Shown: positions 1 to 64,000 of the stretch, in pieces
Layout: each line of letters begins with the position of its first letter
How positions within the stretch are numbered: position 1 is the first letter of the stretch
Source: Anaerococcus tetradius ATCC 35098
GTDB lineage: Bacteria; Bacillota; Clostridia; Tissierellales; Peptoniphilaceae
Reading direction: 5' to 3'
Length of the DNA: 64,000 bases
Assembly: GCF_000159095.1 (NCBI RefSeq)
Contig: NZ_GG666295.1
Span: 470,827-534,826, forward strand
Translations under genes and position numbers: made by a program
Notes under the pieces: generated by a model
What the model saw: the letters and a program-made list of their open reading frames with translations, nothing else
The model's database searches: none
What the model was told of the DNA's origin: nothing

Positions 1-1
1 C

Positions 2-2404
2 TTAGATTACTATATTTAGAATTTTGCCTGGAACATAGATTATTTTCTTGACTTCTTTTGCCTCAATGTAGGATTTGATATTTTTATCTTCTCTTGCAGC
101 CTTTAATGCGTCTTCCTTGTTTGCTTCCTTGCTCATCAAGACCTTACCCCTTACTTTGCCGTTGATTTGGACAGGCATTTCGAAGGAATCGAAAGATAGT
201 TTATCTTCATCATAGCTTGGCCATGATGTTTGGTTAAGTTCGCCTTCATAGCCCATCATCTCCCACAATTCTTCGGTTATGTGAGGAGCTACTGGGTTAA
301 GGAGGATGATATAGGTTTTAAAGTCCTTCCTAGTGATTGATCCTTTTGCCTTCATTTCGTTTAGTAGGGTCATTAGTTGGGCTATACCTGTATTAAATTT
401 GAGGTTTTCATAGTCTTCGCTAACTTTTTTGATGGTTTGGTTTATTAGAACTTCAAGGTCTTTGCTATGTTCTTCGCCTTCTCCTACTAGGTCTTTGAGG
501 TTAAAGACTCTTTCTAGGTATTTTCTACATCCCCTTACTCCCTCATCTGACCAGATTGCCATTGATGAGAAGTCACCCATAAACATCTCATAGCATCTTA
601 ATGTGTCTGCTCCATAGTCTCTAATGATGTCATCAGGATTTATGACATTGCCACGAGATTTACTCATCTTTTGATGGTCGCTTCCGAGTATCATACCATG
701 GCTAGTTCTTTTCTTGTAAGGCTCTTTAGTTGGAACAACTCCTATGTCGTAGAGGAATTTGTGCCAAAATCTTGAGTAGAGTAAGTGGAGGGTTGTATGC
801 TCCATTCCTCCATTGTACCAATCGACAGGTGAAAAATAGTTCAAGGCTTCATCACTTGCTATGGCTTCGTTGTTGTGTGGATCCATATATCTTAGGTAAT
901 ACCAGCTTGATCCTGCCCATTGAGGCATGGTATCAGTTTCTCTTTTTGAAGCCTTGCCACAGATTGGACAAGTTGTATTTACGAATTCTTCTATTTCTGA
1001 TAGTGGAGATTCACCAGTTGCTGTTGGCTCATAGGATTCTACTTCAGGAAGTTTTACTGGAAGTTCGCTTTCAGGAACTGGAACCCAACCGTGCTCTTCG
1101 CAATAAATCATTGGTATTGGTTCGCCCCAGTATCTTTGTCTTGAAAATACCCAGTCACGAAGCTTAAAGTTTGTCTTAGCCTTGCCGAGTCCCTTTTCTT
1201 CTACATATGCTATAGCTTTTTTCTTAGCATCGCTTGCTGATAGACCATTTAGGAAGTCAGAGTTTATAGCCTTACCCTTGTTGATGTCTGTTGTTGGTAG
1301 TTCTTCTCCTGTGTCATAGACTGGTATTATTGGCATATCGAATTTTTGGGCAAATTCAAAGTCCCTTGTATCATGAGCAGGTACAGCCATGATAGCTCCC
1401 GTACCATAGGTCATTAATACATAGTCAGATACCCAGATAGGGATTTCTTTGTTGTTTAGGGGATTGATTGCGCTTATTCCCTCAATCATTACACCAGTTT
1501 TGTCCTTGTTAAGCTCAGCTCTTTCGAAGTCGGATTTTTTCTTAGCTTCTTCTTGGTAAGCTTTAATTGCTGAAAGATTTTTAATTTCGTCCTTGTATTG
1601 GTCAAGGATTGGGTGTTCTGGACTTACTACCATGTAGGAAACTCCAAAGATGGTATCAGGTCTTGTTGTATATACTGTTAGCTTGGCATCCTTATCTTTG
1701 ATTTTAAAATCAACGTCACAGCCATGACTTCTTCCTATCCAATTGATTTGGCTTGCCTTTATTCTTTCTTCGAAGTCAACTTCTTCTAGATCATCAATAA
1801 GTCTGTCGGCATAGGCTGTAATCTTGAGCATCCATTGATTTTTCATCTTATGAACTACTTCTGTACCACATCTTTCGCATTTGCCATCGACTACTTCTTC
1901 GTTGGCAAGACCGACTTGGCAGGATGGGCACCAGTTTACGGACATCTCGTTTTTGTAAGCTAGACCATGTTTATACATTTGAATGAAAATCCATTGACTC
2001 CATTTGTAGTAGTCTGGGTCAGTAGTGTTTACTTCTCTATCCCAATCAAAGGAAAAACCAATTGATTTCATTTGAGCCTTGAAGTTTTTGATATTGTCTT
2101 CTGTAACTTTTGCTGGATGAATCTTATTCTTTATAGCATAGTTTTCCGTAGGAAGACCAAAGGCATCCCAACCCATAGGATACATTACATTTTCTCCCTC
2201 AAGTCTTCTCTTGCGAGCTACAACATCAAGGGCTGTGTATGGACGTGGATGGCCAACGTGTAGGCCTTGTCCTGATGGATATGGAAATTCTACCAAGGGA
2301 TAGAATTTTTTCTTATTTTTGTCTATAACTGATTTGAATGTTTTTTCTTCATCCCATTTTTTTTGCCATTTTTTCTCTATGGCATTTGGATTATATTCTA
2401 CCAT
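2..2404 (-). CDS. leuS: Leucyl-tRNA synthetase
   Basis: This class Ia enzyme charges tRNA-Leu in the cytoplasm. The 800-residue length is normal for bacterial LeuRS. The HIGH-type motif appears as HVGH (about residue 50, after PYPSGQGL), and the KMSKS loop is intact and followed by RGNV. The CP1 editing domain is present, with TTRPDTIFG and [13 protein letters not shown], so post-transfer editing should work. Two CxxC pairs (about residues 158-179) are zinc-knuckle-like. The stop codon lies at the very edge of the window, so the gene is complete. It begins 8 bases after asnS and is probably the last gene of a rarA-asnS-leuS unit. No T-box leader precedes it. Confidence 0.97.
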
Positions 2405-2412
2405 GATTCCTC

Positions 2413-3801
2413 CTAATTCTTCTCAGCAAATGCATGGACATATCTTGGGTAAGCCAAGACGTCTCTGATGTTTTTCATTCCTGTAACATACATTACAGCT
2501 CTTTCAAAGCCTAGACCGAAGCCTGAGTGAACTACAGTTCCAAATCTTCTTAGGTCGAGGTAGTTTTGGTATTCTTCTGGTTTTAGACCATTTTCTTCCA
2601 TAGACTTGTAAAGCTCATCATATCTTTCTTCTCTTTGAGAACCGCCTATTAGCTCTCCAACTCCTGGAACAAGCATATCAAAGGCAGCAACGGTTTTTCC
2701 ATCATCGTTTCTTTTCATATAGAAGGCCTTGATGTTTTTTGGATAGTCAGTAACAAAGACTGGGCCCTTGACTATTACTTCTGAAAGGTATCTCTCATGT
2801 TCTGTTTGAAGGTCGATTCCCCATTCTACTGGGTACTCGAATTTTTCGCCAGATTTTTGTAAGAGTTCTATGGCTTCAGTGTAGGTTAATCTCTTAAATT
2901 CTGCATCTCTTACTCTTTTTAGTCTTTCGATTAAGCCTTCATCTATCCATTTGTTGAAAAATTCCATCTCATCAGGCGCATTTTTTAGTAGGTAGTCAAT
3001 GGCGTATTTAATCATATCTTCTGCTACATCCATAGCGAGATTGTAGTCAGTAAATGCCATTTCTGGCTCTAACATCCAAAATTCTGCAGCATGTCTTGGT
3101 GTATTTGATTCTTCTGCCCTAAAGGTTGGTCCAAAAGTATAGACATCGCCAAAGGCTAGGGCATAGTCTTCTGCTTCAAGTTGGCCAGAAACTGTTAGGT
3201 AAGATTTTTTGCTAAAGAAATCTTTACTAAAGTCTACACTGCCATCTTCCTTTCTTGGTGGATTGTTAGGGTCAATTGTTGTGATATTAAACATCTCACC
3301 GGCACCTTCTGCATCAGATGAGGTTACTATTGGTGGGTTTATGTAGACAAAGCCTCTTTGTTGGAAGAAGTTGTGAAGAGCGTAGGCGAGGATACTTCTT
3401 ACCCTAAAGACAGCCCTATAAGTATTAGTTCTAGCCCTAAGATGAGGGATAGTTCTCATGTATTCGAGAGTTTGTCTTTGTTTTTGGATTGGGTATTTGT
3501 CTGATGATTCGCCTAAGACTTTTATTTCTTTAGCTTGGATTTCATAAGGATTTTTGCTATTTCCAGTCTTAACCAAAACTCCCCTAACCTCAAGTGATGT
3601 TGACAGAAATTGTTTATCAAGTTCATTGTAGTTACTAATATCACTTCCAACAACTATTTGTAGGTTCTTAAAGCAAGTTCCATCATTTAGTTCTATAAAG
3701 CCTACATTTTTACCAAATCTTTGGTTTCTAATCCAACCGTAAACTTTAACTTCTGTGTCAACATACTTATCTACTTCATTTAATATATCTCTAATTTTCA
3801 T
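2413..3801 (-). CDS. asnS: Asparaginyl-tRNA synthetase
   Basis: This class II synthetase forms Asn-tRNA(Asn). An N-terminal OB-fold anticodon-binding domain (VYGWIRNQR near residue 20) is followed by the class II catalytic core. Motif 2 reads [11 protein letters not shown] and motif 3 reads [12 protein letters not shown]. The [11 protein letters not shown] pattern favours AsnRS over AspRS. A start 24 bases further upstream is possible, but the ATG at 3801 follows a good GAGAGGG site and yields the usual MKIRDIL start. With this start the gene overlaps the end of rarA by 11 bases, which suggests translational coupling. Confidence 0.95.
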
Positions 3802-5110
3802 TATTCCCTCTCTTAATTTTTTCAAGTCTTTCTATCATTTCTTTCTCAAATCCCACTTTTTTTGGCTCATAGAACTTCTCTGCTAGAAACTCATCTGGTA
3901 AATAGTCTTGCTTGACATAGCCGTTATAATCGTGAGGATATAAATATTTATCATGGACAAAGTTTTTCGCAGCCTGATAGTGGGTGTCTTTTAGTTTGTT
4001 GGAAACTTCTTCATCCTTATTTCTCCTTACAAAATCAAGGGCCTTGTCAATGGCAAGATAAGTCGAATTACTCTTAGGAGCTGCCGCTAAGTAAGTTACT
4101 ACTTGGGCAAGTATTATTCTTGCCTCTGGCATTCCAACAGCATCTATTGCCTTAAAGCATGAAGTTGCCATTATTAAGGCTTTAGGATCTGCATTAGAAA
4201 TATCTTCAGCTGCAAAAATCATCATCCTTCGTGCAATAAACTTTATGTCTTCGCCAGATTCAAGCATCTTAGCAAGATAGTATATTGAAGCGTCAATATC
4301 AGAGCCTCTCATAGACTTTATGAATGCGCTTGTTGTATCATAATGCCTATCACCATCTTTGTCATAAATAGCTATCTTTTTTTGAGTCGAATTTTCTATA
4401 GTTGACTTATCAATTACTATTTTACCCTCTTTCTCATCTTCTGAAAATATCGCAATTTCTAGAGCATTTAGGAGGGCTCTACAATCGCCATTTGAATACG
4501 TAATTAGGGTATTTCTAGCATCTTTACTTATGTCGATATTTTTTCTTTTGAGGATAGGATCCTTATTTAGGGCCATATCTATGAGCCTATCAAGGTCCCT
4601 ATCAGAAAGGCTCTTTAGTTCAAAGACATACATCCTAGATATCAAGGCCTTATTGACTTCAAAATAAGGATTTTCAGTTGTCGCTCCTATCAAAATCAAA
4701 GTCGAATCTTCCACGAAGGGCAAAAGATAGTCCTGTTGGCTCTTGTTAAATCTGTGTATCTCGTCTATGAAGAGGATGGTCTTTTTATTTTCATAAGCTA
4801 GATTATCCTTAGCTATCTGAACCTTCTTCTTTAGGTCATTTATCCCACTAGCAACTGCTGAAATTTCTTCGAAAGCCATATTAGTCTTTTGAGAAATAAT
4901 CTTAGCTAGGCTAGTCTTTCCTACTCCAGGTGGCCCATAGAAGATACAAGAGTATATCCTATCAGCCTTTATCATCCTAGTAATAATTTTTCCAGGACCT
5001 AGTAGATGGTCTTGGCCAAGGTAGGCTTCTAGATTTTTTGGCCTGAGTCGATCTGCTAGGGGAGCTTCTTTTTCTAGCTGTTTTATTCTGTTATATTCAA
5101 ATAAATCCAT
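3791..5110 (-). CDS. rarA: Replication-associated recombination protein A (AAA+ ATPase)
   Basis: RarA/MgsA is a clamp-loader-like AAA+ ATPase that acts at stalled replication forks. The Walker A motif GPPGVGKTS lies near residue 60 and Walker B is [10 protein letters not shown] sensor region, GATTENPYF, follows, and the C-terminal part carries the helical oligomerisation domain typical of RarA/WRNIP1. Length, about 439 residues, is normal. Two adjacent ATG codons exist (5113 and 5110). The AAGGAG site is only 2 bases from the first, so the second is preferred. It follows the nrdR terminator and leads into asnS. Confidence 0.93.
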
Positions 5111-5127
5111 CATAGCTCCTTATGCTT

Positions 5128-5159
5128 AAAAAAAGATGCTAGTCTGTAGCATCTTTTTT
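5128..5159 (-). terminator. Intrinsic terminator overlapping the 3' end of nrdR
   Basis: A perfect 7-bp GC-containing stem (gatgcta / tagcatc, 5135-5141 and 5147-5153) is extended by A and T runs on either side. On the minus strand the stem is followed by a run of T at 5134-5128. The right part of the hairpin encodes the last codons and stop of nrdR, so the coding sequence and the terminator share bases. It should end the long division-cluster transcript before rarA. Confidence 0.75.
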
Positions 5160-5606
5160 ATCTTTTAAACTTTTAATTTCTTCATAAAAGGAATCTACAT
5201 CCTTAAATTCTCTATAAACCGATGCGAATCTAACATATGCCACAGGGTCAAGTTCTTTTAATTCTTTCATGACTAATTCTCCTATGAAGGTTGAACTAAT
5301 CTCTTTATTGCCTGTATGATTGATACTAGTTTCTATGTTCCTGGCTACTTTTTCTATGTCAGCCATAGTTACCGGCCTTTTTTGACAACTTTTTACAATT
5401 CCACTGATTAGTTTGGAAGGATCATAGGATTCCCTAGTTTGATCTTTTTTTACGACCATGATAGTAGAATCTTCATATCTTTCGTATGTAGAAAATCTTC
5501 TATCACAATCTTCACAAAGACGCCTACGCCTTATAGCCCTATCATCATCAGTTGACCTAGAATCTAGAACCCTAGTGTTTGTTGAATCGCAGTAGGGACA
5601 CCTCAT
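5139..5606 (-). CDS. nrdR: Transcriptional repressor NrdR
   Basis: NrdR is the zinc and nucleotide-binding repressor of ribonucleotide reductase genes. The zinc ribbon is complete: C3-P-Y-C6 and C31-E-D-C34. An ATP-cone domain follows from about residue 49 (VVKKDQTRESYDPSKL). The length of 155 residues is typical. It starts one base after the ftsZ stop (TAA-T-ATG), so it is translated with the division operon and is the last gene before the terminator. No clear NrdR box was looked for outside this region because no nrd gene lies in the window. Confidence 0.95.
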   Translation of the reverse strand: MRCPYCDSTNTRVLDSRSTDDDRAIRRRRLCEDCDRRFSTYERYEDSTIMVVKKDQTRESYDPSKLISGIVKSCQKRPVTMADIEKVARNIETSINHTGNKEISSTFIGELVMKELKELDPVAYVRFASVYREFKDVDSFYEEIKSLKDKKDATD

Positions 5607-5607
5607 A

Positions 5608-6699
5608 TTATTTTAAGAAGTCTGGTAAATCAAAGTCATCAAATGGATTTGATGATTTTTTCTTGCTTGCGTTTTGTCTTTGTGGTGCACTTAATGTTTC
5701 TCTATTTCTGCTTGGAGCAGGGCTTACTCTTCTACTAGAAGCATTATTATCAAAACCTGTCGCAATAACTGTAATCTTGATATCATCACCTAGGGATTCA
5801 TCACTTCCAACACCAAAGATAATATTTGCATCAGAGTCAATGTTTTCTCTAATTAATTCAGCAGCTTCATTAGCTTCCATTAAACCTACTTCTGCTGCAG
5901 TTACATTAAGAAGAACTGCATTTGCTCCGTCAATGCTTGTTTCAAGAAGTGGAGAGTTAATAGCAGCCTTGGCAGCATCAACAGCTCTATTTTCGCCATT
6001 AGCCCTACCAATACCCATGTGAGCTATACCTTGATCAGACATAATTGATTCAACATCCGCAAAGTCAAGGTTGATAACATTAGGTACAGCTATAAGTTCT
6101 GATATACCACTTACGGCATCCATTAGGACTTGATCTGCCATCTTGAAGGCATCAACCATGGATGTTCTTTTTTCTACGATTTGTAAAAGTTTGTCATTTG
6201 GAATTGTAATAAGGGTATCGACGTTTTCTTTAAGTTTTTCTATACCACTTTCAGCTTGATTTTGTCTTTTTCTTCCTTCGAAAGTAAATGGCTTAGTAAC
6301 AACACCTACTGTTAAAATCTCCATCTCTTTTGCGACTTTTGCAACAACTGGAGCAGCACCTGTACCTGTTCCACCACCCATACCAGCAGTAATAAAGATC
6401 ATATCCGCACCTTTGATTGCTTCTGATATTTCATTTTTAGATTCTTCTGCAGCTTTTTCTCCTACTTCAGGATTAGCACCTGCACCAAGACCTCTTGTTA
6501 GTTTCTCACCAATTTGAAGTCTTACGTCCGCATTAGATTCTTGTAGTGTTTGAAGATCAGTGTTTAATGCTAAAAACTCTACTCCTGATAGTCCGCCTTC
6601 TCTCATTCGGCTGATAGCATTGTTTCCACCGCCACCAACTCCAATGACTTTAATCTTAGCTAAAGCGCTGTTATCCATATCCATGTTAATGTTTGCCAT
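5608..6699 (-). CDS. ftsZ: Cell division protein FtsZ
   Basis: FtsZ is the tubulin-like GTPase that forms the division ring. The GTP-binding glycine loops are present (GVGGGGNN near residue 21 and the tubulin signature [12 protein letters not shown]). After the GTPase core comes a short variable linker and a conserved C-terminal peptide, [13 protein letters not shown], that binds membrane tethers. An ATG at 6711 is in frame, but the GGGGAAAG site is correctly placed only for the ATG at 6699, giving about 363 residues starting MANINMD. No ftsA is next to it, which is unusual compared with Bacillus. Confidence 0.97.
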
Positions 6700-6736
6700 A
6701 CTTTCCCCCATTTAATTTCTAATAAGTTATTTTATA

Positions 6737-7537
6737 TTAAGAACCTTGGTTTATTTCAACCACTGGGTTTTTCCCATCTTTTAAGTTAATGGAAGAAACG
6801 TCGAGGTTCTTACTTTCTATATCCTTTAATATTGACTCAAGCAATTTTATCTTGTATGAGCTGTCTTTTAAATCGCCAAAATCAACTTTCATATCTTTTA
6901 TCATTATACCAATGTGAGCCTTGTTTTCAAAATTTAATTGACTTATCAAATCGGCATAGGATGATGCGTTAATTTTTTTAATAAATTCTAATATATTATA
7001 GTCTTTGGTGAAATCTTCCTTTGGATTTTCCTCATAATCATCAAGCTTGATTTTGATAAGAGAATTTTCTATATTTTTCGAAATATTTTCTTTATCCAAG
7101 ACCTGTCCATGGTTTGAAATGTAAGTTATTTTATCGCCATCTTCTATGAAAAATCTAGGATATACTTCGCTAATGTTAATGTTTATTATTTTTGGAAATA
7201 CTTTTTTGATTTTTGCTTCTGCTATCATATCATTTTTCAGAAGCTTCTTTTCGTTTTTCTTGCTATTATAGGTTAGGATGTTCTTTCCTATTGGATTAGA
7301 TATGTATGAAATGACATCCGTATCTTTTAGCCTTTCGTTGCCATTTACATATATTTGTGAAACCTGTAAGTAGGGGTGGTTAAAGGCCCTTACTAGAAAT
7401 ATCAAGAGGGCTAAGATACACAAAAATCCCACAAATCTTTTATTAAAAACCTTGCCATCTTCGCCTTTTCTATTTTTAGCTAACTTTGGACTATTTTCTT
7501 TTTTTAATCTCCTTCTAGCTTGCCTTTTATTTTGCAT
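6737..7537 (-). CDS. ftsQ: Cell division protein FtsQ/DivIB
   Basis: This is a bitopic division protein. A very basic cytoplasmic N-terminus (about 30 residues) is followed by one membrane segment (FVGFLCILALLIFLV, near residues 36-50). A POTRA-like domain starts at VSQIYVNGNERL and a beta-rich extracellular part follows. The family is variable in sequence; the call rests on topology, the POTRA start and the position between murG and ftsZ. The start overlaps the end of murG by 11 bases. It should scaffold FtsL and septal synthases, although no ftsI or ftsW lies nearby. Confidence 0.85.
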   Translation of the reverse strand: MQNKRQARRRLKKENSPKLAKNRKGEDGKVFNKRFVGFLCILALLIFLVRAFNHPYLQVSQIYVNGNERLKDTDVISYISNPIGKNILTYNSKKNEKKLLKNDMIAEAKIKKVFPKIININISEVYPRFFIEDGDKITYISNHGQVLDKENISKNIENSLIKIKLDDYEENPKEDFTKDYNILEFIKKINASSYADLISQLNFENKAHIGIMIKDMKVDFGDLKDSSYKIKLLESILKDIESKNLDVSSINLKDGKNPVVEINQGS

Positions 7538-8618
7538 CTTTTATCAACCCTTTTATAATTTCATAAATCTTATCAGAAGCATCCTCATCGGACAAGGCCT
7601 TAGCCCTTGATCCCATTTCTTCTAGCCTAGCCTTATCATTTATGATTTCTTTGATTTTCTCATCCAAGATATCAGCACTAAGGTCTTTTTCTAAGATCAT
7701 AATGGATGCCTTGTTGTCCACATAGGTTTGTGCATTAAATTGTTGGTGGTTTTCAGTAGTGTATGATTTTGGTATAAGTATTGAAGCCTTGCCAACTGCA
7801 GAAATTTCCGATAGGCTCATAGCACCGGATGATGCTATAACTAAATCACTTACTGCATAAAAAAGGTCAATGTTATCAATATATGCAAAAACTTTTAGGT
7901 AAGGACTCTCAATTGCTTCTTTTAGGAAGTCCTCGTAATTTTTCTTACCTGTTTGATGGATTAGATAGTAAGAGCCATCAAGCTTTGCCGATAAGTCTTT
8001 TACAGCTTCATTCATATAGTAAGATCCATTTGACCCACCAAAGGAAAATACTACTGGTCTATCCTTCTTAATGCCCAAATCATCCAAATCTTTGTCTGTA
8101 TAAGTTAAAGAAAAGCTAGTTCTGACAGGGTTACCTGTAACTACTATGTTTTCTTGGTATTTGAAATGTTTTTTGGCTTCCTTGTAAGATATTAGTACCT
8201 TGTCTACCTTGTTGGATAGAAACTTAGATGCCATACCTGGATAGGAGTTGGACTCGTGAACTAGGCTTGGAATATGGGCCTTACTTGCTTGGTATAAAAT
8301 AGGTGCACAAACATAGCCTCCAGTCCCAATTACTAGGTCTGGCTTTAGTTCTCTTATGATTTTTTTAGCCTTCCTGAAACCTTCAAGGTTTTTTATTATA
8401 GCCCTAAACAATTTTTTGTTAAGTCTTCTAGGTATGCCCATAGCTGGTAGGTCTATAAATTCATAGCCGTATTTGTGGGCTATGGATTCCTCTGGACCTC
8501 CCTTTATTCCAACATAGTAAATTTTCACATCTTTTATTTCTTTTTCGAGCTTTTGACCTATGGCTATGGCTGGATATATGTGTCCGCCAGTTCCGCCACC
8601 AGAAATAATTACTTTCAT
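7527..8618 (-). CDS. murG: UDP-GlcNAc transferase MurG (lipid II synthesis)
   Basis: MurG transfers GlcNAc from UDP-GlcNAc to lipid I at the inner face of the membrane and makes lipid II. The N-terminal glycine-rich loop GGGTGGHIYPA is intact, as are GTGGYVCAP (near residue 98) and the C-terminal donor-site region SSGAMSLSE (GT28 family). Length is 363 residues, as expected. It lies 3 bases after murD and overlaps ftsQ. The product of the adjacent mraY is its substrate, so the cluster encodes consecutive steps. Confidence 0.96.
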   Translation of the reverse strand: MKVIISGGGTGGHIYPAIAIGQKLEKEIKDVKIYYVGIKGGPEESIAHKYGYEFIDLPAMGIPRRLNKKLFRAIIKNLEGFRKAKKIIRELKPDLVIGTGGYVCAPILYQASKAHIPSLVHESNSYPGMASKFLSNKVDKVLISYKEAKKHFKYQENIVVTGNPVRTSFSLTYTDKDLDDLGIKKDRPVVFSFGGSNGSYYMNEAVKDLSAKLDGSYYLIHQTGKKNYEDFLKEAIESPYLKVFAYIDNIDLFYAVSDLVIASSGAMSLSEISAVGKASILIPKSYTTENHQQFNAQTYVDNKASIMILEKDLSADILDEKIKEIINDKARLEEMGSRAKALSDEDASDKIYEIIKGLIKDAK

Positions 8619-8621
8619 CTT

Positions 8622-9938
8622 TTATCCTTTATATTTACGAACTTTTTCTTTAAAGTCCTTGCCCCTTAGTTCAAAATTCTTATACATACCCCAAGAAGCA
8701 CTTGCTGGAGATAGGAGGATAACATCACCCTCTTTTGCATTTTCAAAACAGATTCTTATGGCATCTTCCATATCTTCTGCCTCCTTGTAGGCTACTTGGT
8801 AGTTTTCGCACAATTTTTTTAGTTTATCTTTGGTTTGACCCATTATTACCATGAGCTTGCCATTTTTCTTGAAGCTTTTTACATAGTCGGTGTAGTCTAT
8901 GTGCTTATCATAGCCACCTGCAATGATTATCAATGGTTCAGTAAAAGATTCTATAGCCTTGATGGAGCTGTCGACATTTGTTCCTTTTGAGTCATTATAA
9001 ATCTTTACTTTCCTTATGGTATCTACATATTCTAGCCTATGTTCAATGGCTTTAAAGCTCCTTAGGCCTTTTATTATATCTTGGATTTTGATGCCAAAAA
9101 GATAGGTTGACAACAAAGCAACCATTATATTTTCATAATTGTGGCTACCTATTACTGATAATTCGTCAACATCAATTACTTTTATTTCTTCCTTATCCTT
9201 TAGATATATGGCCCCGTCTTTGAGGTAGGCTCCTCTTTCAACTTCATTTTTTGATGAAAATTCATAAACTTGGGCCTTGTAGTCTTTTTTGTGGTCTTGG
9301 AGGATTTTATCCTCGTGATTTATTATCAAAAAGTCATTTTCATCTTGATTTTTTGTAATGTTTAGTTTGGAATTTATATAATCCTCAAAAGAACCATGCC
9401 AGTCTATGTGATCTTCTGTGATATTTGTAATGCAAGCTATATGAGGATGGTAAGTTTTTGTATCGTGAAGCTGAAAGCTTGATAATTCACAAGCAAAAAA
9501 TGCATCTTTGTTGTTATACATTTGCCATAAAATTCCCTCTCCGATATTTCCAACCGCAATAGATTTGATACATGCTTCATTTACTATGTGATTGACCATG
9601 GAAGTGGATGAGGTTTTACCATTAGTTCCTGTAATTGAGATTATTTTTGCCTGAGGATAGAGCCTGTAAGATAGTTCTATGTCAGAAATTATCTCATATT
9701 TTTTGCTAAGTCTACGCACAAGTTCATCTCTTGGTGGGATTCCTGGACTTTTTACTACAAAATCATAGTCAATCTTATCAATTTCACAATCAGAAATAGG
9801 GCTATACTTATAGCCCTCTAAATTTTTATCATCTTTTTTATTTTTGTCATAAGTATAGACTAGGTAGCCCTCTTTAGCAAGGGTTTTAACTGCTGATATT
9901 CCTGTTAGGCCTAGCCCATAAACTAATACTTTCTTCAT
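8622..9938 (-). CDS. murD: UDP-N-acetylmuramoylalanine--D-glutamate ligase
   Basis: MurD adds D-glutamate to UDP-MurNAc-L-Ala in the cytoplasm. The Mur ligase ATP loop TGTNGKTSS is present near residue 106, with ITEDHIDWH and the C-terminal YNDSKGTN region. The ATG at 9938 overlaps the mraY stop as ATGA, which supports this start (MKKVLVYG) over one 27 bases upstream. About 438 residues. It is the only Mur ligase in the cluster; murC, murE and murF must lie elsewhere. Confidence 0.95.
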   Translation of the reverse strand: MKKVLVYGLGLTGISAVKTLAKEGYLVYTYDKNKKDDKNLEGYKYSPISDCEIDKIDYDFVVKSPGIPPRDELVRRLSKKYEIISDIELSYRLYPQAKIISITGTNGKTSSTSMVNHIVNEACIKSIAVGNIGEGILWQMYNNKDAFFACELSSFQLHDTKTYHPHIACITNITEDHIDWHGSFEDYINSKLNITKNQDENDFLIINHEDKILQDHKKDYKAQVYEFSSKNEVERGAYLKDGAIYLKDKEEIKVIDVDELSVIGSHNYENIMVALLSTYLFGIKIQDIIKGLRSFKAIEHRLEYVDTIRKVKIYNDSKGTNVDSSIKAIESFTEPLIIIAGGYDKHIDYTDYVKSFKKNGKLMVIMGQTKDKLKKLCENYQVAYKEAEDMEDAIRICFENAKEGDVILLSPASASWGMYKNFELRGKDFKEKVRKYKG

Positions 9939-10885
9939 CTCAATGCCGCCAATGTTATCATACAAAATATTACTGATACTACAGTGAATCCTTCTACTAT
10001 TTTTTGTTCCTTATATCCCTTGAGTTCAAAATGATGGTGGATAGGGGTCATAAGAAATACCCTTTTCTTATTCCTATACCTATAACTTGTTACTTGGATT
10101 ATTACTGAAAGGGTCTCCAAGACATATATTCCTCCAAAGATAACTAGATATATAGGTATCTTTAGGTTAATGGCTAGGGCAACTACTGCTCCTCCAATCG
10201 CCATAGATCCTGTATCACCCATAAAGACTGCCGCAGGATTTGAGTTAAAGATTAAAAATCCTAGAAGAGATCCAAGCATTATATAAGAAAATACTGCATT
10301 GGATGTGTTCTTGCCAATAATCGCAAGACTTATAAAAACTGGTAGGGATACACTTGCGAGTAATCCATCAAGACCATCTGTAAGATTTGTGGCATTAGTT
10401 GTTCCAACTATTATGAAAATCATCAAAGCAATACCCAAGATACCGAGATTTATCCTTGTGTTTGTGAATGGAATCAATAGGCTAGCTATACTATCTTTAT
10501 CATTTACATAAGCTAAAATTGAAATTATTACAGCTAAGCCAAATTGCAAGACGATTTTCCCCCTAGGGCTTAGTCCTTCGGATTGTTTCAAAACAAGTTT
10601 TCTAAAATCATCTATAAATCCTATAGCTCCAAAGCCTATGGTTGATAAGAGTAAAATCCAAGTATCCAAGGATTTTAGGGGAAGAAATATCAGAGCTAGT
10701 ATGAGTGAGCTTATAATAAAAATTATGCCTCCCATTGTTGGAGTACCAGCCTTAGATAAATGGCTTTTTGGTCCAACTTCTCTGATATTTTGTCCAATCT
10801 TATGTTTCTTGAGCTCGGGTAGGATAATCAGTCCAAGACCGATACTTAAAAAAATACTAATTACTATTAATAAATAAATATTCAT
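9935..10885 (-). CDS. mraY: Phospho-N-acetylmuramoyl-pentapeptide transferase
   Basis: MraY is a polytopic membrane enzyme that attaches phospho-MurNAc-pentapeptide to undecaprenyl phosphate and makes lipid I. Around ten hydrophobic segments are visible. Family motifs are present: GFIDDFRK with the DD pair, TNLTDGLDGLLA, NSNPAAVFMGDTGS and the C-terminal MTPIHHHFE. Length is 316 residues. It starts 2 bases after the ftsL-like gene and ends overlapping the murD start. Confidence 0.97.
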   Translation of the reverse strand: MNIYLLIVISIFLSIGLGLIILPELKKHKIGQNIREVGPKSHLSKAGTPTMGGIIFIISSLILALIFLPLKSLDTWILLLSTIGFGAIGFIDDFRKLVLKQSEGLSPRGKIVLQFGLAVIISILAYVNDKDSIASLLIPFTNTRINLGILGIALMIFIIVGTTNATNLTDGLDGLLASVSLPVFISLAIIGKNTSNAVFSYIMLGSLLGFLIFNSNPAAVFMGDTGSMAIGGAVVALAINLKIPIYLVIFGGIYVLETLSVIIQVTSYRYRNKKRVFLMTPIHHHFELKGYKEQKIVEGFTVVSVIFCMITLAALR

Positions 10886-10887
10886 GC

Positions 10888-11289
10888 TTAATTCCTATCT
10901 ACATTTAATTTGACAGTGTTATTATCATCCTTATAAACCATGCCCAATTCTTCTAGGGCATATCTTTGGATTCTGTTAATATCTATTGCATTTTCAAGCT
11001 TTTGACTTAACCTATCCCTTTGGAGTTCATAGGAGTTAACATCTGCCTGTAATGTATTATACTCAAATCTTTTAGCCTTCAAGTTATTTCTCTTAATTAA
11101 TGTTATAGATGCTAAGCTTAGTACAAAAATTACTGTAAGTGTAGATAAGACTATTTTAACCTTCCTGTCTCTTTGCTTGAGATTTTCTATCTTTCTAAGC
11201 TTGATAGCTTTCCTATCATCTTTTACCCTTAGCCTTTTTCTCTTGTAATTATCATTTTTATATCTTATGCTAGTTAATCTTTCTTCCAT
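10888..11289 (-). CDS. ftsL: FtsL-like septum protein
   Basis: A small bitopic protein of 133 residues. A long, strongly basic N-terminus (about 1-45) precedes a single membrane segment (IVLSTLTVIFVLSLASITLI, about 46-65) and an extracellular coiled coil (about 70-115) ending in AIDINRIQRYALEELGMV. The last motif is the usual FtsL/DivIC ending. FtsL sequences are poorly conserved; the call depends on topology and the position between rsmH and mraY, where Firmicutes carry ftsL. Partner should be FtsQ/DivIB in the same operon. In most Firmicutes a PBP gene (ftsI/pbpB) follows; here mraY follows directly. Confidence 0.8.
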   Translation of the reverse strand: MEERLTSIRYKNDNYKRKRLRVKDDRKAIKLRKIENLKQRDRKVKIVLSTLTVIFVLSLASITLIKRNNLKAKRFEYNTLQADVNSYELQRDRLSQKLENAIDINRIQRYALEELGMVYKDDNNTVKLNVDRN

Positions 11290-11291
11290 GG

Positions 11292-12212
11292 CTATATCCT
11301 TTCCCCTACTCTAAGTTTTGCAGGCTTAGAGCGGGAGTTCATCTTTAGCTCTTTCATAGTAGCTGTTATAGGTTTTCTTGTAATCACTTTAATTTTCGCC
11401 TTATGATTGCAAACGCAAACTGGAAGTTCTGGTGGGCAGATACAAGAAGTCGCCAAGTCTTTAAATTTGTTTTTGACTATCCTATCTTCTAGGGAATGAA
11501 AGCTTATTATCGCTATTCTTCCTCCAACTTTTAGGTGGTCGACTACTGTTTCTATGGTATTTTCTAGCACTTCTAGTTCTCTATTAACTTCAATTCTTAG
11601 GGCTTGAAATACTCTTTTTTCAGGATGAGTTTCATTAGATTTTATGGATTTTCTAATGATATCACGAAGCTTTATGGTCGAATCTATTCTTCCTTCGCTT
11701 CTTTGCTTGATAATATTTCTTGCAACGGACTTTGAGAATCTTTCCTCACCATATTCAAAAAATATTCTCTCTAGCTCATCCTGAGAGTATTCATTGACTA
11801 CTATTTCTGCTGTTAACTCATTATCTTGGTTCATTCTCATATCCAAAGGGCCGTCTTTCATATATGAAAAGCCCCTTTCCGCATTGTCAATTTGATATGA
11901 ACTAACGCCAATGTCCATCAAAGCCCCATCTATTAAATCAAGGCCAAGATTTGCTAGAACTTCTTCAAATTTTTCGAAGTTACTATTAATAAAAGTAACA
12001 TTAGAAAAGTCCTTTAGATTCTCCTTGGCCGCTTCAATGGCTTCCTTATCCTGGTCTATGGCAATAAGCCTTCCCTTATCGGATAGGTTTTCTAGAATCA
12101 TCTTGGAATGGCCGCCCTTACCTAGGGTTAGGTCTACATAGACTCCGTCTTTTTTAATATTCAAATTTTTTATTGTATCGGTAGCGAGTACCGGTATATG
12201 TTCAAATTTCAT
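11292..12212 (-). CDS. rsmH: 16S rRNA (cytosine-1402-N4) methyltransferase
   Basis: RsmH (MraW) methylates C1402 in the decoding centre of 16S rRNA. It begins with FEHIPVLATDTI, followed by the SAM-binding loop VDLTLGKGGHS, LMDIGVSS and the C-terminal ISFHSLEDRIVK. These are all family signatures. The length of 306 residues is usual. A second ATG three codons upstream (12221) sits within the mraZ end; neither start has a strong site, so the first residues are uncertain. With the chosen start it lies one base after the mraZ stop. Confidence 0.95.
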   Translation of the reverse strand: MKFEHIPVLATDTIKNLNIKKDGVYVDLTLGKGGHSKMILENLSDKGRLIAIDQDKEAIEAAKENLKDFSNVTFINSNFEKFEEVLANLGLDLIDGALMDIGVSSYQIDNAERGFSYMKDGPLDMRMNQDNELTAEIVVNEYSQDELERIFFEYGEERFSKSVARNIIKQRSEGRIDSTIKLRDIIRKSIKSNETHPEKRVFQALRIEVNRELEVLENTIETVVDHLKVGGRIAIISFHSLEDRIVKNKFKDLATSCICPPELPVCVCNHKAKIKVITRKPITATMKELKMNSRSKPAKLRVGERI

Positions 12213-12213
12213 A

Positions 12214-12627
12214 TTATTCATCCATTATATCGGACAAATTCACCTCTACTTCGTCAATGTATGCTTTCCAATTTTCACTATCCCATAACTCTATGGTCTT
12301 ATTATTGCCAATAATCATAGCTTCCTTGTCTATTTCGCTATAATCTCTCAGGTTTTTGTTTAGTAAAATCCTACCTTGCTTGTCAAGGCTAGTTTTTACT
12401 GTGGATGAGAAGAATAATCTCTTGATAGCACGATTCTTTTTATTTTCATTAATCATGGCATCTAATCTTTGGGATTGTTTGATAAATTCATCCTCGGTAT
12501 AGATTAGCAAAGACTTTTCTGGTCCCTTGGTGATATAAAAAACATCTGTAAGTTCATCCCTAAACTCACTAGGCATCATTATTCGATTTTTCGCATCTAA
12601 TTTGTGAATAAATTCTCCTAAAAACAT
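12214..12627 (-). CDS. mraZ: Transcriptional regulator MraZ
   Basis: MraZ is the AbrB-fold regulator of the division and cell-wall cluster. The sequence starts MFLGEFIHKLDAKNRI and has a second half-domain with SLDKQGRILLN, the two tandem family repeats. At 137 residues it is slightly shorter than average. It is the first gene of the cluster, and its own 5' region carries three evenly spaced GTGG boxes, so autoregulation is likely. The third box doubles as part of its ribosome-binding site (AAGGTGG). Confidence 0.95.
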   Translation of the reverse strand: MFLGEFIHKLDAKNRIMMPSEFRDELTDVFYITKGPEKSLLIYTEDEFIKQSQRLDAMINENKKNRAIKRLFFSSTVKTSLDKQGRILLNKNLRDYSEIDKEAMIIGNNKTIELWDSENWKAYIDEVEVNLSDIMDE

Positions 12628-12633
12628 TTCTTA

Positions 12634-12657
12634 CCACCTTCTACCACTATCATCCAC
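12634..12657 (-). promoter_or_regulatory. MraZ operator: three GTGG boxes at 10-bp period
   Basis: On the minus strand the motif GTGG occurs three times at exact 10-base spacing (forward CCAC at 12634, 12644 and 12654). It starts 7 bases upstream of the mraZ ATG and overlaps the expected start of transcription. Known MraZ operators are direct repeats of a G-rich tetra- or pentamer separated by about one helical turn. The match here is in architecture and sequence; binding is inferred. Confidence 0.75.
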
Positions 12658-12666
12658 TTTATAATC

Positions 12667-12695
12667 ATTTTATACTAAAAGCATTTTATTTGCAA
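12667..12695 (-). promoter_or_regulatory. Promoter of the mraZ division cluster
   Basis: On the minus strand TTGCAA (12690-12695) and TAAAAT (12667-12672) are separated by 17 bases. Transcription would begin around 12655-12660, inside the first MraZ box. It lies directly after the lgt terminator, so the cluster has its own start. Confidence 0.65.
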
Positions 12696-12722
12696 CAAAA
12701 AAAGCCGACATCTTGTCAGCTT
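12696..12722 (-). terminator. Intrinsic terminator after lgt
   Basis: A 9-bp stem (12702-12710 with 12714-12722, one G-U pair) with a 3-base loop is followed on the minus strand by a run of T (forward A 12696-12701). It separates the hflX-lgt unit from the mraZ promoter. Confidence 0.8.
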
Positions 12723-12752
12723 CCTTATATTAGTATCAGATGATAAAAGTTC

Positions 12753-13553
12753 CTACTTGAATTTTACAAATCTTTCTTTCTTTTCAGTTGTTTTATTCTT
12801 ATAGAAAAATGGTGGTAGATGATTCTTGTTGGCCCAAATGAACAAGCAAATTCCTAAGATAAGGTAGGCTATACTCATCAATTGTGCTGTCCTAAAGGAG
12901 CCTATATAAAGTGAATCAGTTCTAAGCCCTTCAACAAAGTATCTCAAAACACCATAGGCCATAAAATAAATAGCTGTTTGCTTGCCCTTATCCGGATTAT
13001 TTTTCCTATAATTTAATAAGAATAAAAAGATGAGGACATCTCCTATTGATTCATAGAGAAAAGTCGGATGAACTTTTGTTCCATCAATGATTATTCCCCA
13101 AGGAAGGTTGGTTGGGCCACCATGGGCTTCAGAGTTTGCAAAGTTACCCCAACGACCGATGCCCTGGGCTAGGACTAGGGAAGTTACCATTACATCTGTT
13201 AAATCTAGAATAGGAATTTTTTTGCGTCTAGCATATACAAGCAAGGCTAAACTTCCAAAAAGAATTCCCCCATGGATGGCAAGACCTCCAGCTCTAAAGT
13301 TAAGGATTTGAGCTGGATTTGCTCCATAAAAGTCCCACTCAAAGATTACATACCAAAATCTAGCCCCTATAATTCCTACAGGTAGGCAAACAAAGAGTAA
13401 GTCGTAGACAAAATCTTCATCAAAACCACGCCTTACAAATTCGTTTTTAGCAAATTGACTTGCTATGAAGATACCACTTATTATAATTATGGCATACCAA
13501 TAAATAGCTATGCCAAATATCCTGAAGGCTACAGGATTTATATTAAACTCCAT
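12753..13553 (-). CDS. lgt: Prolipoprotein diacylglyceryl transferase
   Basis: Lgt attaches diacylglycerol to the lipobox cysteine of prelipoproteins in the membrane. Seven hydrophobic segments are visible. The signature RWGNFANSEAHGGPT (near residue 137) is present, with the conserved arginine region GARFWYVIFEW and GGLAIHGGI. Length is 266 residues. It starts 2 bases after yebC ends and is the last gene before the terminator at 12696-12722. Confidence 0.95.
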   Translation of the reverse strand: MEFNINPVAFRIFGIAIYWYAIIIISGIFIASQFAKNEFVRRGFDEDFVYDLLFVCLPVGIIGARFWYVIFEWDFYGANPAQILNFRAGGLAIHGGILFGSLALLVYARRKKIPILDLTDVMVTSLVLAQGIGRWGNFANSEAHGGPTNLPWGIIIDGTKVHPTFLYESIGDVLIFLFLLNYRKNNPDKGKQTAIYFMAYGVLRYFVEGLRTDSLYIGSFRTAQLMSIAYLILGICLFIWANKNHLPPFFYKNKTTEKKERFVKFK

Positions 13554-13555
13554 GT

Positions 13556-14287
13556 CTATTCCTCGCTTGAATCATCCCAGTTGGTGTAGACTTCTTGGAC
13601 ATCATCGTTATCCTCGAGTGTATCAATTAATTTATTTAATTTAACTACATGCTCTTCACTTACAGAAATCATATTGTTGGCAAGATATGAAATATCCGCA
13701 CTTTCTATTTTGTAGCCAGCTTCTTTTAGTTTATCATTAGCATCGTTAAAGCTTGCTACATCAGTAATAGCTTCAAAGTATTCTCCCATTTCTTTGACAT
13801 CTTCACAGCCTGCTTCTAGGGCATCCATCATAAAGTCATCAAAGTCCTTGCCGTTTTTTTCTACAATGATATCTCCCTTTCTTTCGAACATGAACATTAC
13901 TGATCCATCAGTTCCGAGATTACCACCGTTTTTGTCGAAGGCATGTCTTACATCTGGGGCTGTCCTATTTTTGTTATCTGTTAGACAATCAACTATTACA
14001 GCAACTCCTCCTGGACCATATCCTTCATAGATTACTCTAACAAAGTTATCAGAAGCATCATCTCCAGCAGCCTTTTTGATGGCTCTTTCTATGTTATCAT
14101 TAGGCATATTATCTGCCTTAGCTTTTTCTATGGCAGTCTTTAGAGATGGGTTATAGTCTGGGTTAGTTCCTCCTTCTTTAGCAGCTACTGTTATATTTCT
14201 AGCATGCTTTGTAAAGATTTTTCCCTTCTTAGCATCTTCGCTTCCTTTTTTATTTTTAATCTTGCTCCATTTATTATGTCCTGACAT
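13556..14287 (-). CDS. YebC/PmpR-family protein
   Basis: This is a 243-residue member of the YebC/TACO1 family. It starts MSGHNKWSKIKNKKG and contains YEGYGPGGVAVIVD and NKNRTA, the standard signatures. Family members are described either as DNA-binding regulators or, more recently, as factors that help ribosomes through difficult stretches; the sequence does not decide between them. It sits between the yigZ-like gene (11 bases upstream) and lgt (2 bases downstream), so it is co-transcribed. Confidence 0.93.
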   Translation of the reverse strand: MSGHNKWSKIKNKKGSEDAKKGKIFTKHARNITVAAKEGGTNPDYNPSLKTAIEKAKADNMPNDNIERAIKKAAGDDASDNFVRVIYEGYGPGGVAVIVDCLTDNKNRTAPDVRHAFDKNGGNLGTDGSVMFMFERKGDIIVEKNGKDFDDFMMDALEAGCEDVKEMGEYFEAITDVASFNDANDKLKEAGYKIESADISYLANNMISVSEEHVVKLNKLIDTLEDNDDVQEVYTNWDDSSEE

Positions 14288-14298
14288 ATATCCTCCTC

Positions 14299-14934
14299 TT
14301 ATTTTTCAAATAGCATAAGCGTATTTAATTTATGAATTTTTATATTGGCACTTGTAAGATTTATTAAATCATTTTCAAGTTTTTCATAATCATCGCTTCT
14401 TACATAGAGTTTAACTGTAACCTCATCTGTAAAAGTCTTATCTATTATTTTGAACTTATTTTCATTAAGGTAATTTTCTAATAAACCAAGTAGTGCATAC
14501 GAATGAGTTAATTCTACTTCAAAATACTCTCTCTTACAAACTACATTAGTAGAAATTGTATCGGAAACTCCTCTAGTATAGGCTCTAACGAGCCCTCCCT
14601 TTCCAAGAAGCTTGCCACCAAAATATCTAGTAACTACAACCGCAAGGTTTCTTACCTCTTCTTTTTCCAAAACACTAAGCATGGGTAGGCCAGCCGAACC
14701 TTGGGGCTCGCCATCATCTGAGTATCTTTTTGTCTCCGGAAGAGTGTTTATAATGTAGGCATAGCAATTGTGGGTAGCTTGTTTGTGCTCTTGTCTAATT
14801 TCTTCTATAAAGCTTATAGCTTCGTCTTCACTTTCTACATATTTGGCATTAGTAATAAAAATCGACTTTTCCTCTTCGAATTGACTTTGCCTATGGCCCT
14901 CTATGGTCTTATACTTTTTCAATATATCTGTCAT
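14299..14934 (-). CDS. YigZ/IMPACT-family protein
   Basis: The protein has the IMPACT/YigZ fold: an N-terminal domain with KSIFITNAKYV, then HNCYAYI, SDDGEPQGSAGLPML and VVVTRYFGGKLLGKGGLVRAY, all family signatures. A C-terminal ferredoxin-like DUF1949 domain follows. The precise role in bacteria is not settled; the eukaryotic relative modulates translation under stress. Three in-frame ATG codons (14952, 14943, 14934) exist. The last gives the usual short start and still overlaps hflX by 26 bases; a GAGGATT sequence fits 14943 equally well. Confidence 0.88.
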   Translation of the reverse strand: MTDILKKYKTIEGHRQSQFEEEKSIFITNAKYVESEDEAISFIEEIRQEHKQATHNCYAYIINTLPETKRYSDDGEPQGSAGLPMLSVLEKEEVRNLAVVVTRYFGGKLLGKGGLVRAYTRGVSDTISTNVVCKREYFEVELTHSYALLGLLENYLNENKFKIIDKTFTDEVTVKLYVRSDDYEKLENDLINLTSANIKIHKLNTLMLFEK

Positions 14935-16147
14935 ATTTTGCATAATCCTCATGGCTAATTTTAAGCTTCATCCTTAAACCAAGCTCGTCATATTCCCTTT
15001 CTAATATATCGTAATTAGTCATTATATAATCCATAATTTTTCCATCTGTAAAGGGGATGTGCATGCTTACTAGCTTATAATCTTCTTTTATGATTGAAAC
15101 AATTTTCTCCTTTAGCCTAACTAGGTCTTGGTCTTTGTGGGCACTTATATAAATCTTTTCAGCATCCCTTTTGTAAAGGCTAACTTTAAGCTCATTTTCC
15201 ACCTTATCCATCTTGTTAAAAACATAGAGGATTTCCTTATCGCCTATATCTATATCTGCTAAAGACTTCTCAATTGTTTTTAATTGATGGTCGATATTGT
15301 GGGATGAATCTATTACAATTAAGAGCATATCAGCAAATCTTACTTCATCAAGGGTCGTTAGGAAGGAATCATTAAGCTCCTTGGAAAGATTATCTATGAA
15401 ACCAACTGTGTCAGTTAGGGTAACTTTGGTGTTTGAAAAATCAAGCCTCCTAGTCGATGTATCGAGAGTTGCAAAAAGCAAATCATCTGAATAGACAAAC
15501 TTTTCTTCACCAAAAAGATTGAGCATGCCATTTAGGATGGTGCTCTTTCCAGCGTTGGTATAGCCCACTAGGGAAATATTATGAACATCTTTCCTAGCTT
15601 TTCTGTTTATCCTTTTAGTTTTTTCTACATCCTTTAAGGCCTTTTCCAAACTCTTTATGTCCCTAACGATAGCACGCCTATCTGTCTCAAGCATGGTTTC
15701 ACCAGGACCCCTTGTTCCTATACCACCAGCCTGTCTTGACAAATAAGAAAACCACTTGTTAATCCTTGGTAGTTGGTATTTTAACTGGGCAAGCTTAATT
15801 TTAAGCCTAGACTCCCTAGTATTTGCTCTCATAGCAAAAATATCTAGGATAAGAGTTGTCCAATCAACGACGTGAAGCTTCATCTCTTCTTCTAGATTGT
15901 AAAGTTGGCTAGCTGATAATTCTACATCAAATATAACCGTATCTATATCATTTTTTTTGGCAAGGTCCATTATCTCTTCCACCTTGCCCTTACCTATATA
16001 ATATCTTGGATTAACCTTTGTTATGTTTTGACTAACATAAGCAATAGTTTCTCCTCCTGCTGTATTGATTAAGGATTCTAATTCGTAAATCTTATTATCA
16101 AGATCATCATCCTTATCTAAGACATTTACTTGTATAACTTTTTGCAT
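14909..16147 (-). CDS. hflX: GTPase HflX
   Basis: HflX is a ribosome-associated GTPase linked to splitting of stalled or heat-damaged ribosomes. The N-terminal HflX domain (ISQ-type start, GGETIAYVSQ, YIGKGKVEEI) leads to a helical linker and the conserved segment GGIGTRGPGET. The G domain follows with G1 GYTNAGKS, DTVGFI and NKMD. The ATG at 16147 follows a clear AAAGGAAG site and gives MQKVIQ; an upstream ATG lacks support. It is the first gene of the hflX-yigZ-yebC-lgt run. Confidence 0.94.
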   Translation of the reverse strand: MQKVIQVNVLDKDDDLDNKIYELESLINTAGGETIAYVSQNITKVNPRYYIGKGKVEEIMDLAKKNDIDTVIFDVELSASQLYNLEEEMKLHVVDWTTLILDIFAMRANTRESRLKIKLAQLKYQLPRINKWFSYLSRQAGGIGTRGPGETMLETDRRAIVRDIKSLEKALKDVEKTKRINRKARKDVHNISLVGYTNAGKSTILNGMLNLFGEEKFVYSDDLLFATLDTSTRRLDFSNTKVTLTDTVGFIDNLSKELNDSFLTTLDEVRFADMLLIVIDSSHNIDHQLKTIEKSLADIDIGDKEILYVFNKMDKVENELKVSLYKRDAEKIYISAHKDQDLVRLKEKIVSIIKEDYKLVSMHIPFTDGKIMDYIMTNYDILEREYDELGLRMKLKISHEDYAKYDRYIEKV

Positions 16148-16317
16148 AAACTTCCTTTCTATCATTGATTATACGACTAATGAGTTAATTATAAAAGCGT
16201 TTGTAGATTAGCTTATCTTTGAATTTCTTATAATAATTATATTAGGTGTGGAAGTATTTACTCAAAAATGATAAAATGATAGTATCTAGAATATTAAAAA
16301 GTAATAACGGAGGCATT

Positions 16318-19239
16318 ATGCAAAATAAAATTGCCGCTCTTGTTGGAAAAATAATACTCCTAGTAATATTATTTGTAGCTGGCCTTGGCGTAATTTTTGC
16401 TGGCATGACTGGCGGAGCCATACTCGAGGTAATGAAAACAGCTCCAAAAATTGATGCAAATAGCATAAAATATGAAATGAGTCAGAACTCAACAATAGTA
16501 GATGAAGACGGAAAAGAAGTCGATTCAATTGCTACAAGTGAATACAGACAAATAGTAGATTATAAAAAAATACCAAAGGATTTAAAAAATGCCTTTGTTG
16601 CAGTTGAAGATGAAAGATTTTATAAACATAAGGGCATTGATCCCCTATCTATTATCGGTTCAACTTTTGAAAATATAAAGGCTGGATCTATAGTAAGGGG
16701 TGGTTCTACAATTACCCAACAACTTGCAAGAAATACATATCTTTCTAACGATCAAACCTATGAAAGAAAGATTAGAGAAATATATCTTGCCCTAGAGATT
16801 GAAAAATATTTAAGCAAGGATGAAATACTCGGTGCTTATCTAAATAGGGTCTTTATGGGTCAAAATTCTTATGGAGTTCAAGCTGCCGCTAAGACTTATT
16901 TTAACAAAGATGTATCAGAACTAAATCTTGCTCAGTGCGCATCTCTTGCAGGAATTGTTCAATCACCTTCAGAAAACTCCCTCTATAAGTCTCTAAAAAC
17001 TAGCGAAGTAACCGATCAAAGGGTACTCGGTGAGTTTTCCATAGATGGAAACAAGTATTCGGCTGTTTACAATGAAGCTCCCTTCAAGAGAGAAGAGTAT
17101 GTTCTCGATAAGATGCTAGAGAATAAATATATAGACAAGAAACAATATGATGAGGCTAAGAATTTTGATGTAGCTAACACTATTGAGCCTGCTGAAAGGT
17201 CAAATACAGAAATCGCAAGCTATTTTAACTCCCTCCTAGAGCGTCAAGTTGTTAGTAAGCTTATGGATATTTTGAATATATCTGAAAACCAAGCCTGGGA
17301 TAAGCTATACTATGGTGGTCTAAAGATAACAACTACCCTTGATTCAAAGATGCAAAATCAATTGGAAGATATTTATGCCAATTTTTCAAAATACCTTATA
17401 GGAGAAAGTCAAGCAATGGGATATGCTCCCCTTTTGAACTTATCCTATGATAATTGGGCAAATATTGTCAATTCTTCAGGTTCTCTTTTGTTTTACAAAA
17501 AAGCAAATCTACTAGATGACAACAACAATGTTCGTCTTAATTCTGAGGAAGCCTGGTATGATGATAAGGGCAACTTGATTTTATCAACTAACAAGGCCTA
17601 TCTAGATCAAACAAGGTTAATCTTTAAAAACTTCTACACCCTAGACGAGAAAAACTCAAATCTTAGAACTCATAGGACAGGTCAAATAGAATTTGAGTCT
17701 AATGAGGATATATACAAGGATAAAGATGATAATATTGTCATAAGTAGCAAATATTTGAATAATAATGATAACTTACTAATAGCTAATGATGATGGAAGTT
17801 TTTCTTTTAACAAAGATTTATATGACATAGACTTAGAAGGTGTAATCCAACCTCAATCTTCCGCTGTAGTTATCGATCAAAAAACTGGTCATATCAAAGC
17901 CCTTATGGGTGGACGTGACCAAGAAGGTATGAATATTTTAGATAGGGCTTCAAGTGTACCAAGACAACCTGGTTCATCAATTAAACCAATAGCAACCTAT
18001 ACACCTGCCCTAGATAATGGCTTTAACTTAGCTACTGGTGTGGATGATGTTCCTTTTGAGATGCACGAGAATAATGAGCCTTGGCCTGTAAATGTCTACG
18101 GTTATTATATGGGTATTACCCCTATAAGGGATGCTATAAAGATGAGTATTAATACTATTGCTGTTTCGACCCTTAACAAGGTAGGAATAAAGACAAGTCT
18201 TGAATATCTCAAGAACTTTGGCATTATCAAAGAAAATGGCAATGACAATTTCGTTACTAAACAAGAAAATCCAGATACCAACGATGAAAACCTAGCTGCC
18301 TTAGGAGTTGGAGCTATGAGTCATGGTTTAACCAATCTCGATATGACTTCCGCTTACGCTGCCCTAGCTAATGAAGGAGAATACCAAGAGGCTTTGACCT
18401 TCTCAAAGATAACTGATTCTCAAGGAAAGGTAATATTTGACGATAAAGATATCGTAAGGCATAGGGTAACTAGTCCTGAAACTGCCTACCAAATAACATC
18501 TGCCCTCCAAACAGCTGGTCAATATTATGGCAATATCTACCTCAATGGCATAGAATATGCAACTAAAACTGGTACAACAGATGATAAGACGGATTTTTGG
18601 TGTGTAGGCTATACTCCTTATTACACTGTTGGCGTATGGATGGGTGCAGATAATCAAAATATAAGCTTAAGTGGTGATAGCATTGATAGGGCTGCCCTAA
18701 TGTGGAATACCATTAATTCAAAAATACTAGAAGGTAAAGAACCTGTAAGTTTTGACGAACCAAAGGGAATTGTACGTATGCAAGTCGATACTATTAGTGG
18801 TAAGCTTCCAACAGATGCTTCAAGGGCTGATCCAAGGGGAACTGTCAAAGAAGAAATCTTTGGTCCAAACAATTATCCAAAGACTGAAGATGATATCCAC
18901 CAATGGGCTAATATAGATTCTAGAAATAACCTACTTGCAAGTGATTATACGCCTAAGTTTTTAGTCCAAATAAGATCCATGATTGTTGAGAAAAACGAGT
19001 ATGATCCTAATAAATTCAATGGTATCATCCCTAGAGATTGGGCTTATAGGATGCCTAAGGCTTATTCTTCCCTAGTCTATACTCCTCCAAAAGAAGACGA
19101 CAAAGATAAGGATAAAGACAAGGATAAGGATAAGAAAAAAGATAAGGACTCCCAGACAGATAGCAAATCTACTAGCGATAGCTTGGAGAACTTATTAAAT
19201 ACAGACTTTAATCTAAAATCTAGTGGCTCTGGCAACTAG
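16318..19239 (+). CDS. Class A penicillin-binding protein (PBP1A type)
   Basis: A bifunctional peptidoglycan synthase of 973 residues. One N-terminal membrane segment (LVGKIILLVILFVAGLGV) is followed by the GT51 glycosyltransferase domain with EDERFYKHKGID, RGGSTITQQLARN and a transpeptidase domain. The transpeptidase motifs are SSIK (after RQPG), SIN and KTGT. A lysine/aspartate-rich low-complexity tail (KDKD repeats, near residues 925-945) precedes the C-terminus. The start follows a CGGAGG site; a GTG 72 bases upstream lacks one. A TATAAT at 16229-16234 may be the -10. The gene stands alone, divergent from hflX, and ends at a strong terminator. Confidence 0.94.
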   Translation: MQNKIAALVGKIILLVILFVAGLGVIFAGMTGGAILEVMKTAPKIDANSIKYEMSQNSTIVDEDGKEVDSIATSEYRQIVDYKKIPKDLKNAFVAVEDERFYKHKGIDPLSIIGSTFENIKAGSIVRGGSTITQQLARNTYLSNDQTYERKIREIYLALEIEKYLSKDEILGAYLNRVFMGQNSYGVQAAAKTYFNKDVSELNLAQCASLAGIVQSPSENSLYKSLKTSEVTDQRVLGEFSIDGNKYSAVYNEAPFKREEYVLDKMLENKYIDKKQYDEAKNFDVANTIEPAERSNTEIASYFNSLLERQVVSKLMDILNISENQAWDKLYYGGLKITTTLDSKMQNQLEDIYANFSKYLIGESQAMGYAPLLNLSYDNWANIVNSSGSLLFYKKANLLDDNNNVRLNSEEAWYDDKGNLILSTNKAYLDQTRLIFKNFYTLDEKNSNLRTHRTGQIEFESNEDIYKDKDDNIVISSKYLNNNDNLLIANDDGSFSFNKDLYDIDLEGVIQPQSSAVVIDQKTGHIKALMGGRDQEGMNILDRASSVPRQPGSSIKPIATYTPALDNGFNLATGVDDVPFEMHENNEPWPVNVYGYYMGITPIRDAIKMSINTIAVSTLNKVGIKTSLEYLKNFGIIKENGNDNFVTKQENPDTNDENLAALGVGAMSHGLTNLDMTSAYAALANEGEYQEALTFSKITDSQGKVIFDDKDIVRHRVTSPETAYQITSALQTAGQYYGNIYLNGIEYATKTGTTDDKTDFWCVGYTPYYTVGVWMGADNQNISLSGDSIDRAALMWNTINSKILEGKEPVSFDEPKGIVRMQVDTISGKLPTDASRADPRGTVKEEIFGPNNYPKTEDDIHQWANIDSRNNLLASDYTPKFLVQIRSMIVEKNEYDPNKFNGIIPRDWAYRMPKAYSSLVYTPPKEDDKDKDKDKDKDKKKDKDSQTDSKSTSDSLENLLNTDFNLKSSGSGN

Positions 19240-19260
19240 AAATGTACAAATTTTATATCA

Positions 19261-19295
19261 ACCCTCCTTACCGGATATATGTAAGGAGGGTCTTT
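19261..19295 (+). terminator. Intrinsic terminator after the PBP gene
   Basis: A perfect 11-bp stem (19261-19271 with 19281-19291, accctccttac) and a 9-base loop are followed by CTTTTAT. It lies 22 bases after the PBP stop. Confidence 0.8.
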
Positions 19296-19313
19296 TATAT
19301 AGAATTTTTCCAC

Positions 19314-19369
19314 AAAAAAATCAATAAAGACTAGACTAATCATAATTGATTAATACTAGCTTTATTGAT
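19314..19369 (-). terminator. Intrinsic terminator after the GlsB-like gene
   Basis: Long arms (from 19320 and up to 19369; atcaataaag with ctttattgat plus ctag pairing and an inner taatca/tgatta stem) form one hairpin. On the minus strand it is followed by seven T (forward A 19314-19320). It terminates the small membrane-protein gene. Confidence 0.7.
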
Positions 19370-19401
19370 CATATAACATATACTCGTGAGTTAATAAACT
19401 A

Positions 19402-19665
19402 CTATTTATTTTTACCTGTTATTTTATCTACTACAAATAAGAGGATTACTGCACCTATTACTGCATAAACTATTTGCATGATTAGACCAGGGTTTGCTGC
19501 ATTAAATAGAGTTCTAAATAACCAGTTACCAACTCCACCACCTATTACACCGACAATGATGTTAGCGATACTACCCATTTGAGCATCTCTTCCCATAATT
19601 TTACTTGCAATCCATCCTGCTATAGCTCCTATGATAATTGAAGCTATTATTCCATAATTTCCCAT
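19402..19665 (-). CDS. GlsB/YeaQ/YmgE-family membrane protein
   Basis: A small, glycine-rich protein of 87 residues with three predicted membrane segments: IIASIIIGAIAGWIASKIMG, then IANIIVGVIGGGVGNWLF, then MQIVYAVIGAVILLFVVD. The GAIAGWIA and IVGVIGGGVGN patterns mark the transglycosylase-associated (GlsB/YeaQ) family, whose members are often stress-induced; the biochemical role is not known. It is monocistronic, with its own terminator, and divergent from the two-component system. Confidence 0.88.
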   Translation of the reverse strand: MGNYGIIASIIIGAIAGWIASKIMGRDAQMGSIANIIVGVIGGGVGNWLFRTLFNAANPGLIMQIVYAVIGAVILLFVVDKITGKNK

Positions 19666-19809
19666 AAATTCTCCTTTTAATCTACTTTAGTTACTTATTA
19701 TTCATTAAGTCAAGCTTTATCACTCGCTTACATTATATTTATATCCATTTTTTTATGTTTTAAACATTTTTCTTTATAGCTGGTACAATGTTATAAGAAT
19801 CTGTTGATG

Positions 19810-19818
19810 TGATATAAT
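19810..19818 (+). promoter_or_regulatory. Extended -10 promoter of the two-component system
   Basis: TGaTATAAT (19810-19818) forms an extended -10 element 21 bases upstream of the response regulator ATG. No good -35 is seen at 16-18 bases, which is acceptable for an extended -10 promoter. Confidence 0.5.
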
Positions 19819-19839
19819 AGTAGATGAGAGGTAAAACTT

Positions 19840-20553
19840 ATGAATGAAATTAAAATATTAATAGTAGAAGATGAAAAAACAATCTCTGATATAGTTAAGA
19901 ATTATCTCATTAAAGATAATTATGTAGTTTTTCAAGCCTATGACGGGAAAGAAGCCCTAGAAATTTTTGATAAGGAAGAAATCGACCTAGTTATTCTTGA
20001 TCTCATGCTTCCAAAGCTATCAGGTGAAGAAGTCCTAAAGAATATTAGAAATAAGTCCAAGGTCCCTGTAATAATTACTTCTGCCAAGGTAGAAGAGTTT
20101 GATAGGATAAATGGTCTAAGGCTTGGAGCTGATGATTATGTAACTAAGCCTTTTTCTAACAAGGAGCTTGTAGAAAGAGTTAAGGCTGTTCTTCGTAGGA
20201 TTGAAAAATACAATATACCAAGGGCTGATATTATAAAGACTAACGATGGTAGGCTCCTAATGGATCTTAAATACAATATTTTCCTAAAAGATGGAGAGGA
20301 AGTCTCTCTTACCAAAAATGAGTTTTCAATTATTAGGACCTTATTTTCTAATCCCAACAAAATTTTTACTAGGGATGAGATTATTGAACTTACCTTTGGT
20401 CTTGATTATGATGCTTATGATAGGGCTATAGATACCCATATCAAAAATATCAGACAAAAAATCGAAGACAACCCTAAAAAACCACAATATATAAAGACAA
20501 TTTATGGTATGGGCTACAAATCCGGTGGTGTAGATGACATCATTAAGGAATAA
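19840..20553 (+). CDS. OmpR-family response regulator
   Basis: A 237-residue DNA-binding response regulator. The receiver domain has the acidic pair EDE near residue 10, the phospho-acceptor D in VILDLMLP (about residue 53), and the KPFSNKEL switch lysine (about 103). A winged-helix OmpR/PhoB domain follows (SLTKNEFSIIRTL, YIKTIYGMGYK). It overlaps the downstream histidine kinase by 20 bases. The stimulus and targets are not evident; neighbouring genes concern the envelope. Confidence 0.93.
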   Translation: MNEIKILIVEDEKTISDIVKNYLIKDNYVVFQAYDGKEALEIFDKEEIDLVILDLMLPKLSGEEVLKNIRNKSKVPVIITSAKVEEFDRINGLRLGADDYVTKPFSNKELVERVKAVLRRIEKYNIPRADIIKTNDGRLLMDLKYNIFLKDGEEVSLTKNEFSIIRTLFSNPNKIFTRDEIIELTFGLDYDAYDRAIDTHIKNIRQKIEDNPKKPQYIKTIYGMGYKSGGVDDIIKE

Positions 20554-21859
20554 GTTAATTAAAAACTTTATTGCAGGCGTTCTTTCTTGCATCCTAATCT
20601 ATTCTATCCTAATTACCCTTTTGGTAACTTTTAGATATTCTGATATGTTAAAAATAATAGATGACAAGAAGCCAAATCTTATAAGTGAATGGTTTATCAG
20701 GCTTAACAACGATGAAAATATTTCATCAAATATGATGTGGGACTATCTGGAAGATTTAAGCAAGCAACAAAATGTAAATATAAAATATTTTGACCAAAAT
20801 GGCAATTTGGTTAAGTATATAAAGGCGATAGATAAGGATAGTGGCGAGAATATCAAAAGTAAGACCTACAAGGTCTTTAATGCAGAGAAAAAACAAGAAG
20901 CTGGAAAAATTGCAGTCGAATATTCTGTTGACTATACCACCTTCAACCGTCTCCAAGATGATTTTAGACATGCAGTGATTTATGCCATATCCTCTTCCCT
21001 ACTGATAGGATTTTTGATTGCCATAATTCTTTCTACCAATATTTCCAAGCCCATAGTTAATATTAATAACTTTACTTTGAAAATAAAGGAGGGAATTTAT
21101 GGCAGTATTGACAATGAGGATAGCGATATAATAGAAATTTCAGACCTGCAAAATAATATAAACTTTCTTTCCAAGTCACTTAAAAGACAGGAGGAGATTA
21201 GAATGCGCTATGCTCAAGATATTTCCCATGAGCTTAGGACTCCCCTAACCAATTTAAAGCTCTACATAGAGGCTATAGATGATGGAGTGATGGAATTTGA
21301 TCAAAGTGTTGCTAAGAGCTTAAACGGTGAGATTAATAGGCTTCAGGTCTTGATAGATGGCCTTAAAGATTCCTTCAATGAAAGTGTTGAGATGGGCAAG
21401 TTAAACCTTGAAGAGGTAAATATTTCCAGCATGCTTGAAGAAATTTCAAATGGCTTTATGGCCAATTTCTTAAATAAAAATATAAAACTTGATAAAAATT
21501 TAAAAGCCGATGTTTATATGATAACTGATAAAACTAAGCTAATGCAGGTAATCCAAAATATCCTTACTAATGCCATCAAGGCTATAGACAGGGATGGAAA
21601 TATTTCTATTAAGCTAGCTGATACTAACAAGAATGTGACTATAGAAATTACTGATGATGGTATCGGTATTGATGAAGACAAGTTGGATATGATATTTGAA
21701 AGATTCTATAGGATTGACGATTCTAGAAATACAAAGACCAACGGTCTGGGTCTGGGGCTTGCTATTACTAAGAATTTCGTGGAAGCCTTAAATGGCAAAA
21801 TCATTGTTAAGAGTAAGTTGAATGAAGGAACGAGTTTTTCCCTTATCTTTAAAAAATAA
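20534..21859 (+). CDS. Sensor histidine kinase
   Basis: A membrane kinase of 441 residues. Two membrane segments (about residues 9-31 and 146-168) enclose an extracytoplasmic sensor region of about 115 residues with no recognised fold. A HAMP-like linker, then the HisKA box ISHELRTPLTNL and a HATPase_c domain with QVIQNILTNAIKA (N box), DDGIGID (G1) and GLGLGLAI (G2) follow. All catalytic motifs look intact. It is the cognate partner of the overlapping response regulator, and the S41-like gene starts 12 bases after it. Confidence 0.93.
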   Translation: MTSLRNKLIKNFIAGVLSCILIYSILITLLVTFRYSDMLKIIDDKKPNLISEWFIRLNNDENISSNMMWDYLEDLSKQQNVNIKYFDQNGNLVKYIKAIDKDSGENIKSKTYKVFNAEKKQEAGKIAVEYSVDYTTFNRLQDDFRHAVIYAISSSLLIGFLIAIILSTNISKPIVNINNFTLKIKEGIYGSIDNEDSDIIEISDLQNNINFLSKSLKRQEEIRMRYAQDISHELRTPLTNLKLYIEAIDDGVMEFDQSVAKSLNGEINRLQVLIDGLKDSFNESVEMGKLNLEEVNISSMLEEISNGFMANFLNKNIKLDKNLKADVYMITDKTKLMQVIQNILTNAIKAIDRDGNISIKLADTNKNVTIEITDDGIGIDEDKLDMIFERFYRIDDSRNTKTNGLGLGLAITKNFVEALNGKIIVKSKLNEGTSFSLIFKK

Positions 21860-21871
21860 GGGCGGTGAAAT

Positions 21872-23230
21872 ATGAGAATAAATAACAGAAAAAGAAAGAC
21901 TTCCAAAAAGAAAAGTGAAATAAGGATAGTTAAGAGAAGGGATACTAGGAAAAAACCCTTGATGAGAAAGGCTAGACTTCGTAGAAAAAGAATCTATCAA
22001 AGAAGAAGGAGGATTCTTGCCATACTTGCTATATTAATTATAGCTATCCCCATAACTTTATTAACGAAAAAGCTTAATTCTTATTCGAAGATGGGCTATC
22101 CAAAATTTAGAGATGAAGTCCTCGAAGGACTAGGAAATAATGTTCTGGTAGCAGATAGCAAGGGTAGAAGCCTAACAAGTGCAGAAAAACTTTCGGATTT
22201 TGACAAACTTGTTGAAAGCATTTCTAGATCCTATCCTATAACTAAGGAAAATAAGGCTAATTTCGATAAGTTTGTCAAAGGCAAGGATGAGTTAAGAAAA
22301 AGAGTCAAAAATTCAAAAACTGATCAAGAGTATTTTGACATTCTTAACGAGAGCGTATCCCTCTTAGAAGATAGCTCAAGCTTCATTCTAGATAAGGATA
22401 GCTACTCCAATCTCTTTAGTGCTTATAGAAACAAGAAAGATTCTAAGAAGGCAGAAATTCTCGGAGATGATCAGGCTGTGGACAGGTATAAGAGGATGAT
22501 TAATAAGGAAAATGTCCAAAAAGATATAACTATTAATCATGCTGGTCCAAATCTTTTGATTGTCAAAATTCCTAGATTTAATAGAAATAAATTAGATGAT
22601 GACTTAGACCTTATAGCTAAGGACCTAAACAAGGGAAATGTCGAAGCCATAGCCTTTGACCTATCAGATAATAACTCTATTGATAATTACTATGTTAATG
22701 ACTTTGTAAGTTATTTCATCGACAAAGATTATGAAGAAAAGGACCTTTATTTTTATAGGTCAGCTCTTTTTGAAGAAAGCCTAGATGATATTAAGGCTAG
22801 CGAAAACAGTTCATATACTACAGCTAAGGTTAAAAACCTAGCTAGCAAATTTAATGGCGAAAGCAAAAAATTCAATACTAATGATTATCTATATTATGAT
22901 GAGATAGATTTGAAAATTAAGAAGAAGGATGATTTTAGAAAAAGAAAAATCTACGTATTAACTAACGAGAATACTGCAAATCAAGCAATAAGAATGGCAG
23001 CTATCCTAAAAGATAATGGTGGCTATACCATCAAAAACGCCCTAGATGCAAAACAAAATCCCAAAGACAGGATTGACTATATGCCTCCTAATTTAATCTT
23101 GCTAGATCATTCAGGACTAATCCTATCCCTAAGGTCTAATGTAAATTTAGGTGATGATAAATTTATAACTTATGATCAAAGAATCAATTCCGAAAATCCA
23201 GATAAGGCCCTAGTAGATATAATCAAATAA
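21872..23230 (+). CDS. Degenerate S41-peptidase-like membrane protein
   Basis: A 452-residue protein. Residues 1-47 are strongly basic, 48-66 form one membrane segment, and the remainder should be outside the cell. Residues 105-175 resemble the helical N-terminal domain of clostridial S41 peptidases (helices ending FDILNESVSLLEDSSSFIL, where the family usually has a GHT/H motif). Residues 259-281 (AIAFDLSDNNSIDNYYV) match the S41 DLRxNxGG strand. The segment expected to hold the catalytic serine (361-389, YVLTNENTANQAI) contains no serine, and no GKGT lysine motif is seen. I infer a pseudo-protease. It is probably co-transcribed with the kinase and ends at a strong terminator. Family assignment is by eye. 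Confidence 0.6.
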   Translation: MRINNRKRKTSKKKSEIRIVKRRDTRKKPLMRKARLRRKRIYQRRRRILAILAILIIAIPITLLTKKLNSYSKMGYPKFRDEVLEGLGNNVLVADSKGRSLTSAEKLSDFDKLVESISRSYPITKENKANFDKFVKGKDELRKRVKNSKTDQEYFDILNESVSLLEDSSSFILDKDSYSNLFSAYRNKKDSKKAEILGDDQAVDRYKRMINKENVQKDITINHAGPNLLIVKIPRFNRNKLDDDLDLIAKDLNKGNVEAIAFDLSDNNSIDNYYVNDFVSYFIDKDYEEKDLYFYRSALFEESLDDIKASENSSYTTAKVKNLASKFNGESKKFNTNDYLYYDEIDLKIKKKDDFRKRKIYVLTNENTANQAIRMAAILKDNGGYTIKNALDAKQNPKDRIDYMPPNLILLDHSGLILSLRSNVNLGDDKFITYDQRINSENPDKALVDIIK

Positions 23231-23233
23231 ATT

Positions 23234-23271
23234 AAGCCTGTAAGTTTTACCATAACTTACAGGCTTTTTCT
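23234..23271 (+). terminator. Intrinsic terminator, probably bidirectional
   Basis: A perfect 13-bp stem (aagcctgtaagtt, 23234-23246, with 23254-23266) and a 7-base loop are followed by TTTTC. It lies between convergent genes and could serve both, though the T run is better on the plus strand. Confidence 0.8.
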
Positions 23272-23277
23272 ATATTA

Positions 23278-24345
23278 TTATCTGAGAATTTCTTTAGACT
23301 TATTCTCTCCGTATTTTCCAGCGAAAGCTGAAACTACTAGGGCAACAATAAGACCTAGAAAGATTAGGATTGAACCAAGGGATGCTTTCTTTGAAGCACT
23401 TTCTGCTCCTTGTTTTGCATCATCTACTTTTTCGCTTGCTTTGCTTGAAAATTTTTGTATCTCTGCGTTAGCCTTATCAATTGATTCTTCTGCTTTCTTG
23501 GAAGCATCTTGTAGGCCCTTGTAGATATTTTCTGAAACTTCACTAGCTTCTTGTTCTGTAAGACTAGAGTTTAGTGCAAGAGCCCTATCTATAGCATCCT
23601 TATCTGCTGAATTAGATATCTTTTTAGCTTTTTCTTTGAGGGATTCTGTCAAATCTTTGATTATAGCATCCTTATTTTCTGGATTTATAGCTATGTCTTT
23701 GACAGCCTTGGTAATTTCATCTCTTGATTCTTGTAGTTGACCTTCAAGATAATCTGGTTGAAGTTCAGCAACTTCTGTATCTTTTAGGTATTTTTCAAGA
23801 TTATCTTTTAATTCTTTTGTATCTACATCAGAAATTGCTCCTCCGGCTTTTTCAAGTCCTTCACTAAGGGCATCTCCTGTAATATCAGCTACTGAGCTTG
23901 TGATATTAGCAGTCGCACTTCCTATCCCTCCTAAGACTTTACCAAGAACATTACCAGATAAGCCTAAAGCAAGGGCAAGGGTATTAAAAGTTAATGTTAC
24001 TAGAAGTAAAACTGTAAGTGCCCAGCTAATTGCCCCATGAAGCATTCCGGTTGATCTTGCAGCATAACCTGCTATGAAAGCTCCTGCACAAAAGGATAGT
24101 AAAAGTATTACTATAGTTAAAATTCCTGTACCGATTCCTATTCCTGCCATAGGGTTAGCCTTTGTTGGTGCAAATAAACCAAAGCCCAAGGCTGCCGTTA
24201 GTAAGCTTAAAACTGTAAATAGAGCTAAGGCTGTTACTGTTCCAGCAAAGATAGATGCCCAAGACAAATTCTTTCCTGCTTGAATAGGACTTGTTTCTTT
24301 CCTATAAACAGGCCTTTGTGGTCTTCTATTATTTTCTTCTGTCAT
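23278..24345 (-). CDS. Membrane protein with amphipathic helical domain, function unknown
   Basis: A 355-residue protein. After a short polar N-terminus come three or four membrane segments within residues 27-135 (starting WASIFAGTVTALALF, then IGTGILTIVILLLSF and AISWALTVLLLVTL). A long polar, helical, coiled-coil-like region of about 170 residues rich in lysine, glutamate and alanine follows, and a last membrane segment (GSILIFLGLIVALVV) precedes a basic tail. The N-terminal part resembles uncharacterised YrzE/PhnA-like membrane proteins; I do not recognise a function. Its leader holds a perfect 17-bp inverted repeat, suggesting specific regulation. Confidence 0.75.
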   Translation of the reverse strand: MTEENNRRPQRPVYRKETSPIQAGKNLSWASIFAGTVTALALFTVLSLLTAALGFGLFAPTKANPMAGIGIGTGILTIVILLLSFCAGAFIAGYAARSTGMLHGAISWALTVLLLVTLTFNTLALALGLSGNVLGKVLGGIGSATANITSSVADITGDALSEGLEKAGGAISDVDTKELKDNLEKYLKDTEVAELQPDYLEGQLQESRDEITKAVKDIAINPENKDAIIKDLTESLKEKAKKISNSADKDAIDRALALNSSLTEQEASEVSENIYKGLQDASKKAEESIDKANAEIQKFSSKASEKVDDAKQGAESASKKASLGSILIFLGLIVALVVSAFAGKYGENKSKEILR

Positions 24346-24369
24346 ATTTCCTCCTTATAATAACAAATG

Positions 24370-24410
24370 ATATTCATTTATATTCGTTTTGCTCGAATAT
24401 AAATGAATAT
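24370..24410. repeat. Perfect 17-bp inverted repeat upstream of the membrane-protein gene
   Basis: Arms 24370-24386 and 24394-24410 are exact inverted repeats around a 7-base spacer. Each arm holds two copies of the hexamer ATATTC ten bases apart, so four half-sites are displayed (two direct, two inverted). No T run follows on either strand, so it is not a typical terminator. It lies 25 bases upstream of the start at 24345, in the likely leader or over the start of transcription, and 46 bases after the nuclease gene stop. An operator or an RNA hairpin that affects translation are both possible. Confidence 0.7.
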
Positions 24411-24456
24411 TTATCAATGTCTCTTTATATCTTATACCCCTAAAATGCAAATTTAA

Positions 24457-25377
24457 TCATTTATTCTTAAATAGCTCCTGCTCTCTTAGAATTTCAGAGA
24501 CCATATCCCTGCCCTTTTGCATCTTTTTTATGTTTTTTATATCGAGGATTATGACATCCTTTTTTATAAGATCTTCCTTGCTTTTTTCTGTTAGATATGA
24601 GGAATTGATAATAAGGACTGGTCTTATCCTAGAATCAATGCCATTAATTTTTTCTATCATTTCTTTTATGAAACTTTCACTTAGATTTTTTTCGAAGTCA
24701 TAGTTTTTTATTTCAATAGCAAAACGCCTATCCTTCTTTTTTGCGTACAAGTCAAATCTGTGGGACTTTTGATATTCTTCCTGGAAGGCTTCCACCTTAT
24801 AGCCACATCTTCTAAAGGCCCTTGCTATAAATTCATCATTAGTAAAGTCCATGATGATTTTTTTGAGGGCCGTAAGAAGATTGGTCGGATTAATTTTAAA
24901 GACTCCCCTATATTCGATATCTTCGCCATATCTTTTGATATCAAAACCTATTACAAGCTTGTTGATTACATTAAAGTTACCATGGGCAATGGCATTTCTT
25001 ACATGCCTTAATAGGGCCATAGTTTTTGTTTCATTATCATCAGCGAGAGTCATAACTAATTTTTGCTCATCAATGCTAACCCTACCCACAAAATGTTTGG
25101 CGAGCTTTTTGTGGATTACATCTGTAATAAGTATATCTTCGTCAGTCATATCCATAGACATCATTATTGCCTTAAAAATATAATCATCATATTCAGGATT
25201 TAGGAGAAGCTCATTTGTTGCTGATTGTTCGGATGAAATGTTTGGAACATACCAAAGTAACATCTTTATTGCTTCGTCCAAATCCTTGTTAAGCTTAAGG
25301 GGAATTGTGGTATGTTTTATTGAAAAATCATATTTTTCCTTGCTTTTATCTATTGCAAACTTTTTACTTATTTCCAT
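24457..25377 (-). CDS. HEPN-motif / PD-(D/E)XK nuclease-like protein
   Basis: A 306-residue protein with two recognisable parts. The N-terminal helical half contains LLRHVRNAIAHGNF (residues 122-135), where R127-N-A-I-A-H132 fits the Rx4-6H pattern of HEPN ribonucleases. The C-terminal half has a restriction-endonuclease-like core: RRCGYKVEAF, then RFDLYAK with D209, then FAIEIKNYDF with E222 and K224, followed by a strand PVLIINSSYL. This order (D, ExK) is that of Mrr-like PD-(D/E)XK nucleases. Its ribosome-binding site AAGGAG is formed by the last codons of the helicase gene, so it is coupled to the cassette. I infer the nucleic-acid-cutting member of the system; neither activity is proven and the HEPN call could be fortuitous. 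Confidence 0.7.
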   Translation of the reverse strand: MEISKKFAIDKSKEKYDFSIKHTTIPLKLNKDLDEAIKMLLWYVPNISSEQSATNELLLNPEYDDYIFKAIMMSMDMTDEDILITDVIHKKLAKHFVGRVSIDEQKLVMTLADDNETKTMALLRHVRNAIAHGNFNVINKLVIGFDIKRYGEDIEYRGVFKINPTNLLTALKKIIMDFTNDEFIARAFRRCGYKVEAFQEEYQKSHRFDLYAKKKDRRFAIEIKNYDFEKNLSESFIKEMIEKINGIDSRIRPVLIINSSYLTEKSKEDLIKKDVIILDIKNIKKMQKGRDMVSEILREQELFKNK

Positions 25378-25380
25378 ATA

Positions 25381-27483
25381 CTACTCCTTAGAAACTCCTC
25401 CCAAAAGATAATCTTCTAGGCCCTCTAGGTCTAATAGGTTATCTACTATATAATTTATTTTAAGCTCTTTTGGTACGAGGATCATGTACTTATTTGCCCT
25501 AAGCAAATTTTCCACAAGCTCCTCCTTAGTCATAAGATATTCTTTTATAGGTATGGATTTTATCTTTTTACTTCTCAGGATATAAAAATTTTTTCTAAGG
25601 CCAGCTCCCCTTATGCTAGAATCTTTTTCATTTACAGTAAAATTGTTTAGCTTACTCAAAGAATTGAGGCAAAGACATATGCTCCTGTTGATTTTGCTAG
25701 ACCTAAATGTCCTAAGGAAATCCCCATCTTCATCAGATGAGATATAAAAACCATCTTCGTTTTTTCCAACATATAATTTATCCAAAAGTTCGTCAATCTT
25801 TTTGCTATAGGAATATTTTGTCCTATCTTTGAGTATTTCCTCCATCCTTATTCTGACTATATCGTTTATATCTTCGATAGAGTTTGATGAGAAGTTGTTA
25901 GCCTTCCCTTCTTCTGCTTTTTCTACATGGATTTTCTTTGTAGCCTTTTGGATTTTGTCAATTTGCCAAACTTGGCCTCCTAGAAATATCCTATCTCCTA
26001 CTCTTATAATATTCGATGGGCAAATGCTTCCGATTTTTGACCTATCATTATAAACTGCATAGGAGTCGGTTAAGACGAATTGATTGTAGAAAGAGCCCAT
26101 CTTCATAAGGCTTTCTGTCTTGATACCTGTTATATACTCACCTTCCAGCCTTTCTATGTAGGCTTCTTCTTCCATGTAAGATTTAATAGCCATAAATTCC
26201 TCATCATCTATGTCCTTAAAGACAGGAAGGCTTTTGTTTAGCTTATTAAATTCATCTAAGGCAAGACCGTTATTTTCAAGGAGGACTGAAAGAATCTGGT
26301 GGGCGAAAAGATCATAAGCTTTTCTAGAAGCTCTTAGCTTATCAAGCCTTCCTTCTTTGAATAAGCTTATTATAGCTAGGGCTTGGACTAGATCCCAAGG
26401 GCTTGTCGCTATTTGATGGAGGATTGACTTGTGGGTCTTTCGTCCAGACCTACCCAATCTTTGGGCAAGGGAAAGGGAACTAAAGCATGATTCATATTGT
26501 AAGATAGAATAAACTGAGCCTATATCGATACCAAGCTCCAGAGTGGAAGTTGCACATATTATAAACTTCTCCCTGTCCGAGTTTTTGGCAAAATCTTCGA
26601 TTTCTTTCCTGCGGATTTTACTAACTGATGAATGATGGGCAAAGATGGAAAGGTCGAAGGAATTTTCCTTGGCCTTATTTTTTAATTTGACAGCCATTTC
26701 TTCTACCTTTTCCCTTGAGTTTGGAAAAACAAGCATAGATCCTTCTTTGGCAAAAGTTAAGATTTGCTCCAAAGTTTTATACCCTATTTCATCTTCTTCT
26801 ATATATGAAAGGCTTGTAAGTAATTCGTTTCTTGACTTGTCGACAAGGATTTGAGTTTTTCTCTTATTATTAAAAAACCCCCTCACCAAATCATAATTCT
26901 CATCGCCCACACTTGCTGATAGGCCGATAAATCTCGGATCTTTTTGGCAGTAGGGAAGAATTCTTCCCAAAAGGCTCCTAAGTTCTCCTCCCCTATTTCC
27001 CGTAAGGAAAGAATGAATTTCGTCAACTATTATAAAGTCAAGTCCAGAAAAAAGTCTCCTCGCTTCTTTGCTTTTATTTACAAAAATCGCCTCCAAGGAT
27101 TCTGGGGTTATCAAGGCTATGCCTGAAGGATTTTCCATTAGCCTATCCTTCCTAGCCTTACTTGACTCACCATGCCAACTAGTTACATTTATGGATAAGT
27201 CCTCGCACATCTTTTCTATCCTCTTAAATTGATCGTTGATTAGGGCAATTAGGGGTGAAATGTACAAAATCCTTAGACCTGTATTAAAATCATTAGCCAA
27301 GGATATGGCTGGCAAAAAGGCGGCTTCAGTTTTCCCCTGGGCAGTTGGCGCTATTAGAATCAAATTATCTTCTGATGAAAAACATTGTTTGATAGAAGCT
27401 TCTTGAATCTTACTTAGGCTAGGCCAAGCATTCTTATAAACATACTCCCTCATGGGTCTAGCTAATAGCATATAGGCGTCCAT
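25381..27483 (-). CDS. Lhr/BrxHI-like SF2 DEAD/DEAH helicase
   Basis: A 700-residue superfamily 2 helicase. Motif I is APTAQGKTE (residues 45-53), motif II is DEIH (154-157), motif III is SAS (189-191), and motif VI is QRLGRSGR (341-348). TSTLELGIDIGSV (motif V region) fits Lhr-type helicases. The C-terminal 300 residues lack a DUF1998 or zinc cluster that I can see. It starts on TAATG with the preceding ATPase gene, a one-base overlap. Related Lhr-like helicases (BrxHI) accompany DUF2791 ATPases (BrxD) in type 2 BREX, and similar pairs occur next to TerB-domain genes (recalled from the literature, not checked). Role inferred: translocation on or unwinding of foreign or damaged DNA. Confidence 0.85.
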   Translation of the reverse strand: MDAYMLLARPMREYVYKNAWPSLSKIQEASIKQCFSSEDNLILIAPTAQGKTEAAFLPAISLANDFNTGLRILYISPLIALINDQFKRIEKMCEDLSINVTSWHGESSKARKDRLMENPSGIALITPESLEAIFVNKSKEARRLFSGLDFIIVDEIHSFLTGNRGGELRSLLGRILPYCQKDPRFIGLSASVGDENYDLVRGFFNNKRKTQILVDKSRNELLTSLSYIEEDEIGYKTLEQILTFAKEGSMLVFPNSREKVEEMAVKLKNKAKENSFDLSIFAHHSSVSKIRRKEIEDFAKNSDREKFIICATSTLELGIDIGSVYSILQYESCFSSLSLAQRLGRSGRKTHKSILHQIATSPWDLVQALAIISLFKEGRLDKLRASRKAYDLFAHQILSVLLENNGLALDEFNKLNKSLPVFKDIDDEEFMAIKSYMEEEAYIERLEGEYITGIKTESLMKMGSFYNQFVLTDSYAVYNDRSKIGSICPSNIIRVGDRIFLGGQVWQIDKIQKATKKIHVEKAEEGKANNFSSNSIEDINDIVRIRMEEILKDRTKYSYSKKIDELLDKLYVGKNEDGFYISSDEDGDFLRTFRSSKINRSICLCLNSLSKLNNFTVNEKDSSIRGAGLRKNFYILRSKKIKSIPIKEYLMTKEELVENLLRANKYMILVPKELKINYIVDNLLDLEGLEDYLLGGVSKE

Positions 27484-28808
27484 TACAAGATTAAGATGTC
27501 CTCGTCATCATCGTGATTAAGTGGATCTTTTTCCACTGGATTTAAAATGCCAGAAAATTTCTTCATAAGGATATCGTCAATTTCTAAATCCTTATTTTGT
27601 CTTTTGATATCTAATATTTCCAAGAAATCTTTGACAACAGCCCTAGGTGTTAGAAACTCCCTAGCTCCAGGTCTGTTAAGTTGTCCTTCCATATAAGTAA
27701 TAATCTGTTCTTTTGTCATAATAAGGGAATCCTTGTAGTTTATATTGTAAATATTTAAAATATTTTCGAGGAGGGTAAAAATCTCCTCTTCACTCAGTGG
27801 CTTTAATATTAGAGCAGTCCTACTGGTGTTTACAAGACTTAAATCTCCCTCAGTACCGAGCCTACCACCAAGGGCTCCATAGGAGCTCATCCCCCTATTT
27901 TTGTCAAAAACTGTCGCCCTTGTAGCTGCAAAATTTACAAAAAGACCCCTAGCCTTATCGCTTTTACATTCGTTATAAATATTTAGGACTCTCTCATAAT
28001 TTCTCTCACGAGTTACAGCTTGGGCAAGCTTATATAGGTTAACCGCTTCATCAAAATTAATAACAAAACCAGAATATCCAATTTCAAGAAATAGTTCCGC
28101 TAAATTCTTTAGGGCTTCGAAATAATTATCATCATTTATAATTTCACCTATGCCAAGCTCTCTTTTGGCCTCAGTTTTAGTTGAAATATCTCCCCTAATC
28201 CAACGGATAGCCTTTATCTTTAGGAGCCTATCGTCATTGATTAAGCCTTCATAATATTTGACTATGGCAGTGCCCAGAGCATATGATAGACCCACAGTCT
28301 TAAATTTTCCTAGGCAATCGAGAATTTCATTTCTAACTTCCTTTTGATAAGACCCCTTGAGCAAATTTTCCATCTGCCAAGAATTCTTTTCGCTAAGTTT
28401 GGCAAAAATTCCCATAAGCCACTCTTCAATTATTTCTTCAATTACATTTCCACTTCTCTGTGTTTTTGTCTTTAGATTATCTATTATCTCCCTATAAAGG
28501 GCTTGGGCCTTCTTGTCGGTCGCATAAAATCTTCTTTGGGGAGCAAGGTCTATGCTAGATGCTACAAAATTTTTGGAAAGGGCTAGTTGCTCGATTGTAG
28601 CAAGCATGAAAGATTTGCCAGAACCGAAGTCCCCTACCCAAAATCTAATATCGCTTGCCCCTTGACTAACCTTATCCAAAATCCCTATAATCTCTTCAAC
28701 TTCCTTGTTTCTACCGACCAAGAGGTGTTCTATGCCAAAGTTAGGTACAACACCTCCTTCCAAAGATTTTATTATTACATCTGCCTGCTTAGGATTTATA
28801 TTTGCCAT
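27483..28808 (-). CDS. DUF2791 (BrxD-like) P-loop ATPase
   Basis: A 441-residue ATPase. The opening (SLEGGVVPNFGIEHLLVGR) matches the DUF2791/BrxD pattern. Walker A is GDFGSGKS (about residues 59-66) and Walker B is FVINFDEA (about 248-255). The late segment LSEEEIFTLLENILNIY is also typical. The ATG at 28808 follows AAAGGAG by 7 bases; a TTG one codon earlier is less likely. It overlaps the TerB_C gene by 20 bases and the helicase by one, so stoichiometric expression of the three is likely. DUF2791 proteins are known mainly from BREX type 2 and from TerB-associated operons; no pglX, pglZ or pglW gene is present here. Confidence 0.85.
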   Translation of the reverse strand: MANINPKQADVIIKSLEGGVVPNFGIEHLLVGRNKEVEEIIGILDKVSQGASDIRFWVGDFGSGKSFMLATIEQLALSKNFVASSIDLAPQRRFYATDKKAQALYREIIDNLKTKTQRSGNVIEEIIEEWLMGIFAKLSEKNSWQMENLLKGSYQKEVRNEILDCLGKFKTVGLSYALGTAIVKYYEGLINDDRLLKIKAIRWIRGDISTKTEAKRELGIGEIINDDNYFEALKNLAELFLEIGYSGFVINFDEAVNLYKLAQAVTRERNYERVLNIYNECKSDKARGLFVNFAATRATVFDKNRGMSSYGALGGRLGTEGDLSLVNTSRTALILKPLSEEEIFTLLENILNIYNINYKDSLIMTKEQIITYMEGQLNRPGAREFLTPRAVVKDFLEILDIKRQNKDLEIDDILMKKFSGILNPVEKDPLNHDDDEDILIL

Positions 28809-30210
28809 CAACTATCTCCTTTACCATTTCTTCATAAAAGGGATCTATCCTTATATATCCATCTTCATTAATCAAAGTCTGATCTCCTGTATAATCGTAC
28901 AATTGGTCATTCATATCCTTTAGGAAAGAATTAAGCATCTTGGAATTACTAAGAGCTATTGATTTTACCTCAGCTTCTGGGATTTCTCCCCTAGCTAGTA
29001 AATCCTTTAAGAATTTATGGGTGAAATCTTCTAGACCCTTATCCCCTTCTTCTTCGGCATTTTCATCTAGCCTATAAGCTTGTTTATCGACTATTTCTTC
29101 TGGGGATAAAGCTTTCTCATCTTCTTCTAAGACAAGGTCATCTCCAATAAAGTCTGTTACTATATTTACTGTTTTATTTAATTCTTTCCTAGATATCTTT
29201 AGTTTTTTGTCATCTATGTCGATTCTTTTTAACTTTTTCTTATCAAGGTCTAAAATTTTATTAATAGTTTCTAGGGATAGGTCTTTTTTTGAAATAATTT
29301 CTAGGAAGCTATCATAATTTTCTTCCAAAATTATTTTAAATAACCTACTCTGAGTAGCCATAGTTGGATTAAAATATTTGTATAGATAATAAAAGCCTAT
29401 GACAAGGCTTGGCTTAAAGCTTTCCTTACTAAGGCCGTTAGCTAGTTCTTTAATCATTGCTTCATCTTTTATCTTAGCCATAAAATCAATTTGTTTAGCT
29501 ACATCACAAGTCTTTATATATCTCAGCCAATCCTTGACTTTTTTAGGATTTTCCCAAAGGTAGTTTTCATAAAGCTTGCTTTTAAGGTCTGGGTCCAAAT
29601 TTTTGTAAAAGACATCTAGCCTTTTTATGAAAAATTCTAATAAGTCTTCTACTCGGTTAGAAATCAAGACTTCTTCTGCTCGACTGCTATCAATATCAGC
29701 AAAAACCCAGAAGTCCTTCCTTAGCCTTTGTTCACTTATAACTAAGAGGCTATCCAATATATTCTTAGAAAGGGTGTAGGGACTTGTATATTTAATGATT
29801 TTTGTGGTATCAATGTCTTCTTGGTCAAAAGATTCTTTAAGTACACTAAGGTAGGATTCAATTAGAATATTTCTTGCTAGGTCGTTTGCCCACAAGTTAT
29901 TATTTCTCTTAGTCACTTGAAGGATTAGCTTAATTTCTTTGTCAGTGAAATTCAAAGACTTTATTAAGTCCTTATAGTCTTCAAAAAAGCCTAAATTTAG
30001 CTGCTTATCCCCTGATTTTTTTCTATTCCACGCATCTAGGCCTTCCTTATTTTTGCTAATTTTTTTACCATCTAATGATATATTTATATGGGTCTTAATT
30101 TTATCATTATTAACTTTCCTCTTAAAGGACTTCTTATGATTTTTGTTATTAATATTAGAAAAATCTTCCAGTAAGCCGTCGATCAAGGAAAATATATCGT
30201 CAATTTTCAT
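28789..30210 (-). CDS. TerB_C-domain protein, first gene of the cassette
   Basis: A 473-residue, lysine-rich protein. Residues 1-75 look disordered and basic. A helical middle follows without a family I can name, then an acidic linker (LDENAEEEGDKG). The last 80 residues match the TerB_C domain: KFLKDLLARGEIPEAEV, then LNSFLKDMNDQLYDYTGD and a final DGYIRIDPF. TerB_C proteins typically carry TerB_N and TerB domains before it; I cannot confirm those here, so this may be a reduced form. A GGGGAGGG site precedes the ATG. Position suggests it is the specificity or adaptor partner of the ATPase and helicase; this is inference. Confidence 0.7.
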   Translation of the reverse strand: MKIDDIFSLIDGLLEDFSNINNKNHKKSFKRKVNNDKIKTHINISLDGKKISKNKEGLDAWNRKKSGDKQLNLGFFEDYKDLIKSLNFTDKEIKLILQVTKRNNNLWANDLARNILIESYLSVLKESFDQEDIDTTKIIKYTSPYTLSKNILDSLLVISEQRLRKDFWVFADIDSSRAEEVLISNRVEDLLEFFIKRLDVFYKNLDPDLKSKLYENYLWENPKKVKDWLRYIKTCDVAKQIDFMAKIKDEAMIKELANGLSKESFKPSLVIGFYYLYKYFNPTMATQSRLFKIILEENYDSFLEIISKKDLSLETINKILDLDKKKLKRIDIDDKKLKISRKELNKTVNIVTDFIGDDLVLEEDEKALSPEEIVDKQAYRLDENAEEEGDKGLEDFTHKFLKDLLARGEIPEAEVKSIALSNSKMLNSFLKDMNDQLYDYTGDQTLINEDGYIRIDPFYEEMVKEIVDGKYKS

Positions 30211-30239
30211 AAGCCCTCCCCTAAAGTCTTCTTCCTTTC

Positions 30240-30267
30240 ATTATACTGCTTCAGAATTTTTTGAGAA
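30240..30267 (-). promoter_or_regulatory. Promoter of the TerB_C-ATPase-helicase-nuclease cassette
   Basis: On the minus strand TTCTCA (forward 30262-30267) and a consensus TATAAT (30240-30245) are 16 bases apart, about 30 bases before the first gene. It lies immediately after the deoA/pdp terminator, so the cassette is an independent unit. Confidence 0.6.
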
Positions 30268-30268
30268 T

Positions 30269-30331
30269 AAAAAAATATGCAAATAAGCTCAACCTTCTTG
30301 GCACTTTCGTCTTAGTCGAGTTTATTTGCAT
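30269..30331 (-). terminator. Intrinsic terminator after the nucleoside phosphorylase gene
   Basis: Arms 30277-30290 and 30318-30331 pair at 13 of 14 positions (atgcaaataa plus ctc) around a 27-base loop. On the minus strand a run of T follows (forward A 30269-30275). The large loop makes it less typical. Confidence 0.6.
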
Positions 30332-30345
30332 TATAAAACTATTTT

Positions 30346-31647
30346 CTATGAGATAATTTCCTCTATAATTGGTCTTTTCTCAATTTTTTTGTTAGCATAG
30401 CTAAAGCAAGCGTAGAAATCGTTAAGCCAGTCATCTTCTAGTGGATAATCGTGGTGGACTAGGCAAAGGGTCTCGCCTTTTTTAACAAAATCTCCCCTTT
30501 TCTTTTTGAGGTCCAAGCCTACTGCATAATTTATTTCATCTTCTTTTTTCTTTCTACCTGCTCCTAATTTCATAGCACAAAGGCCTAGGCCTAAAGCATG
30601 GATATCTGCTAGGTAGCCTTCTTCCTTTGACTTTATTTTGCTTACATATTTTGCCTTAGGAAGTAGGTCTGGATTTTCAATTTGATTGACATTTCCCTTT
30701 TGGTAGGCTACCATTTCTTTTAATTTCTCAAAGGCTCTGCCAGAATTTATGGCATCTTCTAGGAGGCTTCTTGCTTCCTCTTTTGTCTTTGCGACTTTCG
30801 CCTGAACTAAGATAATTTCTCCTGCCCCCATACAAAGTTCCTTAAAGTCTTCTGCACCATGACCCCTAACAGTTTCTATTGCCTCTCTTACTTCGAGGGC
30901 ATTGCCGATGGTATTTCCTAGAGGTTGGTTCATATCTGTGATAATTGCCATGGTGTTTCTACCAAGGGCCTTGCCTATTTTTATCATAGTTTCAGCAAGC
31001 TTTCTAGCATCTGAAACTGTCGACATGAAGGCTCCCTCGCCATATTTTACATCAAGAAGAATTGTATCTGAGCCTGAGGCGAGCTTTTTGGACATTATTG
31101 ATGAAGCTATTAGAGGAATAGAATCAACTGTTGCTGTTACATCTCTTAGGGCATAGAGCTTCTTGTCGGCAGGAACGAGATGGCCAGATTGACCAACTAG
31201 GGCAAGACCTATTTCTCTTACTTGTTTGATGAAATCTTCTTGGCTAATATCTGTCCTAAAGCCTTGGATTGATTCTAGCTTATCAATAGTTCCTCCCGTA
31301 TGACCCAGAGCCCTACCGCTCATCTTGGCAATTTTTACTCCGCAAGAAGCAACCATTGGACTTAGGGCAAGGGTCGTCTTATCACCTACTCCTCCAGTAG
31401 AATGTTTATCTGCCTTTATTCCTTCGATAGAAGATAAGTCCAAAACATCCCCCGACTTCATCATGGCATGGGCAAGCTTGGTCGTTTCCCTATCATTCAT
31501 ACCATTAAGAACTATAGCCATTAGGAGGGCTGATGTTTGGTAGTCCTTTATCGAACCATCAACCACACCATCAATCCAAAATTGAATTTCTTCATCACTC
31601 AATTCTTTTTTATCTTTTTTCTTTTCAATAATATCGACAATTCTCAT
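30346..31647 (-). CDS. pdp: Pyrimidine-nucleoside phosphorylase
   Basis: This enzyme splits uridine or thymidine with phosphate in nucleoside salvage. The family signature SGRALGHTGGTIDKLES is present near residue 108, with KHSTGGVGDKT (phosphate site), DVKYGEGAFM and the C-terminal lipoyl-like domain (KKRGDFVKKGETL). Length is 433 residues, in the range of both Pdp and DeoA; the choice between uridine/thymidine (Pdp) and thymidine-only (DeoA) cannot be made by eye, and Firmicutes usually have Pdp. It is preceded by a small-molecule kinase gene 13 bases upstream. Confidence 0.93.
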   Translation of the reverse strand: MRIVDIIEKKKDKKELSDEEIQFWIDGVVDGSIKDYQTSALLMAIVLNGMNDRETTKLAHAMMKSGDVLDLSSIEGIKADKHSTGGVGDKTTLALSPMVASCGVKIAKMSGRALGHTGGTIDKLESIQGFRTDISQEDFIKQVREIGLALVGQSGHLVPADKKLYALRDVTATVDSIPLIASSIMSKKLASGSDTILLDVKYGEGAFMSTVSDARKLAETMIKIGKALGRNTMAIITDMNQPLGNTIGNALEVREAIETVRGHGAEDFKELCMGAGEIILVQAKVAKTKEEARSLLEDAINSGRAFEKLKEMVAYQKGNVNQIENPDLLPKAKYVSKIKSKEEGYLADIHALGLGLCAMKLGAGRKKKEDEINYAVGLDLKKKRGDFVKKGETLCLVHHDYPLEDDWLNDFYACFSYANKKIEKRPIIEEIIS

Positions 31648-31660
31648 AATAGCTCCTCAA

Positions 31661-32521
31661 TTACTTAGCATTAGCAAAAATCTTATCCATTGATAGCTCA
31701 AACTCTGGCCTGTAAATATTGCCAAACTTATCAAGATGGATCATGAACATATATAATCTATAAAACTCCAGCCTAAGACTCAAATCCTTATCTTTTGGAA
31801 AATCCTCCATGTATGTTTTGTAGAAATCATCATTAAAACCAGAAAATACAGTGGATATGCCTAAATCAAACTCCCTATCCCCATAAAGTGGAGATGGATC
31901 GAAAAGATAGGCCTCGCCATGACTATCAAACATGAAATTACCTGGCCACAAATCTCCATGGACTAGGACTGGATTACTTTCGTGTTCATCCAAATACTTA
32001 TTTATTATCTTTCTAAGTTTTTCATACTTAGACAAATCATCTTTGGTAAAAATTTTTTTGTCAGAAAGACTTCTGCTTAATTTATCTAATCTTTCTTCCA
32101 GGAAAACTTCCTTCCAAGTGTTCCTAAAATCGTTGGAAAAGCTAATAGCAGAGCCCTTATAAGCATATTCAAAACCAAACTTGTTTTTGGGGCTTTCGAT
32201 AGCATGAATCTTTAAAACTTCTCTAGCAAGCTTACTTTGATCAGCTGGCCTTCCTTCTTCTAGGAAAGTTAAAAGCATGTAGGCTCCTTCACTGATTAAA
32301 CCAAAATCTATAAGTCTTGGCGCATTGACCCCGTACTTTTCAAAAAGCTTTAGGCCCTCAATTTCACCCTGAAAGAAATTTATATCTCCATCCTTTTTTA
32401 CAAGGAGAAAATATGGACCTTGGTCTGTATAAACTTTGTAGGCATCATTCACATCTCCTCCCCTCATGCTTCTTATATCATAAATTCCATCAAGGGGAAG
32501 TTCATTTACTATACTTAACAA
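31661..32521 (-). CDS. Fructosamine-kinase-family phosphotransferase
   Basis: A protein-kinase-fold small-molecule kinase. RSMRGGDVNDAYKV near the N-terminus is the ketosamine/fructosamine 3-kinase glycine segment. The catalytic loop is VLVHGDLWPGNFMF and the metal-binding motif is LFDPSPLYGDREFDLG; both are characteristic of this family and intact. It may deglycate proteins or phosphorylate a small amine sugar. A TTG at 32521 is preceded by GAGGTGAT at ideal spacing; an ATG at 32542 has no site, so the TTG start is preferred (287 residues). Co-transcribed with the nucleoside phosphorylase. Confidence 0.85.
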   Translation of the reverse strand: MLSIVNELPLDGIYDIRSMRGGDVNDAYKVYTDQGPYFLLVKKDGDINFFQGEIEGLKLFEKYGVNAPRLIDFGLISEGAYMLLTFLEEGRPADQSKLAREVLKIHAIESPKNKFGFEYAYKGSAISFSNDFRNTWKEVFLEERLDKLSRSLSDKKIFTKDDLSKYEKLRKIINKYLDEHESNPVLVHGDLWPGNFMFDSHGEAYLFDPSPLYGDREFDLGISTVFSGFNDDFYKTYMEDFPKDKDLSLRLEFYRLYMFMIHLDKFGNIYRPEFELSMDKIFANAK

Positions 32522-32580
32522 ATAATCACCTCTTATTACCATTTTACCCAAAAAAAATTATAAGGCTGATTTTTGCCAAT

Positions 32581-32617
32581 AAAAAAAAGCCAACCGCCTA
32601 GGCTAGATTGACTTTAA
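32581..32617 (-). terminator. Intrinsic terminator overlapping the marR stop
   Basis: On the minus strand AAAGTCAA pairs with TTGGCTTT (one G-U), with GCC/GGC inside, and eight T follow (forward A 32581-32588). The marR stop codon at 32603-32605 lies within the stem region. Confidence 0.65.
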
Positions 32618-33055
32618 CATTCTTTCTTCCCATTCTAAGGTAGATTTTACCATAGATTTGAGAACCATTTTAAAGACATCGATGTCTTCTTCTTTTAAAT
32701 CTTTGACTGCGTTACTTATAAAATCATCTGCAACTACGATAAGCTCATCAAGCTTCTCATAGCCTTTTTTTGAAAGAGAAATTGTCTTTTTTCTCATATC
32801 TTCGTCATCAAGTTTTCTGTCTATGAGACCATCTCTTTGCATCCTATCAAGAAGACCTGTCATGGTTGACTCTCTGATATTCATCTTTTGTGCCAACTCT
32901 TTTTGTCCAATTGCCTTAGCAAGGTTTATGTAATACATTGCTACACATTGGCTTCTTGTAACCCCATATTTTAAAACGACATTATTGAAAGAATCATTTA
33001 ATGCCTTAGAAGCTTTCGTTGTTGAAAATGCTATATGCATTTCATAATCTATCAT
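32603..33055 (-). CDS. MarR-family transcriptional regulator
   Basis: A 150-residue winged-helix regulator. The DNA-binding region reads IGQKELAQKMNIRESTMTGLLDRM, followed by the wing GLIDRKLDDEDMRKKTISLSKKG, both standard for MarR proteins. A GAGGAGAG site precedes the start. Its own promoter carries a small palindrome just after the -10, so it probably represses itself. The regulated partner genes are not evident; the kinase and phosphorylase genes lie downstream beyond a terminator. Confidence 0.92.
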   Translation of the reverse strand: MIDYEMHIAFSTTKASKALNDSFNNVVLKYGVTRSQCVAMYYINLAKAIGQKELAQKMNIRESTMTGLLDRMQRDGLIDRKLDDEDMRKKTISLSKKGYEKLDELIVVADDFISNAVKDLKEEDIDVFKMVLKSMVKSTLEWEERMLKSI

Positions 33056-33421
33056 ATTGCTCTCCTCACCAGATATTTTATATCTCTACAATTTGAGTAA
33101 TAACTACTCAGACTTCATATTATATCAGCATTATTTTGCAAAGTAAATCATACTTACCTTGCGAAGTTTAAATTTGCTGACTAAAAATACTCTTCTTACA
33201 ATAATTGTAACATATCTAATATTTATTTCAAGTCTTAGCTAAATTTATTTGATAATTTTTTATCTTAATATTATCCCCTCTAGAGAAATAACTTGTTAGA
33301 GTAAGCAAATTCATTTAGCTTATCTTGATCTCTTAATTAAGATGTCTTCATTCATAAAGCCATTATTATGAAATCTTCTATCTTAAAGTCTTCTCTTAGA
33401 TTTATAATTTTTTCATCTCTT
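33056..33421. other. Gene-free AT-rich stretch between potD and marR
   Basis: The first 70 bases hold the marR promoter and operator. The remaining 300 bases are very AT-rich and show no convincing gene or RNA. A weak interrupted repeat (aaatct with agattt, about 33370-33405) might form the end of the pot transcript, but it lacks a good T run. Confidence 0.5.
33094..33124 (-). promoter_or_regulatory. marR promoter -10 and palindromic operator
   Basis: A TATAAT -10 on the minus strand (forward 33119-33124) is followed 8 bases later by TGAGTA-ATAAC-TACTCA (forward 33094-33110), a perfect 6-bp palindrome with a 5-base centre. A TTACTT 16 bases upstream of the -10 could be the -35. The palindrome covers the expected start of transcription, as in many self-repressed marR genes. 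Confidence 0.5.
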
Positions 33422-34510
33422 TTAGTTATCTTCCTTAGCCTTTGGTGAAATTTTTAGATCTAGAAAGAGGTCATTGTAAAGTATAGTTGTTTTTTTATCA
33501 AGAGCCTTAAAAACTTCAAGTCTATCAATCACATCATCGTCGGGATATAGGGTCTTGTTATTTCTCATAGCAGGATCAATTAAGGCTAGGGCTTTTTTGT
33601 TTGGTGTCGCATAGGAAATATATTCAGCATTTTGGGCAGCATTTTCAGCTCTTAGCATGAAGTTGATAAAGGCGTAGGCTGCCTCGGTATTCTTGCTTGT
33701 CTTTGGTATTACCATGCTATCAAACCAAATGTTTGATCCTTCCTTTGGTATAGCATAGGCCAGGTCTGGGTTTGAGTCTATAGCACTTGCTGCATCTCCA
33801 GAAAATGTGATACCAACATTAGCTTCTCCAAGAGCCATATACATCCTAATCTCATCAGCTAAAATCGCCCTTACATTTGCCATATAGCCAACTAGTTCAT
33901 TACTAACTCTTACAAGCTTATCCTTATCACAGGTGTTTAAGCTTAAATTATCAGCAAGTAGACCTATACCTAGGGTTTCTCTTGCACCATCAAAGCTTAG
34001 TATCTCTCCCTTAAATTTCGGATCCCACAAGTTTTTCCAAGAAGAAAAATCCTCAGCCTTGTATTTTTTGGTGTTATAAATTATGCCAAAGCTACCCCAA
34101 AGATAGGGAATAGAGTATTCATTTTCTGGGTCATAGGCGAGATTTAAAAATCTCTTATCTATATTATCAAGACCCACGATTTTTTTGTGGTCAAGTTTTT
34201 TAAGAAGCCCCTGATCTCTCATCATCTCAACAGCATACTCACTAGGAATACAAATATCGAAATTAGTTGAGTTCTGTTTGATTTTCGCAATCATAGCCTC
34301 ATTTGAATCGAAGGTTTCTGTTACAATTTTATATCCTGTCTCTTTTTCAAATTTATCTATAAGGTCTGGGTCAATATAATCTCCCCAATTGTAAAAATAT
34401 AGGGTCTTATTATCGGCCGTAGCCCTAGATGATGTTAAGAAAGTCCTTAGGACTAATAGGAGGCCTATGGCACAAATACTCGTTAGAAAAAATTTATAAA
34501 CTTTATTCAT
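33422..34510 (-). CDS. potD: Spermidine/putrescine ABC transporter, substrate-binding protein
   Basis: PotD-type binding protein of 362 residues with LYFYNWGDYIDPDLI after the signal region and the usual two-lobe extracellular fold (PYLWGSFGIIYNT, FINFMLRAENAAQNAEY). The N-terminus has one hydrophobic segment (FFLTSICAIGLLLVL) but no proper lipobox, so it may be anchored by that helix or cleaved. The ATG at 34510 follows GGAGGG and overlaps potC by 8 bases. It is the last gene of potABCD. Confidence 0.92.
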   Translation of the reverse strand: MNKVYKFFLTSICAIGLLLVLRTFLTSSRATADNKTLYFYNWGDYIDPDLIDKFEKETGYKIVTETFDSNEAMIAKIKQNSTNFDICIPSEYAVEMMRDQGLLKKLDHKKIVGLDNIDKRFLNLAYDPENEYSIPYLWGSFGIIYNTKKYKAEDFSSWKNLWDPKFKGEILSFDGARETLGIGLLADNLSLNTCDKDKLVRVSNELVGYMANVRAILADEIRMYMALGEANVGITFSGDAASAIDSNPDLAYAIPKEGSNIWFDSMVIPKTSKNTEAAYAFINFMLRAENAAQNAEYISYATPNKKALALIDPAMRNNKTLYPDDDVIDRLEVFKALDKKTTILYNDLFLDLKISPKAKEDN

Positions 34511-35315
34511 CAATAGCCCTCCTATCTGTAAGCTTTTTTTCTCTCTCACTTATAAAATAATATATAAGGACTAAGAAGAAGGATACTAGAAACATCAAAG
34601 TTGATAGGGCGTTTATCTCAAGAGAAATCCCTGCCCTAACCCTAGAGTAAATTTCTACAGAAAGAGTAGAAAATCCTGCTCCTGTAACGAAAAATGTTAC
34701 AGCGAAGTCGTCAAGGGAATAGGTAAGAGCCATAAAAAATCCCGTAAGAACTCCTCCTGTAATATTGGGCAATATTATCTTATTTAGTATTGTAAGATCG
34801 CTTGCTCCCAAGTCTTCTGCTGCAAGAATCATAGACTCGTTTAGGGCGTAGAGTCTTGGTAGAACCATCAATACTACAATCGGTATAGAAAAGGCTATAT
34901 GAGAAAGAAGGACTGTCATAAAGCCCATAGGTATCTTTAGCAAAAAAGTAAAAAGTACCAAAAAGCTTGCCCCCATCATTACATCTGGCATAACCATAAG
35001 GACGGAGTTAAAATTAAGAACTCTTTTTCTCATCCTGTCATTTTTTAGATAATAGATAGCGAGGGCTCCTATTGTGCCTATAACTGTTGCAATTAGTGAA
35101 GAAAGGAGACCTAGGATAAGGGTGTTTATGACAATAACCCAAAGTCTTGTATCCCTAAAAACTTCCCTATAATGATTAATAGAAAATCCATCAAAGGAAT
35201 TCATGCTTACTCCACTGTTAAAAGAATAAAATATCAGATAGATTATAGGTAGATACAAGAGGACAAAGATAAATAATAGATATAGATTTGATATTTTAAA
35301 TCCTTTTTTCATCAT
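34503..35315 (-). CDS. potC: Spermidine/putrescine ABC transporter permease
   Basis: A 270-residue inner-membrane permease with six hydrophobic segments and the EAA loop AAEDLGASDLTILNKIILPNI that contacts the ATPase. The sequence is of the PotC type. It starts with ATGA overlap on the potB stop and overlaps potD, consistent with a single transporter operon. Confidence 0.93.
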   Translation of the reverse strand: MMKKGFKISNLYLLFIFVLLYLPIIYLIFYSFNSGVSMNSFDGFSINHYREVFRDTRLWVIVINTLILGLLSSLIATVIGTIGALAIYYLKNDRMRKRVLNFNSVLMVMPDVMMGASFLVLFTFLLKIPMGFMTVLLSHIAFSIPIVVLMVLPRLYALNESMILAAEDLGASDLTILNKIILPNITGGVLTGFFMALTYSLDDFAVTFFVTGAGFSTLSVEIYSRVRAGISLEINALSTLMFLVSFFLVLIYYFISEREKKLTDRRAIDE

Positions 35316-36103
35316 TTAATATCCTTTCTAGTATTAAGTATACTCATTACCACAAACATCAAGACTATTAAAACTAAACCAATGGTCGCTCCCATCCCCC
35401 AGTTTTGGGTAACTAGATAATGCTCTTCGACAGCGGTTCCAAGGGTTATAATCTTATTTCCTCCTATAATTCTAGTAATCAAGAAAAGTGATAGGGAAGG
35501 AATAAAAACTGCTTGACTTCCCGCTATTACCCCATCCATGGACAAGGGAAAGATAATCTTTGTAAAAGTCTGCCACTTACTAGCTCCCAAATCCTCACTT
35601 GCTATTAAATATTCCTTTGGTATGGAATCGAGGGCCCTAAAAATCGGAAGTATCATAAAGGGAAGCTCGACGTAGGAAGCTACCAAGACGAAAGCTGGAT
35701 TAGTAAAAAGAATCCCCTGGCTTGCAAGGCCCAAAAATTTCGCAATAGTCCCCTGCTTGCTAAGCAAACCAATAAAGGCGTAAGCCTTTAATAGTAGGTT
35801 AATCCAAGTTGGTAGGGTAACTAGGAGGAGGAATATTTCCTTATTCTTGCTTGAACAAAGAAAATAGGCAAAGGGATATGCCAAAAAAAGGGTCGTTATT
35901 GTTATGAGAAAGGCTGTAAGGAAGGAATTTAGGGTCATTTTCACATAATTTCCAGATGTAAAATAGGAAATATAATTAGCAAAGGTGAAAGAGCCATATA
36001 TATCAAAAAATGATTGGTATAGAAGCATGGCTATAGGAGCGATGATAAATAGAAGTATCCACAAATAATATATACTTGATAGGGCCTTGTATTTTCTATT
36101 CAT
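35312..36103 (-). CDS. potB: Spermidine/putrescine ABC transporter permease
   Basis: The second permease of the polyamine transporter, about 263 residues and six membrane segments. The EAA loop reads [21 protein letters not shown]. Three ATG codons follow one another (36109, 36106, 36103); the GGAGG is right next to the first, so the third has the best spacing. The start overlaps the potA end. Confidence 0.92.
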
Positions 36104-37196
36104 CATCATCCTCCAAAGAATACATCTCTATCCTCTTATCGAAATCATCTTCTGATTCGTTAAATCTCATTACATGAATATCGCCAGGATCAATTGATAT
36201 ACCAATGACATCCCCCTCTTCAAATCTCTTGGTCGTATGTATTTTCCACCTAAAATTATCTTCATCAAAGCAGATTAATTCATTAAAGACCCCCCTAAAC
36301 AAGACATTATCAACAGTTGCCTTAATGTCAGCATCTTTTGACTTAGAAACTTCGATATCCTCAGGTCTAATTACAACTTCTACCTTCTCGCCTTTGGCTA
36401 TACCAGCATCTTCACACTCAAAGATTTTATTAGAAAATTCTACAAGATAATCATCCTTCATTACTGCATCGAGGATATTTGATTCACCAATAAATTCTGC
36501 TACATATCTATTAATCGGCTCATCATAAATATCTATAGGAGATCCAGATTGAACAATCTCACCCTTATCCATAACAAAAATTTCGTCAGATAGGGCTAGG
36601 GCTTCTTCTTGATCGTGGGTTACAAAGACGAAGGTTATGCCAAGTTCCCATTGGATATTAGAAAGAAGGACCTGCATAGATTTTCTAAGTTTCATATCGA
36701 GGGCAGATAGGGGTTCATCAAGAAGCAAAACATCCGGTCTATTAACAATAGCCCTTGCTATGGCAACTCTTTGCCTTTGTCCACCAGACATTTGCGAAAT
36801 CTTCCTATTCTCAAAGCCTGAAAGATTTACCATATCCAAGGCCTTCTTTACTTCTTGTTTGATAGTTTTCTTATCAACTTTTTTTATATTTAAACCAAAG
36901 GCTACATTGTCGTAGACATTCATATGGGGAAATAGGGAATAGTTTTGAAAAACTGTATTTACCTTCCTCTTGTTGGCTGGGGTCTTGTTTACATTTTCTC
37001 CATTGATGAATACATCTCCACTGGTCTGTTCGACAAAGCCTGCTATTATATTTAAAATCGTAGTCTTGCCACAACCCGATGGCCCCAAGAGTGTATAGAA
37101 TTTCCCCTTCTCTAGCTCTAGGTCTACTGTCTTTAGGACAAGTTCGTCATCATAGCTTTTTGTTACATTTCTCAAGACAACACTTTTGTTAGACAT
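36096..37196 (-). CDS. potA: Spermidine/putrescine ABC transporter ATPase
   Basis: A 366-residue ABC ATPase. Walker A is GPSGCGKTT, the signature is [14 protein letters not shown], Walker B is [11 protein letters not shown] and the switch histidine is in [11 protein letters not shown]-terminal TOBE-type domain ([14 protein letters not shown]) follows. It leads the potABCD operon and has a GGAGGG site. In the family it powers uptake of spermidine or putrescine; specificity cannot be read directly. Confidence 0.95.
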
Positions 37197-37328
37197 GATT
37201 TTGCTTCTCCCTCCTACTTTCTTATCATCTTATAGAAGAGTATACCATAAATTTGCACAGTTTTTATGTGGATACCTATATATTTTCCTATAAGGGCTTA
37301 CTTATTTTTCTTTGCTCCTAGTTCAAAT

Positions 37329-37357
37329 TTGACCCAAAAATTTCTATATATTATAAT
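37329..37357 (+). promoter_or_regulatory. Promoter of the symporter-cysteine desulfidase pair
   Basis: TTGACC (37329-37334) and TATAAT (37352-37357) are separated by 17 bases. This near-consensus promoter lies 32 bases before the symporter ATG. Confidence 0.75.
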
Positions 37358-37389
37358 CAAATTAGGAATTTTTTTATTAGGAGGTACAT

Positions 37390-38583
37390 ATGACTGATAT
37401 AAAAGCAAAAAAATCTATATTTAATTCCTTACTTTTCAAACTTGTTATAGCAATTATAATCGGTATATTTTTAGGAAATATTTCTAATGAAGGAATGATG
37501 CAAGTTATTTCTACAATAAAGACTATCCTAAGTAATCTTATCAATTATATAGTCCCTATCATAATCCTTGCCTTTATCACACCTGCGATTGTTTCGCTTA
37601 ATGAGAGTGCTGGCAAGGTATTATCTCTAACCCTGATCATTTGCTATCTTTCATCTGTTGGAGCAGCTTTATTTTCATTTTTATCTGGTAAGATGATTAT
37701 TCCTCATCTTAATATTGTAAGTGCAAGCGAAGCTGGTAGGAAGCTTCCAGAAATTCTATTTAAACTGGAGATTCCATCCATAATGCCAGTAATGACAGCA
37801 CTCGTTACTTCAATACTTTTCGGTCTTGCTGTTATCTGGACTAAGTCAGAAAATTGGGCGAATTTATTGAAAGAATTTAACAATATGGTCCTAGAGATAG
37901 TTAACAGGGTAATTATAAGAATCTTACCTGTTTATATAGCATCAACTTTTGCAGAACTTAGTTATGAAGGAGTCATTCTTAGCCAATTTCCTGTCTTTAT
38001 CAAGGTTATAATCTTGGTAATAATGGGTCATTATATATGGCTTGCTCTCCTTTACAGCCTTGGTGGAATTTTCTCTAAGACCAACCCTATGGAAGTCTTA
38101 AAGCACTATCCACCTGCTTATGTTACAGCCCTAGGTACTATGTCTTCTGCTGCAACCCTATCTGTTTGTCTACAGTGTTCTGCCAAAGCCAAAACCTTAG
38201 ATCCAAAGATAAGGGATTTTGTAGTTTCCCTTTGTTCAAACACCCACCTTTGCGGATCTGTTCTTACTGAAACATTTTTCGTAATGATCGTAAGCCAAGT
38301 CCTTTATGGAAAACTTCCAAACACTGGAAATATGATTTTATTTATAATCCTACTTGGAATTTTTGCAATTGGTGCTCCTGGAGTTCCTGGAGGTACTGTT
38401 ATGGCCTCCCTCGGTCTTATTACTTCAGTTCTTGGCTTTGATTCAACAGGAACTGCCCTAATACTTTCTATCTTTGCCCTCCAAGATTCTTTTGGTACAG
38501 CTTGCAACATAACAGGAGATGGGGCCATAGCCTTAATGGTTACAGGTCTATTAAATAAGGTACCAAAAGAGGCAAGGGTTTAG
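37390..38583 (+). CDS. Dicarboxylate/amino acid:cation symporter (DAACS family)
   Basis: A 397-residue secondary transporter with about eight membrane segments and two re-entrant loops. The family features are visible: the serine-rich loop TALGTMSSAATLSV and the motif GAPGVPGGTVMASLG, followed by the NITGDG substrate-binding region. The sequence does not settle whether it imports serine, cysteine or dicarboxylates. It is separated by one base from the cysteine desulfidase gene, so cysteine or a related amino acid is the likely cargo. Confidence 0.88.
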   Translation: MTDIKAKKSIFNSLLFKLVIAIIIGIFLGNISNEGMMQVISTIKTILSNLINYIVPIIILAFITPAIVSLNESAGKVLSLTLIICYLSSVGAALFSFLSGKMIIPHLNIVSASEAGRKLPEILFKLEIPSIMPVMTALVTSILFGLAVIWTKSENWANLLKEFNNMVLEIVNRVIIRILPVYIASTFAELSYEGVILSQFPVFIKVIILVIMGHYIWLALLYSLGGIFSKTNPMEVLKHYPPAYVTALGTMSSAATLSVCLQCSAKAKTLDPKIRDFVVSLCSNTHLCGSVLTETFFVMIVSQVLYGKLPNTGNMILFIILLGIFAIGAPGVPGGTVMASLGLITSVLGFDSTGTALILSIFALQDSFGTACNITGDGAIALMVTGLLNKVPKEARV

Positions 38584-38584
38584 T

Positions 38585-39853
38585 ATGACAGATTTTAAAA
38601 AAATTATAAGAGATGAGCTAATCCCTGCCACAGGTTGTACAGAGCCTATAGCTATAGCCTATGCCGCAGCCAAGGCAAGAGAAACCCTTGGAAGTAATCC
38701 AGATGAAATTATTGCTAATCTATCTAGTAATATAATAAAAAACGCCAAGGCGGTTACAGTTCCAGGAACTGATGGAAGAAAGGGAATTGAGATATCCATT
38801 GTTGCTGGAGCCTTCCTTGGCAAGGCCTCTAAGAAACTCGAAGTCCTTTCTAATATAGATAAGTCACAATTAGATAAGTGCGATAAATTTATCGAAGAAG
38901 GAAGAGTTAAGCTCAATCTAGTTAAAGATAAGGATGGAGTTTTTGTAGAGATAATTTGCAAAAATAAAACAGATAAGGCTTCAGTAGTAATTACTGCTAG
39001 CCATACCAATATCACAGAAATCAGAAAAAATGATGAGCTAATTTTTTCCAAAGAAAATAATGAAAATCAAAAGCAGGATTTGGAATTTTCTTTCGATAAG
39101 GTCTACGACTTTGCAAAAACTTGCGACTATGCAGATATAAAAGATGTCCTAGACAGGCAAATTTCTTACAACCAAGCCATAGCCTCAGCTGGTCTATCAA
39201 ACGATTGGGGTGCAAATATTGGAAAATTAATCCTATCTAATAACCCATCCAACTACTACGAAAAACTTGTAGCCTTCGCTGCTGCAGGCTCTGATGCGAG
39301 AATGGACGGTTGCGAGCTACCAGTTATAATCAATTCTGGTTCGGGCAATCAAGGTATAACAACTTCAGTTCCCATAATCCTATATGCCAAAGACAAGGGT
39401 TTTTCTGATGATGACTTGTATAGGGCTTTGATTTTCTCAAATTTAATCGCTCTTTATATAAAAAATGAAATAGGCAAGCTTTCTGCTTATTGTGGAGTAG
39501 TTTCAGCCTCTGCTGCTGTTATCTCTTCAATCGCCTTCATCAACAAAGAAGATAGGAAGATAATAGAAGAAACTATAACTAACGCCCTTGCAGTAAATTC
39601 TGGTATAATCTGCGATGGTGCTAAATCATCATGTGCTATGAAAATTGCTTCAAGTCTTAGAAATGCAAGCCTTGCCTATATACAGGCTAAGACAAACAAC
39701 TCCTTTAGAAGTGGAGATGGAATAGTAAAAGAAGATATAGATAAAACTATTGAAACTGTAGCAAGAATAGCCAAGTACGGGATGAAGAAGACTGACGAGG
39801 TAGTCCTAAGTGAAATGATAAATAATCATGACTACCTAAGTGATTTCGAATAA
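38585..39853 (+). CDS. cyuA: L-cysteine desulfidase (UPF0597/CyuA family)
   Basis: This iron-sulfur enzyme converts L-cysteine to pyruvate, ammonia and sulfide. Signatures are PATGCTEPIA with C18, SGSGNQGI and, late in the protein, ICDGAKSSCAMK; the cysteines fit the cluster ligands described for the family. Length is 422 residues. It is in one operon with the symporter, which implies import and breakdown of a sulfur amino acid as a carbon, nitrogen or sulfide source. Serine deamination is an alternative for this family. Confidence 0.9.
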   Translation: MTDFKKIIRDELIPATGCTEPIAIAYAAAKARETLGSNPDEIIANLSSNIIKNAKAVTVPGTDGRKGIEISIVAGAFLGKASKKLEVLSNIDKSQLDKCDKFIEEGRVKLNLVKDKDGVFVEIICKNKTDKASVVITASHTNITEIRKNDELIFSKENNENQKQDLEFSFDKVYDFAKTCDYADIKDVLDRQISYNQAIASAGLSNDWGANIGKLILSNNPSNYYEKLVAFAAAGSDARMDGCELPVIINSGSGNQGITTSVPIILYAKDKGFSDDDLYRALIFSNLIALYIKNEIGKLSAYCGVVSASAAVISSIAFINKEDRKIIEETITNALAVNSGIICDGAKSSCAMKIASSLRNASLAYIQAKTNNSFRSGDGIVKEDIDKTIETVARIAKYGMKKTDEVVLSEMINNHDYLSDFE

Positions 39854-39887
39854 GTTTTTTTATCCTTTTGGATGATAAGAGCCTAGC

Positions 39888-39924
39888 AAAAAAAGACGAG
39901 CCTGACTTTAAGTCTAGCTCGTCT
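39888..39924 (-). terminator. Intrinsic terminator after the molybdopterin-binding gene
   Basis: Arms agacgagc (39894-39901) and gctcgtct (39917-39924), with further pairing inside, form a hairpin. On the minus strand a T run follows (forward A 39888-39894). It also lies after the plus-strand cyuA gene and may act for both. Confidence 0.65.
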
Positions 39925-39941
39925 ATTCTTAGGTTTAAAAA

Positions 39942-40151
39942 TTAGTCAACAGCTACCATAACGTTGCTTGCCTTGATTACTGCATAAGCTTCTTTACCTT
40001 TTTCAAGACCAAGTTCTTCGATAGCGTTGTTAGTGATAGATGATGTGATGATAGTTCCGTTTCCGATGTCAATTTTAACAATTCCATTAACTGCACCCTC
40101 AACAACTTCTACTACTTTACCTTTAATTGTATTTCTTGCTGAAATTTTCAT
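39942..40151 (-). CDS. Molybdopterin-binding (Mop/TOBE) protein
   Basis: A stand-alone TOBE domain of 69 residues (MKISARNTIKGKV start, EGAVNGIVKIDIG, YAVIKASNVMVAVD end). Such Mop proteins bind molybdate or tungstate. It starts 24 bases after the ldh stop and is followed by a terminator, so it may be the second gene of an ldh transcript, which is an odd pairing. No modABC or molybdenum-enzyme gene lies in the window. Confidence 0.9.
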   Translation of the reverse strand: MKISARNTIKGKVVEVVEGAVNGIVKIDIGNGTIITSSITNNAIEELGLEKGKEAYAVIKASNVMVAVD

Positions 40152-40175
40152 AATTTCCTCCTTATATCTTATTTT

Positions 40176-41123
40176 CTAATTATTATACCCTAAATCAGCC
40201 AAAAGAAAATTTTCTTTTAAAGCCTTACATGAGGCATCAAACATTTTCTGTTCCCTATCATCAATTGGCATCTCCAAGATTTTTTCTGCACCATTCTTGC
40301 CAATTACAGTAGGAACTCCTGTATAAAGACCCTCATTTTTATATTCACCCCTTAGATAGGCAGAAGCCATAAGGACTTTCTTTTCATCGAGAAGGATTGC
40401 CCTAGTGAAGGCTAATAGGCAGTTTGCTATGCCAAAATGTGTAGCTCCCTTACCCTTAATTATCCTAAAGGCCTTATCCCTAATCAAATCTCCAACCTTA
40501 TCCTTATAAGTGTCGTCAATATTTTTTATAAACTTATCTATGGCTATACCATTTATGTTAGCATTAGACCAAACTGCCACAGAAGAATTGCCATGTTCTC
40601 CTATTACATAGGCATTAATATCACTTACATTGAAGCCTGTTTCTATTGCTAGATATTGGGCAAATCTTGCTGTATCGAGACTTGTTCCTGTTCCAACTAT
40701 TTTTTCATAAGGGAAATCTGATACTTCCCTTACTACTCTTGCTATAACATCGACAGGATTTGTAGCTAGTAGGATTACTCCCTTATAGCCTGCTTCAACG
40801 ACCTTAGGAATAGTATCTAAGACCATCTCGCTTGCAATTTTTATATCATCAAGTCTATTTTTTAGATTCTTTTGGCTGTTACCATAAGCAAGAACAACAA
40901 GGTCACAGTCTTTGCAATCTTCATAAGTTCCTCTTTTTACAATAGTAGCAGATGAAGTCAAAACTGTTGCATCCAACAAATCATTGACATCTGCAAGTTC
41001 CTTATCTTTTCTAATATCTATAATAGCAAGTTCTGTGGCAAGTCCCGAATTTATCAATGAAAAGGCATAGGAGCTTCCAACAAAACCATCACCAATTAGT
41101 ACAACTTTATTTCCATTTTTCAT
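40176..41123 (-). CDS. ldh: L-lactate dehydrogenase
   Basis: A 315-residue NAD-dependent dehydrogenase that converts pyruvate to L-lactate. The Rossmann start is VVLIGDGFVGSSYAF, the catalytic histidine lies in VIGEHGNSSVAVW, and NPVDVIARV plus GTGTSLDTARF match LDH rather than malate dehydrogenase. Allosteric regulation by fructose bisphosphate is common in the family but cannot be read here. A GGTGG site precedes the ATG. Confidence 0.95.
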   Translation of the reverse strand: MKNGNKVVLIGDGFVGSSYAFSLINSGLATELAIIDIRKDKELADVNDLLDATVLTSSATIVKRGTYEDCKDCDLVVLAYGNSQKNLKNRLDDIKIASEMVLDTIPKVVEAGYKGVILLATNPVDVIARVVREVSDFPYEKIVGTGTSLDTARFAQYLAIETGFNVSDINAYVIGEHGNSSVAVWSNANINGIAIDKFIKNIDDTYKDKVGDLIRDKAFRIIKGKGATHFGIANCLLAFTRAILLDEKKVLMASAYLRGEYKNEGLYTGVPTVIGKNGAEKILEMPIDDREQKMFDASCKALKENFLLADLGYNN

Positions 41124-41178
41124 ATTCTACCACCTATAAATTTATATAATTGTTCATTAATATATAATATTTATCAAA

Positions 41179-41216
41179 GCAAAAGACTTGAAGGGCCAAA
41201 AACCCCCTCAAGTCTT
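41179..41216 (-). terminator. Intrinsic terminator after the 50-residue protein gene
   Basis: Arms aagacttg (41183-41190) and caagtctt (41209-41216), with extra G-C pairs and one bulge inside, form a strong stem. On the minus strand TTTT-GC-TTTG follows. It lies 8 bases after the small gene. Confidence 0.65.
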
Positions 41217-41223
41217 ATTGATT

Positions 41224-41376
41224 CTATTTGTCTGGATTCTTATATCCATCCTCAACTATTTCTTCACCCTTGCATGTATTGAATTTTTTACCATTAAATT
41301 CTTCTATACCGCAATATTCACCATTTTTTGTATTTTTTTCTTCTTCAGATTTTTTTATATCTTTCTTTTCAGTCAT
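41224..41376 (-). CDS. Small two-cysteine acidic protein, function unknown
   Basis: An uncounted short gene of 50 residues. It begins MTEKKDIKKSEEEKNTKNG and ends NPDK. An AAAGGAAG site lies 6 bases before the ATG and a terminator follows the stop, which supports a real gene. The N-terminal half is lysine and glutamate rich; two cysteines sit in GEYCGIEE and KFNTCKGE, 13 residues apart. No membrane segment or known domain was recognised. It sits between ldh and the hydrolase gene. Confidence 0.6.
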   Translation of the reverse strand: MTEKKDIKKSEEEKNTKNGEYCGIEEFNGKKFNTCKGEEIVEDGYKNPDK

Positions 41377-41428
41377 AATAACTTCCTTTCTTTTCTAACC
41401 ACTCAATATATACCCGAAAATTTAATTT

Positions 41429-42436
41429 TTAATCTTCTAAAATTCCTAAAATGTCCCAATAAACCATTTCTTTTTCATCTTCATTTAAAATTTCATGGCG
41501 CATATTTTGGTAACTTTTGCTTTTGATATTTTTGTATCCTAGGGATTTGAGTAGGCTTAGGGATTTTTCTATTCCCTTAGAGCCCTTGGTTATTATATCA
41601 TCCTCACCTGTTAGGTTATAGATAGGAAGATTAGGGTTTTTGACCTTGTATTTTGATTTTTGTGAAAGCTTTTTGTTAATTTCAACAAGGACTTTGGTAT
41701 ATCCCATAGTAAAGCTAAATATTCTTTGGGGATCCTTGTATTTCTTTTGCCTATTTTCCTCATTATAAGAAATAAAATCGAGACTCGCATCAGAATTTCC
41801 CACTAAGTGGTTAATCAGATTTGCCCTCCTATAAGCTCCTGTATAGAAGTTAACTATATTTAAGAAAAACACAAGTAGACCTGCCAAAGGATCTTGGACT
41901 GGCGTACCATTTAGGATTAATTTATCAATCATCCTATCGTATTTTTGCAAATAAACCCTAGCCGTCATAGAGCCCATAGAATGACCTAGCATATATAGGG
42001 GAAGACCGGGATATTTCAATTTTACATAGCTACTTACGAGGACAGTATCTCCTACTAGCTCGCTTGCCCTTTTCATATGGCCTTTAGGATAGGACTCACT
42101 AAGTGATCTACCATGGCCCCTGTGGTCATGTATTATAACTACATAACCCTTATCATTTAAGAATTTTGCAAAGTCCATGTAGTTTCCTCCATGCTCACTC
42201 ATCCCATGAACTAATTGGACTATGCCTTTTGGCCTTTTCTTTTCTAATTCTCTTACGAAAATATCAAAACCATCAGCTCCAGTTAGGTAAAATTCTCTAT
42301 AATTTTCAATAGACTTTACTTCAATTTTTTTGTAAAATTTGCTCCCATCGTCAATTGCTTCGTGGCGCTTATCCTTTATATAATAATAAAGTTGAGGCAA
42401 AAGTAAGATAATTAAAACTATTGCTATATATTTCAT
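41429..42436 (-). CDS. Alpha/beta hydrolase, monoacylglycerol-lipase-like
   Basis: A 335-residue hydrolase with one N-terminal membrane segment (YIAIVLIILLLPQLYYYI). The fold starts at GIVQLVHGMSEHGG (oxyanion region). The nucleophile elbow is LGHSMGS and a late acid (GEDDIITKG) and histidine (NMRHEIL) complete the triad. The HGMSEHGG motif is typical of the serine aminopeptidase S33/Hydrolase_4 family, which includes monoacylglycerol lipases and lysophospholipases. The active site may face either side; with the N-in helix it would be outside. The start at 42436 follows AAAGGAGG. Confidence 0.88.
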   Translation of the reverse strand: MKYIAIVLIILLLPQLYYYIKDKRHEAIDDGSKFYKKIEVKSIENYREFYLTGADGFDIFVRELEKKRPKGIVQLVHGMSEHGGNYMDFAKFLNDKGYVVIIHDHRGHGRSLSESYPKGHMKRASELVGDTVLVSSYVKLKYPGLPLYMLGHSMGSMTARVYLQKYDRMIDKLILNGTPVQDPLAGLLVFFLNIVNFYTGAYRRANLINHLVGNSDASLDFISYNEENRQKKYKDPQRIFSFTMGYTKVLVEINKKLSQKSKYKVKNPNLPIYNLTGEDDIITKGSKGIEKSLSLLKSLGYKNIKSKSYQNMRHEILNEDEKEMVYWDILGILED

Positions 42437-42493
42437 AAATTCCTCCTTTAAATTACAAGGCCTATAATTCAAATTCTTATTTTGTTGAGGCTA

Positions 42494-43138
42494 CTAATGG
42501 CAAGCTCCTCCGCTTATTTTTAGGTCTTGCTTATCTTCGTATTTTATGATAGCCCTAATAGCAGCCCTTATTGCCCTTAGCATATCATCAAGATTCATTG
42601 AAGCAGTATCCTTCTTATCCAAAACTTGATCTGGAAGAAAGGGTATGTGTATAAAACCTGCCCTCATATTGCCATATTTTTTTGCCAAATAGAGGTCTTG
42701 GTACATAACATGATTACAAAGAAAGGTCCCAGCCGTATTTGAGATTGAGGCTGGTAATTTTTCTTTCCTTATCTCTTCCACAATAGCTTTAATGGGAATA
42801 GTTGCAAAATAAGCCGTATCGCCATCCTCTCTTATTTTTTCATCTATGGGCATATTTCCTTCATTATCAGAAATTTTCGCATCATCAATATTAATAGCGA
42901 CCCTTTCTACGCTTATGTCACTTCTTCCACCTGCCTGACCCAGAGAAAGTATTACATCTGGTCTAACTTCCTTAATTTTTCTTTCAATGACTTCTTCAGC
43001 CTTGCCAAAAACTGTCGGTATTTCTAACTTTATTAGCTGGCATGATTCTATATTATCATCAAGACCCTTAATAACTTCTAGGGCTGGATTGATTTTTTCA
43101 CCTCCAAAGGGATCAAAAGCCGTTATTAAAATTTTCAT
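42494..43138 (-). CDS. pcp: Pyroglutamyl-peptidase I
   Basis: A 214-residue cysteine peptidase that removes N-terminal pyroglutamate. The start (ITAFDPFGGEKINPA) and the catalytic segment SNTAGTFLCNHVMY are diagnostic; the histidine is in FIHIPFLPDQ. A conserved glutamate lies in VERVAINIDDA. It has a GGAGGC site and is divergent from the rhodanese gene. It fits a peptide-fermenting lifestyle. Confidence 0.94.
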   Translation of the reverse strand: MKILITAFDPFGGEKINPALEVIKGLDDNIESCQLIKLEIPTVFGKAEEVIERKIKEVRPDVILSLGQAGGRSDISVERVAINIDDAKISDNEGNMPIDEKIREDGDTAYFATIPIKAIVEEIRKEKLPASISNTAGTFLCNHVMYQDLYLAKKYGNMRAGFIHIPFLPDQVLDKKDTASMNLDDMLRAIRAAIRAIIKYEDKQDLKISGGACH

Positions 43139-43193
43139 CTTTGCCTCCTATTTCTTATATTGTACTATATCTTTTATGAAAGTTATTAATTGG

Positions 43194-43199
43194 TATAAT
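43194..43199 (+). promoter_or_regulatory. -10 element of the rhodanese gene
   Basis: TATAAT at 43194-43199 is followed by A-rich sequence and the AAAGGAGG site. No good -35 was found at 17 bases. Confidence 0.4.
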
Positions 43200-43217
43200 G
43201 AAAAAAAAGGAGGCTTT

Positions 43218-43514
43218 ATGTTTAGTAAGATAATGTCCGGTGAGGACCTCGAAAGAAATAAAGATAATTTCGATATAATAGACGTAAGAACTAAGGAAGA
43301 ATACGACGAGGGTCATGTCGAAAGCGCTATAAATATCCCCTATGATGAAATTCTAGAACATTTGGATATGATAAATAAGGATAAGCCAACCGTCCTTTAT
43401 TGTAGGTCAAATTCCAGGGCTGAGATTGCAAGTCTATCCCTTAAATCAGTAGGCTTTGTCTATATCTATATAGCTGATGGAGTTAGCCTTTACGATTATA
43501 AGCTTGTAAAATAA
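43218..43514 (+). CDS. Rhodanese-domain protein
   Basis: A single-domain rhodanese of 98 residues. It contains FDIIDVRTKEEYDEGHV and the active-site loop LYCRSNSRAE, in which the cysteine should carry a persulfide. AAAGGAGG lies 5 bases before the ATG at 43218. It stands alone between pcp and a strong terminator. It could take part in sulfide handling together with the cysteine desulfidase 4 kb away; this is conjecture. Confidence 0.88.
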   Translation: MFSKIMSGEDLERNKDNFDIIDVRTKEEYDEGHVESAINIPYDEILEHLDMINKDKPTVLYCRSNSRAEIASLSLKSVGFVYIYIADGVSLYDYKLVK

Positions 43515-43517
43515 AAG

Positions 43518-43556
43518 CAGCTTGAGAAATCCCTTCGTTTCTCAAGCTGTTTTTTT
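43518..43556 (+). terminator. Strong intrinsic terminator after the rhodanese gene
   Basis: A perfect 12-bp stem (cagcttgagaaa 43518-43529 with 43538-43549) and an 8-base loop are followed by seven T (43550-43556). The end overlaps the last base pairs of the convergent cold-shock gene; it may also stop transcription from that side. Confidence 0.85.
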
Positions 43557-43761
43557 AATCTTCTATTATCTTTACTCTTATTGCCTGGGGCCCCCTAGGG
43601 GCTTGTTTTATTTCAAATTCCACCTTTTGACCTGCAAAGAGTTTTTTATAGTCGTCATCTGCTTCTATATCAGTATAGTGGACGAAAAGGTCATCTCCTG
43701 ACCATTTGATAAATCCAAAACCTCTTTTGTTGTCAAAAAGTTTCACTTCTCCTTTATTCAT
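43555..43761 (-). CDS. Cold-shock domain protein
   Basis: A 68-residue OB-fold RNA-binding protein. RNP1 is KRGFGFIKW and RNP2 is LFVHYTDI (canonical form VFVHxxxI). It starts one base after the methyltransferase stop, so it is probably translated from the valS transcript as well as possibly its own. Acts as an RNA chaperone in this family. Confidence 0.92.
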   Translation of the reverse strand: MNKGEVKLFDNKRGFGFIKWSGDDLFVHYTDIEADDDYKKLFAGQKVEFEIKQAPRGPQAIRVKIIED

Positions 43762-43762
43762 C

Positions 43763-44491
43763 CTACTCCTTTTTTAGGGAAAAAAGTATTCTAAGACTAT
43801 CATCCTTCACTTCTTCCATATCGTCCTCATCAAAAATTTCTATATCCTTAAAGCCAGCTTCTCTTGCAAATTTTAACACTTCATCTATTTCATAGACTCT
43901 TTCTTGCTGAAATTCTCTGACCCTCCTATAGGACCCATCTTCATTTTCTATGAAAAAATCAAGATGCATATCAACTAGGTCATCTTCCAAGTAATTGTCC
44001 CAAGTATAGAAAATATCTTCATACTCATAGACATAGCAGTTAGAGCCGAAAATTTCTCTCATCTTGTAGACTGAATTGATATCAAAGACCAAAAGTCCAC
44101 CCTTTTTGAGGTTCCTATAAGAATTTCTCAATAATTTTTCCAAGTCCCCTTCCTCAGTAAGGTAGTTTATGGAATCAAGGAGGATAACTATAAGGTCATA
44201 GAAATTTTCATTACAGAAATCCACCATATCATAATGAATGAGATTGACATTGGCTTGGTCATATTTTTCGGCAAAGACATTAAGCATATCGCTTGATAGG
44301 TCTAGGGCGTCTATATTTTTGAAATCACCAAAGAAAAATCTGGTCAACATGCCAGAGCCTGCTGCAAGCTCTAGCATATTTTCCTTTTTTATGTGATTTT
44401 TCTCACACAATCCTTTGATATTTGAAGCATATTTTTCATATTCTATATCAAAGCTAAGTTTATCATAGATATAGGAAAATTCATCGTACAT
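43763..44491 (-). CDS. Class I SAM-dependent methyltransferase
   Basis: A 242-residue methyltransferase. Motif I is MLELAAGSGMLTRFF, with DALDLSSDMLNV after it and FYDLIVILLDSINYL as the post-motif region. The N-terminal YDEFSYIYDKLSFDIEYEKYA helix pattern is common in small-molecule methyltransferases of Firmicutes. Substrate unknown. Its ATG overlaps the valS stop by one base. Confidence 0.88.
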   Translation of the reverse strand: MYDEFSYIYDKLSFDIEYEKYASNIKGLCEKNHIKKENMLELAAGSGMLTRFFFGDFKNIDALDLSSDMLNVFAEKYDQANVNLIHYDMVDFCNENFYDLIVILLDSINYLTEEGDLEKLLRNSYRNLKKGGLLVFDINSVYKMREIFGSNCYVYEYEDIFYTWDNYLEDDLVDMHLDFFIENEDGSYRRVREFQQERVYEIDEVLKFAREAGFKDIEIFDEDDMEEVKDDSLRILFSLKKE

Positions 44492-47130
44492 TATTTATCC
44501 TTGATTTCTTCGTAAGATGCCTTAGTTTTTTCTAGTAAGTCTTGGTAGGCTTTTAGTTTCTCACGTTCTTCGTTTACAACTGCTTCTGGTGCTTTTTCTA
44601 CGAAACCCTTGTTTGAAAGCTTACCGCTTGCTCTTTTTATTTCACCTTCTAGGCGTTTGATTTCATCTTTTAGTCTTTGTCTTTCTTTTTCGTAATCAAC
44701 TAATTCATCTAGGCTCATCAAAACTGAAAATTCATTGAAGACAAGTCTTACAAGGCCTTCTTCCTTGGTTGAATCATTAGCTTCTTTTGCCATAACACAA
44801 ACTTCGCTTGCACTAGCGAGATTTACAAATTGGTCTTTGATTTCTTCTATAAGAGAAATATTAGCCTTATCTTCTACAAGGATAGTTAACTTTTGTTTGG
44901 TCTTTGCAGGAACATTTAGGCTAGATCTTTGATTTCTTATGGAAGTAATAGCTTCTATTACTGAGTTTACGTTGTTTTCTTCGTTTACAAAGTTAAACTC
45001 TTCCTTAAATTCTGGCCAAGCTTCTACTATTAATAGGTCCTTCTTGTTTGGAAGGGATGCGTAAATTTCTTCTGTTATGAAAGGCATAAATGGATGAAGG
45101 AGAATTAGCATATTCTTTAAAACATAAAGAAGGACTTTCTTTACATTTTTCTTAGCTTCTTTGTCATCTCCGTAAAGTCTAATCTTGGCAAATTCTATAT
45201 ACCAATCGCAATATTCATTCCAGATGAAGTCCTCTATCCTATCTGCTGCAAGACCTATTTCGTATTTTTCGAGATTCTTAGTAACGTCAACTATAACGTC
45301 GTTAAGTCTTTTGAGTATCCACTTATCCTCAAGCTCTAGATTTTCTCCAGTAAATTCAAGATCATCCCCATCTTCGATATTCATTAGGACAAATCTTGAA
45401 GCATTCCACAATTTGTTAGCAAAGTTTCTGCTTGCAAGGATTCTCTTTTCATCATAACGCATATCATTTCCAGGGGAGTTACCTGTAATTAGGGTAAATC
45501 TTAGGGCATCTGCTCCATATTCATTTACTACATCAATTGGGTCTACTCCGTTTCCAAGAGATTTGCTCATCTTTCTACCTTGAGAATCTCTAATAAGACC
45601 TGTAAATAAGACATGGCTAAATGGAACTTCGCCTGTGTTATAAACTGATGAGAATATCATCCTTATTACCCAGAAGAAGATTATATCATAACCTGTTACG
45701 AGTATATCTGTTGGGAAGAAATAATCATATTCTTCATTTTCATTTGGCCAGCCTAGGGTTGCAAAAGGCCAGAGGGCTGATGAGAACCATGTATCTAGGG
45801 TATCTTCATCTTGGGTTACATGGATTCCATTAAGCATACCATTTTCATCTGGCTCATCTTCTGATACAATGACTTCTCCATCATCTGTATAGAAAACAGG
45901 AAGTCTGTGTCCCCACCACAATTGACGGGAAATTGTCCAGTCCCTAATATTATTTAGCCAGTTCATGTAGGTTTTTGATAAGCTATCAGGAATTAATTTA
46001 ACTTCTCCCTTGTCATAGGCTTCTATGCACATTTTTGCAAAGTCATCCATCTTAACAAACCATTGTTTAGAGATAAGAGGCTCAATTACAACATGGCTTC
46101 TTTCGGAAAAGCCGACAGCATGCTCGATTTCTTCGATTTTTACAAGTTGACCCAAATCTTCTAGGTCTTTTACCATTTCCTTACGAGCCTCGTAACGATC
46201 CATACCAGAATACTTGCCATATCCTTCTACTATGTGAGCTTTAGAATCTAATACTACACATTGACCCAGCTTGTGTCTTTCTCCTACTTCAAAGTCGTTA
46301 GGGTCGTGTGATGGAGTAATCTTAACGAGTCCTGTACCATATTCCATATCTACATAAGAATCCTCAATTAGGGGGATTTTCCTACCAACTAGGGGAAGAA
46401 TTAAATTCTTACCTATTTTATCTTTAAAACGTGGGTCTTCTGGATTGACTGCTACTGCCAAATCTCCTAGCATGGTTTCTGGTCTTGTTGTAGCTATTGT
46501 TACAAAGTCATCACTATCTTCGAAGAAGTATTTGATATACCATAAATGGCCAACTTGGTCTTCGTGATATACTTCAGCATCGGAGATTGCAGTTTCTGCC
46601 AAAGGATCCCAGTTTACTATCCTATCTCCCCTATAAATATAGCCATCGTCATACATTTTCTTGAAGACTTTCTTTACAGCTCTTGTAAGATTTTCATCCA
46701 TGGTAAAAGAATCGTGGTCCCAATCGCAAGATACACCGATCGTACGAAGTTGTTCCTTAATTCTTCCTCCATATTTATGAGTCCAATCCCAGGCTTCTTC
46801 CAAAAACCCTTCACGGCCGAGATCTTGTTTAGTTTTTCCTTCACCTGCAATCTTTTCAACTACCTTACTTTCGGTAGAAATAGAAGCGTGGTCTGTGCCA
46901 GGTATCCATAAGGCTTCAAAGCCAGCAAGTCTTTTATAACGAATTATAATATCTTGGATGGTATTGTTTAGGGCATGACCTAAGTGGAGGTAGCCTGTTA
47001 CATTTGGTGGTGGCATAACTATAGAAAAAGGCTTCTTGTCAGGATTAACTCTTGCTTTAAAATAACCGCCTTTTTCCCATTTTTCATATATTTCTTTTTC
47101 AAATTGACTTGGATTATATTTTGTATCCAT
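44491..47130 (-). CDS. valS: Valyl-tRNA synthetase
   Basis: A class Ia synthetase of 879 residues. The HIGH motif is HLGH (PPPNVTGYLHLGH) and the KMSKS loop is KMSKSLGNG. The editing domain has TTRPETMLGD. The anticodon domain and a C-terminal coiled coil (LDELVDYEKERQRLK to the end) complete the usual ValRS layout. The ATG at 47130 follows AAAGGAG; an upstream in-frame start at 47193 would lie inside the T-box terminator and is rejected. Expression is expected to rise when uncharged tRNA-Val accumulates. Confidence 0.97.
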   Translation of the reverse strand: MDTKYNPSQFEKEIYEKWEKGGYFKARVNPDKKPFSIVMPPPNVTGYLHLGHALNNTIQDIIIRYKRLAGFEALWIPGTDHASISTESKVVEKIAGEGKTKQDLGREGFLEEAWDWTHKYGGRIKEQLRTIGVSCDWDHDSFTMDENLTRAVKKVFKKMYDDGYIYRGDRIVNWDPLAETAISDAEVYHEDQVGHLWYIKYFFEDSDDFVTIATTRPETMLGDLAVAVNPEDPRFKDKIGKNLILPLVGRKIPLIEDSYVDMEYGTGLVKITPSHDPNDFEVGERHKLGQCVVLDSKAHIVEGYGKYSGMDRYEARKEMVKDLEDLGQLVKIEEIEHAVGFSERSHVVIEPLISKQWFVKMDDFAKMCIEAYDKGEVKLIPDSLSKTYMNWLNNIRDWTISRQLWWGHRLPVFYTDDGEVIVSEDEPDENGMLNGIHVTQDEDTLDTWFSSALWPFATLGWPNENEEYDYFFPTDILVTGYDIIFFWVIRMIFSSVYNTGEVPFSHVLFTGLIRDSQGRKMSKSLGNGVDPIDVVNEYGADALRFTLITGNSPGNDMRYDEKRILASRNFANKLWNASRFVLMNIEDGDDLEFTGENLELEDKWILKRLNDVIVDVTKNLEKYEIGLAADRIEDFIWNEYCDWYIEFAKIRLYGDDKEAKKNVKKVLLYVLKNMLILLHPFMPFITEEIYASLPNKKDLLIVEAWPEFKEEFNFVNEENNVNSVIEAITSIRNQRSSLNVPAKTKQKLTILVEDKANISLIEEIKDQFVNLASASEVCVMAKEANDSTKEEGLVRLVFNEFSVLMSLDELVDYEKERQRLKDEIKRLEGEIKRASGKLSNKGFVEKAPEAVVNEEREKLKAYQDLLEKTKASYEEIKDK

Positions 47131-47346
47131 AAAAAACTCCTTTAACAAATAAAAAAGGCGATAACGACATAGGACGAATGATCGCGTTACCACCTAATTT
47201 TCTTAAATAAGACTCTCTTTGCACAAATGCGTGCGACATGAAACATTTACAAAAGCAACCTTCAAAGCTTCATTCTAGAAATTTCCACCAAACATTTCCT
47301 CTCTGAAAGAAGTCCCCTTCTACTCCTCTTTTATTGTTTCTTTATT
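47131..47346 (-). ncRNA. T-box leader of valS
   Basis: On the minus strand the leader holds AGAGGAGTA and CAGAGAG/GGTGG features of stem I and the T-box AGGTGGTAACGCG (forward 47183-47195, a variant of AGGGTGGNACCGCG). The T-box is followed by a terminator: GCGAT pairs with ATCGC (forward 47158-47162 and 47181-47185) and six T follow (forward A 47151-47156). The T-box bases overlap the terminator 5' arm, as needed for the antiterminator switch. A GUU at 47257-47259 could be the valine specifier, but I am not sure of its placement. Confidence 0.88.
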
Positions 47347-47352
47347 GCCATT

Positions 47353-47380
47353 ATTATATTTTAATAAGAGCTTTTGTCAA
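47353..47380 (-). promoter_or_regulatory. valS promoter
   Basis: Perfect consensus TTGACA (forward 47375-47380) and TATAAT (forward 47353-47358) with a 16-base spacer on the minus strand, directly upstream of the T-box leader. Confidence 0.85.
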
Positions 47381-47525
47381 TTTAACTAAAAACTAATGAT
47401 AAGGATTTTAGCAAGTAAGTCCTCCTAGTAATTTACATATTATTTTATAAATTTGCACAATTACAAGTCTTTTCATGAGTATACTCCCTGTTTTTAAAGC
47501 TTTTATAAAAAAGTTATGGAAAAGT

Positions 47526-47554
47526 TTTCATATTAGAAAAAATTTGATATAATA
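47526..47554 (+). promoter_or_regulatory. Promoter of the PPDK regulator-ppdK operon
   Basis: TTTTCA (47526-47531) and TATAAT (47549-47554) with a 17-base spacer lie about 30 bases before the start. The 130 bases between this and the valS promoter show nothing else that I can name. Confidence 0.6.
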
Positions 47555-47586
47555 TAGCTAGGATCACGTAAAGGAGTGAAAATAAT

Positions 47587-48402
47587 TTGGACATTTATAT
47601 TATTTCAGATACAGCAGGTCTTGCTATATCAGAAATAGTCAATCTCTCTTTGAGCCAATTTGATTTTGATTGTAGGATTATAATCAAATCACAAATTAGA
47701 GATCTAGACAGACTTTCTGATATTTTATCTAGCATAGATACCAACAATATAATAATCTATCACTCTTTCCAAGATTCTAAGATGAGTGCTTATATTAAAA
47801 ATTTTACCCAAACCCATGAGATAGAGACAGTAGATCTTATGGCCTATTCTATCAACAAGCTCTCAAAGATATTTGATAAGAAGCCGATTGAACATCCAAA
47901 GTTTATTAATGCTTATGACTCAGAACATTTCAGACGTTTAGATGCCCTAGATTTTGCTATCAAATTCGATGACGGAGCTGACTTCAGGGGGTTAAAATTT
48001 TGTGATATAGCTATTATCGGAGTTTCCAGATCATCGAAGACTCCCCTATCTATGTATCTTGCTAGTAAGGGCTTTAGGGTATCAAATATACCGCTGATAG
48101 TGGATTCAAAGGCTCCTCGAGAGTTATTTGAAATCGATCCCAAGCGTATTATAGGCCTTACTATAGATAAGGATAGACTAAAGAGCATTAGAAATGAAAG
48201 GCTTAGATTTTTGAAATTATCCAACGATTCTATATATTCAAGCATGAAAAGGATTGAAGATGAGCTTGTATATGCAAACGATTTGATGAAAGATTTGGGC
48301 TGTTTTAGGATTGATGTTACTTACAGGTCAATTGAGGAAACTTCAGATATAATTATCAATTATCTGTACAAAAATAAGTTATTGGAAAGGAAAGGAAAAT
48401 GA
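47587..48402 (+). CDS. Pyruvate, phosphate dikinase regulatory protein
   Basis: A 271-residue DUF299-family bifunctional kinase/phosphorylase that inactivates PPDK with ADP and reactivates it with phosphate. It begins DIYIISDTAG. The P-loop is IIGVSRSSKTPLSMYLA and late motifs include GLTIDKDRL and RIDVTYRSIEETS. The start codon is TTG, preceded by AAAGGAG at 10 bases. Its stop overlaps the ppdK ATG as ATGA, so regulator and target are made together. Confidence 0.93.
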   Translation: MDIYIISDTAGLAISEIVNLSLSQFDFDCRIIIKSQIRDLDRLSDILSSIDTNNIIIYHSFQDSKMSAYIKNFTQTHEIETVDLMAYSINKLSKIFDKKPIEHPKFINAYDSEHFRRLDALDFAIKFDDGADFRGLKFCDIAIIGVSRSSKTPLSMYLASKGFRVSNIPLIVDSKAPRELFEIDPKRIIGLTIDKDRLKSIRNERLRFLKLSNDSIYSSMKRIEDELVYANDLMKDLGCFRIDVTYRSIEETSDIIINYLYKNKLLERKGK

Positions 48403-51029
48403 CAAACAAATACGTTTACAACTTTAATGAAGGTGACATGTCAATGAGAGCCCTCTTGGGCGGTAAGGGTGCAAACCTCGCAGAAATGACCAATCTTGGT
48501 ATTAGAGTACCTTACGGTTTTACAATTACTACTGAGGCTTGTACCAGATTTTACAAAGAAGATAAGAAACTTTGGGAAGATTTAAACAAAGAAGTTAGTG
48601 AACACATCAAAGACTTGGAAAAAGCAAACAACAAAACCTTTGGCTCAACAGAAGATCCACTCCTTGTTTCAGTTAGATCAGGAGCTCCTATCTCCATGCC
48701 TGGTATGATGGATACTATCCTAAATCTTGGCCTTAACGATGATGCTGTAATAGGGCTTGCTAAGAAGACTGATAACGAAAGATTTGCCTATGATTCTTAT
48801 AGACGTTTCATCCAAATGTTTTCTGACGTTGCTATGGAACTTGATAAAAATAATTTTGAAAAACTTCTTACAGCTAAAAAAGAAGCTAAGGGCGTTAAGC
48901 TTGATACAGAACTTGATGCAAATGACCTAAAAGAACTTGTTGAAGAATATAAGGCAAAATATAAAGAGCTAATGGGAGTTGACTTCCCTCAAGAACCTAG
49001 AAAACAACTTGATCTTGCAATCGCAGCTGTATTTAGATCTTGGGGTAATGAAAGAGCAATCCTATATAGAAAGCTAAACGATATAGACGATGCAATGGGT
49101 ACTGCAGTTAACGTTCAATCAATGGTATTTGGTAATATGGGAGATACTTCAGGAACTGGTGTAGCCTTTTCTAGAAACCCTGCTACAGGTGAGAATAAAC
49201 TATTTGGTGAATACCTAATCAATGCCCAAGGTGAAGACGTTGTTGCAGGTGTAAGGACTCCTCAAGAAATCCAAACCCTAGCTGATGCTATGCCAGAAGT
49301 ATATAAGGAATTCTTCGATACATCAGAAAAACTTGAAGCTCATTACAAAGATATGCAAGATATGGAATTTACTATCCAAGATGGTAAACTCTTCCTCCTT
49401 CAAACTAGAAATGGTAAGAGAACTGCCCAAGCTGCAGTACAAGTTGCAGTAGATTTAGTTAAGGAAGGCCTAATAGATGAGAAAGAAGCTGTACTAAGAG
49501 TTAATCCAAAAGACTTAGACGGTCTTCTCCACCCTACTTTTACAAAAGAAGCTGTAGAAAATAATAAGGCTGTAGCAAAGGGACTTGCTGCATCTCCTGG
49601 AGCTGCTGTTGGTAAGATAGCTTTCTCTGCCAAAGAAGCTGCAAAAAGAGCTGGTGAAGGCGAAGCAGTAATACTTGTTCGTGAAGAAACTTCCCCAGAA
49701 GACCTTGAGGGTATGGTAACAGCTAAGGGTATCCTAACAGCTCGTGGAGGAATGACAAGCCATGCTGCCGTAGTTGCAAGAGGTATGGGTAAATGCTGTG
49801 TTGCAGGTGCAGGTGAGCTTCACGTAGATGAATATGAACATACAGTAAGAATCGGTAATTTAGTCCTAACTGGTGAAGATGTCATCTCCATTGACGGATC
49901 AACAGGGGCAATATATGCTGGCGGTCTTGAAACTCAACCACCACAATTGCACGGTGCTTTCGGTACTTTTATGAGTTGGGTTGACAAATTTAGAGATATG
50001 AAGGTTAGAACAAACGCTGATACACCAAGGGATGTAGAGCATGCCCTAGATTTTGGTGCAGAAGGAATTGGTTTATGTAGAACTGAGCATATGTTCTTTA
50101 AAGAAGATAGAATCTTCCAAGTAAGAAAGATGATCCTAGCAAGCGATCTTGAAACTAGAGAATCTGCCCTAGAGAAAATTCTTCCTATGCAAGAAGATGA
50201 CTTCTATCAAATTTACTCACTTATGAAAGAAAGACCAGTTACAGTTAGACTTCTTGACCCACCTCTTCACGAATTCCTTCCAAAGGGTGAAAATGAAATA
50301 AAAGATCTCGCCCTTGAATTAAATATCCAACCAGCAAGAGTTAAGGAAAGAATAGCAGAACTTCAAGAAGTAAACCCAATGCTTGGTTTCAGAGGCCTAA
50401 GACTTGCAATCATCTATCCAGAAATAGCTAGGATGCAAGCTCGTGCAATAATCCAAGCTGCTATCCACTGCCATGAAGACGGAATTAATGTTGTTCCAGA
50501 AATCATGATTCCACTATCAAGCGATGTTGTGGAACTTTCAAGAGTAAAAGAAACTGTAAAAGAAGAAATAGAAAAAGTATTTGAAGAAAAAGGAAAGAAA
50601 ATCGACTACCTATTAGGTACTATGATAGAAATTCCTAGAGCTGCAATAACAGCAGACGAAATCGCAGAAGTAACAGACTTCTTCAGCTTCGGTACAAATG
50701 ACCTTACACAAATGACCTTTGGTCTATCAAGAGATGACGCAGGCAAGTTCTTGCCAGCCTATATTGATAAAGACATCTTCCAAAAAGATCCTTTCCAAGT
50801 TCTCGACCAAAAGGGTGTAGGCTTCCTAGTAGAACATGCCGTTAAAAATGGAAGAAAGGCAAATCCAAAACTTCATGTTGGTATCTGTGGTGAACACGGT
50901 GGTGAACCAAGCACAGTAAAATACCTATATGGTGTAGGTCTTGACTATGTTTCATGTTCTCCTTACAGAGTTCCAATTGCAAAACTTGCAGCAGCTCAAG
51001 CTTCAATTGAAAACCCAAGAAATAAATAA
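48399..51029 (+). CDS. ppdK: Pyruvate, phosphate dikinase
   Basis: PPDK interconverts pyruvate, ATP and Pi with PEP, AMP and PPi. The 876-residue length is standard. The N-terminal ATP-grasp domain has GGKGANLAEM and GMMDTILNLGLND. The central swivel histidine lies in GGMTSHAAVVARGMGKCCV, with the neighbouring threonine that the regulatory protein phosphorylates. The C-terminal PEP/pyruvate barrel has GLCRTEHMFF and FGTNDLTQMTFG. In anaerobes it often serves glycolysis. It ends at a terminator. Confidence 0.97.
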   Translation: MTNKYVYNFNEGDMSMRALLGGKGANLAEMTNLGIRVPYGFTITTEACTRFYKEDKKLWEDLNKEVSEHIKDLEKANNKTFGSTEDPLLVSVRSGAPISMPGMMDTILNLGLNDDAVIGLAKKTDNERFAYDSYRRFIQMFSDVAMELDKNNFEKLLTAKKEAKGVKLDTELDANDLKELVEEYKAKYKELMGVDFPQEPRKQLDLAIAAVFRSWGNERAILYRKLNDIDDAMGTAVNVQSMVFGNMGDTSGTGVAFSRNPATGENKLFGEYLINAQGEDVVAGVRTPQEIQTLADAMPEVYKEFFDTSEKLEAHYKDMQDMEFTIQDGKLFLLQTRNGKRTAQAAVQVAVDLVKEGLIDEKEAVLRVNPKDLDGLLHPTFTKEAVENNKAVAKGLAASPGAAVGKIAFSAKEAAKRAGEGEAVILVREETSPEDLEGMVTAKGILTARGGMTSHAAVVARGMGKCCVAGAGELHVDEYEHTVRIGNLVLTGEDVISIDGSTGAIYAGGLETQPPQLHGAFGTFMSWVDKFRDMKVRTNADTPRDVEHALDFGAEGIGLCRTEHMFFKEDRIFQVRKMILASDLETRESALEKILPMQEDDFYQIYSLMKERPVTVRLLDPPLHEFLPKGENEIKDLALELNIQPARVKERIAELQEVNPMLGFRGLRLAIIYPEIARMQARAIIQAAIHCHEDGINVVPEIMIPLSSDVVELSRVKETVKEEIEKVFEEKGKKIDYLLGTMIEIPRAAITADEIAEVTDFFSFGTNDLTQMTFGLSRDDAGKFLPAYIDKDIFQKDPFQVLDQKGVGFLVEHAVKNGRKANPKLHVGICGEHGGEPSTVKYLYGVGLDYVSCSPYRVPIAKLAAAQASIENPRNK

Positions 51030-51040
51030 TATATAAGCTT

Positions 51041-51070
51041 AGACCTGGGCTAAAGCCTGGGTCTATTTTT
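51041..51070 (+). terminator. Intrinsic terminator after ppdK
   Basis: An 11-bp stem with two G-U pairs (51041-51051 with 51054-51064) and a very tight 2-base loop is followed by ATTTTTAT. Confidence 0.7.
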
Positions 51071-51232
51071 ATAGATAAAATTTCTCATAAAAATGTTCAT
51101 GTCATCTAAACTTCACTTATCATTGCCAATATTTCCCTTTAGATTTTATTGCTGCACAGTAAATAAATGTTTATTAACTATCCTAGCTGGGTAAAATAAA
51201 GAAGGTAATGATAGAAAATAAAGGAGTTACTA

Positions 51233-52705
51233 ATGAGTATTAAAGATAGATACGAATTATATATAAATGGAGAATGGGTAAAACCAACATCAGGCGAGTA
51301 TCTTGATGCCATTAACCCAGCTAACGGAGAAAAAATCTCAGAGTTTGCTACAGCAAATAATGAAGATGTAGATAAGGCTATTGAAGCTGCCAGATTATGT
51401 TTTGAAGGCGAATATGGATCATGGTCTAAGGAAGAAAGAGCCAAGCTTTTATTCAATTTAGCAGATAGGATTGAAGAAAATCTTGATTATCTAGCAGAAA
51501 TTGAAAGTATGGATAATGGTAAGGCTATTAGAGAAACAAAGACTGTTGACCTTCCTTGGGTAGTAGATCACTTTAGGTATTTCGCTTCTTTGATAAGATG
51601 TGATGAGGATGAGATTTCAAAACTCCAAGGAAGATTTATTTCAATTAGAAAAAGAGAGCCTCTTGGGGTTGTAGGTCAAATGATTCCTTGGAACTTCCCT
51701 CTCCTAATGGCAGCTTGGAAACTGGCTCCAGCCATAGCTGGTGGAAACACCATTGTCATCTCCCCTTCATCAAACACATCTATAGGACTTTTGGAGATGA
51801 TTAGAATAATTGAAGACCTTCTTCCAAAGGGCCTTATCAATGTAGTAAGTGGTAAGGGTTCAAAAACTGGAGAATACCTCCAACATCACAAGGGCTTAGA
51901 TAAGCTTGCCTTTACAGGCTCAACTAGTGTAGGTCGCCATATAGGTATTTCTGCCGCAGAAAATCTCATCCCTTCTACCCTAGAGCTAGGTGGCAAGTCT
52001 GCTCACATTATCTTTGATGATTGTGATATCGAAAAGGCCCTAGAGGGTGCCCAAGTTGGTATTTTATTTAACCAAGGTGAGGTTTGCTCAGCAGGTTCAA
52101 GGCTTTTCATCCAAGAAAGTATCTATGATGAATTTGTAGACAAGTTAGTAAAAGCTTTCGAGAAGGTAAAAGTCGGAGATCCCCTTGACCCATCAACACA
52201 AATGGGAGCTTTAAGAGATGAAAAAAGAATTCCTGTAATTCAATCCTTCGTAGATAAGGCTGTTGAAGCTGGCGGAAAAATCCTAACTGGAGGCAAAAGG
52301 CTTACAGAAAATGGCCTTGATAAGGGTGCCTTCTATGCTCCTACAATCCTTGCTGATGTTTCCGAAGATAACGAAGCCTACAAAGAAGAAATTTTTGGAC
52401 CAGTTGTTATAATAAAGAAATTTAAGGATGAAGATGATGTAATAAGAATGGCAAATGACTCCCACTACGGTCTAGGCGGAGGAATTTATTCTAATGATAT
52501 GTATAGGATAATGAAAGTCTCAAACGCTCTTCAAACAGGAAGGATTTGGGTTAACACATACAACCAATTCCCAGCAGGTGCCCCATTCGGTGGCTATAAG
52601 GATTCTGGTATAGGTAGGGAAACTGATAAACTAGCCCTTGACGCTTATAGTCAAGTTAAAAATATAATAATAGACTCTTCAAAAGATAAGTTAGGTTTTT
52701 ATTAA
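51233..52705 (+). CDS. Aldehyde dehydrogenase
   Basis: A 490-residue NAD(P)-dependent aldehyde dehydrogenase. It has LYINGEWVKP near the start, PWNFPLLMAAWKLAPA, FTGSTSVGRHIG, the general base in LELGGKSAHI and the catalytic cysteine in FNQGEVCSAGSR. The overall sequence resembles class 1/2 or betaine-aldehyde-type enzymes, but the substrate is unclear. It has an AAAGGAG site and is monocistronic. The 160 bases upstream are AT-rich with an imperfect palindrome near 51161-51180 and no clear promoter. Confidence 0.93.
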   Translation: MSIKDRYELYINGEWVKPTSGEYLDAINPANGEKISEFATANNEDVDKAIEAARLCFEGEYGSWSKEERAKLLFNLADRIEENLDYLAEIESMDNGKAIRETKTVDLPWVVDHFRYFASLIRCDEDEISKLQGRFISIRKREPLGVVGQMIPWNFPLLMAAWKLAPAIAGGNTIVISPSSNTSIGLLEMIRIIEDLLPKGLINVVSGKGSKTGEYLQHHKGLDKLAFTGSTSVGRHIGISAAENLIPSTLELGGKSAHIIFDDCDIEKALEGAQVGILFNQGEVCSAGSRLFIQESIYDEFVDKLVKAFEKVKVGDPLDPSTQMGALRDEKRIPVIQSFVDKAVEAGGKILTGGKRLTENGLDKGAFYAPTILADVSEDNEAYKEEIFGPVVIIKKFKDEDDVIRMANDSHYGLGGGIYSNDMYRIMKVSNALQTGRIWVNTYNQFPAGAPFGGYKDSGIGRETDKLALDAYSQVKNIIIDSSKDKLGFY

Positions 52706-52722
52706 AATGAAAGCTCTAAGCA

Positions 52723-52757
52723 AAAATAGCTAGCGGCACGAAGCTGCTAGCTATTTT
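52723..52757. terminator. Bidirectional intrinsic terminator
   Basis: A 15-bp stem with one G-U pair (52723-52737 with 52743-52757) and a 5-base loop has A on one side and T on the other. It lies between the convergent aldehyde dehydrogenase and NSS transporter genes and fits both. Confidence 0.75.
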
Positions 52758-52773
52758 GAATTAAAACTTATTT

Positions 52774-54078
52774 TTAGAAAGAAACCTTAAATATCAAGGC
52801 AATCAAGCATAGAATTATTGCTATTGGTGTGTAGATGTATTTTCCTACCTTATACCAATTATCTCCATATTTTTTGCTTGCGCCAAGGTTAATTTCTCCT
52901 ACGAGCTTATCTTTTGCCAAGATGTAAAACCAAGTTACAGCTCCTATAGATGCTCCTATTGGGATGATGTATATTGAAATGATGTCCATAAATGGACCCC
53001 ATTGACTAATCATTTCCATATTTACCCCAATACCAAATACAAATATTCCAATTACAATCAAGGCGATATTTCTCTTAATCTTTGGGTATCTGTACATTAA
53101 TGACTCTGCTACAACCTCAAACATATTTTGAAGTGATGAGATACCTGCAAGGATTACTGCTAAGTATAAAATAATAGCAAAAAGTCTACCCAAGAACATA
53201 TCTTGTAAGATTTTTGGCAAGACTTGAAATAAGAGTCCAGGACCACCTGCTTGATCCATTTTGTAAACCATTATAGCTGGAATTATAACACATGAAGCAA
53301 GTAGGGCTGCTATTGTATCGAGTAAACCTGTTGTCTTTGATGAAGATACAATATCCTCATCTTTGTTTAGGTAGGCCCCACAAACTATCATTCCTGATCC
53401 TGTTACAGAAAGAGAGAAAAAGGCTTGACCCATAGCTTGAACAACAGTGTTTATATTCAAGGCTTGGCTATCAAATCTAAACATGTACTTGTAACCTTCC
53501 AAGGAACCTTCAAGACTAAGTATCTTTATAGCTAGGACTACAAAAAGTATAAAGAATGTTGGCATCATAAATTTGTTAGACTTCTCGATTGTGCTTGCCC
53601 CACCTATACAAGTTATTAAAGTTATAGCTATTACAAAAAAGTGGAAGAATACAACCGAGTATGATTTTTGGGAAAAGCTATCAAACCATGTGCTTGTATC
53701 CGCAAGCATCAACTCTCCAGTAAGTGAATCGAAAAGAGCCTTGCATACATAAGAAACTATTACAGCATAGCCAACTGCTATTAGCAAAGATCCCAAAAGA
53801 GGAATAAAGCCTATGTATTTTCCTATAACTGTATCTTTATTTTTACTCTTAAATGATTTATAGTAGGCCCCAAGGGTTCCAGTACCAGCAAGCCTACCAA
53901 CAGCAAACTCACTAGACAGACCCACATAAGAAAATATTACTATAAAGACCAAATATGATAGTAAAAATACTAGTCCACCTTGTTGGAACTTGTATGGAAA
54001 GCCCCAGACGTTCGCCATACCGACAGCAGAACCAACTGCCGTCAAAATAAAACCAATTTTCGAATTAAATTTATTCAT
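52774..54078 (-). CDS. Sodium-dependent NSS-family transporter (copy 1)
   Basis: A 434-residue transporter with about eleven membrane segments. It has GFILTAVGSAVGMANVWGFPYKFQ in the first segment (LeuT-type sodium and substrate site), SVTGSGMIVCGAYL and a C-terminus shared with copy 2. Family substrates are amino acids, often Trp, Tyr or Leu. It is about two-thirds identical by eye to the gene at 54442, so the pair arose by duplication. It has its own promoter and a leader hairpin. Confidence 0.92.
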   Translation of the reverse strand: MNKFNSKIGFILTAVGSAVGMANVWGFPYKFQQGGLVFLLSYLVFIVIFSYVGLSSEFAVGRLAGTGTLGAYYKSFKSKNKDTVIGKYIGFIPLLGSLLIAVGYAVIVSYVCKALFDSLTGELMLADTSTWFDSFSQKSYSVVFFHFFVIAITLITCIGGASTIEKSNKFMMPTFFILFVVLAIKILSLEGSLEGYKYMFRFDSQALNINTVVQAMGQAFFSLSVTGSGMIVCGAYLNKDEDIVSSSKTTGLLDTIAALLASCVIIPAIMVYKMDQAGGPGLLFQVLPKILQDMFLGRLFAIILYLAVILAGISSLQNMFEVVAESLMYRYPKIKRNIALIVIGIFVFGIGVNMEMISQWGPFMDIISIYIIPIGASIGAVTWFYILAKDKLVGEINLGASKKYGDNWYKVGKYIYTPIAIILCLIALIFKVSF

Positions 54079-54091
54079 AATTACTCCTTGA

Positions 54092-54118
54092 GCTTTAAAA
54101 AGTTTGTCACTTTAAAGC
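54092..54118 (-). promoter_or_regulatory. Leader hairpin before NSS copy 1
   Basis: A perfect 8-bp inverted repeat (gctttaaa 54092-54099 with tttaaagc 54111-54118) with an 11-base loop lies just upstream of the AAGGAG site of this gene. It would form in the 5' leader or could be an operator near the start of transcription. Confidence 0.45.
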
Positions 54119-54126
54119 ATGTTAGT

Positions 54127-54154
54127 ATTATATCGCAAACTTTAAATAAGTAAA
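54127..54154 (-). promoter_or_regulatory. Promoter of NSS copy 1
   Basis: A TATAAT -10 (forward 54127-54132) with TTTACT 16 bases upstream on the minus strand. The rest of 54155-54260 is AT-rich, with no gene seen. Confidence 0.5.
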
Positions 54155-54260
54155 GTCTTTATTAAAAAAATTTTTATAAGTTTTTTTCTAAAAGCTAGCT
54201 AAAGCTTCTAATCAAGCCACCTTATACTTTTTTTATTTACCCAGATTTAAGATTTTATAT

Positions 54261-54424
54261 AAAAAAAGGCTCCTGCAGAATTTTAAATAGCATCGTCCAT
54301 CATTTAAAGATTCTCTTTGGAAATTTTAGCTCTCCTTGCCGTTTGCTATGGCCAGCGACCTATTGATTCTTCCGTAGAGTTTTCTAATGATATCATATGA
54401 TTTATTCATTCTGCAAAAGCAACT
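54261..54424 (-). ncRNA. Rod-like structured RNA with terminator (6S-like candidate)
   Basis: On the minus strand this stretch folds on itself. The ends pair over 13 consecutive base pairs including three G-U (54408-54420 with 54269-54281). Further pairs follow inside: aaau/auuu, cau/aug, aucauu/aaugau, cucu/agag and ggaa/uucc, separated by internal loops. A C and seven U follow (forward A 54261-54267). A promoter-like TTGACT (54454-54459) with TTATAA or TATAAC (54429-54435, spacer 18-19) would place the start at about 54424. An interrupted rod of about 160 bases with its own promoter and terminator resembles 6S RNA; alternatively it is a transcription attenuator for the downstream transporter. 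Confidence 0.6.
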
Positions 54425-54441
54425 TATTGTTATAAATTCAC

Positions 54442-55734
54442 TTACATGATTATAGTCAAGATACAAATGACAACTACTAGTGGAGTATAGAGATATTTTC
54501 CGATTTTATACCAAGCTTCTCCATACTTTTTGCTAGCTCCTGAGTTTACTTCATCTATTAGGGTCTTTTTGTCTAAGATGTAAAACCAAGTAATAGCACC
54601 AATCATAGCTCCTATAGGGATAATGTAGATTGATATTATGTCCATGAATGGACCCCAATCGCTAATTTTTTCCATATTTACCCCTACTAGAAAGACAAGG
54701 CTTGCTATCGAAAATAGGACTACTTTTCTATCAAGTTTTTTAAATACATAAGTAAGGGATTCTACTACTACTTCAAACATTATTTGTAGGGATGAGATAC
54801 CTGCAAATAAAACTGCTAGATATAATATTATGGCAAAAAGCCTTCCGCCTTCAATGTTTTGTAGGATAGTTGGCAAGACTTGGAAAAGTAGCCCAGGGCC
54901 ACCAGCTTGATCCATAGAAAATACTATTATTGATGGTATCATTACGAAGGCTGCAACTAGGGCTGCTATGGTATCTAGAAGGCCTGTCATTTTTGATGAA
55001 TAGACTATGTCTTCTCCCTTATGAAGATAGGCCCCACAAATCATCATGGCAGAACCTGTTATAGATAGGGAGAAGAAGGCTTGGCCCATAGCAGATACTA
55101 CATTTCCTATATTAATCTTACTATTATCAATTCTAAACATATATTTATAACCTTCTAGGGCATTTGGAAGGGTTAGGATTTTAATAGCTATTACTATAAA
55201 GAGGATAAAGAAGGCTGGCATCATAAATTTGCTTGATTTTTCTAGCGTCTTAGCTGAACCTAGGCAATTTATGAGTGTAAAAATAATTACTAAAAGATGA
55301 AATGGCCAGATAGAATATGCTCTTTCAGATAAATTCTTATACCATATATTTACATCACTTGTCATTAGGCTTCCTGTTACTGAATCAAAGAGGGCCTTAA
55401 ATATATAGGCAACTACAACTGCATAGCCTATGGTAAGGAGGACTAAGCCTATTAGGGGAAGGATTGATATGGCCCTTCCTAATTTGGGATTCTTGCCTGA
55501 TGAGGCGAAGGCTTTCTCGTAAGAGCCGATTGTGCCTGCTTCGGCGATTCTTCCTATGGCAAACTCGCTAGTAAGGCCTACATAGGAAAAGAGTGCTATA
55601 AAGAATATGTAGACTATTAAGAAAAACAGTCCTCCTTCTTGAAGCTTATAGGGAAAGCCCCATACGTTGGCCATACCTACAGCTGATCCTACTGCTGTAA
55701 GAATAAAGCCAAGCCTTGAATTAAATTTGTTCAT
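54442..55734 (-). CDS. Sodium-dependent NSS-family transporter (copy 2)
   Basis: A 430-residue NSS transporter, close in sequence and length to copy 1 (same GFILTAVGSAVGMANVWGFPYK start). The hydrophobic profile predicts about eleven segments. It follows trpS after a terminator. Its neighbour trpS makes tryptophan or another aromatic amino acid a reasonable guess as substrate, but this is inference. The 3' end overlaps the likely promoter of the structured RNA. Confidence 0.92.
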   Translation of the reverse strand: MNKFNSRLGFILTAVGSAVGMANVWGFPYKLQEGGLFFLIVYIFFIALFSYVGLTSEFAIGRIAEAGTIGSYEKAFASSGKNPKLGRAISILPLIGLVLLTIGYAVVVAYIFKALFDSVTGSLMTSDVNIWYKNLSERAYSIWPFHLLVIIFTLINCLGSAKTLEKSSKFMMPAFFILFIVIAIKILTLPNALEGYKYMFRIDNSKINIGNVVSAMGQAFFSLSITGSAMMICGAYLHKGEDIVYSSKMTGLLDTIAALVAAFVMIPSIIVFSMDQAGGPGLLFQVLPTILQNIEGGRLFAIILYLAVLFAGISSLQIMFEVVVESLTYVFKKLDRKVVLFSIASLVFLVGVNMEKISDWGPFMDIISIYIIPIGAMIGAITWFYILDKKTLIDEVNSGASKKYGEAWYKIGKYLYTPLVVVICILTIIM

Positions 55735-55750
55735 TATTATTCCTTTCTCA

Positions 55751-55785
55751 AAAAACAGGCTAGTTTATGGAAATTTAAACTAGCC
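55751..55785 (-). terminator. Intrinsic terminator after trpS
   Basis: A perfect 10-bp stem (ggctagttta 55758-55767 with 55776-55785) and 8-base loop are followed on the minus strand by TG and six T (forward A 55750-55755). Plus-strand T run beyond 55786 makes it nearly symmetrical. Confidence 0.75.
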
Positions 55786-55792
55786 CCCTTTT

Positions 55793-56875
55793 TTATTTAT
55801 ATTTTTCTTCTAAAAATTTGATTAGATCTTTATCTTCAAAGTAGTTGATGCCCATGGCTTTCTTTACTTCTTCGATTTTTGATCTTCCTTTTTCTCTAGC
55901 TTTCTTTGTTCCTTCTTCAAGGATTTTAAAAACTGAGTCTAAGTCTTTTTCGTATTGAGCACGCCTTTGTCTAATTGGCTCAAGTTCATCTTCTAGGACT
56001 TTGATTAAGAACTTTTTGCATTTAACATCTCCAAGTCCACCCCTCTTGTAGTGGGCTTTTAGGGCATCAAGATTTTCATATTCTGGAAGAAATCTTTCAA
56101 AATGCGAATCTTTGGCAAAGACATCTAGATAGGTAAATACAATATTTCCTTCTATCTTTCCTGGGTCATCTATATTTATATGATCAGGGTCTGTGTACAT
56201 ACTCATTACTTTTTTCTTTAGAGTTTTTTTATCATCAGCAAGATAGATAGCATTACCCAAGGACTTACTCATCTTAGCTGCCCCATCTATACCTGGCATA
56301 CGTCTTGCTATTTTTTCTTCAGGAAGGACTGCTTTTGGCTCGATGAAGGTTTCACCATAGATATTATTAAAGCTTCTAGCAATCTCCCTTGCCTGTTCAA
56401 GCATTGGTTCTTGGTCTTCTCCAACTGGAACAATATTTGCATCAAAAAGCAAAATGTCGGCAGCTTGACTAACAGGGTAGATTATAAAGCCTGCTGGAAG
56501 TGAGGTTTCAAAATTCCTTAATTTAATTTCTGCTTTTACAGTTGGATTTCTTTCGAGTCTTGATAGACTAACAAGATTTAGAAAATAAAAAGTAAGCTCA
56601 GTTAGCTCTTCGACTTGAGATTGAACAAAAAAAGTTACCTTGTTAGGATCAAGACCCACACTTAGATAGTCTAGAGCTACTTCAATAAGATTTTCTCTGA
56701 TTTTTCCTGGATTATCAAAATTATCAGTTAGGGCTTGGCTATCAGCAATCATAACATACATCCTGTCATAATTAGCTTCTTCCTGCATCCTTACCCTATT
56801 TCTTAGGCTTCCAACATAATGGCCTAGGTGAAGTCTACCAGTTGGCCTATCACCTGTAAGAATTATATCTTTCAA
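55793..56875 (-). CDS. trpS: Tryptophanyl-tRNA synthetase
   Basis: A class Ic synthetase. It begins with DIILTGDRPTGRLHLGHYVG, which contains the HLGH motif, and has KMSKSLGN. A long upstream in-frame extension (to 56971) would overlap prfB by 53 bases and add non-homologous residues. A TTG at 56875 follows AAGGAGG by 5 bases and gives a normal 360-residue protein with the standard N-terminus; this start is chosen. It follows prfB by 43 bases, with no T-box between them. Confidence 0.94.
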   Translation of the reverse strand: MKDIILTGDRPTGRLHLGHYVGSLRNRVRMQEEANYDRMYVMIADSQALTDNFDNPGKIRENLIEVALDYLSVGLDPNKVTFFVQSQVEELTELTFYFLNLVSLSRLERNPTVKAEIKLRNFETSLPAGFIIYPVSQAADILLFDANIVPVGEDQEPMLEQAREIARSFNNIYGETFIEPKAVLPEEKIARRMPGIDGAAKMSKSLGNAIYLADDKKTLKKKVMSMYTDPDHINIDDPGKIEGNIVFTYLDVFAKDSHFERFLPEYENLDALKAHYKRGGLGDVKCKKFLIKVLEDELEPIRQRRAQYEKDLDSVFKILEEGTKKAREKGRSKIEEVKKAMGINYFEDKDLIKFLEEKYK

Positions 56876-56918
56876 AATTTCCTCCTTATTCAAAAAAGGG
56901 GAAGGAGTAACCTTCCAC

Positions 56919-58029
56919 CTAATCATTCTTGCTTGCAAGGTAGGCATCAATGAAGCCTTGAAGGTCGCCATCCATTACAGCCTCAACATTTCCCATCTCG
57001 TAGTTGGTCCTGTGGTCTTTAACCATAGTATAGGGTTGGAAAACATATGATCTAATTTGGCTACCCCAAGCGATTTGAGAATACTTACCTTGGATATCTT
57101 CTATTTTTTCTCTTTGCTCTTCTTCTTTGATTTGGACAAGCTTACTCATGAGAAGATTCATAGCTGTTTGCTTGTTTTGTATTTGACTTCTTTCTGCTTG
57201 GCTTGTGGCAACTACCCCTGTTGGGATGTGGGTTATTCTTACAGCGGAGTCAGTCTTATTGACGTGTTGTCCCCCTGCTCCACTTGCCCTGTAGGTATCA
57301 ATTCTCAAGTCAGATGGATCTATATCAATTTCTAAATTATCATCTAATTCTGGAAAGACATCTACTGATGCGAAGGAAGTATGTCTTCTGGATTGACTAT
57401 CAAAAGGTGAGATTCTTACAAGTCTATGAACCCCCTTTTCGCCCTTTAGATAACCATAGGCATAAGGGCCTTTCACATGCAAGGTAGCAGATTTGATACC
57501 TCCCGCCTCCTCATTGTTAAGGTCCTTTAACTCATACTTGTAGCCGACATTATCGAAATATCTTTTATACATCCTAAAGAGCATATCAGCCCAATCAGTA
57601 GCTTCGAGTCCACCTGCCCCTGCATTTATTGAGATATAACAATTGTTTTTGTCATACTCTCCACTTAGCTGAGTTTTAAGTTTCATCTTATCAGCTAGTT
57701 TATATAAAGCCTCTAGGGACTCTTCTACAGCATTAACAGTATCCTCTTCCTTATTATCGCTAAGCTCAACAAGGTCAAGCAAGTCTACATTATCCCTAAT
57801 ACCTTCTTCTAGCTTTTTGTATTCATTTAGGTCTTCCTTTTTTAAGGAAAGATCTGCCATGATTTGCGAAGCCTTGTCCGAATCGTTCCAGAAGTCAGGA
57901 CTTTGTGACTTCTTTTCCAATTCTCCAATCTCTTTTTCTAGACTAGCTGGGTCAAAGAGAATCTCCGATTAATTTTAGTTTTTGAGATAGGTCTTCAATC
58001 TCAGACCTTAGTTCAAATAATTCTTTCAT
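56919..58029 (-). CDS. prfB: Peptide chain release factor 2, with programmed +1 frameshift
   Basis: RF2 ends translation at UGA and UAA. The ATG at 58029 opens a 25-codon frame ending CTT-TGA (57957-57952). Slipping +1 on CTT continues as GAC-CCA into the main frame, giving about 369 residues. A GGAG (57963-57966) precedes the shift site as the internal Shine-Dalgarno. The SPF tripeptide is in ISPFDSQSRRHTS and the catalytic GGQ is in SGAGGQHVNKTD. The start lies one base after the secA stop. Low RF2 favours the frameshift, so the gene is self-regulated. Confidence 0.95.
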
Positions 58030-58030
58030 C

Positions 58031-60757
58031 TTAATTCTTTACATTAGTTTTTTTAGCTTCACGTTCAAGTCTTCTACGTTCTGCTCTATTAAGTCCTTCC
58101 AAGTTCTCATCACTTTTATCATCATTTATATCTTCAAGGTGTTCTTCACTTGGTTTTAGGACTTGTTTTCTTTCAATATTTTGTCTAATTTCAACACTTA
58201 GCATGTATTTAACAGTATCTTCTTGGATAGATCTTGTCATATCTTCATACATATCGAAACCTTCGTTAGTGTAAGCCCTAACTGGGTCTTCTTGGCCCAT
58301 AGCTCTAACGCCGATTTCCTTTCTCATTTGATCCATGGCATCAATATGATCCATCCATTTTTGATCTATTACCCTAAGTAGGATTACTCTTTCTACTTCT
58401 CTCATATTATCAGGGCCAAAGCTTGATTCCTTATCTTCATATTTAGCAAGAGTTGCATCTGTAATATAATCAATCAAGTCTTGTTGGCTATAGGAGTTGA
58501 TATTTTCAAAGTGAAGGCTAGCTACAGGAATAGCAAGACCGTGAAGGTAGTTTAGTAGGGCTGTCATCTCCCAGTTTTCTGGTTTAACTTCTGGGTTGGT
58601 GAAAGTATAAACTGCATTAGCTATAACATCCTTAATCATAGCTATAATAGTTTCTTTCATGTTTTGACCATAAAGAACTTCTTTTCTCTCGTTGTAGATG
58701 ATAGTTCTTTGTTTATTCATAACATCATCGTATTGGAGGACTCTTTTTCTTGTAGCGAAGTTGTTAGCTTCTACCCTTGTTTGAGCACGTTCCACAGACT
58801 TTGTAACGAGTCTTGAAACTATTGGTTCATTTTCGTCGTAGTTATATTTTTCTACAAACTTAGCTACTGCTTCACCACCATTAAGTCTGATTAGGTCATC
58901 TTCTAGAGAAATGAAGAATCTTGACTTACCTGGGTCTCCTTGACGACCTGAACGACCCCTCAACTGATTGTCTATACGACGTGATTCGTGTCTTTCAGAT
59001 CCTATGATATATAGACCACCAACAGCCTTTACTTTCTCAGCTTCAGCCTTAATTTCTGGTCTGTATATATCCTTATAGTGTCTATATTTCTTACGAGCAT
59101 CGAGTACTTCTTGATCACTTGTTTCAGCAAAAGAATCTACTTGTTCAAGAACCTCTTCGCTTACTCCTTCTCTTTTTAGTCTTGACATAGCCATGTGGTC
59201 TACGTTACCACCTAACATGATATCAGTACCACGACCTGCCATGTTGGTTGCTATAGTAACTTGGTTAAGTCTACCAGCTTGGGCAACAATATCTGCTTCT
59301 CTTTCGTGGTTCTTAGCATTTAGGACTGTATGAGTTATGCCAGCCTTTTTTAGCTCAGCTGATAATCTCTCACTAGCCTCGATTGAAATAGTACCTACAA
59401 GGATTGGTTGACCTGTAGCGTGAACCCTATTAATCTCATCTATGATTGCATTAAATTTACCACGTTCATTGATGTAAACATAGTCCACATCGTCTTTTCT
59501 TTGAACAGGTCTATTAGTTGGAATTTCTACAACGTCAAGCTTATAAATTTCGCTAAACTCATCTTCTTCAGTCTTTGCAGTACCAGTCATACCTGAAAGC
59601 TTATCATACATTCTAAAGTAGTTTTGGAAGGTAATAGTAGCAAGAGTCTTACTTTCCGCCTTAACTTCAACCCCTTCCTTAGCTTCAATAGCTTGGTGAA
59701 GACCATCAGAAAATCTCCTACCTTGCATAATACGGCCTGTAAACTCATCTACAATTTCAACTTCGCCGTGGTTAACTACATAATCAATATCCCTTGTCAT
59801 AGTAGTATTTGCCTTTAGGGCGTTGTTGATATAATGGGCTAGCTCTATATTATTTGTATCTGAAAGGTTATCTATACCAAAGAACTTTTCAGCCTTGGCT
59901 GTACCCTTTTCAGTTAAGTTTGATGTCTTTCTCTTTTCATCTACAAGGAAGTCTACATCTTCTACCTTAAACTCCCTATCGAAAGGATCTATATCAGCAT
60001 CTTCGTTAGGATCAAGGATTCTTCCCTCTAGAGTTTGGATAAACTCATTGGCCTTAACATAAGTATCTGTAGACTCATCCCCTTGGCCAGAAATAATAAG
60101 AGGAGTTCTAGCTTCATCTATAAGGATAGAGTCAACCTCATCTACTATAGCATAGTGGAGATCTCTTTGTACCATATCATCCTTGTAGGTAACCATATTA
60201 TCTCTTAGATAGTCAAAACCAAATTGGTTGTTTGTACCATATGTGATATCTGCTTGGTAATTTTTCTTTCTTTCACTATTGGTTAAACCATAAATAATAC
60301 AACCAACGCTTAGGCCTAAGAAAGTATGTACCTTACCCATCCACTCTTGGTCACGCTTAGCTAGGTAGTCGTTAACAGTAACAACGTGTACTCCCCTACC
60401 AGTAAGGGCGTTTAAGTAAGCAGGTAGGGTTGCTACCAAGGTCTTACCTTCACCAGTCTTCATCTCTGCAATTTGTCCATTGTGAAGAACAATACCACCA
60501 AGAAGTTGGACTGGATAATGCTTCATACCCAAAACCCTAAAACTTGCTTCTCTTACAACAGCAAAGGCTTCAACAAGGAGGTCATCAACTGTTTCACCTT
60601 GAGCTAATCTTTGTTTAAATTCACTTGTTTTTCCTTGTAACTGAATATCTGTCAGTTCTTGCATTTTCTCATCTAGGGCAAGAATTTGATCAACTAATTT
60701 CATATTTTGATCGATTTCTTTTTGACTAAATGACTTAAAAAAATTAAATAATGCCAA
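58031..60757 (-). CDS. secA: Preprotein translocase ATPase SecA
   Basis: SecA drives export through SecYEG. Walker A is MKTGEGKTLVA, Walker B is VDEVDSILIDEARTPL, and LRGRSGRQGDPG completes the second nucleotide fold. About 908 residues. A TTG at 60757 follows GGAGAG by 8 bases and gives MALFNFF, the usual SecA start; a GTG three codons upstream has the site too close. The C-terminus ends in a basic helix (AERRRLEREAKK) and lacks the CxCxSGKKYKxCHG zinc motif that many SecA proteins carry. Probably co-transcribed with prfB. Confidence 0.96.
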   Translation of the reverse strand: MALFNFFKSFSQKEIDQNMKLVDQILALDEKMQELTDIQLQGKTSEFKQRLAQGETVDDLLVEAFAVVREASFRVLGMKHYPVQLLGGIVLHNGQIAEMKTGEGKTLVATLPAYLNALTGRGVHVVTVNDYLAKRDQEWMGKVHTFLGLSVGCIIYGLTNSERKKNYQADITYGTNNQFGFDYLRDNMVTYKDDMVQRDLHYAIVDEVDSILIDEARTPLIISGQGDESTDTYVKANEFIQTLEGRILDPNEDADIDPFDREFKVEDVDFLVDEKRKTSNLTEKGTAKAEKFFGIDNLSDTNNIELAHYINNALKANTTMTRDIDYVVNHGEVEIVDEFTGRIMQGRRFSDGLHQAIEAKEGVEVKAESKTLATITFQNYFRMYDKLSGMTGTAKTEEDEFSEIYKLDVVEIPTNRPVQRKDDVDYVYINERGKFNAIIDEINRVHATGQPILVGTISIEASERLSAELKKAGITHTVLNAKNHEREADIVAQAGRLNQVTIATNMAGRGTDIMLGGNVDHMAMSRLKREGVSEEVLEQVDSFAETSDQEVLDARKKYRHYKDIYRPEIKAEAEKVKAVGGLYIIGSERHESRRIDNQLRGRSGRQGDPGKSRFFISLEDDLIRLNGGEAVAKFVEKYNYDENEPIVSRLVTKSVERAQTRVEANNFATRKRVLQYDDVMNKQRTIIYNERKEVLYGQNMKETIIAMIKDVIANAVYTFTNPEVKPENWEMTALLNYLHGLAIPVASLHFENINSYSQQDLIDYITDATLAKYEDKESSFGPDNMREVERVILLRVIDQKWMDHIDAMDQMRKEIGVRAMGQEDPVRAYTNEGFDMYEDMTRSIQEDTVKYMLSVEIRQNIERKQVLKPSEEHLEDINDDKSDENLEGLNRAERRRLEREAKKTNVKN

Positions 60758-61065
60758 ATTATTCACTCTCCAATTCTTCCCAAGAAAGCAAAATAAGTAG
60801 CTTCCTATAGGTTTTTCATATATATCTTAAAGCATAATTTCAATTTTGTAAAATATATTCTTTATACTTCAAATATTCGCTCTTACTACTATACCAGTTA
60901 ATTTTCATAAAAAAATATCTATTTGATAATTTTAACACTTTTATCTCATAAAAATTAAAAATTCTCTGCTACTAAATTTCTTAGCAAAATTGTTTTGGTA
61001 AAGTAAATATAAAAATCAAGAAAAAAGACCTAGCAAGAAAATCTTGTTAGGTCGAAATGATATAA
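60758..61065. other. Intergenic stretch between secA and hpf
   Basis: AT-rich, no gene seen. The end next to hpf holds its terminator. A possible secA promoter (TTTACA with TAAGAT at 17 bases on the minus strand, about 60830-60860) is weak. Nothing else could be supported. Confidence 0.5.
61018..61053 (-). terminator. Intrinsic terminator after hpf
   Basis: A 12-bp stem with one G-U (61027-61038 with 61042-61053, gacctagcaaga) and a 3-base loop is followed on the minus strand by TTTTTTCTTG. It lies 13 bases after the hpf stop. Confidence 0.8.
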
Positions 61066-61605
61066 CTAATCGAGGTTAGGAATGATTTGTCCGTAGTCGC
61101 CTTTTCTTCTTCTATATACAACCCTCACTTGCATATCATCGCTATCGAGATATACAAAGAAGTTATGATCTAGTAATTCCATCTGTAGGATAGCTTCCTC
61201 AGCACTCATTGGTTTTACATTAATTTCTTTAGTTCTTACGATGTTGATTTTTTCGTCATCTTTTTTGTCATCATAAGCTTCGAAATTATCAAACTTAATG
61301 CTTGCTCCACTTTGTCTACCCTTCATTAGCTTGGTCTTATTTTTCATTACTTGTCTAACAAGACCATCGATATTCTTATCAATAGCTGTTTGGTAGCTAT
61401 TATCACTTGTTTCAGATCTTAGGATTCTGCCACCATCAAGAACTGCTGTAGTTTCTACTACGAAGTCATTTCCTTCTTTGGCAAATCTAATATCCATCTC
61501 TTGTTGGTCATGGAAGTATTTATCTAGCCTTTCAAATTTCTTGATAGATTCATTTCTGATATCATTGGTTAGTGTAAAATTCTTGGCTATTAAATTTAAT
61601 TTCAT
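61066..61605 (-). CDS. hpf: Long-form ribosome hibernation promoting factor
   Basis: A 179-residue HPF. The N-terminal S30AE domain starts LNLIAKNFTLTNDI and the C-terminal dimerisation domain has EEAILQMELLDHNFFVYLDSD and ends with VVYRRRKGDYGQI. The two-domain form joins ribosomes into inactive 100S dimers. The ATG at 61605 follows GAGGAGGG; an upstream in-frame start at 61680 is rejected. Monocistronic, divergent from the S9 peptidase. Confidence 0.95.
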   Translation of the reverse strand: MKLNLIAKNFTLTNDIRNESIKKFERLDKYFHDQQEMDIRFAKEGNDFVVETTAVLDGGRILRSETSDNSYQTAIDKNIDGLVRQVMKNKTKLMKGRQSGASIKFDNFEAYDDKKDDEKINIVRTKEINVKPMSAEEAILQMELLDHNFFVYLDSDDMQVRVVYRRRKGDYGQIIPNLD

Positions 61606-61720
61606 AATACCCTCCTCTTGTCTTTTTATTAATTTACCCAAAATCAATTTTAATAAACGTTTTCTTTTAATTTTTTTCAATTATCAAGTATAATAAACAA
61701 AGATGTACAAAGGAGAAAAT

Positions 61721-63649
61721 ATGAAAGATACAGAAATAAAAGATATACTTGATTACGAGTTTTTATCTAGTCTTGATATATCAAAAGATAATAAGAAATT
61801 AGTCTACAAAAAAACTAAGGCTAACTATAAAGAAAACAAATACGATACAAATTTTTGGATTTACGATTTAACAAGTAAGGAAAACTTCCAAGTAACTGAT
61901 GATAATAAGGCTTCTATTTCTTGCTTCAACCAAAATTCTAAGCTCGTCTACAAGAAAGAAAGTAATGATGATGAAGACATATTTTTTGTCAAGAAAGATT
62001 CTGGCGTAGGTCAAAAATATTTTTCAATCAAAAAAGATGTTAGTATGATTAGACATCTTAGGGATGATTTATACCTAATTAAAGCCAAGGATAAGAAATC
62101 CAAAGAAGCTAAGGAAGAAGAGAAAGAAAATTCCTATTTCAAAGAAATTAACGAGCTTCCTTTTTATCTAAATGGAGTAGGCTTCATTAAAGACGAAGAC
62201 TCTGCCCTATATTTTTACGATAAGGCGAAGGATAAGGTCGAATTGATTCTTAACTTAGATAAAAAAGACAGGCTAAGCTTTGTTGATATTAACGAAAACT
62301 TCGACAAGCTCTTGTTATTTAGGGCAAATTATAGTCCAAATTCAGTAATGGAGCTTAGAGAAGACCTACTTTTATATGATATCAAAAGTAAAAAACTAAC
62401 TAGCCTTATCGAAAAAGAATTTTCTTTTTATACAAGTAGATTTATCGAAGATAAGATAATTTTTGTTGGAACTAATATGAAAAAAGGTGGGGTCAACGAA
62501 GATTCTTTTATTTACTCTTGTGATTTTGATGGAGCTTATAAAAAAATTAGTCCGGACGATTTTGATATGGCCTTTGGCAATTCCATAGGAACTGATGCAC
62601 GTTTTGGATCTACTAAGACCTTTGCTGTTAAGGATAATAGGCTCTATTTCCTAGTTACAGAATATGAAAAAAGCAAGCTTTATTCTATAAATCTAGCTGG
62701 AGAAATAAGAGAAGAAATATCTTCAGAAGTGGAAGATTTTGCCCTTGGAACAAATGATATCTACTATTCTTCTATTTCATCAAATAGCCTTTGTGAGTTA
62801 AAAGAAAAATCAACTGGAGATATCTTAGTTGAAAATAAAATAGCTACTTGGGTATGTCCAATAGAAAGCTTTGATTTTACCTCTAATGGTGATAAGCTCG
62901 GGGGCTATGTCATCTTACCAAAAGATTTTGATGAAAATAAAAAATACCCTACTATCCTTTCAGTTCACGGTGGACCTAAGACAGAATTTTCTGATATCTT
63001 CCATCACGAACACCAAGTCCTTGCCAATGCTGGCTATATTATTATCTATACCAATCCTCATGGCTCTAGTGGACGAGGTGTAAAATTTTCTGATATAAGA
63101 GGAAAATATGGAGAAGTAGACTTTTACGATCTAATGAACTTTGCCGACCTAGCTATAGAAAAATATCCGCAAATCGATAAGGACAGGATGGCGATTTACG
63201 GAGGAAGTTATGGTGGCTTTATGACCAATTGGGCCATAGGTCACACAGATAGATTTAAGGCAGCTTGCTCTCAAAGGTCAATTTCTAACTGGCTAAGCTT
63301 TTATGGAGTAAGTGATATAGGCTACTATTTTGCCCCTGATCAGACTGGTGCTAACATGTGGGATAATCTCGAAAAAGTTTGGGAGAAATCTCCTCTCAAG
63401 CACGCAAAGAATGTAAAGACTCCAACTCTTTTTATCCATTCAGATGAGGACTACAGATGTCCACTCGAGCAGGGTATACAGATGTATGAGAGGATAAAAG
63501 AAAATGGAGTTGACACTAAAATGTATATCTTCCATGGTGAAAATCACGAGCTATCAAGATCTGGTAGGCCTAAGGGTAGAATTAAAAGGCTTACAGAGAT
63601 TAAGGCTTGGTTTGATAAGTATTTGAAAGATGAAGATAAAGAAGCCTAA
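61721..63649 (+). CDS. S9-family (prolyl oligopeptidase) peptidase
   Basis: A 642-residue serine peptidase of the acylaminoacyl-peptidase/DPP group. The N-terminal 390 residues have repeated beta-strand patterns of a propeller. The alpha/beta hydrolase domain then shows LSVHGGPKTEF, the nucleophile elbow YGGSYGGFMTNW, the acid in HSDEDYRCPLEQ and the histidine in HGENHELSRSG. No signal peptide is visible, so it is cytoplasmic and probably degrades imported peptides. The ATG at 61721 follows AAAGGAG; an ATG 18 bases earlier lacks a site. Confidence 0.93.
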   Translation: MKDTEIKDILDYEFLSSLDISKDNKKLVYKKTKANYKENKYDTNFWIYDLTSKENFQVTDDNKASISCFNQNSKLVYKKESNDDEDIFFVKKDSGVGQKYFSIKKDVSMIRHLRDDLYLIKAKDKKSKEAKEEEKENSYFKEINELPFYLNGVGFIKDEDSALYFYDKAKDKVELILNLDKKDRLSFVDINENFDKLLLFRANYSPNSVMELREDLLLYDIKSKKLTSLIEKEFSFYTSRFIEDKIIFVGTNMKKGGVNEDSFIYSCDFDGAYKKISPDDFDMAFGNSIGTDARFGSTKTFAVKDNRLYFLVTEYEKSKLYSINLAGEIREEISSEVEDFALGTNDIYYSSISSNSLCELKEKSTGDILVENKIATWVCPIESFDFTSNGDKLGGYVILPKDFDENKKYPTILSVHGGPKTEFSDIFHHEHQVLANAGYIIIYTNPHGSSGRGVKFSDIRGKYGEVDFYDLMNFADLAIEKYPQIDKDRMAIYGGSYGGFMTNWAIGHTDRFKAACSQRSISNWLSFYGVSDIGYYFAPDQTGANMWDNLEKVWEKSPLKHAKNVKTPTLFIHSDEDYRCPLEQGIQMYERIKENGVDTKMYIFHGENHELSRSGRPKGRIKRLTEIKAWFDKYLKDEDKEA

Positions 63650-64000
63650 GACCAAGAGATTTTTATTAAATCTGTTAAATAGGGTGGTTAAGCATGATAT
63701 AATGACCTACTCAGCCGCCCTATCCTTCTACCTCCTCCAAGCCTCAATCCCACTAATGATGGTTCTCGTCAGTGTCCTGTCATATTTTTTGGAGGGTAAG
63801 GAAGATTTAATAATTAATCTTTTAGAATTTCTACCAAAGACTACTAACAAGTTGATTCTTGAAGCTATTGATATCTTGATTGCTTCATCGCAATCACCAA
63901 CCGTTACAACACTTACGATTTTCTTTGCCCTATTTTCTGCCACCTCGGGAGTCAATAAACTTATAAATGCTATAAACCATGCCTATGGCCTAAAGAATAA
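63630..64000 (+). CDS. YihY/BrkB-family membrane protein (partial, runs off the window)
   Basis: An open frame of 123 codons continues to the last base without a stop. It begins MKIKKPKTKRFLLNLLN, then KHDIMTYSAALSFYLLQASIPLMMVL and SATSGVNKLINAINHAYG, which match the YihY/virulence-factor BrkB family (a multi-pass membrane protein of unknown transport role). The start overlaps the S9 peptidase end by 20 bases; the upstream site is weak, so the exact start is uncertain. The C-terminal half is missing. Confidence 0.8.
   Translation, partial: MKIKKPKTKRFLLNLLNRVVKHDIMTYSAALSFYLLQASIPLMMVLVSVLSYFLEGKEDLIINLLEFLPKTTNKLILEAIDILIASSQSPTVTTLTIFFALFSATSGVNKLINAINHAYGLKN

Follow-up and report, generated by a model that had tools for sequence, protein, structure and literature searches.

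A probable divergent, vertically inherited Shango system beside a separate core HEPN gene in Anaerococcus tetradius

In this study, we analyzed a cluster of four genes in a 64,000-nucleotide stretch (the window) of an Anaerococcus tetradius genome assembly (98% complete, 100 contigs). Genes 1-3 most likely represent a divergent, vertically inherited Shango system (SngABC) residing at one chromosomal site, and gene 4 a separate core gene (estimated probability about 0.8). Family identity, gene order, distribution and tree pattern were observed directly; the Shango variant is probably old and vertically kept, and probably has a role in phage defence. The following features, all on the minus strand, were considered, with positions counted from the first letter of the window:

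30277..30331, minus strand: terminator-like hairpin with a T run behind it, belonging to the upstream gene (fold z −2.8)
30240..30267, minus strand: promoter-like site TTCTCA-16-TATAAT (consensus match only, 10/12 positions)
28789..30210, minus strand: gene 1, SngA-like protein of 473 aa with C-terminal TerB_C and without TerB_N (Pfam, PADLOC, alignments, AF2 model)
27483..28808, minus strand: gene 2, SngB, BrxC/BrxD-type P-loop ATPase (Pfam, PADLOC, motifs by eye)
25381..27483, minus strand: gene 3, SngC, SF2 Lhr/BrxHI-like helicase (PADLOC, Pfam, motifs by eye)
24457..25377, minus strand: gene 4, protein with HEPN part and PD-(D/E)XK-like lobe (genus survey, predicted fold, motif survey)
23278..24345, minus strand: flanking gene for a predicted membrane protein, by composition (core neighbourhood)

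The ORF list of the window places the four genes at 28789-30210, 27483-28811, 25381-27483 and 24457-25377. The listed start of gene 2 is a TTG at 28811, resulting in an overlap of 23 bases with gene 1; with the in-frame ATG at 28808 as start, the overlap is 20 bases. Between genes 2 and 3 the overlap is a single base (TAATG), 3 bases separate genes 3 and 4, and the terminal part of gene 3 contains the stretch AAGGAG, which resembles a ribosome binding site for gene 4. The promoter-like site follows the hairpin and T run of the upstream gene; such sites are frequent by chance in the window (36 found versus 28.8 expected, sd 5.5), and the hairpin, with a loop exceeding the permitted length, was omitted by the terminator scan. 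The preliminary description of this DNA had given the same arrangement of genes, a ribosome site for the following gene and a promoter placed after a terminator, and the ORF coordinates and signals agree with it.

Assignment of genes 1-3 to Shango is based on profile matches. Gene 2 matched the Pfam family BrxC_BrxD with 383 bits, its Walker A (GDFGSGKS) and Walker B (VINFDEA) motifs were recognized by eye, and among the PADLOC models SngB scored 438 bits (residues 3-418 of 442) versus 141 for BrxD. For gene 3, SngC scored 546 bits (residues 3-690 of 700) versus 355 for BrxHI; Pfam reported DEAD and Helicase_C, with WH_Lhr below threshold, and the motifs APTAQGKT, DEIH and QRLGRSGR were visible. 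The best solved relatives of SngC were 5v9x and 7lhl, both named ATP-dependent DNA helicase; a sequence search for solved relatives of SngB returned none at E ≤ 0.01. Gene 1 matched TerB_C with 47.3 bits (cut-off 26.3) and the PADLOC SngA model with 66.7 bits over profile positions 184-526 of 528. The locus has in common with Shango three adjacent same-strand genes in the order SngA-SngB-SngC, the presence of TerB_C, and strong, nearly full-length matches to the SngB and SngC models. The TerB_C end, the ATPase, the SF2 helicase and the defence-type character of this trio had already been recognized in the preliminary description; the three-gene core left unnamed there has a name, Shango.

Since the same ATPase and helicase families occur as BrxD and BrxHI in BREX type 2, and SngC and BrxHI fall into one helicase clade (PMC12278908), genes 2 and 3 might be regarded as the remnant of a stripped BREX type 2 system, whose models do match both genes. 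This explanation was rejected as having next to no likelihood. The Shango models scored 3.1 times (gene 2) and 1.5 times (gene 3) higher, the NCBIfam BrxD model reached only 140 bits compared with its curated cut-off of 350, and the window genome contains a single BrxC/BrxD-family gene and no PglZ match, the latter in line with the preliminary description.

Expression of the PA14 Shango system in P. aeruginosa PAO1 leads to inhibition of phages, and the system has also been reported from E. coli (PMC10250203). The parts of the literature covered offered no explanation of the Shango mechanism, and a search for the system in Anaerococcus led to unrelated titles. Shango is reportedly the subject of work by Millman et al., and a work by Anantharaman et al. 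from 2012 reportedly deals with Ter systems.

In its SngA, the locus departs from known Shango. A Pfam search of gene 1 detected neither TerB_N nor PF05099 (TerB), the latter being listed for Shango in PMC10952713; five SngA proteins from elsewhere in the phylum also had no PF05099 match at E ≤ 0.01. TerB_N was found in 0 of 12 Tissierellales SngA proteins tested versus all five tested from elsewhere in the phylum, with which the window SngA aligns at the C terminus only. Likeness to canonical SngA was weak, the profile match (prob. 95.7) being confined to the last ~194 columns. In alignments of the 19 SngA proteins of the genus, the window protein does not have an internal block of ~80-130 residues carried by 14 congeners. 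Its AF2 model is mostly helical (pLDDT 78), and comparison with PDB structures gave a best E-value of 1.0.

To describe the distribution, 31 genomes of the genus, one per species, were compared. SngB, SngA and SngC occur in the same 19 genomes, counting for SngA and SngC full-length matches and leaving out weak partial matches to other proteins. Shango is absent from the other 12, which include a whole clade of nine species; three of the 12 genomes are only 82-89% complete. Within the genus the system is found at one chromosomal site, and on the genus tree its presence requires two state changes. In the sister species G019 and G020 a natural empty site was observed, in which 61 bp separate gene 4 from the flank gene that is located beyond Shango elsewhere. 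The tree of SngB and SngC shares 12 of 16 splits with a neighbour-gene tree, itself built from gene 4 and one neighbour with midpoint rooting; the other four splits disagree. Such single-site inheritance differs from P. aeruginosa, in which Shango occupies a variable hotspot (PMC10250203).

The one site, the few state changes and the largely agreeing trees could also be explained by a housekeeping locus for DNA maintenance, descended from Shango and serving the cell itself in problems of replication or repair instead of acting on phages. SngB fits this explanation with a mean pairwise identity of 0.72 in the genus, above that of the measured neighbours (0.42-0.62, the lowest two mixing paralogues). 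However, the locus is missing from the 12 genomes mentioned, its relatives elsewhere have a scattered occurrence (at E ≤ 1e-60, SngB was found in 29 of 249 genomes from the order and in 25 of 398 genomes sampled across the phylum), and SngA, with a mean pairwise identity of 0.40, is the fastest-evolving among the proteins comparable one to one, as expected for a component facing opponents. We consider a housekeeping role unlikely, though plausible. The preliminary description had linked such a role to presence in all relatives; the locus does keep one site and looks vertically inherited, yet only 19 of the 31 congeners have it.

Other window proteins were also inspected for a surrounding defence island. 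Ten neighbour proteins, chosen from the 54 listed window ORFs of at least 120 aa, gave one PADLOC match, a methyltransferase next to valyl-tRNA synthetase (mad2 model, 147 of 492 positions, 53 bits) that was judged generic, and a defence island was rejected. As a point against the defence reading of Shango here, single-site vertical inheritance and the absence of further clear defence genes among these ten neighbours are unlike a typical mobile defence island.

Gene 4 showed a different distribution. All 31 genomes of the genus have it, including the 12 that lack Shango. SngC adjoins it in five of the 19 Shango-bearing congeners, an adjacency requiring one change on the genus tree (support 99); in the other 14, both are separated by 1,653-9,856 bp and 2-11 ORFs, in 11 cases including a sensor kinase/regulator/ABC-transporter set. 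The membrane-protein gene at 23278..24345, for which Pfam returned no family above cut-off, adjoins gene 4 or lies one gene off in 30 of 31 congeners. Upstream of this gene, an exact inverted repeat (24370-24410) was found only in the window genome's own loci among 219 loci. Outside the genus, the gene 4 family occurs in none of 30 SngB loci and Shango genes stand beside gene 4 in none of 32 loci (in two of these, L140 and L163, no gene 4 ORF was called); within the order, 10 such genomes carry SngB and 36 carry gene 4, with zero overlap.

The protein combines a constant motif with a variable lobe. Its only HEPN match in Pfam was PF18736 (pEK499_p136; E 0.0013, 18.9 bits, cut-off 26.6), aligned over residues 80-175 and including the motif RNAIAH. 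HEPN ribonucleases are characterized by the motif RX4-6H, with which RNAIAH agrees. RNAIAH is invariant in all 31 congeners, and outside the genus RN[AS][IL]AH was found in each of the 29 loci whose gene 4 ORF was readable. From PF18736 the protein differs in scoring under the curated cut-off and in being fused to a nuclease-like lobe. The predicted fold (pLDDT 77, pTM 0.56) and Foldseek matches to Cdn1, AF1548, Can2 and HindIII (best E 6e-4, low TM-scores) suggest that this lobe is of the PD-(D/E)XK type; by sequence, no convincing solved relative was found (one at E 0.11). A lobe of this type would be shared, with the same weak E-values and low TM-scores, with the CRISPR ancillary nucleases Can2, Card1 and Cdn1. 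These carry a CARF domain, whereas the N-terminal part of gene 4 is HEPN-like. In the window both RNAIAH and D..ExK are intact; across the 31 congeners the nuclease residues read D..ExK in 3, E..DxK in 9, have the lysine replaced in 18 and lost the second acidic residue in 1, and D..(D/E)xK is present in 26 of 29 gene 4 loci outside the genus. Of the two domains proposed for gene 4 in the preliminary description, the motifs are visible, with HEPN remaining sub-threshold and the nuclease lobe relying on a predicted fold with weak matches.

These data bear on the idea that all four genes form a true module, with TerB_C as sensor, ATPase and helicase as remodellers of DNA and the HEPN/nuclease protein as effector. 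Tight spacing, the ribosome-site-like stretch within SngC and the intact motifs of the window genome are in line with it, as is the distance of no more than ~10 kb between Shango and gene 4 in all 19 congeners that have both. Against it stand the 12 of 31 congeners with gene 4 but no Shango, the separate occurrence of both outside the genus, the strict triad in 3 of 31 congeners, and one congener (G030), in which gene 4 ends ~34 residues early and is separated from SngC by a terminator-like hairpin, with SngABC open. A module of this kind is quite improbable: the cassette proposed in the preliminary description, with gene 4 as a member, is no conserved unit because gene 4 is an independent core gene adjoining Shango in few species. 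Direct adjacency in the window would result from a deletion of the genes intervening in other species. Nevertheless, the spacing of 3 bases and the stretch resembling a ribosome site suggest co-translation of gene 4 with Shango in the window genome; this hint and the constant proximity mean that a functional link within the genus may exist.

For the divergent Shango system itself, the following mode of action is proposed. SngC would be a DNA-translocating SF2 helicase, which the BrxC/D-type ATPase SngB may load or drive on foreign or abnormally replicating DNA. SngA would serve as adaptor or sensor, with a constant TerB_C end and an exchangeable, fast-evolving N-terminal part, and all three would jointly slow phage replication. 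Gene 4, whose lobe departs from the strict triad in most congeners, would be a HEPN protein with a separate function. More tentatively, and with some doubt, Tissierellales SngA may have given up its TerB_N half in exchange for helical modules unrelated to it, in some cases including a TM2 membrane segment, so that in this settled, vertical Shango TerB_C with SngB and SngC would form the constant machine and the SngA N terminus a swappable sensor; one Anaerococcus lineage would have secondarily captured the core HEPN ribonuclease into the operon.

The constant RNase-type motif and drifting nuclease-like lobe of gene 4 point to a possibly little-described Peptoniphilaceae family. For Shango, natural empty sites allow simple comparisons, and the absence of TerB_N, with TerB_C, SngB and SngC remaining together, narrows the essential parts of the system.

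The four genes proved to be real and arranged as the preliminary description had them, all on the minus strand, with overlaps of 20 nt (genes 1/2) and 1 nt (genes 2/3) and a gap of 3 nt (genes 3/4):

28789-30210, minus strand: gene 1 (SngA)
27483-28808, minus strand: gene 2 (SngB), from its ATG start; the ORF as listed begins at TTG 28811
25381-27483, minus strand: gene 3 (SngC)
24457-25377, minus strand: gene 4 (HEPN part and nuclease-like lobe)

Upstream of gene 1, a terminator-like hairpin is followed by a promoter-like site; matches of this kind are barely more frequent than expected by chance (36 versus 28.8, sd 5.5). The Pfam assignments for genes 1, 2 and 3 were TerB_C, BrxC_BrxD and DEAD/Helicase_C, respectively. 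Gene 1 matched the PADLOC model SngA (66.7 bits), while gene 2 scored 438 bits for SngB versus 141 for BrxD and gene 3 scored 546 bits for SngC versus 355 for BrxHI. Genes 1-3 together thus constitute a Shango system. In a published helicase phylogeny, SngC clusters with BrxHI, DruE and DpdJ (PMC12278908). A BREX identity is unlikely because the window genome (2.1 Mb in 100 contigs) contains one BrxC/BrxD-family gene and no match to PglZ. Shango of PA14 was described to inhibit several phages in PAO1 (PMC10250203), E. coli Shango is cited there with modest inhibition, and some E. coli genomic islands are described as bearing Shango together with ApsAB (PMC11096173).

Among the 31 genomes of the genus compared, gene 4 was found in all 31 and Shango in 19, SngB and full-length SngA and SngC occurring in an identical set of genomes; the higher raw tallies for SngA and SngC (23/31 and 30/31) also count short, weak hits on other proteins, and 3 of the 12 genomes without Shango are <90% complete. 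SngC adjoins gene 4 in five of the 19 (gaps of 3, 49, 48, 49 and 167 bp according to the ORF caller), and in the other 14 the two are separated by 1,653-9,856 bp with 2-11 ORFs, including in 11 of these loci a kinase/regulator/ABC-transporter set, such labels being best BLAST matches to window ORFs. The adjacency is confined to one clade and requires a single change on the tree, with a support of 99. In genomes G019 and G020, a distance of 61 bp separates gene 4 from the flank gene that in other genomes is located beyond Shango. In genome G030, gene 4 ends about 34 residues early and is separated from SngC by a terminator-like stem of 8 bp followed by a T run, SngABC being open.

Outside the genus, 30 SngB loci were analyzed (10/10 from the order, 20/24 from the phylum sample); 26 loci spanned 16.7-19.9 kb, one 14.0 kb and three 5.5-10.2 kb. 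A SngC match was present in 29 of them, and relatives of gene 4 at E ≤ 1e-3 in none. Likewise, none of the genomes of the order outside the genus carried both SngB (10 genomes, E ≤ 1e-60) and gene 4 (36 genomes, E ≤ 1e-8). Of 34 mapped gene 4 loci (L130-L163), the sole one with a labelled Shango gene was L138, an Anaerococcus; since L138 and L132 both belong to the genus, Shango genes were found near gene 4 in 0/32 loci outside it. The four genes proposed as one module are not conserved as a unit, and gene 4 represents a separate, conserved HEPN family.

A profile search of the order detected gene 4 in 67/249 genomes, every one belonging to the Peptoniphilaceae, as did both positive genomes (2/398) of the phylum sample. 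The 57 named gene 4 loci stem chiefly from Anaerococcus, Peptoniphilus, Aedoeadaptatus and Urinicoccus plus some MAGs whose names go no deeper than class or phylum; also among them are one Bacillus badius locus with 30% identity and one partial match from Oscillospiraceae. In Peptoniphilus grossensis, the HEPN gene is broken into two ORFs of 158 and 145 aa. A predicted membrane-protein gene adjoins gene 4, or sits one gene off, in 30/31 congeners. Just upstream of this gene in the window, an A+T-rich inverted repeat is located at 24370-24410, with perfectly matching 17-bp arms and a loop of 7 bases (fold z -8.5); its exact sequence was not found in any other genome's locus (219 loci).

The HEPN part of gene 4 was assigned by its motif and a sub-threshold Pfam match, and Foldseek aligned the C-terminal lobe of the predicted model (pLDDT 77, pTM 0.56) to PD-(D/E)XK proteins with weak scores. 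The motif RNAIAH is unchanged in 31/31 congeners. The nuclease residues read D..ExK in 3 and E..DxK in 9 of them; R stands in place of the lysine in 15, and I or L in 3, while 1 congener has a substitution at the second acidic position. Outside the genus, loci with a readable ORF retained the HEPN motif in 29/29 and D..(D/E)xK in 26/29 cases. Three congeners (G001, G006, G010) have a second gene-4-like copy elsewhere, 30-33% identical (at about 9372-10289 in loci L082, L083 and L084), and all three paralogues retained both motifs. DNA cutting by the gene 4 product has likely been lost in many congeners, likely rather than proven because some active enzymes of the PD-(D/E)XK superfamily are without the lysine. 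Our guess from the HEPN motif is that gene 4 encodes a HEPN protein working independently, perhaps as an RNase active under stress.

The Shango system found here is a divergent subtype with a different N-terminal part of SngA. Twelve SngA proteins of the order (7 from Anaerococcus, 5 others) were compared with five from elsewhere in the phylum, taken from 20 such loci fetched. TerB_N and TerB_C were both present in 5/5 of the latter, whereas TerB_N was detected in 0/12 of the order's proteins, and TerB_C exceeded the cut-off in 11 of these and stayed below it in one. TM2 segments occurred in 2/12 and 2/5, respectively. The PADLOC SngA model gave 46-87 bits for the twelve versus 145-342 bits for the five, and in a profile comparison both types aligned solely over the last ~194 columns (probability 95.7, E 9e-9). 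Within the genus, SngA has 453-473 aa in the five-species clade of the window versus 556-583 aa in the other 14 congeners (ORF-caller lengths), and the alignment revealed an internal block absent from the proteins of this clade.

Two order-mates with the same Shango subtype carry other, defence-like genes nearby: in locus L196, a GmrSD-type protein is encoded upstream of SngA at a distance of about 4 kb, and in locus L198 an NYN/OST-HTH protein about 0.4 kb past SngC. In another genus of the family, two genes labelled k3 and k10 come after SngC in 4/4 loci (L192-L195). Relatives of k3 (222-264 aa), whose size would fit an ABC-transporter ATPase, occur in 11/30 SngB loci, not always adjoining SngC.

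On a tree of S41 peptidase and gene 4, the presence of Shango requires 2 changes; of 16 splits, the SngB+SngC tree has 12 in common with this tree and differs in 4. In Anaerococcus, Shango appears to be inherited vertically. Mean pairwise identity was highest for SngB (0.72) and, of the proteins compared one to one, lowest for SngA (0.40); the values for kinase and regulator (0.42 and 0.48) have paralogues mixed in. Going beyond the observed families, gene order, distribution and tree pattern to the roles of the three proteins, we infer that SngC would travel along DNA, SngB would provide ATP-driven loading or remodelling, and SngA would recognise or tether. A locus maintained by vertical descent, one component of which evolves fast, is compatible with an old defence and a domesticated function alike.
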